Source: Fidelibacterota bacterium (GTDB lineage Bacteria > Fidelibacterota > Marinisomatia > Marinisomatales > Marinisomataceae). Taken from it: a stretch of DNA of 38,612 nucleotides. Positions 1 to 38,612 of this stretch are shown here, one piece after another; the stretch's first letter is position 1, and each line of letters starts with the position of its first letter. The stretch spans positions 1 to 38,612 of the forward strand of contig BPEH01000005.1 in the NCBI GenBank assembly GCA_019654715.1, read 5' to 3'. The notes beneath the pieces were generated by a model. That model searched no databases. It saw only the letters and a list, made by a program, of their open reading frames with translations, and was not told the origin of the DNA. The translations under genes were made by a program, and so were the position numbers.

Positions 1-113
1 GGCCTCATCTACATTTTGAAATTTGGAAAGATGGAAAACCAATTAATCCATTATCTTTTTTCCCAGATTATTCAAAAAAATCTGATAAATTGGAAACAAA
101 AAATAATGAGTAA
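1..113 (+). CDS. M23 family metallopeptidase, C-terminal end only
   Basis: The reading frame beginning at base 3 encodes 36 residues and a TAA at 111-113; the 5' part lies outside the window. It opens with PHLHFEIWKDGKPINP, the last conserved block of M23 (LytM/peptidase M23) zinc endopeptidases, where the HxH histidine completes the metal and catalytic site of the lysostaphin-like fold. Enzymes of this family cut peptide cross-links in peptidoglycan from the periplasmic side. The stop codon overlaps the start of the following bactofilin by 8 bases. M23 peptidase plus bactofilin is a known gene pairing linked to cell shape. Only the family can be assigned from this fragment. Confidence 0.85.
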   Translation, partial: PHLHFEIWKDGKPINPLSFFPDYSKKSDKLETKNNE

Positions 114-465
114 TAAATCTACCAATAGCCAAACAATAGTTGCTGAAGATGTTCAAATCGATGGTGATATGAATTTATCTGGTAATATTACAATCTATGG
201 GGAAATAAGAGGATCAGTATCTACACATGGTTCAGTACAGCTTGCAAAAAATGGAAAAATTTTTGGAGATGTTAAAGCAACTGCTATTCAGATGAATGGT
301 TATGTTGAAGGTGACATTTACATTAATGGCACTGCGGAATTGTTAAGTAATTGTGAGTTAGTGGGAGATTTAAGATATAAAGTTTTAAATATTCAAGACG
401 GAGCACAATTTTCTGGTAGATGTGAGATGATTGATAGCGAAATCGATTCTGATTTAACTGGATGA
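106..465 (+). CDS. Bactofilin (polymer-forming cytoskeletal protein)
   Basis: The product has 119 residues. It shows the bactofilin pattern of short beta-helix turns with regular glycine and hydrophobic spacing, such as GDMNLSGNITIYGEIRGSV and GYVEGDIYINGTAEL, flanked by short polar tails. Bactofilins polymerise without nucleotide into filaments at the inner face of the membrane and position peptidoglycan enzymes. I place the start at ATG 106: the reading frame runs upstream to base 16, but that stretch overlaps the M23 coding region in another frame and has no bactofilin character. The gene overlaps the M23 stop by 8 bases and its own TGA overlaps the next ATG (ATGA at 462-465), so translational coupling on both sides is likely. 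Confidence 0.9.
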   Translation: MSNKSTNSQTIVAEDVQIDGDMNLSGNITIYGEIRGSVSTHGSVQLAKNGKIFGDVKATAIQMNGYVEGDIYINGTAELLSNCELVGDLRYKVLNIQDGAQFSGRCEMIDSEIDSDLTG

Positions 466-671
466 AAAAAGATAATAAATCTTTTATTTCTATTCTTGCA
501 AAAGATTATTCTCTTTCCACCGCTTTTTTTTCAACAATAATTTTTTTTGGGTTATTAGGATTTATTTTGGATAAATATTTTAATCTAGAATATGCACTTA
601 TATTTGGACTTTTTCTGGGAATTATAATTGGTTCTTATCAGATTTATAATTCAATAGTAAAAAATGATTAA
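462..671 (+). CDS. AtpZ/AtpI-family small membrane protein
   Basis: This 69-residue protein has two predicted membrane segments, about residues 18-36 and 42-62, with the pattern FFGLLGFILDKYFN then GLFLGIIIGSYQIY that is typical of AtpZ/AtpI. These proteins are encoded at the head of F-type ATP synthase operons and are implicated in c-ring assembly or in ion supply to the complex. Its start overlaps the bactofilin stop (ATGA), and it precedes atpB by a 53-base gap with no gene. Assignment rests on size, topology and position; sequence conservation in the family is low. Confidence 0.8.
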   Translation: MKKDNKSFISILAKDYSLSTAFFSTIIFFGLLGFILDKYFNLEYALIFGLFLGIIIGSYQIYNSIVKND

Positions 672-724
672 AAATCTACATTTTTGCTATTTTCAGATTG
701 ATTTTTTTTTATTAGGTTCAAGCG

Positions 725-1827
<1,103 letters not shown>

Positions 1828-1848
1828 TAGGTAGAAAGAAAGGAAAAT

Positions 1849-2358
1849 ATGGATAATCCATTGTTTATAATTGATCCAGGTCTATTTATCTGGTCAATAA
1901 TAATCTTTTTATTAGTCTTGTTTATTTTAAAACGATATGCATGGACACCTTTACTTAATTTTATTGATGAAAGAGAGAAAGAAATTTCTGATTCTTTAGC
2001 AATGGCAGAAAGTGCCAAGGCAGATCTTGAACAAGTAAGAGAAGAATCAGAAAAAATTCTTAATGAAGCAAAAAATCAAAGTAAATCTATCGTTAGTGAT
2101 GGCAAACAAAGAGCTGAGCAGTCTGCTAATACGATTCTGAATGATGCAAAACAAAAATCAGATGAATTTGTTCTTGATGCTAAAAAGAAGATTGATGTTG
2201 AAAAGAAAAGAGCCATTAAAGAGATAAAAGAAGAAGTTGTTGATTTAAGTTTAGATTTAGCATCTCAGGTTTTACAAAGAAATGTTAAAGATGAAGATAA
2301 TAATAAGTTTGTTCAATCATCTCTTAAAGAAATTAATACTGATGAAGCAAAATCATAA
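1849..2358 (+). CDS. atpF: F0F1 ATP synthase subunit b
   Basis: The 169-residue protein is the peripheral stalk subunit. It has one N-terminal membrane helix (about residues 5-25, LFIWSIIIFLLVLFILKRYAW), followed by the conserved TPLLNFIDEREKEI and a long charged, alanine-rich coiled coil. The domain order and length match the family. AAGGA at 1840-1844 is a plausible ribosome binding site. The 3' end overlaps the start of atpH by 17 bases. Confidence 0.95.
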   Translation: MDNPLFIIDPGLFIWSIIIFLLVLFILKRYAWTPLLNFIDEREKEISDSLAMAESAKADLEQVREESEKILNEAKNQSKSIVSDGKQRAEQSANTILNDAKQKSDEFVLDAKKKIDVEKKRAIKEIKEEVVDLSLDLASQVLQRNVKDEDNNKFVQSSLKEINTDEAKS

Positions 2359-2884
2359 AAAAATAAAGATATATTCGGAAGCATTTTGTTCTCTAGTAAC
2401 AAATTTTCAAGAATTTCAAACAACCAAAATTATGTTGAATGATTTTGTAGTTCTTATGAAAAAAGATTCAACAATTAGTGCATTTTTACAATCTAAATCA
2501 ATTGATAGAAGTCAAAAAGTAGGAATCTTTAAAAATGCATTAAATGATGTTATTAATAATGATTTGTTAAACATTATTATAGTAATGGTTGAAAATGATG
2601 ATATTAATTTGTTATCAGATGTGAATAAAAATTTTCTTTCATTAGCGAAAGAAAAATTAAATGTTGCCTATGTTGAAGTAGTTGCATCATTTGATATGGC
2701 AGATGATTCTAAAAATAATCTTTTACAAGAATTAAAAACAGCTACGAACAAAGAAATTGATCTTAATTTTTCTGTTGATAAGAGCCTAATTGGTGGATTA
2801 AAGATCAAGGTAGATGACATGTTGTTTGATAGTAGTTTGAAAACAAAATTAGAAAATGCAAAATTAAAATTAATAGGGGTGTAA
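2342..2884 (+). CDS. atpH: F0F1 ATP synthase subunit delta
   Basis: The 180-residue product connects the b stalk to the top of the alpha3beta3 head. It begins with IYSEAF (compare the family's YAxAL), has the helical N-terminal domain and ends with the typical beta/alpha block DKSLIGGLKIKVDDMLFDSSLKTKLENAK. The open frame extends upstream to 2282, but I prefer ATG 2342: the extra 20 codons lie inside atpF, and the shorter form has the usual delta length with YSEAF near the N terminus. It ends at base 2884 and atpA starts at the next base. Confidence 0.93.
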   Translation: MKQNHKKIKIYSEAFCSLVTNFQEFQTTKIMLNDFVVLMKKDSTISAFLQSKSIDRSQKVGIFKNALNDVINNDLLNIIIVMVENDDINLLSDVNKNFLSLAKEKLNVAYVEVVASFDMADDSKNNLLQELKTATNKEIDLNFSVDKSLIGGLKIKVDDMLFDSSLKTKLENAKLKLIGV

Positions 2885-4402
2885 ATGGAAATTAAAACAA
2901 ATCAAATTGGAGACTTATTACGAAATCAGATAAAAAATATTGATAGTGATATTGATATTAACGAAGTAGGTGAAGTCTTAGAAGTTGGAGATGGTGTTGC
3001 TAGAACAAGTGGTCTTGGTAATATTATGAGTTCTGAACTCGTAGAGTTTCCAAATGGTGTTTTTGGAATGGCATTAAACTTGGAAGAAGAAAATGTAGGA
3101 GCTGTATTATTTGGAGATAGTAGTCTAATCAAAGAAGGAGATACCGCAAAAAGAACTGGAAGAGTTGCTGAAGTTCCTGTTGGAGAAGAATTATTAGGTA
3201 GGGTTGTGAATCCTTTAGGTCAACCTTTGGATGGTAAAGGTCCTATTAATGCAAAAGAAACACTCCCAATTGAGAGAAAAGCTTTAGGTGTAATGTCAAG
3301 ATCTCCTGTGAACGAACCTTTACAAACAGGGTTGAAAGCAATAGATAGCATGATTCCTATTGGTAGAGGTCAAAGAGAGCTTATTATTGGAGATAGACAA
3401 ACAGGTAAATCGGCAATTGCAGCAGATACTATTATCAATCAGAAATCATCACATGATACAGATAGTCCTGTTCATTGTATTTATGTTGCAATTGGGCAGA
3501 AAGCATCAACTGTTGCAAAACTAGTAGGAGAACTCGAATCAAATGGTGCAATGGACTATACAACAGTGGTGGTTGCTAATGCATCAGATCCTGCACCGCT
3601 TCAATATATTGCTCCATATGCTGGATGTGCAATGGGTGAATATTATCGAGACAATGGAATGCATGCATTAATTATCTATGATGATTTATCAAAACAAGCC
3701 GTTGCATATAGACAAATGTCATTAGTTTTGAGAAGACCTCCAGGACGTGAAGCATTTCCAGGTGATGTTTTTTATTTACACAGCAGACTTCTTGAAAGAG
3801 CATCAAAACTTGCTAAAGATTTAAAATCTGGATCATTAACTGCGCTTCCAATTATTGAAACACAAGAAGGAGATGTGTCTGCATATATTCCAACAAATGT
3901 GATTTCCATTACTGATGGACAAATATATCTCAATACAAGTTTATTTAATGGTGGTGTTAGACCAGCTGTTGATGTTGGATTGTCGGTTTCCAGAGTTGGA
4001 GGGAATGCTCAAATAAAAGCGATGAAAAAAATTGCTGGTAAATTGAGATTAGATTTAGCTCAATTTAGAGAATTAGAAGCATTTGCAAAATTTGCTTCAG
4101 ATTTAGATGAAACAACGGCATTACAAATTACCAGAGGACGTCGAATGGTAGAGATATTAAAACAAAACCAATATGTTCCAATGTCTGTTTCTAATCAAGT
4201 AGTCATTATTTATGCAGCTGGAAAAGGTTATTTAGATGATGTTGATCTTGATAGAGTAAAAGAGTTTGAGGTAGGATTGCTTGAATACTTTCATACCAAA
4301 CATTCTGATTGTCTAGATCAAATTAGTCAAGAAGGTGATATTAGTGATGATTTAGAGAAAGCAATGAATACAGGAATAGAGGAATTCAAAAAAACATTTT
4401 AA
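2885..4402 (+). CDS. atpA: F0F1 ATP synthase subunit alpha
   Basis: This 505-residue protein is the regulatory nucleotide-binding subunit of F1. The Walker A motif is GDRQTGKS at residues 169-176. [21 protein letters not shown] and the ATP synthase alpha/beta signature [14 protein letters not shown] are intact. The N-terminal beta-barrel ([10 protein letters not shown]) and the C-terminal helical domain are present, and the length matches the family. The frame is unbroken. It follows atpH directly and is separated from atpG by one base. Confidence 0.98.
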
Positions 4403-4403
4403 A

Positions 4404-5260
4404 ATGGCTAATCTTAAAGATATTCAACAAAGAATTAAATCTGTAGGCAGTTTACAGAAGGTGACTAAAGCTATGAAAATGGTTGCAGCTGCTAAAGTAA
4501 AAAGAGCACAAGAGAGAATGGAAATTTCAAGACCATATTCAAAAAATGTGCAAGATTTGATTTGCAGAATTCTACCTGAAATATCTTCCTCAAATGTTGA
4601 TTTGATTGAGAAAAGAGAGATCAAAAATAAAGGATTAATTGTTATTACAAGCGATAGAGGTTTTGCTGGTTCTTTTAATTCTAGCGTCATTAGGTTGGCT
4701 GAAAAGGAAATTGAAAAAATTGGTAAAGAAAAAGTTCAATTATTTTGCTTAGGAAAAAGTCATCAGAATATTTTTCTAATAGAAAATATAAGGTTAAAGA
4801 ATCATTCTATGACTTTTGGAAAGATATGAATTTTTCTACTGCATCGGATATTGCAAATGTATTTATTGAATCATTTACTAGCGGTGAAGTTGATGAAGTG
4901 AATGTGATTTATAATAGATTTAAAAGTCTGGCATCTCAAGACTTAATGATGGAGAAGGTTCTACCAATTGATTTCACAAAAGATTATAATGTTAAAAATT
5001 ATAATTATGATTATGAACCAAGTCGAGAATCAACTATCCAAACATTAATGCCAAAGCATGTTAAAGTACAAATGTGGCAACAAATGTTGGAATCATATAG
5101 CAGTGAAGAGGCTGCTAGAATGATAGCGATGGATAATGCAACAGAAACGCTAAAGAAATAATTAAAGAATTAAAATTAGAATTTAACAAGGCGCGTCAAG
5201 CAGCAATTACAACAGAGATGTTAGAAATTTTTGGGTGGGGCAGAAGCATTAGCAGATTAA
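4404..5260 (+). CDS. atpG: F0F1 ATP synthase subunit gamma, frame broken by indels
   Basis: This is the central rotor shaft of F1, about 285 residues once repaired. The N terminus is canonical (MANLKDIQQRIKSVGSLQKVTKAMKMVAAAKV), ITSDRGFAGSFNSSV is the conserved mid block and the C-terminal helix (MWQQMLESYSSEEAARMIAMDNATEN) is present. Three indels interrupt the frame: one A missing from the A run at 4753-4757, one base missing near 5146, and one extra G near 5232 in the last codons. With these corrected the length is a multiple of three and the protein ends at TAA 5258-5260. An essential gene with a fully conserved sequence in shifting frames indicates sequencing error rather than decay. Confidence 0.93.
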
Positions 5261-5269
5261 GGGGTTAGA

Positions 5270-6643
<1,374 letters not shown>

Positions 6644-6646
6644 AAA

Positions 6647-6936
6647 GTGAACAAATCCTTTCAATTAGATATAGTTACACCAACCAAATCATTTACTTTT
6701 GATGATGTAGTATATGTTGAATGTCCTGGCACTGAAGGATATTTTTGGGGTTTTAAAAAATCATACTAATTCGATTATTGATTTTAAAAAAAGGAATAAT
6801 ATCGGTAAAAACCGAAGATAATAATTTAAAATTTACCTGTTCTTCTGGTATTGCTGATATTAATTCAGATCCTTCTGATGATTTACCCGATAAAGTATTA
6901 TTACTACTTGAAAATGTACAAGAATTACAAGAATAA
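6647..6936 (+). CDS. atpC: F0F1 ATP synthase subunit epsilon, beta-sandwich domain only
   Basis: The repaired product has 95 residues. It begins at GTG 6647 (MNKSFQLDIVTPTKSF) and contains the epsilon beta-sandwich, including GTEGYFGVLKNHT and GIADINS. It stops at TAA 6934-6936 just after the sandwich. The two C-terminal helices that inhibit ATP hydrolysis in the full-length (about 135-residue) form are absent. Only 18 bases separate the stop from aspS, so this is not an artefact of a frameshift. Short epsilon subunits are known in Chlorobi and Bacteroidetes. Two one-base insertions, near 6750-6770 and near 6785, break the raw frame. Confidence 0.85.
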
Positions 6937-6954
6937 TTATTAGATTAAAAATAT

Positions 6955-8722
6955 ATGCCTTCTAGAACACATAATTGTGGTGAATTAAACAAGACTCATA
7001 TTAATTCTAGTGTTACACTTGTGGTTGGGTTAATTCTCTACGTACTCATGGAAAGATAATCTTTATTGATATTAGAGATCGATATGGAAAACCAGATAAT
7101 ACTTGATAAAAAAAATTTAATTAATAAAGGAAATTCATTATCAAATGAAGATGTAATTACTATTTCTGGTAAAGTAAATGCTAGAACAAAGGATTTTGTT
7201 AATAAAGATATTTCGACGGGAGAAATTGAAGTTATAGCCAATAAATTACATATATTAAGCATTTCTAATCCACTTCCAGTTCCTATACATGACAGGGAAG
7301 CTTCAACTGAAGAACATAGTTTAAAAATATCGCTATCTTGAATTAAGAAATAAAACTTTACAGGAAAATTTTAATAAAAAGACATAATGCAGCTCAGGTT
7401 GTAAGAAATTTTCTTTCAAAAAAGATTTTATAGAAATTGAAACTCCTGTATTAATGAAATCTACTCCAGAAGGAGCAAGAGATTATCTAGTTCCTAGTAG
7501 AATTCATCAGGGAAAAATTCTATGCACTTCCACAATCTCCTCAAATGTATAAACAATTGTTTATGATTTCTGGACTTGATAAATATTTTCAAATTGTTAA
7601 ATGTTTTAGAGATGAAGATTTAAGATCAGCTAGACAACCTGAATTCACACAAATTGATCTTGAAATGAGTTTTGTTGATGAACCAGACGTAAGAAATCTT
7701 GTGGAAGATTTAATTACAACTTTTTTAAAAAGGTTAATAATGCAACAATTAAAAAACCATTTCCAATCTTATTTTATCATGATTCAATAAATAAATATGG
7801 TACTGATAAGCCTGATCTTAGGTAAAAAGATGGAATTAAATAGCTTTAAAGAATTCTCGGATCAGTCTGATTTCAAGTCTTTTAAGGGTCTTAAATATGA
7901 AAACAATGTTATCTGTTGATGATTCGAGCCACTTTTCTAGAAAAATCATTGATGAATTAGATGATTATGCCCAAATCAATTGGAGCAAAAGGTTTAGCTT
8001 GGATGAAATGCAATGGAAAGAATTTAGAAGGAGGAATTTCCAAATTTTTTTAAACAAAATCTTCAGTCTAAAAATTTTATCAAATTACAAACTAAAAAAT
8101 AATTCTATATGTCTTATAGTAGGTGATAATTCTCAACTTGGGTTTTAAAAATTTTAGGGGTTTGGGAAGAACAAAAATTGCACAGATGCTTAATCTTTGT
8201 GATAATACAATATTTAAACCAGTATGGATTGTTGATTTTCCGCTATTTAAATGGGGTAAAGATCAAAAACGTTTTGAATCAGTAAATCATCCTTTTACAG
8301 CTCCAAAAGATAGTGATTTTAAAAAAGTTTCTTCAAATCCAGAGAAAGTACTTTCTAAAGGGTTTTGATATTGTAATCAATGGCTATGAAGTTGCAGGGG
8401 GATCTATTAGGATTCATGATGATAAAATGCAGAAACAAATTTTTTAAATTATGAATATCAAAAAAAAAAGAGATTAATGACAAATTTGGTTTTTTCATTG
8501 ATGCTCCCCAAATTTGGAACTCCTCCACATGGAGGCATTGCATTTGGATTTGATAGATTATTTTATGTTGTTATGTGGAGTGAACAACATTAGAGATGTT
8601 ATTGTTTTTCCCAAAAAACTACATCTGCATCTGCTCTTATGGAAGATGCTCCAAATACTATCTCTAAAACCCAATTAAATGATTTAAACATAGCTATTAA
8701 GAAAAATGAAAAAGACGTTTGA
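6955..8722 (+). CDS. aspS: Aspartyl-tRNA synthetase, frame broken by many indels
   Basis: This class II synthetase charges tRNA-Asp; the repaired length is about 589 residues, normal for the bacterial type with the GAD insert. The N terminus [16 protein letters not shown] leads into the OB-fold anticodon-binding domain. The catalytic core shows [49 protein letters not shown] and near the end FGFDRL and [20 protein letters not shown]. The frame is broken at least ten times (for example near 7020, 7093, 7325, 7372, 7515, 7725, 8155 and 8365), with both insertions and deletions at homopolymers. It starts 18 bases after atpC and its TGA (8720-8722) overlaps phoH by 17 bases. A tRNA-Asp gene is present elsewhere in the window (27438-27511). 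Confidence 0.92.
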
Positions 8723-9647
8723 GAAAAAAGGCATAGATCTTATTTCTCTATATGGTATTAGCGATCAAAATATCACCTTTATTGAACAATATCTTCCTGT
8801 TAGTATTGATATACGTGGTGATAGTTTTTTTTGTAAAGGTCTAAAAAAAAAATATCGAAGACTTTTCAGTAGTATTAAGTCATATGATAGAATCTGTTAA
8901 AAAAGGCAATAATATAAGCACTAAAGATATCAAACAGTTATTGGCAATGAATGTAAAGGATTTAAATCCTAAGAATAATATTGATGACGTTTTATTTTAT
9001 GGAAAAAAAGGTCCAGTATATGCTAGAAGCGTTGGGCAAAAGAATTTGTTAAAGGCATTTTTTGAAAATGAGATTGTGATTTCAGTTGGACCAGCAGGTA
9101 CTGGAAAAACTTTTCTAGCTGTAGCTTTATGCTATATCTTTGCTCAAAAAAACATGAAATTGACAAAATTGTGTTATGTAGACCAGCGGTAGAAGCTGGT
9201 GAGAATCTAGGATTTCTACCTGGAGTTTTACGCGACAAAATTGATCCATATCTTGCGCCTCTTTATGATGCACTGAATGATTTGCTTCCCCAAAAAAAAA
9301 AGTTCAAACTTTGATTAATAATAAGATTATAGAAATCATTCCTTTGGCATATATGCGAGGTAGAACAATTAATAGAGCAGGGAATGATATTGGATGAAGC
9401 ACAGAATGCTTCTCCTATACAGATGAAGATGTTTTTAACAAGACTAGGAATTGAATCTAAAGCAGTTATTACAGGTGATATATCCCAAATTGATTTGCCA
9501 AAGAAAACTAATTCTGGTTTAGTAGAAGTTTTAAAGATTTTAAAAAATATCAAAAGTATTGGAATTATTAAATTAGATGAAAGTGATGTAACAAGGCACG
9601 AAATAGTCAAAGATATAATTAATGCCTATTCAAAGTTAAAAAAATAG
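8706..9647 (+). CDS. phoH: PhoH family P-loop ATPase, frame broken by indels
   Basis: The product is about 313 residues, usual for PhoH/YbeZ, a cytoplasmic ATPase connected with RNA metabolism and often encoded near ybeY. Recognisable blocks are [19 protein letters not shown], the Walker A motif [16 protein letters not shown] (bases about 9082-9129), [25 protein letters not shown] and the Walker [10 protein letters not shown] (about 9388-9414). GDISQIDLP follows. Breaks occur near 8830, 8885, 9165, 9300 and 9385, but the total length is a multiple of three, so insertions and deletions balance. It overlaps the 3' end of aspS by 17 bases. No ybeY is seen beside it. Confidence 0.9.
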
Positions 9648-9659
9648 AAAAAATAAATT

Positions 9660-10733
9660 ATGACAAAAGTATTTGAAACTATCTCTGAAAGAAAACACGA
9701 ACAGGTTGTCTATTGTAATGATCCAAGTTCTGGATTAAAAGCAATTATTGCAATACATAGTACTGCATTAGGTCCTGCACTAGGTGGATGTAGAATGTAT
9801 CCTTACAAAAATGAAGAAGACGCCCTAGTTGATGTATTGCGACTGTCAAGAGGCATGACTTATAAAGCATCGATTGCAAATTTAAACTTAGGAGGAGGCA
9901 AAGCGGTTATTATCGCAGATCCTGAAAAAGATAAATCAGAAGTATTATTACGATCATTTGGGAAATTTGTTGATAGTTTAAATGGAAAATATATTACAGC
10001 AGAAGATGTAGGAATGTCTGTACATGATATGGAATATATAAGAATGGAAACTAAACATGTTACTGGAATCAAAAGAGCAATGGGAGGTAGTGGAGATCCT
10101 TCAATATTAACTGCACTTGGTCTTTATATTGGAATGCAAGCTGCGTTAAAGAAAAAACTTAATATTCTCAATATAAAAGGTTTAAAAGTTGGTATTCAAG
10201 GGTTAGGGAAGGTTGGATACTATTTATGCAATCATCTTAAAGATGGCGGAGCAGAAATTTATGGTTATGATGTTGATAAAGATAAATTAAATAGAGCTAC
10301 TGAAGATTTTGGTCTTATTCCTGTATCTAATGATGAGTTATTATCTATGGACTTGGATATTTTTTCACCTTGCGCATTAGGAGCAATCGTTAATCCTAAT
10401 TCTATTAAAACCTTGAAATGTTCTATTATTGCTGGCGCTGCAAATAATCAATTAGAAAAAGAAACCAGAGATTCAAAATTATTATTAAAAAAAGGAATTA
10501 TGTATGTACCAGATTATGTAATTAATTCTGGTGGATTAATGAACGTTGCAAATGAGCTTCAAGGTTATAATCAAGAAAAAGCTCGCTACCAAGTTGAAGG
10601 TATATACCACATTTTGATGAGAATTTTTGATTATGCAATTGCAAATGATATATCCACCCTTAAAGCAGCCAATCATCTTGCTGAAAGAAGAATTAGTGAA
10701 TTTGTTAAATGGAATCACAAATGGATGAAATAA
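9660..10733 (+). CDS. Leucine/branched-chain amino acid dehydrogenase (Glu/Leu/Phe/Val family)
   Basis: The 357-residue enzyme belongs to the NAD-dependent Glu/Leu/Phe/Val dehydrogenase family and most resembles leucine dehydrogenase, which oxidatively deaminates branched-chain amino acids to 2-oxo acids and ammonia. The substrate-site motif GPALGGCRMYPY, the two lysines expected in the active site (K69 in MTYKAS and K81 in LGGGKAVI), GSGDPS and the Rossmann motif GIQGLGKVGYYL are intact. The family-typical PDYVINSGGLMNVANE lies near the C terminus. The frame is clean, in contrast to the preceding 4.6 kb. Phenylalanine or valine preference cannot be excluded from sequence. Confidence 0.88.
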   Translation: MTKVFETISERKHEQVVYCNDPSSGLKAIIAIHSTALGPALGGCRMYPYKNEEDALVDVLRLSRGMTYKASIANLNLGGGKAVIIADPEKDKSEVLLRSFGKFVDSLNGKYITAEDVGMSVHDMEYIRMETKHVTGIKRAMGGSGDPSILTALGLYIGMQAALKKKLNILNIKGLKVGIQGLGKVGYYLCNHLKDGGAEIYGYDVDKDKLNRATEDFGLIPVSNDELLSMDLDIFSPCALGAIVNPNSIKTLKCSIIAGAANNQLEKETRDSKLLLKKGIMYVPDYVINSGGLMNVANELQGYNQEKARYQVEGIYHILMRIFDYAIANDISTLKAANHLAERRISEFVKWNHKWMK

Positions 10734-10742
10734 TAAATTTAT

Positions 10743-11159
10743 ATGGCTGAAAAACAACAACGGAAAAAAGCAAGAGAAGCAGTATTGCAGGCGTTATATG
10801 CGAAATATTTATCTAGCGAAGATCAAAATAAGGTACTTCGCGATATTAATAATCGATATAATTTTGATAATCTTACCAAAGAATTTGTTAACGAATTATT
10901 TCAAAAAACTATAGATAATAACGAAATGTTAGATCAAAAAATTGAAAATTCATTAGAAAATTGGGATCTTGAAAGAATCAATGTTATAGATAGATTAATT
11001 ATGCAAATGTCAATTTCTGAAATGTTATTTATGAAACAATATGAAATTCCTTATCGCGTTACAATTAGTTCGGCAATTGAAAATGCAAAAAAATTTAGCT
11101 CTGAAGATAGTACTGCTTTTGTAAATGGTGTATTAGATTCCATCTATAAAACATTATAA
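10743..11159 (+). CDS. nusB: Transcription antitermination factor NusB
   Basis: This 138-residue all-helical protein starts RKKAREAVLQALYAKYLSS and ends with the family block ISEMLFMKQYEIPYRVTISSAIENAKKFSSEDSTAFVNGVLDSI. NusB binds boxA RNA with S10 and supports antitermination of rRNA operons. The length is normal. It lies 9 bases after the dehydrogenase and 4 bases before secA, and has no Shine-Dalgarno sequence. Confidence 0.95.
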   Translation: MAEKQQRKKAREAVLQALYAKYLSSEDQNKVLRDINNRYNFDNLTKEFVNELFQKTIDNNEMLDQKIENSLENWDLERINVIDRLIMQMSISEMLFMKQYEIPYRVTISSAIENAKKFSSEDSTAFVNGVLDSIYKTL

Positions 11160-11163
11160 AAAC

Positions 11164-14100
11164 ATGAGTTTTTTAACAAAAATATTTGGTACTAAATCTG
11201 GTAGAGAAATCAAGAAAATTTCTCCTCTAATTCAAGATATAAATTCAATCTATGACACTCTTAACGATAAAAATGAAGATTATCTTATTAAAAGAACTAA
11301 AGAATTACGAGATGAAGTTATCAAGAAGATTGCTGAACAAGAAACTAAGCAACTAGAAAACTTAGAAGACAAAAAAGAAATACAAAAGATAAGAAAAGAA
11401 ATTGAAAACAACATTTTATCTAATGTTTTACCTGAAGCCTTTGCTTTAGTAAAACATGCATGTCGACTTCTGTGCGGAAAAAAATGGGATGTTGTTGGGC
11501 AAAATATTGATTGGGAAATGATTCCTTATGATGAACAGTTGGTTGGAGGAATTGTATTACATCAAGGAAAGATATCTGAAATGAAAACTGGAGAAGGAAA
11601 AACTCTAGTAGCTACTATGCCTATTTATTTAAATGCACTTTCTGGAAGAGGGGTTCATGTTGTTACAGTTAATGATTATCTAGCACAACGTGATGCAGAA
11701 TGGATGGGTAAAGTATTTGAAACTTTAGGAATGTCAGTTGGATATATATTGAATTCAATGACTCCAGAAGAAAGAAAAAAAGCCTATAACTGTGATGTGA
11801 CTTATGGGACTAATAATGAATTTGGATTTGATTATTTAAGAGATAATATGACGATTGATTCTGAACATTTAGTACAAAGATTACATCATTATGCAGTAAT
11901 AGATGAAGTAGATAGTGTATTAATAGATGAAGCTAGGACTCCATTAATAATTTCTGGACCTGTAGAGACAACAATTAATCAGTCTTACATAGATTTACGT
12001 CGTCCAGTACAATCTTTAGTTCATCAACAGAATCAATTAGTATCTGAACTTGTAAGAAAAGCTGAAGATTGTTTAAAATTAGAAAAACCATCTCAGGAAG
12101 ATTTAAATAATGCCGGTACATTATTATTAAAGGCCAAGAGAGGATTACCGAAACACAGAATGTTACAAAAACTATTTCAAGAACAGGGTAATTTAAAATT
12201 AGCCAATAGTGTTGAATCTGGATATATCGCTGAAAAGAAATTACATGAACTTGATGAAGATCTTTATTTTGCTATAGATGAGCATTCTAATAGTGTTGAT
12301 TTATCTGATAAAGGTAGAGAATTTCTGTCTCCTGATAATCCAGAAACTTTTACAATTCCTGATTTAGGAGAAATGTTAAGTGACATTGATGATGATAGTT
12401 CATTGTCTGATAGTCAAAAGAAATTAAACAAAGAGAAATCCTATCAATTACATTCACAAAGAAGCAGTAAAATTCATTATCTAAACCAATTGCTAAAAGC
12501 CTATACATTATTTACTAAAGATATAGAATATGTTGTTCAAAATGGCCAAGTCTTAATTGTTGATGAATTTACAGGTAGAATACTTCCAGGTAGACGATTT
12601 AGCGGGGGACTTCATCAAGCCTTAGAAGCAAAAGAAAATGTAAAAATTGAGAAAGAAACCCAAACATTAGCTTCGATAACAATACAAAATTATTTTAGAA
12701 TGTATGATAAATTATCTGGTATGACTGGTACTGCAGATACTGAAGCCGCTGAATTTGAAAAAATTTATAATCTTGGAGTTACTGTTATTCCAACTCACAA
12801 ACCAATCATTAGAAAAGATAATGATGATGCAATCTATAAAAATAAACGTGCAAAGTATAAAGCAGTAATTAACGAAGTCTCTGATTATTTTAAAAATGGT
12901 CAGCCAGTATTAATTGGTACAATTTCGGTTGAAGTATCAGAGTTATTATCAAAAATGTTAAAACAAAAAGGTATTCCTCATAATGTATTAAATGCTAAAC
13001 AACACCAAAGCGAAGCCGAAATCGTAGCAAATGCTGGTTTGAAAAAAGCAATTACTATTGCAACAAATATGGCTGGAAGAGGTACTGACATTAAATTAGG
13101 ATCTGGTGTAGAAAAACTTGGCGGTTTACACATTATTGGTACTTCTAGGCATGAATCTAGACGTATTGATTTACAATTACGCGGTAGATCTGGAAGGCAA
13201 GGAGATAATGGGTCATCTAAATTCTATGTTTCTTTAGAAGATGATTTAATGCGATTATTTAATATGGATGCTGTTGCAGGAGTGATGGATCGAATGTCAT
13301 ATGACGAAGACCAAGAATTAAGTGCTGGATTATTAAACCGAGCCGTTAGTAATGCACAGAAAAAAGTAGAAGAAAGAAACTTTGGTATTAGAAAACACCT
13401 ATTAGAATATGATGATGTTTTAAATCAACAACGTGAGATAATTTATGATCTAAGAAACAAAGCATTACTTTCAGAATCGATTAAACCATCAGTAGAAGAA
13501 TTTATCTATGATTTTGTTTATAATATTTTTGATAATCTTGATATAAAAGATATTAACAATTGGGACTGGCAAGCCTTGAATCAAGATTTGATGTCTCATT
13601 TGCTAATTGAGATTGATGAATCAAGTTTGAAAAATAGTCAGGATAAAGAACAAATTGTAGAAACAGTATACAATCTTGCAATGGATTATTACACAGAGAA
13701 GGAACAATTAATTCCATTAGAACTTCTCAGAAAACTAGAAAAATTTATTGTTTTAAGAACAATTGATGAAAAATGGAGAAATCATCTACTTGCAATGGAT
13801 CAATTAAGAGAGGGAATTGGTTTAAGAGCATTTGGTCAGAAAAATCCTTTGATAGAGTATAAATCTGAAGCTTATACTTTCTTTCAAGAATTAATGATTA
13901 ATTTACAAAGCTCTGTTATACAGAGGATATTCCATGCACAAATACAAGATTCGTCTAACCAACAACAGGAAAATCCATTAGAAAAAAACATTAATTTAAG
14001 TCATCCAGATGTAGAAAGTATTCCTCCTGCAGATGTAGAAAGTGTTCCTCCTTCTGTTGATGAACCATCTAAAAAACAAGATATTGTTAACATACCAAAA

Positions 14101-14229
14101 GTGAATTCGGAAGAAAAAATAGGTAGAAATCAAAAAATCAAGGTACGAAATTCTAATGGAGATGAAATAGAGATTAAATTCAAAAAATTAGCGTCTTATA
14201 TAGAAAAAGGATATCAACGTGTCGAATAA
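11164..14229 (+). CDS. secA: Preprotein translocase ATPase SecA, long FCB form
   Basis: The 1021-residue motor drives proteins through SecYEG. Walker A is MKTGEGKT (residues 140-147) and the DEVDS Walker B segment starts at residue 247, followed by DEARTPLIISGP. The C-terminal motor domain shows TNMAGRGTDIKLG and RGRSGRQGD. Compared with the about 900-residue E. coli form it has an insert of over 100 residues after SGP (residue 266), with blocks such as AKRGLPKHRML and LYFAIDEHSNSVDLSDKGREF. This insert resembles Bacteroidetes SecA. The C-terminal tail has a short DVESIPPADVESVPP repeat and no CxCxSG zinc-binding motif. The last 11 bases overlap the next gene. Confidence 0.97.
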   Translation: MSFLTKIFGTKSGREIKKISPLIQDINSIYDTLNDKNEDYLIKRTKELRDEVIKKIAEQETKQLENLEDKKEIQKIRKEIENNILSNVLPEAFALVKHACRLLCGKKWDVVGQNIDWEMIPYDEQLVGGIVLHQGKISEMKTGEGKTLVATMPIYLNALSGRGVHVVTVNDYLAQRDAEWMGKVFETLGMSVGYILNSMTPEERKKAYNCDVTYGTNNEFGFDYLRDNMTIDSEHLVQRLHHYAVIDEVDSVLIDEARTPLIISGPVETTINQSYIDLRRPVQSLVHQQNQLVSELVRKAEDCLKLEKPSQEDLNNAGTLLLKAKRGLPKHRMLQKLFQEQGNLKLANSVESGYIAEKKLHELDEDLYFAIDEHSNSVDLSDKGREFLSPDNPETFTIPDLGEMLSDIDDDSSLSDSQKKLNKEKSYQLHSQRSSKIHYLNQLLKAYTLFTKDIEYVVQNGQVLIVDEFTGRILPGRRFSGGLHQALEAKENVKIEKETQTLASITIQNYFRMYDKLSGMTGTADTEAAEFEKIYNLGVTVIPTHKPIIRKDNDDAIYKNKRAKYKAVINEVSDYFKNGQPVLIGTISVEVSELLSKMLKQKGIPHNVLNAKQHQSEAEIVANAGLKKAITIATNMAGRGTDIKLGSGVEKLGGLHIIGTSRHESRRIDLQLRGRSGRQGDNGSSKFYVSLEDDLMRLFNMDAVAGVMDRMSYDEDQELSAGLLNRAVSNAQKKVEERNFGIRKHLLEYDDVLNQQREIIYDLRNKALLSESIKPSVEEFIYDFVYNIFDNLDIKDINNWDWQALNQDLMSHLLIEIDESSLKNSQDKEQIVETVYNLAMDYYTEKEQLIPLELLRKLEKFIVLRTIDEKWRNHLLAMDQLREGIGLRAFGQKNPLIEYKSEAYTFFQELMINLQSSVIQRIFHAQIQDSSNQQQENPLEKNINLSHPDVESIPPADVESVPPSVDEPSKKQDIVNIPKVNSEEKIGRNQKIKVRNSNGDEIEIKFKKLASYIEKGYQRVE

Positions 14230-15394
14230 AAAAAATAATTTACATTTTTCTACCAAATCAATTCATGTCGGAAATGATACAGATGAAACTGGTTCAGTTG
14301 TTGTTCCAATTCATTTAACCTCAACCTTTAGACAACCATTATTTGCAAGCACCGAAAAATTTGTTTACTCCAGAGTTGGTAGTCCTACAGTAAAAAAACT
14401 AGAAGAAAATCTTGCAATGCTAGAAAATGCTGATTATGCATATGCATTTTCATCTGGAATGGCTGCAATGACTGCAATTTTTACAATGTTCAAACCAAAT
14501 GACCATATTATTATATCAAAAAATGTTTATGGTGGAGTTTTTAGACTTGTGACACAAGTTTTGAATAATAATGGAATTGATTTTGAATTTATTGATACTA
14601 CTGATGTTAAAAACACGGAAAAAGCAATCAAGAAAAATACAAAACTAATTCATCTCGAAACGCCAAGCAATCCATTGTTAGAATTAGCAGATATCAAATC
14701 AACTGCACAAATTTGTAAAAAACAAAATATTTTATTAAGCGTTGATAATACTTTTATGAGTCCATATGGGCAAAGACCTCTGGACCTTGGAGCACATATT
14801 GTAATGCATAGTTCCACTAAATTTATTAGTGGTCATTGTGATGTTGTTAGTGGTGTGTTGATGATGAACAATAAAGAACTTTCTGAGAAAATTACGTTGA
14901 TTCAAAATACTGCAGGAGCAATTGTCAGTCCATTTGATGCGTGGTTGTTATTAAGATCAGTAAAAACCTTATCATTAAGAGTTGAAAAACAATTTATTAA
15001 TGCAGAAAAAATCGCGAATTGGCTCCAAAATAACTCTAAAGTAAAAAAAGTGATTTATCCAGGATTATCTTCTCATAGTCAATTCAAATTAGCTTCCCAA
15101 CAACAGTTATCACCAGAAGGAAAATCAGTATATGGAAGCATGATATCTTTTGAGTTAGATGAATCCATCGACTTGGATAAATTTGCTAATAAATTAAATA
15201 TTATTACCCTTGCAGAAAGTTTAGGAGGACTGAAAAGTTTAATATCTTGTCCATATTCTATGACTCATGCTTCTGTTCCAAAAGATGAAAAAATGAAATT
15301 AGGGATTACACCCAATTTATTAAGATTTTCTGTTGGTATCGAGCATATAGATGACCTAATTTCAGAACTCGATTTTGCAATCGAACATAATTAA
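14219..15394 (+). CDS. Cys/Met metabolism PLP-dependent enzyme (cystathionine gamma-synthase/lyase type)
   Basis: This 391-residue enzyme has the fold-type I pattern of the transsulfuration family: PIHLTSTFRQP, YSRVGSPTVKKLEENLAMLE, the cofactor-phosphate segment SSGMAAMTA, SVDNTFMSPYGQRPLDLGA and the PLP lysine in HSSTKFISGH. The C terminus has ESLGGLKSLISCPYSMTHAS and LLRFSVGIEHIDDL. The family makes or breaks C-S bonds in cystathionine, methionine or homocysteine. Synthase, gamma-lyase and beta-lyase activities cannot be separated here. The start is GTG 14219, overlapping secA by 11 bases. A terminator-like hairpin follows the stop. Confidence 0.88.
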   Translation: MSNKKNNLHFSTKSIHVGNDTDETGSVVVPIHLTSTFRQPLFASTEKFVYSRVGSPTVKKLEENLAMLENADYAYAFSSGMAAMTAIFTMFKPNDHIIISKNVYGGVFRLVTQVLNNNGIDFEFIDTTDVKNTEKAIKKNTKLIHLETPSNPLLELADIKSTAQICKKQNILLSVDNTFMSPYGQRPLDLGAHIVMHSSTKFISGHCDVVSGVLMMNNKELSEKITLIQNTAGAIVSPFDAWLLLRSVKTLSLRVEKQFINAEKIANWLQNNSKVKKVIYPGLSSHSQFKLASQQQLSPEGKSVYGSMISFELDESIDLDKFANKLNIITLAESLGGLKSLISCPYSMTHASVPKDEKMKLGITPNLLRFSVGIEHIDDLISELDFAIEHN

Positions 15395-15397
15395 ATC

Positions 15398-15417
15398 TGC
15401 TTTTCAAGCAATTTTTT
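15398..15417 (+). terminator. Intrinsic terminator-like hairpin after the PLP enzyme
   Basis: TGCTT (15398-15402) pairs with AAGCA (15406-15410) around a 3-base loop, and a run of six T follows at 15412-15417. It starts 3 bases after the stop codon of the transsulfuration enzyme and lies 20 bases before tRNA-Leu, a sensible place to end the upstream unit. The stem is short (5 bp), so its strength is uncertain. Confidence 0.5.
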
Positions 15418-15437
15418 ATATATTCCATTTATAGCAT

Positions 15438-15519
15438 GCCGCGGTGGCGGAATTGGTAGACGCGCTGGTCTTAGGAACCAGTATCGTAAGGTGTGAAGGT
15501 TCGAGTCCTTTCCGCGGCA
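15438..15519 (+). tRNA. tRNA-Leu (anticodon UAG)
   Basis: The acceptor arms GCCGCGG (15438-15444) and CCGCGGC (15512-15518) pair perfectly and are followed by discriminator A at 15519. The anticodon stem CTGGT/ACCAG encloses the loop CTTAGGA, giving anticodon TAG at 15472-15474, which reads CUA/CUN leucine codons. A D-loop with TGGTAGA, a long class II variable arm and the T-loop TTCGAGT confirm a leucine tRNA. The 3' CCA is not encoded. The SLC13 start codon follows after only 3 bases. Confidence 0.97.
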
Positions 15520-15522
15520 CTT

Positions 15523-17321
15523 ATGGAAATTATACTATTAGGTGCGATAATTGTTATAGCATTAGTGCTATTTATCACAGAATTTTTTCCAATAGACGTG
15601 ACGGCATTGGTTGTGTTAGGTTTATTGTTAATTTTTGGGCTTGTAACACCCGAGCAAAGCCTGTCAGGATTTTCAAATCCAGCAGTTATTACAATAGGAT
15701 GTTTATTTATCATGAGTTATGCTCTCCAAAAATCTCATGTATTAGAATATGTGATAATTAATATCAATAAAATTATTGATCAATCTCAGACATTGGGTAT
15801 GGCAGTTTATTTATTTTGTATTGGGATTGCCTCTGCTGTTGTGAATAATACAGCAATAGTTGCTATTTTTATGCCTGTTACTATCCGTTTGGCAGATAAA
15901 TACAATATTAGTCCCTCAAAAGTATTGATTCCATTGAGTTATGCAGCAATTCTTGGTGGTACACTAACGCTAGTAGGAACATCAACAAATTTAATTGTTA
16001 ATTCTGTCTTAGTTGTTTCAACTGGGGAGTCATTGGGAATGCTAGAATTTGCCAAATTTGGGATTATTAAATTTGTCGTTGGATTAATCTATATTTTTAC
16101 AATAGGGCATAAGCTTTTACCATCAAGAGTAGCAAAATCGTCTAGTATTACAGATTATAGCCTAGATGGATATTTAACGAATTTAAAATTAATGAAAATT
16201 CTCCTTTGTGCGGTAGAACTTTGCTTGATAGAAAGATTAATGAGAATTATGATGTCATTGTATTAGATGTTTTAAGAGGTGGTGAAATTATTACTTCAAA
16301 TCTAAGAAGTTTAATATTGAAAGAAGGAGATGTGCTTTTTGTAAAAGGTTCTTTTGAGAACTTTCAGAGATTAAAAGAGATTGAAAATCTTGCTTTATTG
16401 ACGGATGAAAAATTAACACAAGAAGAATTAGAACAAGAAGATCATATTTTGGCTGAATGTTTAGTTACTGATAATTCTGAGTTGATTGGACAAACTCTTC
16501 AGGAAGCAAATTTTAGACGCACTTTTGGAAGTTTTGTGCTTGCAATCCGAAGAGAAGGAGAAGTTATTCGAAGAAAACTTACTCAATTTATTTTAAAACC
16601 TTTTGATACATTATTAGTATATGGTCCTAAAGATCGTATTAATCAACTATCATCAAGAGAAGGATTTATTGTATTAGGAAAAGTTGATGCTTCTCTTGAT
16701 AGTCACCCATTATGGTGGCTAAGTATCTTTACGATACTATTTGCAGTAATTATGGCCATTTTTAAAATTATTCCTATAGTCGTTGGTGTTATTTTAGGAG
16801 TAATTGCATTGTTATTAGCACGAGTAATTACACCAAATGAAGCCTATTCATCCATTCACTGGCAAGTAATTATAGTAATTGCTGCATTCTTGCCAATGGG
16901 AGCAGCAATACAGAAAACAGGACTCGATAAGGATATAGGTCTTTTTATTACAAATATTATTACTATGTTTCCAGATCATTTAATACCCTATATTTTATTA
17001 GCTGTTATTTATTTAATTACAATGCTATTAACAGAGATTGCATCTAATGTAGCAACAGCAATTATTATGACTCCAATTACTTTAAAACTAGCTGAACAAG
17101 CTAGCTATGAACCTCTTCCATTTATTTTTGCTGTTTGTTATGCAGCTTCAGCTTCTTTCATTACTCCAGTTGGTTATCAGACTAATTTGATGGTATTTGG
17201 TCCAGGAGGATATAAATATTCTGATTACATTAAAGTTGGTCTTCCGTTAGGTCTAATTTTATGGATAGTGTCTGTTATAGTTATTCCGATGATTTGGGAA
17301 TTTAAAAAAGTAGTAGGGTAA
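15523..17321 (+). CDS. SLC13/DASS-type transporter with RCK_C (TrkA-C) domains, one frameshift
   Basis: The repaired protein has 599 residues: an N-terminal half of membrane helices (from MEIILLGAIIVIALVLFITEF, with SAVVNNTAIVAIFMPV and GGTLTLVGTSTNLIVNS), two soluble RCK_C domains (GDVLFVKGS and LVYGPKD regions), then a second membrane half with TEIASNVATAIIMTP and SFITPVGYQTNLMVFGPGGY. The paired NNT/STN and SNVA/GYQTN hairpins are typical of the divalent anion:Na+ symporter fold. SLC13 members with RCK_C domains are often annotated as sulfate or other anion transporters; the substrate is not determinable. One base, probably T, is missing at about 16180-16184. The start is ATG 15523; an in-frame GTG at 15493 lies inside the tRNA and is rejected. 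Confidence 0.88.
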
Positions 17322-17329
17322 GTAATTTA

Positions 17330-17593
17330 ATGAAAATAGAATCAATGATTGATGAATTAGATAATTGGAAATACGACAATAAATCAATTACTAAAACATT
17401 TAAATTTTCTTCATACCTTTCTGGAATCAATTTTGTGAATAAGATTGCTCTTTTGGCTGAAAGAATGAATCATCATCCAGATATAAAAATTGGATGGTGC
17501 AAAGTAGATATTTTACTGACTACACATGATAGCGGTGATGTAACAAAAAAAGATATCGAATTAGCCAGTCTATGTGATAAAATTCAGGTATAG
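17330..17593 (+). CDS. phhB: 4a-hydroxytetrahydrobiopterin dehydratase (PCD/DCoH family)
   Basis: The 87-residue protein has the family pattern W(x)n FKFSSYLSGINFVNKIALLAERMNHHPDI then KVDILLTTHDSGDVTKKDIELA, including the HHP active-site histidines and the THDSG turn. The enzyme dehydrates 4a-hydroxytetrahydrobiopterin and recycles the pterin cofactor of aromatic amino acid hydroxylases; no hydroxylase gene is in the window. It starts 8 bases after the transporter and ends 6 bases from the convergent SDR gene. Confidence 0.88.
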   Translation: MKIESMIDELDNWKYDNKSITKTFKFSSYLSGINFVNKIALLAERMNHHPDIKIGWCKVDILLTTHDSGDVTKKDIELASLCDKIQV

Positions 17594-17599
17594 AATTAT

Positions 17600-18358
17600 T
17601 TAACTTTTATAGCGTTTTTTATATACTTTTCTTGCAGCATTTACCATCAACAACTCAAGTATTTTTTTAAATGCTATTACGATATGCCACTGCCATGGAA
17701 AGATAAACATTTTCTTTTTCTTATTCAGTGCATTAACAATTTTTTTAGCAGCAACATCTGTTTTAATTACAAAGGGTTTCCATTCTGCTTTCTCTGTCAT
17801 TTCGCTTTCAACAAAGCCGGGACAAATCAATGTTACATCAATTGTTTTTGGTAATGTTTTTCTCCAACTTTCACTTAAAGCTTTCACTGCAAATTTTGAT
17901 GCAGCATACGCTCCACCACCAACCCAGGCTATATGGCTTGCAACTGACCCTACAAGAGCAATATGACCGTTTCCTTGTTTAAGCATTGTTGGTAAAAATG
18001 GAACAATAGTATTTTGTACCCCAATAACATTTACATTTATTACTTCGTTCATCATTGTTGGATTACCTTTATGTAGCGCATCTAGTTCTCCAAGACCTGC
18101 ATTTGCAATTACTAAATCAATTCTATTTATTTTTGACAAAAAATCATCTATTGATTCTTTTGTTGAATGTTGATCAGTGACATCAACAGAATAGGTTGTA
18201 ACTTTAGCGCCCATTTCTTTGCATTTATCAGCAGTGTGATCTAGTTTTTCTTTTCTTCTTGCGCATAATGCCAAATGGACCCCATCTTTTGCGTATTCAT
18301 ATGCAACATATTCTCCAATGCCGCTACTTGCACCTGTGATAAAAATATTCATCGCCAC
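17600..18358 (-). CDS. Short-chain dehydrogenase/reductase (SDR)
   Basis: The 252-residue protein is a classical SDR. It shows the cofactor motif TGASSGIG near the N terminus, NAG in LVIANAGLGELD, the catalytic serine in VGSVAS and the YxxxK pair in AYAASKFAVKAL. CARRKEK after the second strand suggests NADP(H) preference. PGFVESEMT follows, and the C terminus ends in a basic, hydrophobic stretch (about residues 220-252) that may touch the membrane. The substrate is unknown. The protein could start at M1 or at M3 (MNIFITG). It is transcribed divergently from kdsD across 56 bases. Confidence 0.87.
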   Translation of the reverse strand: MAMNIFITGASSGIGEYVAYEYAKDGVHLALCARRKEKLDHTADKCKEMGAKVTTYSVDVTDQHSTKESIDDFLSKINRIDLVIANAGLGELDALHKGNPTMMNEVINVNVIGVQNTIVPFLPTMLKQGNGHIALVGSVASHIAWVGGGAYAASKFAVKALSESWRKTLPKTIDVTLICPGFVESEMTEKAEWKPFVIKTDVAAKKIVNALNKKKKMFIFPWQWHIVIAFKKILELLMVNAARKVYKKRYKS

Positions 18359-18414
18359 TATTCTACAAATTTATCGGTCATAATTCCATTAAAACTAATT
18401 ATATTCATTTAAAT

Positions 18415-19385
18415 ATGGCCAAAAATAGAATAAATGGATTAGCGCAGTCAATTCTTGAGAGCGAATCAAAGCAACTAAGAAAAGTAGCAAAACAGGTTGA
18501 TAAAGATATCATTAAAGCTTCTAATCTTATTGCAAAGCATGACGGAAAAGTGGTGGTTTGTGGATTAGGAAAATCAGGACTTATTGCTCAGAAGATTGTT
18601 GCAACTTTATGTAGTACTGGGACTACAAGTGTTTTTATGCATGCTTCAGATGCCTTACATGGAGATTTAGGAATTTATAAACCCGGAGATCCAACTATAT
18701 TGATTTCAAAAAGGGTAATACAGAAGAATTAATTCGTCTGATTCCAATATTAAGAGAATTTGATTCACCACTTATTGGCATTGTTAGCAATATGGATTCA
18801 TTTATTGCAAAAAATGTTGATATTGTTTTAAACGGGACAATTGATAAGGAAGTAGATCCACTAGGAATTGTTCCTACTGCTAGTTCATTAGTAGCGATGG
18901 CTATTGGTGATGCACTTGCATCTGTTTTAATGGTAAAAAGAGGGTTTAAAGAAAAAGATTTTGCCAAATATCATCCAGGCGGTCAATTAGGAAAACAACT
19001 AGGACTAACGGTGAAGGATGTTATGCATCCAATAAAAGAAGTTGCAGTCTTAAAAGAAAATAGTTCTTTATCAAATGTAGCAACTCTTATGACAAAAAAA
19101 CCTTTAGGTGCTGCATTATTGTTAGGAAAAAATAAAACTCTGGAAGGAATTATTACTGAAGGAGATATTCGTAAAGCAATTGCATCTAATAAGAAAAATG
19201 GCGATTCAATTAATCCTTTTATTAATAGAAACCCTGTGAAAGTATCATCTTCAATGACGATTCATGATGCAAAGAAATTAATGGAAGATAGACAGTCACA
19301 AATTTCTGTTTTACCGGTAGTAGATAATAAAAAATGTGTAGGACTATTAAGATTACACGATTTATATCAAACTAAATTATTTTAA
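18415..19385 (+). CDS. kdsD: Arabinose-5-phosphate isomerase, one frameshift
   Basis: When repaired this is a 323-residue KdsD/GutQ-type enzyme that interconverts ribulose 5-phosphate and arabinose 5-phosphate, the first step to Kdo for lipopolysaccharide. The SIS domain (about residues 40-175) has VVVCGLGKSGLIAQKIVATL and HASDALHGDLG. The linker shows YHPGGQLGKQL, and two CBS domains follow (VKDVMHPI, GIITEGDIRKAI and VSSSMTIHDAKKLMED). One C is missing at about 18711, where SKSGNTEEL should be read. Its last 9 bases overlap the convergent gene's 3' end. It implies an outer membrane with LPS. Confidence 0.93.
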
Positions 19386-20443
19386 GATTTCAAATTCTTC
19401 AGCACCTTCAATTGTAGTTACAAAATCAGGCCCTGCAATTTGTCCAGCAGTGTAAAATCCAGGTTCCACATCATTTTTGCTGATATAATTAGCAAGAGCA
19501 ATTGGTCCTCTACCACTGAAGATATAAGAATCGCATGTTTTTAACTTTACAACAACTTTATCTCCATTTGAGTTATTAGCCTGACCAAATATATGCATAC
19601 TGCTTTTTAATCTAGCTTCATATGATGGGTTTCTAAATTTCTTTTTAATCTTTTCTATTTGAGTATTTCTTAAAAAGGGAAGTCTTAAGAGAATCTTATA
19701 TTTTAGTGAATCATATTTTAATGCCTTTTTCAGTTGGGTATCAGAGAGTGGAGTATAGAACTCAATATTTGGTACTTTAGTAGAATAATATCCACTATAG
19801 ATATCTGCCCATGTCCAGATTCCAACTTGTATTGGTTTACCATCACCAAAATCAATATTGTGTTTGTTATATAAAGGAGAAACTCTCTTGATTTTACCAT
19901 TCTTACGAATTAAACATCCTTTGTGCATACGATACATGCCTGTAATTGCAGATCCTGCGCTAAAAGTTCCTCTTCCACTTATTTTAAATGCTAATTTAAT
20001 TTTATTAGCATCTGGCAATAAAGATTTAAGCTTTAATGCAACAGAATCAGTTGGAAGTGTATCAAAAGCAGTTGCTGGTGAAACGATTATTCCTGCTTTC
20101 CTAAATTTATCCCCCATTAAGTAAGCCTTTTCAATAACAGTCATTTCCCCAGTAATATCCAAATAATGTGTTTTTGTTTTAAGACAAGCATTAATCATTT
20201 TTTTGAAGGTAAATCTAAATGGTCCTGCAAAGTTTAAAACCAAATCTATATCTTTAATATTTTTACATATAGCATCATTGGACTCTAGATCAAATATGCG
20301 GTAATCAAATCCATTTTTTCTGCGAGTGGTTTAATAGACTCTTGTGAGCGACCAGCTAATATAAGATTAATGCCTTGTTCTTTAGCGTATTCGATTGCAA
20401 AAGCTGCAGTATGCCCATTTGCGCCATAAAGTAGAAATTTCAT
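19377..20443 (-). CDS. Saccharopine dehydrogenase-like / trans-acting enoyl reductase family protein, one frameshift
   Basis: The repaired product has 355 residues. The N terminus MKFLLYGANGHTAAFAIEYA is a Rossmann nucleotide-binding motif (GxxGHTA), followed by NLILAGRSQESI and DLVLNFAGPFRF. The C-terminal part includes GEMTVIEKAY, SPATAFDTLPTDSVA and SGRGTFSAG. This pattern fits the saccharopine dehydrogenase superfamily branch annotated as trans-acting enoyl reductases; the substrate is unknown. One A is missing in the run at 20314-20319 (T run on the + strand). It starts 11 bases after the end of the large surface-protein gene, so it is probably in the same transcript. Confidence 0.8.
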
Positions 20444-20454
20444 TTATTGACTTT

Positions 20455-23400
20455 CTATCTGACAAGAACCATTTTCATGGTTTTATTATAATCGCTTTCG
20501 CCATCAACTTTTGTACGTAATTGATAGAAATAAACTCCACTACTTACATTTTCACCATCATCATTTTTCCCATCCCAAATGACAGTATGTGTACCAACAG
20601 ATTTATCTCCTTCGTCAATCGTTCTGACTAGCTTACCAATAGTGTTATAAATATATATTTCTACAGGAACTATATTAACCATCAATGATGGAACATCATA
20701 TTTGATAGTAGTCTGACTATTAAAAGGATTTGGATAATTCTGATAAAGCTTAAATGCATCAGGATTTCCTAGTTGCATCATACCATTGCCAGCCAATCCA
20801 TCTTTTGAGAATAGTTGGTAATTCATTTGTAGCGTAGCTGCTGGTGTATTCCCATCTATATAGATATACAATTCTTTTTGATCTTGAGATAATCTTCCAA
20901 ATTCCACTTCATATAATTGATTAATACTATCTTCATTTTCTAGAAGAATTATACCTTCATTTGTATTATTAAGAGAAAACTTTATATACATTCTCATTAT
21001 TTGCTATCTCAAATCTTCCTGCTGTAATATTGTCTGGTAGTGTAATCTTAATTTGATTTCCAGATAATTCAGGGAGGGAAGTCAATAGGATTCAATTCAA
21101 TCTCTTCTTCTGATTCTGAAGTTCTTCCTTGAGCTTTTGTCCATTGCCAGTTTCTAGTAAATGCACTTATATCATAGATATCAGCGTTACCATCAAGTGT
21201 TGGTACAAGATAAGGTGCTAGTTCCTGTAGCTGGACCAATATCAACGCTTGGCCATGCATTTACAAGTGAATTTAAATCTTCAACATCTACATCCCAGTC
21301 ATTATCATAATCACCTAGCATAGATGTATAGGTTGTAAATCCACTAATAATAGCATCTGAGTTATTACCACTTTCATCAAATGCGGCAACTTTGAGATAA
21401 TATTTTGTATAATCATCAAGAGTTAATCCAGTCAATGTTAAATTGGTTAAACCAACATTTTGATAGTGTACAACATCTGCGTTAAGATCTTGATCAGTTG
21501 TTCCAATACCCATATAATAGTATGCTATTCCAACATTATCTGACCAACCATCAACGGTGATTGCGATATCAGAAGTGCTTCTTAGATATTCACTATCATG
21601 TAAATCATTGATTGTATATGTTCCAGCGGTTGGACCAGTACTATCTAATATATAGCTTGTTTGGCTTGAAATTGTTTCATTACCATCATTATCCACTGCC
21701 CCCTACCTTGTAGTACCATTTTTCTCCTTGACTTAAATTATCATGAAGCAATGAATCGACTCCAAAGGTTTGTAAAAAAGACAAATGTTGTATCAGGCCA
21801 AGGTGTGTTGATGGAGATGCATAGAAATGTTCTGAATTAATATTGCCCATTGTTCCTTGACCAAGCAATGTTGAATTATCAGCAGTAAAATCATCTGTTT
21901 GGCTTGTATATACATTATATGAAGCAAGATCTGATTCGCCATTTCTATTCCAGAAAATAGCTACACCATCATCACTTGCATTCCATACTTCATTTGTTGC
22001 ATCATATACAAGTTCTGGTTCCGCACTGAGGCCTGAAGGTGCTAATGGGGCACCATCTGTAGATAATTCTCCTGCAGTCAGTGTAAAATTATCAAAGAAT
22101 GCATAAAACTGATTGGTGGTTTTCATATGAATTGCAACACGAACATTAGAACCAGACCATTGGCTTAGGTTGTATGTTTGCTGTGTCCACGCACCAGCAG
22201 TGTCTTCAACATTCGCTAAGTGACAGTAAAGTCAGCAATATTAGTACCGCCAGTAGGGGATAGTAAGACATCATATATTTCAGTACACTACCATCATGCA
22301 TTCTTGTATAAAAACTTAAAATATTGTCAGTGCCTGGTCTTAACCATAAATCAGGGCTAATAAGCCAATCATCTGCATCGGACCACTAGAACCCATTCCA
22401 AGTCCTGCCATCCAGTGACTACCATCAGCTGCTCCAAATCCTGCAGTATAATACCACCAAGACCATTCCTCAGCATCGCCATTCGCATTCACGGTTAAGA
22501 ATTCATGTACATCTCTTCTTCCATCAGCCCAACCATATGGATTTGTTTCAAATCCTTCTTCCCATAATGTATCTTGTTGTGCTGTTGCCCAAATAATATT
22601 GTTCTTTGTCGTAGTATCAGAATTGGTTCCATCAGAAATTGTTAATGCAACATCATATTGACCAGAAGCAGTATAGATATGTGATGGAGATTGATCACTA
22701 CTTGTAGATCCATCACCAAAATCCCAAGACCATGAAGTCGGAGATCCAGTTGATCTATCATTAAATTGAACAGTTAATGGGAATACTCCAGAGGTCTTAT
22801 CAGGAGTAAATGCAGCATTTAAAGGCGCAGTAGAAGTAAATCCAGTTGAATAAAACATACCGCGACCATGAGTTCCTGCAGCCATTGCACCATCTGCAGC
22901 TCTTCTAACGAGCATATCAGTTCTAACATTAGCCAATCCATCGTTGGATGGATTCCATGTTGGACTTGCAGCAGAAACATCATCGGATACCCATGTTCCA
23001 AGTTCAGTAGCTACAATTACTTGATTAAAATTATTTTTATTATATAGTCCCCATCTAATAGGCATGTCAGGTAGATCACCTTCGATATCTATCCAACCAT
23101 TTGCTCCACCACCACCTATGGTTTCCCAAACAGAAGAAACTCCGTAATTAGAAATGGCAACTAAAATTTGATTATCATCTTCTCCAATATCAATTGATGA
23201 AACATAGCCACTCATACCTGACCCGCCAATTTCAGTTGCACTATAGGTAGATGTATGAGCATCTGTAATCTTAAATACGCGTCCACCAGCTGTACCAACA
23301 AATAGAACTCCATTTGTATGAGGAGAAACTTTAAATGCAGATGCAGTAGAGCCTAGATTAACATTCATCAGTGTTTTATCAGATAATGTGGTATAACTAT

Positions 23401-25235
23401 TTAGTCGTAATATTGTTGATGCATCAACTGCAGAATAAAAAGCTTTATTTGGACCATCAATCGTGGAAGGATTGATAAAGAATCCAGTGTCACCACCGCT
23501 AGCATCTTCATGGTTTGCATATAAAGACCAATTTGTTCCACCATTGGTACTTCTATATATAGTGTTATACGTTGTTGCAGTAAACTGATAATTAGGATCT
23601 ACTTGATAAATATGTGCGAATGCTCCATCTCCACCGACTCTTTGATTACCGCTTTGAATGCCAGTACCGCTTATTGTCCAAGTACCATTATCTTGGGTTC
23701 CACCAAGAACATATTCACTTCCAGCATCTGGATGTAGTGCAACAGAATAGAATTGACTTACATTATATCCTGTATTTCTTTCATTGACTGTAGCTCCTGC
23801 ATCAGCGGTATAATATACTCCTCCATCATTAGAGAAGATAATAGCATTACTATCAATAAATTTTATATTATGCTGGTCAACATGCATATTGGCAAATTGT
23901 GATCCTCCAGAATTTGTAACTTGAGTCCAACTAGCTCCACTATCTGTTGTTTTGAAAATATCAAGTTCACCAGCAAAAACAGTATTTGGGTCATTTGGAT
24001 CAACTCCAAAAAATTAAATCATAACCTGCTTGACCATTGGCATCTCCCAAAACATTTCCATTAGCATCAATAGGGAATGGGTCAGTAGTTCCAGCAGTAT
24101 ATATAGTCCAATTAGCACCACCATCTGTTGTTTTTGTAATCCAACCAACTTTTTGTGAATTGCTATCTGCAATCATAGCGTAGACGGTATTTGGATCAGA
24201 AGGAGCAACTGATAAGATAACTCGGTTCATTGTTCCAATAACACCTAAAGATGCTTTGGTCCATGTTGAACCATCATCAGAATAGAAAATATCTCCTCCA
24301 CCATCACCATAAACATTGGTTCGTGATCCTGCCCAAATTCTATTATCACTACCCAAGTCTAAATCCATAATTTCATATGGAGTATTATTTGCAGTCATAT
24401 CCATAACTTGGGTCCAAGTAGATCCACCATCAGTTGATCTCCATAGCCCTGTATTTGCAGATCCATGCCATTGGCCTTCATAATAATGTCCACCAACACC
24501 AGCATATACAACACTTGATCCTGATTCATTTCTTACAATAATATCAGTGACATAGTTAAAATTTTCTGTTGAGGTAAGATGAGTCCATGATCCACCACCA
24601 TCGGTTGATTTCCACATTCCAAGTCCTCGACTTGCTGTAGAAAAGATTCCCATTCTTTCTCCAGTACCTACATACATGATATTAGCATCATTTGGATCAG
24701 AAGAAATACTACATACTGCTAAATTGCCCCATGTTCCATCTACTTCACTCCATGTTGGAGCTGAAATAGTAATATCATTGGTGTACCATAATCCTCCACT
24801 AACACCAGCTGCCCATAATTTCTTTTTTGTAGAGTCATTTGGATCAATAAGTAAAGCTCTTGTTCTTCCACCAATGGTATTTGGTCCTCTTTCAGACCAA
24901 TTGACTTCGGTCATACGATTTGCATAAGCCCAACTTGTGCGTTTTTCTTCTGCAATTTCTAAAGCATCCAAAATACGTTCTGTAGGAATAGTGCCTGTAT
25001 TTGGATCATGAAGCATCAAATAATCATGAGTTCCTTTTAAATCAGGTCGAAGTGCTTTTGGTAGTGCTTTTGATTCTTTGAAAGAAAGCGTATCTCTTTG
25101 TAAAAAACTATTGATAAATTGTTCATATTCAACACGTTTCTTTTCATTTAAAAAGTTTCTTATATCTTGTTCAATTGGTTGATATAACACCAAGAATGAT
25201 ATAGTAAATCCAATGATATAATTTATTTTTTTCAT
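20455..25235 (-). CDS. Large secreted beta-propeller protein with PKD, adhesin-like, Fn3, dockerin-like and FlgD/T9SS C-terminal domains; several frameshifts
   Basis: About 1590 residues when repaired. Order: signal peptide (MKKINYIIGFTISFLVLY); sortilin/BNR-type beta-propeller, about residues 90-770, with repeats such as WKSTDGGGSWTHL, WRSTDGGSTWTQV, KTTDGGANWTIY and YRSTNGGTNW; PKD domain, about 800-880 (WSWDFGDGSTSSDQSP); choice-of-anchor-J-like region, about 890-1050 (EGFETNPYGW); Fn3-like segments, about 1060-1300; dockerin-like double loop, about 1305-1370 (bases about 21130-21315); and a C-terminal FlgD-like Ig domain with YQNYPNPFNSQTTIKYDVP ending NKTMKMVLVR, as in type IX secretion substrates. 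It is probably exported and surface-attached. The start is M at 25235; an upstream in-frame ATG at 25274 overlaps the preceding gene. Breaks lie near 20.998, 21.07, 21.23, 21.69, 22.2-22.37 and 24.0 kb. No catalytic site was recognised. Confidence 0.88.
21130..21315 (-). other. Dockerin-like calcium-loop module inside the surface protein
   Basis: On the minus strand the first loop reads GDYDNDWDVDVEDL (D at positions 1, 3, 5 and 12 of the EF-hand-like loop) and is followed by a helix LNSLVNAW. About 25 residues later comes a second, weaker copy LDGNADIYDISAFTRNW, where positions 5 (D), 6 (G), 9 (D) and 12 (D) match the dockerin loop but positions 1 and 3 do not. Two such loops 20-30 residues apart are the hallmark of dockerins. 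Related modules occur in FCB-group secreted proteins. A one-base error at about 21225 separates the two loops into different raw frames. Confidence 0.65.
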
Positions 25236-25239
25236 ATTC

Positions 25240-26265
25240 TTAATTAACATATATATACCCATCTTGTGAACCATTTACAGTAATGTTATTTCCATCTACA
25301 TCAAGGAAAATAGTATTAGTATTGTCAAAAATAATTGATGTTGTGCTAGTTACAGTAAATCGACAGTTGCTATCACTCCATCTCCATCTGCTGATGGTTT
25401 ATCACTTGATAGAGATGATGTATAAATAGTGACTTCTCCATTTGATTCATCTTTAGTAACAATTAACAATGGATCAGTATTGCCTTTTAAGAAATCTCCA
25501 AAAGCAACATTACCAATCGTTACAGTACTTGCGTCATATACCAATTTTGCTTGCGCAGCTGCCAATCCAGTTACTCCCATTACTTTTAGACTTAAAGTAA
25601 TAGTAGTGCCATTGCTTGTATCTGTATATTTTGGATCAATAATAATGGCTGGAGTTCCAAGAGTGCTGACATTAATATATCCAGTCTTAGTTTCTAGATC
25701 TGTACCACCTTCTCCTAGCACATCTAATGAAACATCATAACTACCTACTGCAGTATATGTATGCATAGGGTTGGTATCAGTACTTGTATTTCCATCTCCA
25801 AAATCCCAAGTAGATTGAGTATAACGAAGCGAATTATTAATAAATTGAACTCTCAAATCAGGAGTGCCGCTAGTAGTAGTTGCTTCAAAATCAGCATTTG
25901 GTGGAAGTACAGTTACTGTAATATAATCTGTTTTGGTGGTTGAATCACTTCCTGCTGGTCCTACAACAGTGAGTGAAACGGTATATGTACCAGCTGCTGT
26001 ATAGGTATGATTATAGGTATAAGTACCACCATCAACTGTTCCATCATTGTCAGCATCCCATTGATGAGAATTAATATCTCCTGTTGATTGAGATGCAAAT
26101 TGTACAGATAATGGGACTGTTCCCTGATAAAGGGCTACCAGTAAATGCTGCTACTGGAGGAGTATTTCCTGATCCACCATCTCCACCATCATCACTACCG
26201 CCACCGCCGCCACCACCGCCGCAGCCTAGTAATACAACTAAAAACGCTAATAATATTTTTTTCAA
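25240..26265 (-). CDS. Lipoprotein with two PKD domains and a cohesin-like domain; two frameshifts
   Basis: The repaired product has 341 residues. The N terminus MKKILLAFLVVLLGC is a lipoprotein signal with lipobox LLGC (C15), followed by an eight-glycine linker and an acidic Gly/Asp stretch. PKD domain 1 is about residues 38-120 and PKD 2 about 121-198, with WDFGDGNTSTDTNPMHTY. Residues about 202-341 resemble a cohesin domain (PAIIIDPKYTDTSNGTTI, then LAAAQAKLVYDASTVTIG and VAFGDFLKGN). An extra base at about 26120 and a missing base at about 25362 break the raw frame; the true stop is TAA 25240-25242. The gap to the propeller gene is only 4 bases. I infer membrane anchoring with the cohesin-like domain exposed. 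PKD assignment is firm, cohesin less so. Confidence 0.82.
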
Positions 26266-26291
26266 AATTATTTTCTACCTCTTGGGTGTGA

Positions 26292-26330
26292 AGATTAATC
26301 TACAATAATTATGGCCTTTTTTCCATAATT
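26292..26330. repeat. Inverted repeats upstream of the lipoprotein gene (operator or hairpin)
   Basis: The 80-base gap between the two minus-strand genes holds a perfect 8-bp inverted repeat, AATTATGG (26307-26314) and CCATAATT (26323-26330), around an 8-base loop, and beside it a 10-bp perfect palindrome AGATTAATCT (26292-26301). No T tract follows the stem in the minus direction, so a classical terminator is unlikely. The location suits an operator or a transcript-end structure of the upstream gene. AT-rich palindromes of this size can arise by chance. Confidence 0.35.
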
Positions 26331-26345
26331 GTCTTGTTTAAAGCA

Positions 26346-27429
26346 TTATTTTTTTGTAATTGTAATATTTCTGTCTTCTAAATAATTAAGAATATGATGC
26401 ATACACTGTTCTTTTTTCCCTATTATTTCTGGTGGGAATACTCCTGAATCAATCCATAATTTTCCCAAAATGAGATTAATCGTAGCGGTTGCTGTGTACC
26501 CTGTGGTACGCGCCATAGATGATGTTTGAGAGGCTGTATTAAATTCATCATAGAGGTGATATTCAATTTTTTCTGTAGTTCCTTTAATGATAATATCCAT
26601 TATAGTAAATTCTGCTTCATTTTTTTCTAGCTTCCAATCTTCAAATAATTGTCTTGAGGTTTCTTGAATATTGTTTTTATTAAATAATCCTTTATTTCTA
26701 TAGTCTACCATCAGTTGTGCATGTTTTGGATAGCGTAATGTTTTTTCTTTCATATTTGGAATATGATTCATAGTAGATAAGATTGATCGCAATCCATCTG
26801 TATTAAATGCTTCTAATTTTCCTACTTCTTCAAAAAATATTGTTTCTATTTCAGAGAGCGCTGGTTTTGTTCTCAACTGTCCATTAATCATCATTCTTGC
26901 TGGGACGTGTGTATTCTTCAATAACATCGATTGGGGAAAAAGGTGCTTTATAATAAAAAGGGGGAGTAGGATTTTTTGGAAGACCACCAACATAGTATTC
27001 AAATGATTCAATGCTCATTCTGGAATTCCAGTAACCAAGAAGATAATTTGGTATGCCAGGTGCAACGCCTGCATCCACAATACTAATAACATTGTTTTTC
27101 TTTGCAAGAGGATTCAGATCTAAAACATTTTCTGGAGCAAATGAAATATCTACAACATGTTTTCCGGCTTCGATAATTGTTTTTAATGTTTCATATCCTA
27201 AAAATCCAGGAACTGCTAATAAAACAATATCTGCAGGTTGAATCCATTCAGATAAAGCATTTTTATTTTTGACATCTAATTGTTGAATTTGAATAGAATT
27301 ATTTTGAGACTGAATTTTGGCAAGTGATTTTTTGTTATTATCTGATAAAAATACATCATGATTGTTTGCAAGATCTAATGCCATTGCACTACCAACCATA
27401 CCAGAGCCAATTTGGAAAATATTAGCCAC
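26346..27429 (-). CDS. Saccharopine dehydrogenase family protein, one frameshift
   Basis: The repaired protein has 360 residues. It begins MANIFQIGSGMVGSAMALDLA, an NAD(P)-binding GxGxxG motif, with DIVLLAVPGFLGYETLKTII and VDAGVAPGIPNYLLG, the conserved saccharopine dehydrogenase segments. The C-terminal half (KPALSEIETIFFEEVGKLEAFNTDGL and SSMARTTGYTATATINLILG) matches the substrate domain. The family includes saccharopine reductases and lysine 6-dehydrogenases; the reaction here is not determinable. One extra C (GGG on the + strand at 26902-26904) shifts the frame. The start lies 8 bases from the 3' end of tRNA-Asp on the same strand. Confidence 0.85.
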
Positions 27430-27437
27430 TTTATATG

Positions 27438-27511
27438 CGGGATAGACGGGACTCGAACCCGCGACCTCCGGCTTGACAGGCCGGCGTTCTAACCAGCTGA
27501 ACTACTACCCC
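27438..27511 (-). tRNA. tRNA-Asp (anticodon GUC)
   Basis: On the minus strand the acceptor arms GGGGTAG (27511-27505) and CTATCCC (27445-27439) pair with one G-T wobble, followed by discriminator G at 27438. The anticodon stem GCCGG/CCGGC encloses CTGTCAA, giving GTC (27475-27477), which reads aspartate codons. The D-arm (TTCAGCTGGTTAGAA) and T-arm (GCGGGTTCGAGTCCCGT) are canonical. CCA is not encoded. The upstream protein gene's stop codon is 1 base away and the downstream gene's start is 8 bases away, so it probably matures from a shared transcript. Confidence 0.97.
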
Positions 27512-27512
27512 A

Positions 27513-27728
27513 TTAATTATTTCTATATAACAATGCATATGGAATTATAATCAAATAACCGATTAACAAAAGTATAGGAGAAAGAGTCAAGCTTTGAAAA
27601 CTATCAACTTTTCCTAAGTACATTATCAAATAACCCACGATTATAACGAAAACTCCAATGGCAAACAAAACATAATTTTTTCTTTTATATGGCCATTGAA
27701 AATTTACTTTTTCTTTATTTTGACTCAT
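27513..27728 (-). CDS. DUF3098-like small membrane protein
   Basis: This 71-residue protein has a short basic N terminus and two membrane helices (about residues 17-37 and 46-66). The pattern KNYVLFAIGVFVIIVGYLIM then SLTLSPILLLIGYLIIIPYALL resembles DUF3098 proteins of Bacteroidetes and Chlorobi, whose function is unknown; in that phylum they are often found near cell-division or wall genes. Here it is divergent from mltG across 64 bases and its stop is one base before tRNA-Asp. The family call is by recall of the pattern and moderate. Confidence 0.6.
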   Translation of the reverse strand: MSQNKEKVNFQWPYKRKNYVLFAIGVFVIIVGYLIMYLGKVDSFQSLTLSPILLLIGYLIIIPYALLYRNN

Positions 27729-27769
27729 TATTATAAAAAGTTAAATGTGTTATACAAAGTTTCCAAAAA

Positions 27770-27775
27770 TATAAT
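27770..27775 (+). promoter_or_regulatory. Possible -10 element upstream of mltG
   Basis: A perfect TATAAT lies in the 64-base divergent gap, 17 bases before the mltG ATG. No good -35 box is seen at the expected distance, and in a sequence this AT-rich the hexamer is common. A TATAAT in the opposite direction (27735-27730) lies only 1 base before the other gene's ATG. Confidence 0.2.
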
Positions 27776-27792
27776 TAATTTCTCCGTTCCAA

Positions 27793-28788
27793 ATGGAAAA
27801 CAAAACCAATAAAAACCCACAATCTATTTTTGCTAATTTATTTGTTCTATTCTTCTTAGCGTTTGTTATTTTTTCTTCTTTAAATAGTAAGTCAATTGAA
27901 AGAACAACATTTGTAATTGAAAAAGGAATGTCTTTAAATAATCTTACAAATGTTTTATATGAGCAAGGTATTATTAGTAACAAATCTTTTTTTAAATATT
28001 CAGTTGCATTACGTGGTCTTGCTGGGAATATTCCAACGGGGACATTCGCCATAGAAGGGAATGTTAGTAATGCTAGACTAATTCGTACAATTTTTGATGA
28101 AGGTCCAATCAGAATAAAAATAACGCTTCCTGAAGGATTAAGATCTGAAAAAGTATTGGAGAAAATTGAAAATACACTTGAAACCCAAAATAGAGGACTT
28201 CTTACTGATCTTAGTTTTATAGAACAATTTGATATTGAAGCTACTTCTTTAGAGGGATATTTATTCCCAGATACATACTATTTTTTTCAAGACATGACGA
28301 TTGAAGAAGTTTTAACAGTAATGATTAATCAATTTTGGGATAATTTTAATCAAACATTAATTGATAGATCCAATGAATTAGGATTTACAATTCATGAAGT
28401 TATTACTTTAGCATCTATTATTGAAGGCGAAGCCCTATTTGATAGTGAACGTAGGACTATATCATCAGTATATCACAATCGATTAAGAAAAAATATAAAA
28501 CTACAAGCAGATCCAACAATACAGTATCTATTCCCAGATGGACCAAAGACATTACGAACAAAACACTTGACAATAAACTCTCCATATAATACATATATGT
28601 ACTATGGTTTACCGCCAGGGCCAATTAATAATCCTGGTATTAAGTCAATTGAAGCTGCGCTTTATCCAGAGGATACTGATTATTTATATTTTGTTGCCAA
28701 AGGAGATGGATATCACTCATTTAGTACAAATCAGTCTGATCATTTAAAGGCGAAACAAGAATATAAAAGACAAAAAAGAATGCAATGA
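27793..28788 (+). CDS. mltG: Endolytic transglycosylase MltG (YceG family)
   Basis: The 331-residue protein has an N-terminal membrane anchor (about residues 12-30, SIFANLFVLFFLAFVIFSSL), a LysM-like region and the YceG catalytic domain. The motif LASIIEGEALFDSERRTISSVYHNRL holds the catalytic glutamate E211 (E. coli E218). LQADPTIQYLFP, LTINSPYNTYMYYGLPPGPI and ALYPEDTDYLYFVAKGDGYHSFS are family-typical. MltG cuts nascent glycan strands at the membrane and sets their length. The TGA overlaps the helicase start (ATGA at 28785-28788). Confidence 0.95.
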   Translation: MENKTNKNPQSIFANLFVLFFLAFVIFSSLNSKSIERTTFVIEKGMSLNNLTNVLYEQGIISNKSFFKYSVALRGLAGNIPTGTFAIEGNVSNARLIRTIFDEGPIRIKITLPEGLRSEKVLEKIENTLETQNRGLLTDLSFIEQFDIEATSLEGYLFPDTYYFFQDMTIEEVLTVMINQFWDNFNQTLIDRSNELGFTIHEVITLASIIEGEALFDSERRTISSVYHNRLRKNIKLQADPTIQYLFPDGPKTLRTKHLTINSPYNTYMYYGLPPGPINNPGIKSIEAALYPEDTDYLYFVAKGDGYHSFSTNQSDHLKAKQEYKRQKRMQ

Positions 28789-30950
28789 AATTATCAGATT
28801 TAAATAATGAACAATTAAAAGCTGTTAAAGCTACTAAAGGACCAGTGCTTGTTTTTGCAGGGGCAGGGAGTGGAAAAACACGTGTATTGACTTATAAAGT
28901 GTGGTATTTGATTAAGAATAAGATTTATCTACCTAAAGAAATTTTAGCTTTGACATTTACAAATAAAGCAGCATCAGAAATGAGAGAACGCATCAATAAA
29001 AGTATTAAATGTGATGGTGTTACTGTTGGAACTTTTCATTCTATCGGAGCCAGAATTCTAAGAAAATATATTAAAAATTTAGATAAAAGATATAGCAGTG
29101 GTTTTACTATTTATGATGGTTCTGATCAAAAATTAATCTTAAAAGAGATCATAGAAGAATTGGATCTTAATAATTATAAAGAATTCAATCCCAATTTGTT
29201 ACAAGCAAAGATTGATAGCTTCAAAAATGCATCAATGTCTGTTAAAGATGTTCAATCAGAGGCAAATGGTTTCGAAAATAAAAAAATTGCTAAGATATAT
29301 GATCTTTATTTAGAAAAGTTGATTCAAAATAATGCCGTTGATTTTAATGATTTAATTTTATTGCCTATTCAACTTTTTAAGAAAAATAAATCATCATTAA
29401 AAGCATATCAAAATTTGTGGAAATACATATTAGTTGATGAATTTCAAGATACCAACTCTCCACAATTTAAATTAATTAGCTTCCTTGCTGGTGGACATAA
29501 AAATATTACCGTTGTAGGTGATGATGATCAATCAATCTATGGATGGAGAGGTGCAAATATTGATAATATTCTCACAAATTTTAAAGATACTTTTCCAAAA
29601 GCGGTTGAGATTAAACTGGAAAAGAATTACAGATCAACACAAAGAATTCTTGATGGTGCATGGTCTGTAGTATCTAACAATGCAAATCGTGCTGAAAAGA
29701 AATTGGTAGCTACAAAAGGGCAGGGGGAAAGAATATCTTTGATTCCTACTGGTAATGATAAAGAAGAAGCTCTTGCAGTTGCTGATTCTATTAAAAAAGA
29801 TATCAAAATAAATAAAAGTAAATTTCAAGATTTTGCAATCCTTTACCGCACAAATGCCCAATCAAGAATTATAGAGCAGATTTTCATGAGAGAAGGTTTA
29901 CCATATAGTATAGTTGGAGGCACCAAATTTTATGATAGAAAAGAAATAAAAAACGTTCTTGCATATCTTATTTTAATTTGCAATCTCAATGATAATGTGG
30001 CTTTAAAAAGAATCATTAATTTTCCTGTTAGAGGGATTGGTGAGAAAACAATTAAACTGCTTAATGATTTAGCAAACAAAAAGAAAATATCTTTATTTGA
30101 AAGTTTACAGTTTGCTAAAGAATTAAAATTAAGAAATAAGCAATGTGATTCGATTTCAAATTTTTATGATTCAATTAATAAATTCCATGATTTATTAGAA
30201 AAATTAGATTGCAAAGAATTATTTCGTGTGATTTTAGAAGAATTTAATATCGAGTACTATTATAAGAATAATCCAGTAGAACAAGATCGTTATAATAATA
30301 TCCAAGAATTAAAATCCAGTATTGATTATTTCGCCGAAACTTCTGGTGGAGGATTAAGAGAGTTCTTACAAGAAATAGCATTGTACACTGATTTGGATGA
30401 TTGGAATAGTAAACAAAATTCTATTACACTCATGACTGTGCATGCAGCAAAGGGATTAGAATTTCCCACAGTGTTTATTACTGGATTAGAGCAAGGTCTT
30501 TTTCCTTTAATGAGGGTAGATGATTCTAGTGACCAATTTGAAGAAGAAAGAAGACTGTTTTATGTTGCATTGACAAGAGCTATGGAAAAAGCTTATTTGC
30601 TTAATGCATATTATAGAAGAAGATTTGGCTCGCAAAGTACTTCATCTTTTATACAATCTGATTTTTTAAATGAAATCAACAAAGATTCATTAAAAGTAAA
30701 AAAATATAAAAGTGTATATACTAAACGTATTGTTAATTCAGCTAATGGTAAAACAGTTAAAATGGCTAGAACAGTTACTGAATTTGATGATTTTGCAGTG
30801 GGCGATATGGTACAACACAATCTTTTTGGTGTTGGAACAATTATTGTTTTAAATGGTGCTGGAGAGAACCAAAAAGTTGGTATAGAGTTTAAAGATGGTC
30901 TAAAAAAGAAGCTAATTGTGAAGTATGCCAATCTAAAAAGGATAGATTAG
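28785..30950 (+). CDS. pcrA: UvrD/PcrA-type 3'-5' DNA helicase
   Basis: This is a 721-residue superfamily 1A helicase with all motifs: Walker A GAGSGKT (residues 26-32), ALTFTNKAASEM (Ia), VDEFQDTN (II), GDDDQSIYGWRGA (III), EKNYRS (IV), LMTVHAAKGLEF (V) and EERRLFYVALTRAM (VI). The C terminus has a Tudor-like tail (VGDMVQHNLFGVGTIIVLNG) as in PcrA, which couples the helicase to RNA polymerase. The roles are repair and removal of stalled complexes. UvrD and PcrA are orthologous; the symbol is by the C-terminal tail. The start overlaps mltG by 4 bases. Confidence 0.93.
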   Translation: MKLSDLNNEQLKAVKATKGPVLVFAGAGSGKTRVLTYKVWYLIKNKIYLPKEILALTFTNKAASEMRERINKSIKCDGVTVGTFHSIGARILRKYIKNLDKRYSSGFTIYDGSDQKLILKEIIEELDLNNYKEFNPNLLQAKIDSFKNASMSVKDVQSEANGFENKKIAKIYDLYLEKLIQNNAVDFNDLILLPIQLFKKNKSSLKAYQNLWKYILVDEFQDTNSPQFKLISFLAGGHKNITVVGDDDQSIYGWRGANIDNILTNFKDTFPKAVEIKLEKNYRSTQRILDGAWSVVSNNANRAEKKLVATKGQGERISLIPTGNDKEEALAVADSIKKDIKINKSKFQDFAILYRTNAQSRIIEQIFMREGLPYSIVGGTKFYDRKEIKNVLAYLILICNLNDNVALKRIINFPVRGIGEKTIKLLNDLANKKKISLFESLQFAKELKLRNKQCDSISNFYDSINKFHDLLEKLDCKELFRVILEEFNIEYYYKNNPVEQDRYNNIQELKSSIDYFAETSGGGLREFLQEIALYTDLDDWNSKQNSITLMTVHAAKGLEFPTVFITGLEQGLFPLMRVDDSSDQFEEERRLFYVALTRAMEKAYLLNAYYRRRFGSQSTSSFIQSDFLNEINKDSLKVKKYKSVYTKRIVNSANGKTVKMARTVTEFDDFAVGDMVQHNLFGVGTIIVLNGAGENQKVGIEFKDGLKKKLIVKYANLKRID

Positions 30951-30976
30951 AAAATTTATTTAATGTAATTTGAATA

Positions 30977-31441
30977 ATGGAAAAATTAATACCATGTAGA
31001 TTCCATGTCGAAGTTGGATCAGTACTCAAAGCGGAAGGTATGAGAACAACGAAACAACGTTTAGACATATGGGATGAGTTATGTTCAACTGATGATCACA
31101 GAGATATTGAAACTATTCTACAGTCTTTAATCAAAAAGAAAATCAATGTATCAAGAGCTACCCTTTATAGAACAATTGATGTATTTGTTAAACATGATTT
31201 GTTAAAAAAAGTCTCTCTTGGGAACGGCAAAATTCTTTATGAACATAATAAAAAATCTATCAGCCCAAGACATGATCATATTTTATGTGAGGACTGCGGT
31301 GAAATCTTCGAATTTTTTGATAGTAATATTACTATTTTAGAAAATGAAATTGCTAAAAAATTAAATATGAAAGTTACACAAAGAACTCATCAACTTTCTG
31401 GTATATGCAATAGTAAAAATTGTTCTCATCTCACTAATTAA
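30977..31441 (+). CDS. Fur family transcriptional regulator
   Basis: The 154-residue protein has the winged-helix domain (TKQRLDIWDEL, INVSRATLYRTIDVFVKHDLLKK) and the Fur dimerisation and metal domain (HDHILCEDCGEIFEF with CxxC, then CNSKNC near the C terminus). The CxxC and CxxxC pairs are consistent with a structural zinc site. Whether it senses iron, zinc, manganese or peroxide is not shown by the sequence, and no Fur box was identified nearby. It lies 26 bases after the helicase and 7 before the next gene. Confidence 0.9.
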   Translation: MEKLIPCRFHVEVGSVLKAEGMRTTKQRLDIWDELCSTDDHRDIETILQSLIKKKINVSRATLYRTIDVFVKHDLLKKVSLGNGKILYEHNKKSISPRHDHILCEDCGEIFEFFDSNITILENEIAKKLNMKVTQRTHQLSGICNSKNCSHLTN

Positions 31442-31448
31442 TTTTTAA

Positions 31449-32330
31449 ATGAAATCTGTTCTTATCAATAATTTGCTTTCTGATGTGAAACTTCAAGGCT
31501 TTTACTTATGCATTGAAAAAAAACTGCGAAAGAAAAAAGATGGATCTCCTTATATTGATTTACTACTTCAGGATAAATCTGGTATAATAAGAGGAAGGAT
31601 TTGGGATAATGTTCATATACTGACTAAAAAATTTGATGTTGGAAATCCGGTTGCTTTAAAAGGTATAACTTATAGTTATGGAGAGAATCTTTTTATAAAA
31701 ATAAAAAATATTAATAGAGCATCTATTGATAGATATAAAAAATATGGTTTTGTACCATCAGATTTAATTCCTACTTCAAAACAAAATGTGAAACAATTAT
31801 GGACACAACTCCAGAAAGAAATTAAAATAATTTCAAAGCCACACTTTAAGAAGTTAGTCACTAAAATTTTATCAGATCATAAACAAAAATTTCAAATTTA
31901 TCCTGCGAGTATTGCATATCACTATAATTATCAACATGGTCTTTTAGAACAGACTGTTTCACTGATGAAAATTGCTAGATTATTAGCAAAAAATTATGCA
32001 GTGGATTCTAATTTGTTATTAACAGGAGCTTGCCTTCATCAGATTGGCAAACTTTACTCAATTAATATTGGTTTTTCTGCTGATAAAAGCATTGAAAAAC
32101 AATTAGTTGGAAATGCTATTTTATCAAGAGATGTTGTTAATGAGTATATAAGAGAAATAAAAACTTTCCCGAAAGAGGATAAAATTCAACTAGAACATTT
32201 GATTTTATCTTATCAAGGCAGAAGAGAATGGCAAAGTCCAGTGGAACCGCAAACAATAGAAGCAATGCTATTGCATACAATCAATTATATGGATTCTCAG
32301 GTAAATTTCATGAGTAGAAATGAAAAATAG
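31449..32330 (+). CDS. YhaM-like OB-fold/HD-domain protein with degenerate HD site
   Basis: The 293-residue protein matches the architecture of the 3'-5' exoribonuclease YhaM: an N-terminal OB-fold (about residues 10-90, DLLLQDKSGIIRGRIWDN) and a C-terminal HD domain (about 135-285). Every block is recognisable but the metal ligands are replaced: the HD pair reads LHQIGK instead of LHDxGK, LLEQT replaces a His, VGNA replaces GH, SYQG replaces SHHG and INYMDS replaces xIDNxDA. EWQSPVEPQTIEAMLLH is well kept. I infer a protein that binds RNA or DNA but no longer hydrolyses it. It overlaps the next gene by 11 bases. Confidence 0.82.
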   Translation: MKSVLINNLLSDVKLQGFYLCIEKKLRKKKDGSPYIDLLLQDKSGIIRGRIWDNVHILTKKFDVGNPVALKGITYSYGENLFIKIKNINRASIDRYKKYGFVPSDLIPTSKQNVKQLWTQLQKEIKIISKPHFKKLVTKILSDHKQKFQIYPASIAYHYNYQHGLLEQTVSLMKIARLLAKNYAVDSNLLLTGACLHQIGKLYSINIGFSADKSIEKQLVGNAILSRDVVNEYIREIKTFPKEDKIQLEHLILSYQGRREWQSPVEPQTIEAMLLHTINYMDSQVNFMSRNEK

Positions 32331-33939
32331 ATTACTTATTATATTCTTTTTTCAAAATATTTTCGCACAACATAATATTTCTTATGATTTATCAGATCAA
32401 TTTGGTATTAATCTTAGCAATAATCAGATTATATGGAATACAGATCAGAAATTTGATAATCTGTTGATTGATTCATCCTCAAAATATTTTAAACAAAAAT
32501 TTAGCTCCTTTGATTTCAATGATATCAATATTGATTCAACTTACACAAAAAGCAAATTTTCTTATGAATTTGGCGATTATGGTTTGGATGTTCTTAATGT
32601 TGGTTTAAAAAAACATTCTCAAGATAGTGATTTCCAGTTTTTAGGATTTAAAAAGAGTTTTTTTGGGAATTATTCTGAGTTTGCCAATTCAAATAGCGGT
32701 CCTTTAAGCCTTTTGTATCAATTTGATTATTCAAAGCATTTTGAGAATCATTCCTTAGTTGTTTCAGTAGGATACTTTCAGACAAGTTCAAATTTCTTAT
32801 TTGATAATCTTGAAGATAACTCGAATAATAAAGAATTTTCTGATTTTTCATCTTTTACTTTAATTGATAGATTTAAAAAAGGTCTATGGAACTATACATT
32901 TCAATTCAATCATATTACTAAGCATGATCAACTCTTTTTATTGGAAGAATTATTAGATAACGATATTGATATTGATAGAAACATTATCACAATCAATGCA
33001 AATAATGATAAAAATGTTTCAATTGATTTATCTTTAGATAATAAATTTTATTTTGACTTAAGATCACATCAAACAACTCATGATGTTTTACAATCTTATA
33101 CTCAAAATTCTCTCCATCTAGTTAGTAGCAATAGTTTTAAATCATCAGAGATTAAATATGGGTTTGATTATTTTATGGGAAATTCTCCTTATAAAAGTGA
33201 TGGTAGTTATGGATCTGAAAATGAAGAAGTGTTACCAAATTTTTATTATGAGCTAAATCATGATTTTGGTAATCAGACTTATTCTCTATCAATGGATATT
33301 ATGAACAAGCCAACAACATTTTTGTTTGATAATTCCAATTACCAAGAAATTGAAACTTGGAATTCAGTTAATCTACACTATAACATTTATTCTGGTTTCA
33401 TTTTAGAAACCAATCTAAAATGGACTGAAGTATCAAATTTAACAGCATATAATAAAGCTGATAATTCTTTTACTACTCTTTCTGATGATTTATTATCATT
33501 GAAGACAAAATTTGGAATTTCATTTAATAATCATAATTTAAATTTTGCATATTACCACAATTTCTATGATAGTATTATAAGTTCAAATAGATCAGATATT
33601 TTAGATATTAATTATGGATTTAAAACATCTTTTGTCAATGAAAAGCTAGGTGTAAATGGAAAAATTTCTTTAACCTATCTTTCAGAAAATAATTCCGATT
33701 TCTCCTTCGATTATTTTAGAAATCTTCCATCTGTTGGAAATAGTTTTATAAATGATGAAAGCTATAGTGTTGGTATAAATCTTGATATTTCTATTGGTGA
33801 TGTTATTTTAACATTTCGTGCTAATAATTTATTGCATCGTTTACCTGTCAATGGAGATTATTCAATAGAAAGACATGAATTATTTAATCCAATCAACAGT
33901 TTAATGTCATTTGGTATTTTATGGGAATTTGATGATTAA
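32320..33939 (+). CDS. Predicted outer-membrane beta-barrel-like protein, unknown function
   Basis: I do not recognise this 539-residue family. A signal peptide is clear (MKNRLLIIFFFQNIFAQ, likely cleaved after AQ). The mature part is rich in Asn, Ser, Asp and aromatic residues, with alternating hydrophobic and polar strands (for example FSYEFGDYGLDVLNVGLKKH and YTFQFNHITKHDQLFLL), typical of outer-membrane barrels of FCB bacteria. There is no plug, no TonB box and no lipobox. It ends in ILWEFDD. The start overlaps the YhaM-like gene by 11 bases, which implies translational coupling. An all-beta secreted protein that is not a barrel is the alternative. Confidence 0.7.
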   Translation: MKNRLLIIFFFQNIFAQHNISYDLSDQFGINLSNNQIIWNTDQKFDNLLIDSSSKYFKQKFSSFDFNDINIDSTYTKSKFSYEFGDYGLDVLNVGLKKHSQDSDFQFLGFKKSFFGNYSEFANSNSGPLSLLYQFDYSKHFENHSLVVSVGYFQTSSNFLFDNLEDNSNNKEFSDFSSFTLIDRFKKGLWNYTFQFNHITKHDQLFLLEELLDNDIDIDRNIITINANNDKNVSIDLSLDNKFYFDLRSHQTTHDVLQSYTQNSLHLVSSNSFKSSEIKYGFDYFMGNSPYKSDGSYGSENEEVLPNFYYELNHDFGNQTYSLSMDIMNKPTTFLFDNSNYQEIETWNSVNLHYNIYSGFILETNLKWTEVSNLTAYNKADNSFTTLSDDLLSLKTKFGISFNNHNLNFAYYHNFYDSIISSNRSDILDINYGFKTSFVNEKLGVNGKISLTYLSENNSDFSFDYFRNLPSVGNSFINDESYSVGINLDISIGDVILTFRANNLLHRLPVNGDYSIERHELFNPINSLMSFGILWEFDD

Positions 33940-33965
33940 AGTCTTGGTTGTATAATCAAAGTTAT

Positions 33966-33983
33966 TTTTATTCATTAATAAAA
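33966..33983 (+). terminator. Weak AT-only hairpin after the barrel-like gene
   Basis: TTTTATT (33966-33972) pairs with AATAAAA (33977-33983) around a CATT loop, and GATTATTTT follows. It lies 27 bases after the stop of the barrel-like gene in the 71-base gap before the HNH gene. An all-A/T stem is weak, so this is only a candidate transcription end. Confidence 0.25.
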
Positions 33984-34010
33984 GATTATTTTCATAAATT
34001 TGTATCCATA

Positions 34011-34544
34011 ATGTATAAAAATAATTCAGTTTCTAAACTTAATAGTAATCTTACTCTAGTTTTAAATGCCAGCTATGTTCCTTTGGCAGTTTGTTCATCA
34101 AAACGAGCACTATGTTTATATTTTCTTGATAAGATTGATGTTTTAAAAAATTACAATGATTATGTCCATTCACCATCAATGAGAGTAAAGATTCCAAGTG
34201 TAGTTAAATTAAGACGATATGTTAAACATAATAACTTAGATGTTGTTCTTAATAGAAAAAACCTATTGATTCGAGATAATTTTTGTTGTCAATATTGTTT
34301 TTCAAAATCACATTTAACTGTTGATCATATTATTCCCAAAGAAAAAAGTGGTCCTGATACATGGGAAAATTTAATTGTGGCTTGTTCTCCATGTAATTCA
34401 AAAAAAGGAAACAGAACCCCACAAGAGGCAAGAATGAAACTTATGAAACAACCAAGAAGACCAAATCGATTTATTTATTTTAAACAATTTGTTAAACAAA
34501 ACAATATTGATTGGGAAGGCTATTTATTCTCTGGTAAAAATTAA
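34011..34544 (+). CDS. HNH endonuclease family protein
   Basis: The product has 177 residues from ATG 34011. The C-terminal HNH domain reads CCQYC, then HLTVDHIIPKEKSGPDTWENLIVAC and CxxC-type SPCNSKKGN, with the two zinc CxxC pairs and the HxxP motif intact. The N-terminal part (LTLVLNASYVPLAVCSSKRALCL) is shared with a widespread chromosomal HNH family whose role is not established. The frame is open upstream to a TTG at 33948, but that stretch lies in the non-coding gap and has no family similarity. The gap to trpS is 1 base. Confidence 0.87.
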   Translation: MYKNNSVSKLNSNLTLVLNASYVPLAVCSSKRALCLYFLDKIDVLKNYNDYVHSPSMRVKIPSVVKLRRYVKHNNLDVVLNRKNLLIRDNFCCQYCFSKSHLTVDHIIPKEKSGPDTWENLIVACSPCNSKKGNRTPQEARMKLMKQPRRPNRFIYFKQFVKQNNIDWEGYLFSGKN

Positions 34545-34545
34545 T

Positions 34546-35513
34546 ATGAAAAAGAAAAGAATACTAAGTGGTGTACAACCATCAGGGTTATTACATATTG
34601 GTAATTACTTTGGAATGATTAAACGTATGATTGAATTTCAAAAATCATCTGATTTATTTTGTTTTATTGCTAACTATCATTCTTTGACTTCTTTAAATGA
34701 TAAAAATAAACTTGAGGATAATACATTTGTTTCATTTTGCGATCTATTAGCTCTAGGTCTTAATCCATCTAAATCTACCATCTGGATTCAATCTCATGTT
34801 CCAGAAGTAACAGAATTAGCGTGGATATTATCTAATTTTACCAGTGTTGGTTTGATGCAAAGATCTACATCTTATAAAGATAAGATTGGACGCGGTCTAA
34901 AGCCGAATATGGGATTATTTTCTTATCCAATTTTGATGGCATCAGATATCTTATTGTTTCAATCAGATGTTGTACCAGTCGGAAAAGATCAAAAACAACA
35001 CTTAGAAATGACCAGAGATATTGCACTAAAATTTAATAATACTTTTGAAGAAATCTTCACTATTCCAGAAATTGATATTGACAAAAATGCCAGTGTAATT
35101 AATGGTATTGATGATCAAAAAATGAGCAAATCTTACAATAATACTATTCCAATTTTTGGTGATGATAAATATATAAAAGAACAAATAATGAATATTGTTA
35201 CTGATTCTGCAGGATTAAATGAGCCAAAGATATTGATACTCCATTATTTAAAATTTATTCATTATTCTTAAAAGAGAATCAGAAAAAAGAGCTCAAAGAA
35301 AGATATAAAACTCCTGGACTAAAATATTCAGATATAAAAAATGAACTCTATCAATGTATTATGGATTATTTTGCTGATCAAAGATTACAGAAAGACGATT
35401 ATTTAAATAGACCTAATGATGTCTCTGATTTGATGGTCTTAGGAAAAGACAAAGCAAAAGCTGTAGCAACTAAAACTTTAGAAGATGTTAAGAAATCAAT
35501 TGGAATGCTTTAA
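34546..35513 (+). CDS. trpS: Tryptophanyl-tRNA synthetase, one frameshift
   Basis: The repaired length is 322 residues, normal for the class I enzyme. RILSGVQPSGLLHIGNYFG contains the HIGH-type motif, followed by FIANYHSLTS, GLMQRSTSYKDK, LMASDILLFQSDVVPVGKDQKQHLEMTRDIA and the KMSKS motif in DDQKMSKSYNN. One base is missing at about 35232-35235, after which the C-terminal part (DTPLFKIYSLFLKENQKKEL, ending KKSIGML) continues to TAA 35511-35513. The frame is open upstream to 34489, but ATG 34546 gives the canonical N terminus. scpA starts at the base after the stop. Confidence 0.94.
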
Positions 35514-36239
35514 ATGTTTAATGTAAAGCTTGATAATTTTGAAGGACCTCTAGATTTACTGCTTTATTTTATTAAAAGAGATAAGATAGACATCTACGAT
35601 ATTCCTATATCAAAGATTACAAAAGAATATATTGATACAATAAAGCACGCAAAGAAATTAAATATTGCAGTAGCAGGTGAATTTGTTTTTATGGCTTCAT
35701 TGTTAACGCGATTAAAAACAAGAATGCTTTTACCAAGAAAAGAAGATGAAGAAGGTTTTGATATTGATGATCCTCGTGTTAATCTGGTAGATCAATTGAT
35801 ACAGTATAAGACATTTAAAACAATTGCGAATCAATTGAAAATTATTCAGAATAACAATAAAGACTTATTCTATCGTCCTATTGATATAGATTCTTCAGAG
35901 GAAGCAATAAATCCAAATGAATTTTTAAGAGAAGTGTCATTATTTGATATATCAAAGATTTTTAAAGAAGCACTTTCAAATGCACCTATAACTGATTCAT
36001 TAGATATTCACAGAGAAAAAATATCACTTACGGAACAAAAAAATTTTATAATTGCAAATTTTGATAAAAAAGGTAATCTTTCGTTAGACAAATTGATAAA
36101 AAAATTAAAAAGTAAGCTTGAGATTATTGTCACATTTTTAGCTTTATTAGAAATGATTAGGACAGCAGAATTAGTTTGTAAACAAAAGGATACTTTTGGT
36201 CAAATTAACATAAAATTAAATATTGGTGCTGAAGCATAA
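35514..36239 (+). CDS. scpA: Segregation and condensation protein A
   Basis: The 241-residue kleisin subunit of the SMC-ScpAB condensin starts FNVKLDNFEGPLDLLLYFIKRDKIDIYDIPISKIT, the invariant N-terminal block, and continues with AGEFVFMASLLTRLKTRMLLP. The C-terminal winged helix ends FLALLEMIRTAELVCKQKDTFGQI. It lies directly after trpS, and its TAA shares a base with the scpB ATG (TAATG). No smc gene is visible. Confidence 0.95.
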   Translation: MFNVKLDNFEGPLDLLLYFIKRDKIDIYDIPISKITKEYIDTIKHAKKLNIAVAGEFVFMASLLTRLKTRMLLPRKEDEEGFDIDDPRVNLVDQLIQYKTFKTIANQLKIIQNNNKDLFYRPIDIDSSEEAINPNEFLREVSLFDISKIFKEALSNAPITDSLDIHREKISLTEQKNFIIANFDKKGNLSLDKLIKKLKSKLEIIVTFLALLEMIRTAELVCKQKDTFGQINIKLNIGAEA

Positions 36240-36784
36240 TGAATGATGAATTAATTATTGAATCATTATTATTTGTCCTTTCTCAGCCACTGAAACAATC
36301 CGATCTTAAAAAAGTATTTGATAATGGTAATACTCCGTCTTTGGATGATATAGTTGAGAAACTCAATCAAAAATATACAGACAATGCTTTTCAAATTTCG
36401 AAAGTAGGTGGTGGGTATATGCTCGTGAGCAAAAAAGATTTTGAGCCATTTATTTCAAAGATATTACCTGGTAAAAAGTTAATCTTGTCGAATGCTGGGT
36501 TAGAAGTATTGGCTATCATTGCTTATAAACAGCCAATTAATAGGTTAGAAATCGAATCAATAAGAGGAGTTGATTGTAAAGGTGTAATAAAAAATCTGCT
36601 CACAAAGAAATTAATTAAAATAAAAGGAAGAGATGATAGTCCTGGAAGAGCTCTGTTATATTGCACTACCGAAGAATATTTGAAACATTTTGGTCTAGAG
36701 AATTTATCTGATATGCCAAAACATAATGAAATTTCTGAAATAGTCGATTCTCAAGAGGATAAAATTAGTAGTGAAATTATTTAA
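36239..36784 (+). CDS. scpB: Segregation and condensation protein B
   Basis: The 181-residue protein has two winged-helix domains. The characteristic block is LSNAGLEVLAIIAYKQPINRLEIESIRGVD, followed by LLTKKLIKIKGRDDSPGRALLYCTTEEYLKHFGLENLSDMP. It partners ScpA in SMC-ScpAB chromosome segregation. It overlaps scpA by one base and rluB by 14 bases. The short C-terminal tail after the second domain is acidic. Confidence 0.95.
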   Translation: MNDELIIESLLFVLSQPLKQSDLKKVFDNGNTPSLDDIVEKLNQKYTDNAFQISKVGGGYMLVSKKDFEPFISKILPGKKLILSNAGLEVLAIIAYKQPINRLEIESIRGVDCKGVIKNLLTKKLIKIKGRDDSPGRALLYCTTEEYLKHFGLENLSDMPKHNEISEIVDSQEDKISSEII

Positions 36785-37484
36785 ATTTGTTGCTTCTTCT
36801 GGTCTTTTATCTAGAAGGAAATCCCAAGAGTCTATAAAATCAGCCCTTGTTACAGTAAATAATATTGTTGAGATGGATCCTTTTGTTTATATAAATCCTG
36901 AAAAAGATATAGTGAGACTTGATGGACAAAAAATAAAGTTTAGAAGAGAATCTGAAACAATTATACTCCATAAACCAAAAGGATTCATTTGTTCTAGAAG
37001 TGATGAATTACATAGAAAAACAATTTTTGATTTAATTCCAAAGAAATCTACTCTCAATTATATTGGAAGATTAGATAAAAATACAACGGGTATAATTTTG
37101 TTAACTAATGATGGGAATCTATCTCAATTCCTAACACATCCAAAAAATAAAGTTTCTAAAGAATATATTGCTGAAACAACAACACGAATACAAGAATCGC
37201 AAGTGAAAAAGATTAGAAAGGGTATTTTTATTGGATCTGGAGAGAAAGGAAAAGCAGAAATATTATCTCAGAAAAAAGTGAAAAATAAATTCCATATTAA
37301 AATGATCTTAAGACAAGGAAAAAAGAATGAAATTAGGAGAATATTAAAGTTTTCCAATATAAAATTACTTTCTTTAAAAAGAGTTAAGTTTGGAGATATT
37401 GCTTTAGGAGATTTAAAAGAAGGTTTTTGGAGAGAATTAACAAAAAAAGAAAAAGAATATTTCAAAAAAGTTCGTCTAAAATGA
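36771..37484 (+). CDS. rluB: Ribosomal large-subunit pseudouridine synthase B family (RsuA/RluB)
   Basis: The 237-residue enzyme has an N-terminal S4 RNA-binding domain (KFVASSGLLSRRKSQESI) and the RsuA/RluB/E/F catalytic domain. The catalytic aspartate is D102 in IGRLDKNTTGIILLTNDG. Family blocks KVSKEYIAE and RQGKKNEIRRIL are intact. It probably modifies 23S rRNA; RluB is favoured over RsuA by the scpAB neighbourhood, where rluB is commonly found, but RluE/F cannot be fully excluded. The start is GTG 36771, overlapping scpB by 14 bases. Confidence 0.88.
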   Translation: MKLFKFVASSGLLSRRKSQESIKSALVTVNNIVEMDPFVYINPEKDIVRLDGQKIKFRRESETIILHKPKGFICSRSDELHRKTIFDLIPKKSTLNYIGRLDKNTTGIILLTNDGNLSQFLTHPKNKVSKEYIAETTTRIQESQVKKIRKGIFIGSGEKGKAEILSQKKVKNKFHIKMILRQGKKNEIRRILKFSNIKLLSLKRVKFGDIALGDLKEGFWRELTKKEKEYFKKVRLK

Positions 37485-37485
37485 G

Positions 37486-37502
37486 AACATTTTAAAAATG
37501 TT
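37486..37502 (+). terminator. Hairpin after rluB
   Basis: AACATTT (37486-37492) and AAATGTT (37496-37502) form a perfect 7-bp stem with a 3-base loop, 1 base after the rluB stop. The following bases are GGCATTTATTT rather than a pure T tract. It may be a weak terminator or a 3' stabilising structure between rluB and cmk. Confidence 0.35.
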
Positions 37503-37542
37503 GGCATTTATTTAAAGTAAGACTAACTTTCTGAGCAATTTT

Positions 37543-38202
37543 ATGGTTATAACTATTGATGGAGCTGCAGGAGTTGGGAAGACAACAACTGCTAAGAAAC
37601 TGGCAAAAAAGTTAGGGTTTCGATATTTAGATACTGGCGCTATGTATCGAGCGATAACTTATTTTTTTATTCAGCATCAAGTTGATATTGAATCAAAAGA
37701 TATGGTAATTAGTTCTCTTGATACTTTAAAGTTAGATGTTAGTTTTCCGATTGATCGTCCAACAAAAATTGTGTTGGATGGAAAAGACATTAGCCAAGAT
37801 ATTAGAAAAAAAGTAGTAACTAATCAGGTTAGTCAAGTTAGTGCCATGAAGGATGTGAGAAAAAAAATGGTTAAAATGCAAAAAGAAATTGTGAATAATG
37901 GTAATTTTGTTGTTGAAGGAAGAGATATTGGTACTGTAGTTTTTCCAAATGCAGAACATAAATTCTTTTTGGTGGCTGACTATAATATTAGAGCAGAAAG
38001 AAGATTAAAAGATTTTGATAATATTAACGAAAAGCTTGATTTATCTGACATTAGAAATGACTTAATAAAACGTGATAAACACGATAAAAATAGAAAACTT
38101 TCTCCTCTAAAAAAAGCAGAGGACGCGATAGTAATTGATACATCAAGTTGTAGCGTTGATGAACAAGTAGAGAGTATATATAAATATGTTGAAAGAGTAT
38201 AA
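37543..38202 (+). CDS. cmk: Cytidylate kinase
   Basis: This 219-residue enzyme phosphorylates CMP and dCMP. The P-loop is GAAGVGKT (residues 7-14) in MVITIDGAAGVGKTTTAKKL, followed by RYLDTGAMYRAITYFF, VVEGRDIGTVVFPNAEHKFFL and the lid region RDKHDKNRKLSPLKKAEDAIVIDTS. Length and motif order are normal. It is followed 5 bases later by rpsA, the classic cmk-rpsA gene pair. Confidence 0.96.
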   Translation: MVITIDGAAGVGKTTTAKKLAKKLGFRYLDTGAMYRAITYFFIQHQVDIESKDMVISSLDTLKLDVSFPIDRPTKIVLDGKDISQDIRKKVVTNQVSQVSAMKDVRKKMVKMQKEIVNNGNFVVEGRDIGTVVFPNAEHKFFLVADYNIRAERRLKDFDNINEKLDLSDIRNDLIKRDKHDKNRKLSPLKKAEDAIVIDTSSCSVDEQVESIYKYVERV

Positions 38203-38207
38203 AAAAT

Positions 38208-38612
38208 ATGAATGAAAAATTAGATCAAAACCTAGAAGATGTGAAAACAGAAGAACTGGTTGCAGACGTTGATAGTGATTTAGTAGAAATCAAAGAAACC
38301 ACCACTAAAAAGATTAAAGATTATCTAAGTAAGGATTTATTTAGTGATATAAAAATAATTTCTGGTAAAGAAGATGATGAAGAAGTTGGCAGTTTAGACA
38401 AATCTGGTTTAAGTGAATATGAAAATACTTTCAAGGATATCTCTGAAAATCAAATTATATCAGCAAAAGTAATCGGAATTAGTGAAAATGATATTATGGT
38501 TGATATAGGTTTTAAATCTGAGGGACTAATCAACAGATCAGAATTTAATAATAAAGACTTACCTGAGATTGGTTCTAAGATTGATATTTTTCTTGAAAAA
38601 TTTGAAGATACT
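38208..38612 (+). CDS. rpsA: 30S ribosomal protein S1, N-terminal part
   Basis: The open frame from ATG 38208 runs off the window after 135 codons. An acidic, low-complexity N-terminal stretch (about residues 1-80) leads to the first S1 domain: ENQIISAKVIGISENDIMVDIGFKSEGLINRSEF, with the strand pattern and the GFKSEGxI motif of S1. Its position after cmk supports the assignment. S1 helps bind mRNA on the 30S subunit, which matters here because most genes lack a Shine-Dalgarno sequence. Confidence 0.92.
   Translation, partial: MNEKLDQNLEDVKTEELVADVDSDLVEIKETTTKKIKDYLSKDLFSDIKIISGKEDDEEVGSLDKSGLSEYENTFKDISENQIISAKVIGISENDIMVDIGFKSEGLINRSEFNNKDLPEIGSKIDIFLEKFEDT

What the first reader, a model, noticed from the sequence alone, without database searches (positions are those of the whole stretch)
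21130..26265. Adjacent cohesin-like lipoprotein and dockerin-like secreted propeller: a possible matched surface-anchoring pair
Two genes 4 bases apart on the minus strand encode (i) a lipoprotein with two PKD domains and a C-terminal cohesin-like fold and (ii) a roughly 1590-residue beta-propeller protein with two dockerin-type loops (GDYDNDWDVDVEDL and LDGNADIYDI) and a FlgD/T9SS-type C terminus. Sequence shows the loops, lipobox and domains. Cohesin-dockerin pairing is established in cellulosomes. That these two bind each other, outside any cellulase context and in addition to a T9SS-like signal, is inference, and would be an unusual way to hold a large secreted protein at the cell surface.
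Basis: partly seen in the sequence, partly recalled or inferred. Interest (0 to 1): 0.68.

Follow-up and report, generated by a model that had tools for sequence, protein, structure and literature searches.

The report
Cohesin lipoprotein beside dockerin-bearing secreted protein
An uncultured bacterium carries, side by side, a membrane-anchored protein with a "socket" (cohesin) and a giant secreted protein with a matching type of "plug" (dockerin), and the same gene pairing recurs across its phylum, which suggests a dedicated way, unrelated to cellulose breakdown, of holding large secreted proteins on the cell surface; binding itself has not been shown.

Summary
The minus-strand genes at 26265-25240 and 25235-20455 are a PKD-PKD-cohesin lipoprotein and, 4 bases on, a propeller protein (1570-1607 aa in relatives) with a dockerin-like module and a type IX (T9SS) C terminus. 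Frameshifts break both here; eight relatives carry an intact propeller beside the lipoprotein.

The cohesin is real: it passes Pfam's cut-off, and its family profile finds solved cellulosomal cohesins. The dockerin-like module fails Pfam Dockerin_1 but resembles Pfam-confirmed dockerins in profile comparison, both calcium loops in register.

The pair is no local accident. In the genus the two genes are present or absent together; five pair-less genomes show an empty site. In 60 further cohesin-lipoprotein loci from genomes used to build neither profile, 33 have the module in the next gene and 6 one gene further; 15 run off contigs. The cargos share little but dockerin, a cohesin-like module and the T9SS tail.

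Against strict pairing: an M43-protease-like protein carries the module in genomes without the lipoprotein, each large protein has its own cohesin-like domain, and co-divergence is no tighter than with the upstream neighbour. Binding is inferred. Best reading: cohesin lipoprotein anchoring T9SS cargo (0.6).

The parts
25240..26265 (-). lipoprotein gene: signal peptide and lipobox, Gly-rich linker, PKD, PKD, cohesin (two frameshifts in this assembly)
   Evidence: intact homologues L031-L040
26221..26223 (-). lipobox cysteine (VVLLGC) followed by GGGGGGGGSDD linker
   Evidence: read directly; the cysteine is conserved in relatives
25250..25660 (-). cohesin domain (Pfam match 25356-25622, last strands after a frameshift)
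   Evidence: PF00963 33.8 bits, cut-off 24.1; family profile A6 finds solved cellulosomal cohesins, best E 2e-15
20455..25235 (-). large secreted protein gene: N-terminal hydrophobic segment, BNR/Sortilin-type propeller, PKD, choice-of-anchor J, Ig/FN3-like, dockerin-like, cohesin-like module, T9SS C terminus (several frameshifts in this assembly)
21110..21339 (-). dockerin-like module: two F-hand loops, frameshift between them near 21215
   Evidence: profile A3 matches 21214-21339 (E 3.8e-21) and 21123-21218 (E 1.0e-13); no Pfam Dockerin_1 hit; profile comparison with 25 Dockerin_1-positive modules
20760..21090 (-). module between dockerin and C terminus, remotely cohesin-like
   Evidence: order-wide alignment against cohesin profile A6: hhalign 82.8%, E 9.4e-6
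20458..20745 (-). FlgD_ig / type A T9SS C-terminal sorting domain
   Evidence: TIGR04183 26.7 bits, cut-off 23; PF13860 45 bits, cut-off 27

Best explanation
The two genes form a cargo-and-anchor cassette. The lipoprotein is lipidated and sits in the outer membrane with a single cohesin at the end of a Gly-rich stalk and two PKD spacers. The large propeller protein is exported by the type IX secretion system through its C-terminal domain. Outside, its calcium-loop dockerin plugs into the cohesin of the lipoprotein and holds the protein non-covalently on the cell. Across the phylum the cohesin and the dockerin / cohesin-like / CTD tail stay while the exposed part of the cargo is swapped (propellers, laminin-G, beta-helix, FN3). 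Shown: domain identities, gene adjacency and its conservation, joint presence and absence, T9SS translocon gene in relatives. Inferred: surface location of the lipoprotein, binding, calcium dependence, anchoring role.
For: Cohesin domain over Pfam cut-off; its profile hits almost only solved cellulosomal cohesins. Divergent dockerin: hhalign 74.6%, E 2.7e-5, score 28.3 against a best of 17.0 in 100 column shuffles. Adjacent in all intact genus loci; of 24 genus genomes both genes are present in 14, both absent in 7, and the 3 discordant cases lie at contig edges; empty site in five pair-less genomes. Test on genomes used in neither profile: 33 of 60 loci immediately adjacent, 6 more one gene or fragment further, 15 cut by contig ends. 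Downstream cargos share only the C-terminal block. Second pair in G015 with a different cargo and the same tail. SprA in 30 of 30 high-quality relatives.
Against: No binding data and no co-fold. Pfam Dockerin_1 does not detect the module. An M43-protease-like protein has the module in genus genomes without any detected cohesin lipoprotein. A cohesin-like domain follows the dockerin in cis. Cohesin-dockerin co-divergence (r 0.91) is matched by the linked upstream gene (r 0.92 and 0.91), so it shows linkage, not contact. The propeller's N terminus lacks an obvious signal-peptidase site (own reading).
Confidence: 0.6

Rival explanations
1. The dockerin works in cis: it packs against the cohesin-like module that follows it in the same chain, a calcium-stabilised block in front of the T9SS signal; the lipoprotein binds something else or is a separate surface protein.
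For: The large proteins examined have the order dockerin, cohesin-like module, CTD; the block exists without the lipoprotein in the M43-protease-like protein of pair-less genomes.
Against: Does not explain why a gene for a second cohesin lies directly beside the dockerin gene across a phylum or why both come and go together.
Confidence: 0.17
2. The lipoprotein faces the periplasm and acts as a cargo-specific secretion or folding helper that holds the dockerin region until T9SS export, not as a surface anchor.
For: Tight overlap of the two reading frames in most loci fits production of a dedicated partner; in other families the gene before it encodes a DUF5683 / LpoB-CsgG-like envelope protein.
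Against: The PKD and cadherin-like spacers and Gly-rich stalk look like an exposed protein; another T9SS protein of the genus (choice-of-anchor B, about 1250 aa) has the CTD without the module, so export does not need it.
Confidence: 0.13
3. The genes are only co-expressed surface proteins; cohesin-like and dockerin-like modules are general-purpose adhesin parts that do not bind each other.
For: Cohesin and canonical dockerin modules are common in single chains in this order, and co-divergence is explained by linkage.
Against: Near-constant coupling of one cohesin gene to one dockerin variant while everything else in the cargo varies.
Confidence: 0.1

Closest known systems
Cell-surface anchoring scaffoldins with a single cohesin (clostridial and ruminococcal cellulosomes; own knowledge)
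   Same: one cohesin on a surface-bound protein that can hold a dockerin-bearing protein; the profile's best solved matches are scaffoldin cohesins
   Different: lipoprotein rather than SLH or sortase anchoring, T9SS cargo, no cellulase or scaffold in the cassette, dockerin not recognised by Pfam, each cohesin gene beside one cargo gene
Cellulosome-like complex of Ca. Stygibacter, Cloacimonadota (PMC8542988)
   Same: cohesin and dockerin proteins in an uncultured group, with a C-terminal domain for surface attachment
   Different: there a 3,755-residue multi-cohesin scaffoldin with CBM domains and the surface CTD serves several enzymes; here a single-cohesin lipoprotein, and the CTD is on the dockerin cargo
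Adjacent cohesin/dockerin adhesins of ANME-partner sulfate reducers (PMC10553843)
   Same: non-cellulosomal, adjacent cohesin/dockerin domains proposed for adhesion
   Different: a lipoprotein anchor and T9SS signal are not mentioned in the passages read; that lineage is unrelated
T9SS type A cargo (TIGR04183)
   Same: C-terminal sorting domain over the NCBIfam cut-off, SprA in relatives
   Different: carries an additional dockerin-like and cohesin-like module before the sorting domain

Membership tests
Cohesin (PF00963) | profile score over the curated cut-off | tested here: met
   33.8 bits in window, up to 53.9 in relatives; cut-off 24.1
Cohesin (PF00963) | relationship to solved cohesins | tested here: met
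   profile A6: best 3l8q E 2e-15, hits below E 0.01 are cellulosomal cohesins
Cohesin (PF00963) | nine-stranded jelly-roll fold | tested here: inconclusive
   single-sequence model of truncated domain, pLDDT 41
Dockerin type I (PF00404) | profile score over the curated cut-off | tested here: not met
   no hit in the window or genus
Dockerin type I (PF00404) | two F-hand calcium loops | tested here: met
   first loop D-x-D-x-D-x-D-x-D-x-x-D invariant in the genus alignment, second loop degenerate at its first positions
Dockerin type I (PF00404) | homology to accepted dockerins | tested here: met
   hhalign 74.6%, E 2.7e-5, score above all of 100 shuffles; supports 'divergent dockerin', not a Pfam member
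Cohesin-dockerin pair | specific calcium-dependent binding | not testable with these tools
   no co-folding or wet assay available
T9SS type A substrate | C-terminal sorting domain | tested here: met
   TIGR04183 26.7 bits, cut-off 23
T9SS type A substrate | T9SS translocon in the organism | tested here: inconclusive
   SprA not found in the 65% complete own assembly, found in 19 of the 24 genus genomes
T9SS type A substrate | cleavable Sec signal peptide | tested here: inconclusive
   hydrophobic N terminus without an obvious cleavage site
Cellulosome | scaffoldin with several cohesins and CBM, plus dockerin-bearing glycoside hydrolases | tested here: not met
   one cohesin, no CBM or cellulase domain in either protein

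The most novel reading that the evidence does not exclude
A phylum-wide surface-display system in which each of many unrelated giant T9SS cargos has its own cohesin lipoprotein receptor encoded in the same cassette, plugged by a dockerin variant that current family models miss.
Probability: 0.45. Interest if true: 0.75.

Novelty: new variant of a known kind. Interest (0 to 1): 0.6.

Why it matters
Cohesin-dockerin pairing is known mainly from cellulosomes. A recurring single-cohesin lipoprotein joined to T9SS-exported cargo would be a second, general use of the pair: a modular way to keep very large proteins on Gram-negative cells, independent of plant-fibre degradation. It would explain a large set of unannotated surface proteins in an uncultured lineage, supply naturally matched binding pairs, and is directly testable with two small recombinant domains. 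Neither the literature searches nor the papers read described it, within an open-access library only.

Tried and rejected
Profiles A3 and A4 against PDB sequences gave only chance hits. Coevolution: the cohesin-dockerin distance correlation of 0.84-0.91 looked striking, but the linked upstream gene correlates equally, and within-genome re-pairing ranked the true pairing third of 48, so it was not counted as evidence for binding. The idea that the dockerin is simply part of every T9SS tail was rejected: the choice-of-anchor B protein of the genus has the tail without it. Pseudogene decay was considered for the frameshifts and judged less likely than assembly error because a neighbouring gene is split too.

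Full report
Scope and organism. The window is a whole contig (G000:C5) of a 628 kb assembly, 65% complete; genus relatives are mostly about 0.7-1.0 Mb. From gene content I take it for a Marinimicrobia-like (SAR406) member of the FCB group; this is my inference and was not tested.

The observation. On the minus strand, 26265-25240 encodes a lipoprotein (lipobox VLLGC, Gly-rich linker, two PKD domains, cohesin) and 25235-20455 a large protein whose conserved ATG follows the lipoprotein stop by four bases. The cohesin passes the Pfam cut-off even in its truncated reading frame (33.8 bits, 29.5, cut-off 24.1). The large protein shows a Sortilin/BNR propeller in the window, and its intact relatives add PKD and choice-of-anchor J domains; the C terminus passes the TIGR04183 and FlgD_ig cut-offs. 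The two dockerin-type loops are there, separated by a frameshift.

Frameshifts. The window copy is broken at several places. Eight same-genus loci have uninterrupted genes of 1570-1607 codons in the same arrangement, 55-74% identical to the first of them. The neighbouring reductase-like gene in the window is also split (26346-27011 and 26884-27429). I therefore treat the breaks as assembly or sequencing errors, not as decay, without proof.

Is it a cohesin? A profile of 20 lipoprotein cohesins from the order (A6), searched against all PDB chains, returns cellulosomal cohesins almost exclusively, the best being a ScaB adaptor-scaffoldin chain (3l8q, E 2e-15). A single genus sequence also picks cohesins, weakly.

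Is it a dockerin? Not by Pfam: Dockerin_1 misses it in the window and in the whole genus. A profile from the genus (A3) finds the module in 45 of 61 genomes. An alignment of 54 such modules compared with 25 dockerins from loci that Pfam does recognise gives hhalign probability 74.6%, E 2.7e-5, score 28.3; the best of 100 column shuffles scores 17.0; both loops align in register. I call it a divergent dockerin. The module after it is remotely cohesin-like (probability 82.8%, E 9.4e-6, score 36.8 against 17.4 for the best of 40 shuffles), and in one relative it reaches Pfam Cohesin on its own (25.7 bits, G024:C77; 22.4 bits).

Conservation in the genus. The lipoprotein is followed by the propeller in every genus locus of that type with sequence beyond it. 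Of 24 genus genomes including the own one, both genes occur in 14 (in G022 and G023 the propeller runs off the contig), both are absent in 7 (G002, G006, G007, G009, G013, G014, G019), and three are undecidable because the missing partner would lie beyond a contig end (G003, G017, G021). In G019, G006, G007, G002 and G009 the upstream reductase-like gene is followed directly by the convergent isomerase-like (SIS/CBS) gene, with no pair between: the pair comes or goes as one unit. G015 has a second, related pair: a cadherin-PKD-cohesin lipoprotein and an FG-GAP-type protein that shares only the dockerin, the following module and the tail with the propeller.

Conservation beyond the genus. In other families of the order short cohesin lipoproteins (about 180-215 aa) sit directly before dockerin-module genes, often with overlapping frames; 15 loci show immediate adjacency and 4 have one gene between. 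The cargos carry laminin-G, beta-helix, FN3, Big or propeller domains, so the C-terminal block is what they share. In several of them the gene before the lipoprotein is a DUF5683 protein with LpoB/CsgG-like similarity; it is not next to the pair in the window's genus.

A test on new genomes. A phylum scan brought cohesin lipoproteins in genomes that had contributed to neither profile. Of 60 loci fetched, 33 have the module in the immediately downstream gene, and 6 more in the gene after that or in the next fragment of a masked gene. Fifteen cannot be judged because the contig ends; two are broken by masked stretches or frame breaks; the remaining four lack the module in what can be seen, one of them (L299) with a complete T9SS tail. 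Fourteen of the positives come from outside the order. The loci were chosen for the cohesin, not for the dockerin, so the result is not circular, though the genomes are related.

T9SS. SprA (TIGR04189) is found in 56 of 61 genomes and in all 30 of high quality. It is missing from the window's own incomplete assembly. PorU and PorV were not searched.

What weakens the pairing claim. First, a roughly 850-residue M43-protease-like protein with the same dockerin, cohesin-like module and tail occurs in nearly all genus genomes, including those without any detected cohesin lipoprotein. The block can thus exist without the lipoprotein, or use another partner. Second, the cis cohesin-like module offers an intramolecular partner. 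Third, the distance correlation between cohesin and dockerin (0.84-0.91) is no evidence of contact: the linked upstream gene gives 0.92 and 0.91, and within-genome re-pairing puts the true pairing third of 48. Fourth, no structure or co-fold could be obtained.

Mechanism. I favour an outer-membrane cohesin lipoprotein that holds a T9SS-exported dockerin cargo on the surface (0.6). Shown are the domains, the gene order, its conservation and the joint gain or loss. Inferred are the surface position, the binding and the anchoring. Rivals are a cis clamp (0.17), a periplasmic secretion helper (0.13) and mere co-expression (0.10).

Known relatives. Adjacent non-cellulosomal cohesin/dockerin proteins are reported in syntrophic sulfate reducers (PMC10553843), and a cellulosome-like system with a CTD-anchored multi-cohesin scaffoldin in Cloacimonadota (PMC8542988). 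A rumen Bacteroidetes population with T9SS-linked cellulases had no cohesins or dockerins (PMC5831590). The review of non-cellulosomal modules by Peer and co-workers is not held. I found no description of a single-cohesin lipoprotein coupled to T9SS cargo in the searched library. Verdict: new variant of a known kind.

Noticed in passing
L165:1-2370 (G023), L167, L174 and homologues in nearly all genus genomes: About 850-residue M43 (pappalysin-like) metalloprotease-like protein with the same dockerin, cohesin-like and T9SS tail, present even where the cohesin lipoprotein is absent.
   Followed up: partly
L038:701-6100 (G015:C3): Second cohesin-lipoprotein pair with an FG-GAP-type cargo near a contig end; another lipoprotein with a similar start follows directly at about 5940.
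   Followed up: partly
L012, L013, L016, L024, L025: Single chains in other families that combine cohesin and dockerin domains with a T9SS tail; canonical Dockerin_1 modules number 1-12 per genome in most of the order but none in the window's genus.
   Followed up: no
L181:614-1609, L190:713-1795 and equivalents: In other families a DUF5683 protein with LpoB/CsgG-like similarity precedes the cohesin lipoprotein, making a three-gene cassette.
   Followed up: partly
window 26346-27429: The flanking reductase-like gene is also split by a frameshift, which points to indel errors in this contig.
   Followed up: partly
L061:709-1914, L057:706-1935: A separate PKD-bearing lipoprotein (about 402-410 aa) with an esterase-like domain in many genus genomes.
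   Followed up: no
L343:419-4174, L344:360-4136: About 1250-residue choice-of-anchor B protein with a T9SS tail but no dockerin-like module.
   Followed up: yes

Follow-up and report, generated by a model that had tools for sequence, protein, structure and literature searches.

A YhaM-like protein with a dismantled HD metal site, fixed in a marine genus of Fidelibacterota: a predicted pseudo-exoribonuclease

HD-fold pseudo-hydrolases are already a known kind of protein, for example in RelA of the RSH superfamily. According to the accessible text of one study, the pseudo-hydrolase HD domains of RelA serve as regulatory modules (PMC8012599). In RelA, the HD domain without hydrolysis adjoins a working synthetase within one enzyme.

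The closest described relative of the protein analyzed here is the 3′-5′ exoribonuclease YhaM (NF010007, COG3481), with the solved chains 9h3f and 9o7t. As far as the accessible text of the respective report goes, wild-type YhaM of S. aureus is Mn(II)-dependent and can trim by as little as a single nucleotide, the variant D193A is nearly inactive and still binds RNA, and HD mutants are poor at forming hexamers (PMC11347170). The same text states that the HD site is invariant among YhaM homologues. The deposited YhaM/Cbf1 sequence of PDB entry 9o7t has HA, not HD, at the dyad, with the alanine at the position changed in D193A; this alanine was presumably engineered as a substrate trap. In a literature search whose scope left most subscription papers outside, no papers were found on dead YhaM proteins, on YhaM in Marinimicrobia, or, by those terms, on degenerate HD-domain pseudoenzymes.

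The window, i.e., the whole stretch of 38,612 nucleotides that was analyzed, stems from a genome of 628 kb and 65% completeness and carries a yhaM-like gene (Table 1). The gene starts with ATG, forms a single open frame without internal stops, and overlaps the next gene by 11 bases at its 3′ end. In a profile search, the protein matches the NCBIfam family NF010007 (YhaM) with an E-value of 6.9e-38 and 130.5 bits, which is under the curated cut-off of 460 bits. This cut-off is not discriminating in the phylum, since the three intact orthologues that were scored reach only 184–209 bits. Sequence matches to the solved YhaM chains 9h3f (6.4e-31) and 9o7t (2.3e-26) cover residues 16–291. The HD model PF01966 matches over its cut-off (E 8.6e-6), and the OB model PF01336 is under cut-off in the window protein (E 1.8e-4) and over it in the orthologue L009 (9.8e-7). 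Both parts expected of a YhaM by descent, the N-terminal OB fold and the C-terminal YhaM-type HD fold, were thus found. Orthology to intact YhaM-type genes is indicated by one match per genome of the genus, by the genus forming one fully supported clade, and by a gene order in common with the intact genus g17 of f11. The likeness to YhaM comprises the OB and HD architecture over the whole length, 27–28% identity in the HD part, and the same predicted fold. Unlike YhaM, the window protein has lost most of its metal ligands, lacks the C-terminal tail (about 30 residues) of intact orthologues, and is predicted to have a non-cutting role. The tail is missing in the whole genus (291–295 amino acids, compared to 314–348 in intact orthologues), so that the change exceeds a swap at the metal site. 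The protein is therefore a YhaM by descent and fold without the defining catalytic feature, for which the name exoribonuclease is unfit.

Table 1. Features of the yhaM-like locus in the window
Feature	Position	Strand	Evidence
fur-family regulator, upstream neighbor, common to f11 g17 and f16 loci	30977..31441	+	PF01475 E 3.2e-27; synteny
yhaM-like gene, predicted pseudo-exoribonuclease, 293 aa	31449..32330	+	ORF, profile and sequence matches
N-terminal OB-fold domain, residues about 14–90	31488..31718	+	AlphaFold2 strands E14-28 to E80-90; 3e0e match; PF01336
HD-fold domain, metal site dismantled, residues 151–290	31899..32318	+	PF01966 E 8.6e-6; VIA to 9h3f_A
Q168, former first HD-domain His (H168Q)	CAG 31950..31952	+	20/20 in genus
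H197-Q198, former HD dyad, H kept, D198Q	32037..32042	+	20/20 in genus
N222, former GH His (H222N)	AAT 32112..32114	+	20/20 in genus
Y255, former first His of SHH/SHQ (H255Y)	TAT 32211..32213	+	20/20 in genus
N279, former Asp of IDN (D279N)	AAT 32283..32285	+	N 18/20, S 2/20 in genus

The ligand positions, which we take to be the six of the HD superfamily (H…HD…H…H…D), are occupied by Q168, H197, Q198, N222, Y255, and N279 instead of H, H, D, H, H, and D. Five of the six are replaced, each of them in the DNA, by residues which are all polar, and H197 is the only ligand position retained. The preliminary description, which had seen a YhaM-like protein with nearly all HD ligands lost, was correct and even understated the case. 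Its remark that the change from HD to HQ needs two substitutions agrees with the codon of Q198 (CAG, 32040–32042), which is changed at positions 1 and 3. Its reading of SHH to SYQ holds for the first histidine (H255Y) only, as the second position (Q256) is no loss: glutamine is the commonest residue there in the intact orthologues of the phylum. An alternative register with intact ligands elsewhere was rejected, because the motifs align ungapped with 9h3f and with intact orthologues and no HD dipeptide occurs anywhere in the window protein.

The genus of the window (labeled f1) was searched in 24 genomes, of which 20 contain an orthologue; the four others are 56–81% complete. The gene is present in all eight genomes with at least 90% completeness. 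The 19 further orthologues come from separate genomes and are 62–84% identical to the window protein. All 20 carry Q, H, Q, N, and Y at the first five ligand positions, only position 279 varies, and none has an intact metal site. The frames are full-length in 20 of 20, including L020, where a flagged stop is the natural end of an open frame of 292 amino acids. A sequencing error, already dismissed in the preliminary description on account of the two substitutions and the intact frame, was rejected together with an assembly error, because the same residues recur in 20 separate genomes. A second, intact copy was also rejected, with one match per genome at E-values up to 1e-5. The codons at fixed residues vary synonymously (CAA/CAG 14/6 at position 168, and CAA/CAG 12/8, AAT/AAC 16/4, and TAT/TAC 17/3 at further positions).

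Selection was estimated by pairwise Nei-Gojobori dN/dS for pairs with dS of 0.1–1.5. Within the genus, the HD domain has a median of 0.054 (39 of the 190 pairs were usable), the OB domain one of 0.13 (68 pairs), and the linker one of 0.21 (66 pairs). Four intact groups show HD-domain medians of 0.049, 0.074, 0.102, and 0.077 on 5, 4, 4, and 3 pairs, respectively, a comparison that holds for the order of magnitude only, as the pair sets differ by domain and each intact group is small. Purifying selection on the rebuilt HD domain is strong, about as in the intact enzymes. Nine positions are invariant in the genus and unlike the consensus (at least 80%) of 87 intact orthologues; five of them lie at or beside the metal site (H159Y, H168Q, D198Q, H222N, and H255Y), and the remaining ones are T29K, K50R, E204S, and G226S. 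The invariance of the lost-ligand columns taken alone is not significant (hypergeometric 0.15), with 66 of 140 HD columns invariant in the genus.

In addition, every one of the 20 orthologues in the genus retains H197, H250, E271, H276, and D282. These five residues could form a smaller or shifted metal site that gives the protein a different phosphohydrolase activity, but this seems very improbable. H250, E271, and D282 look structural, as nearly every orthologue, intact or broken, retains them apart from the eroded f16 proteins described below, and in the accessible text on S. aureus YhaM the single change D193A already removes nearly all activity (PMC11347170).

The structure of the window protein was predicted by AlphaFold2 using 42 orthologues. 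The model has a mean pLDDT of 89.8 with a poorly predicted loop at 213–218. Its best structural match is YhaM itself (9h3f_A, VIA Z 27.1, rmsd 2.0 over 183 residues, model residues 108–293), and the next HD protein is 2pq7 with Z 12.4; most entries in the Foldseek and VIA lists are OB folds, and the HD part is barely covered beyond these two entries. The N-terminal part of the model matches OB folds of the RPA type with Z of about 13 (3e0e, Z 13.3). Accordingly, the YhaM fold is predicted to be kept. The earlier suggestion of a conserved fold with a dismantled metal site thus finds orthologue alignment, selection analysis, and structure prediction in agreement; the nucleic-acid-binding or scaffold role that it proposed is an inference.

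Across the phylum, a match was found in 203 of 245 genomes, of which 165 were examined; the 38 matched genomes left out comprise three fragmentary ones from the order of the window and 35 from outside it. With the added contig L028, which is identical to G076 over the tree columns, 166 rows were obtained. The tree was built from 151 orthologues and 9h3f after removal of ten columns at or near the metal site, and 15 eroded f16 rows were left off. It holds 88 intact rows (including 9h3f), 62 broken, and two undecided. The intact or broken state requires at least 11 changes on this tree, with starred branches forcing nine. Counted by other definitions, at least two of the six ligands are lost in 46 of 149 rows (at least seven changes) and the HD dyad in 49 of 149 rows (at least eight changes). 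A single ligand is lost in 16 of the 62 broken rows, and some of these proteins may still be active. In the order of the window, 98 genomes were scored and 59 of these are broken, including the 20 of its genus; from outside this order, the tree has just two broken rows, G139 and G189. Close canonical orthologues, which would have spoken for a misreading of the site, are not found in the genus. Other genera do have intact orthologues, of which the nearest is about 42% identical to the window protein, and the loss is therefore derived and not a misalignment. Beyond what had been noted before, the loss is thus fixed in a whole genus and recurrent across the phylum. The invariance of the HD site in YhaM homologues, as stated in the accessible text of PMC11347170, fails in this phylum, and an automatic annotation as exoribonuclease or HD hydrolase would mislabel a whole marine genus together with many of its relatives.

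The losses are of several types. The genus of the window has lost five ligands. In f9, f10, f3, and f14, which form a clade of 10 rows, the aspartate of the HD dyad is changed to G, A, or S and the other five ligands are kept. This clade (L072–L077 and others) includes genomes of 2–3 Mb, so that ligand loss is not solely an effect of streamlining. In f15 and f2 (five rows), the first histidine is changed to Ser and the last aspartate to His. Other combinations occur in f11 (g15, g16, part of g19, g20, and g21) and in f13 (g26, g27, g32, g33, and one row of g36). Finally, in f16 the genus g39 is intact (six rows) and seven other genera are eroded (15 rows). For the eroded protein L051, the fold is predicted to be unchanged (pLDDT 90.7, Z 19.7 to 9h3f), based on an alignment that included intact relatives. 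The f16 g40 orthologue in G162 (L056) is split into two overlapping frames at about 1474–2305, which is either a real frameshift or an assembly error. In G168 (L057, f16 g44), an OB-only yhaM orthologue lies at the syntenic place (1501–1833, minus strand); the HD domain is absent, the gene ends in a stop, and the ATG of a DUF6580 gene follows 34 bases after this stop.

The gene order was compared between these lineages. A uvrD-type helicase gene and fur lie upstream of yhaM in the six compared loci of the genus (L002, L003, L006, L008, L012, and L019), in three intact f11 g17 loci, and in all 15 eroded f16 loci, which identifies the latter as true orthologues. Other genes are found upstream in f11 g19, f11 g22, and f16 g39, as well as in the broken L028 (f11 g20), whose downstream genes are in common with the window. 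Several intact loci (e.g., L030, L032, and L036) and L028 have an opposite-strand GNAT gene before yhaM and an ECF-transporter-like membrane gene after it, both of which are missing in the genus of the window; these Pfam identities derive from the L028 copies, and the ECF match is under cut-off.

The small, incomplete assemblies of the genus (0.4–1.0 Mb), its missing C-terminal tail and two missing neighbor genes, and the erosion in f16 with its split frame (L056) and OB-only gene (L057) could be taken as signs that genome streamlining is eliminating the gene. For the genus of the window this explanation is scarcely credible and already contradicted by the selection data, as dN/dS is about 0.05, the frames are complete, and no nearly complete genome lacks the gene.

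Instead, the important job of the YhaM-like protein in this group is probably something other than cutting, since the ligands are lost, strong selection keeps the protein, and comparable losses arose independently on many occasions across the phylum. On balance we favor a conserved YhaM-type pseudo-exoribonuclease, most likely a non-cutting binder of single-stranded RNA 3′ ends. With the di-metal site gone, RNA would not be hydrolyzed by the HD mechanism. The OB fold would grip the single strand, and the remodeled HD pocket may seat the RNA 3′ end via hydrogen bonds and not via metal. Transcripts would then be protected or presented instead of trimmed, and 3′-5′ decay would be left to PNPase, which is present in the genus. 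Non-cutting RNA binding is supported by the S. aureus variant D193A, which in the accessible text binds RNA with little activity (PMC11347170). The proposed behavior of the window protein resembles this variant in binding RNA with almost no degradation; the variant differs in being one laboratory change, compared to five natural changes and a selected, fixed pocket. Given the poor assembly of S. aureus HD mutants reported there, the ligand-less protein may not form a YhaM-like oligomer.

The HD fold could also be kept as a protein interaction module, e.g., for the degradosome or PNPase, with nucleic-acid contact being secondary. The HD domain is indeed the most constrained part of the protein in the genus, and regulatory pseudo-hydrolase HD domains are described in the accessible text on RelA (PMC8012599). 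The neighboring domain in RelA is catalytic; the window protein has an OB fold and no other catalytic domain. Such a scaffold is unlikely, as no partner is known and the OB fold is kept in every lineage examined, surviving alone in f16 g44 (L057).

A further explanation is binding of single-stranded DNA in replication or repair, comparable to the Cbf1 activity of staphylococcal YhaM. It would fit the PDB molecule name of 9o7t (“Cmp-binding-factor 1 | YhaM”), the closeness of the OB fold to RPA-type domains, and the helicase gene and fur upstream in the genus, in f11 g17, and in eroded f16. However, an OB fold gives no indication whether RNA or DNA is bound, and the helicase link is not universal, as the deviating loci in f11 g19, f11 g22, f16 g39, and L028 show, which makes this explanation quite improbable.

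For RNA binding, the charge of the OB domain gives weak support. Its mean net charge per 100 residues is 6.0 in broken lineages, or 4.5 without the genus of the window, compared to 1.55 in intact ones. It rises with loss in about 5.7 of nine independent pairs and changes in the opposite direction in 0.1 (median p 0.03); correction for GC3 raises the median p to 0.125. The charge shifts of the whole protein and of the HD domain have median p-values of 0.25 and 0.22.

The recurrence of the losses suggests that YhaM is indispensable in the phylum for binding rather than for cutting. A more far-reaching and tentative idea, which we regard as doubtful, is that RNA binding was the indispensable function ancestrally, and that the cutting site was given up independently on about a dozen occasions. 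This would have given rise to a class of naturally dead RNA-binding hubs similar to Hfq, with an OB-only protein as the final stage in one lineage. The phylum offers a natural experiment in which binding was separated from cutting repeatedly and independently in a poorly understood RNase, and a non-nucleolytic role of YhaM becomes directly testable through these natural losses.

Regarding other 3′-5′ exoribonucleases, PNPase is found over cut-off in the genome of the window, and some match to the PNPase model occurs in 123 of 130 genomes of the order. RNase R was not found in any of the 24 genomes of the genus, where its model gives nothing beyond short matches close to the S1-type end, so that compensation for yhaM by RNase R was rejected there. 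Of the two enzymes sought, PNPase is thus the only one found in the genus. RNase R is patchy across the order (130 genomes): outside the genus, genomes with and without it number 16 and 23 among the intact and 23 and 16 among the broken, counts in which relatedness is ignored.

Finally, the start of the next gene (32320–33939), which encodes a protein of 539 amino acids without any Pfam match, overlaps the stop of yhaM in the window. This protein is conserved downstream of yhaM in many members of the phylum, down to 23% identity.
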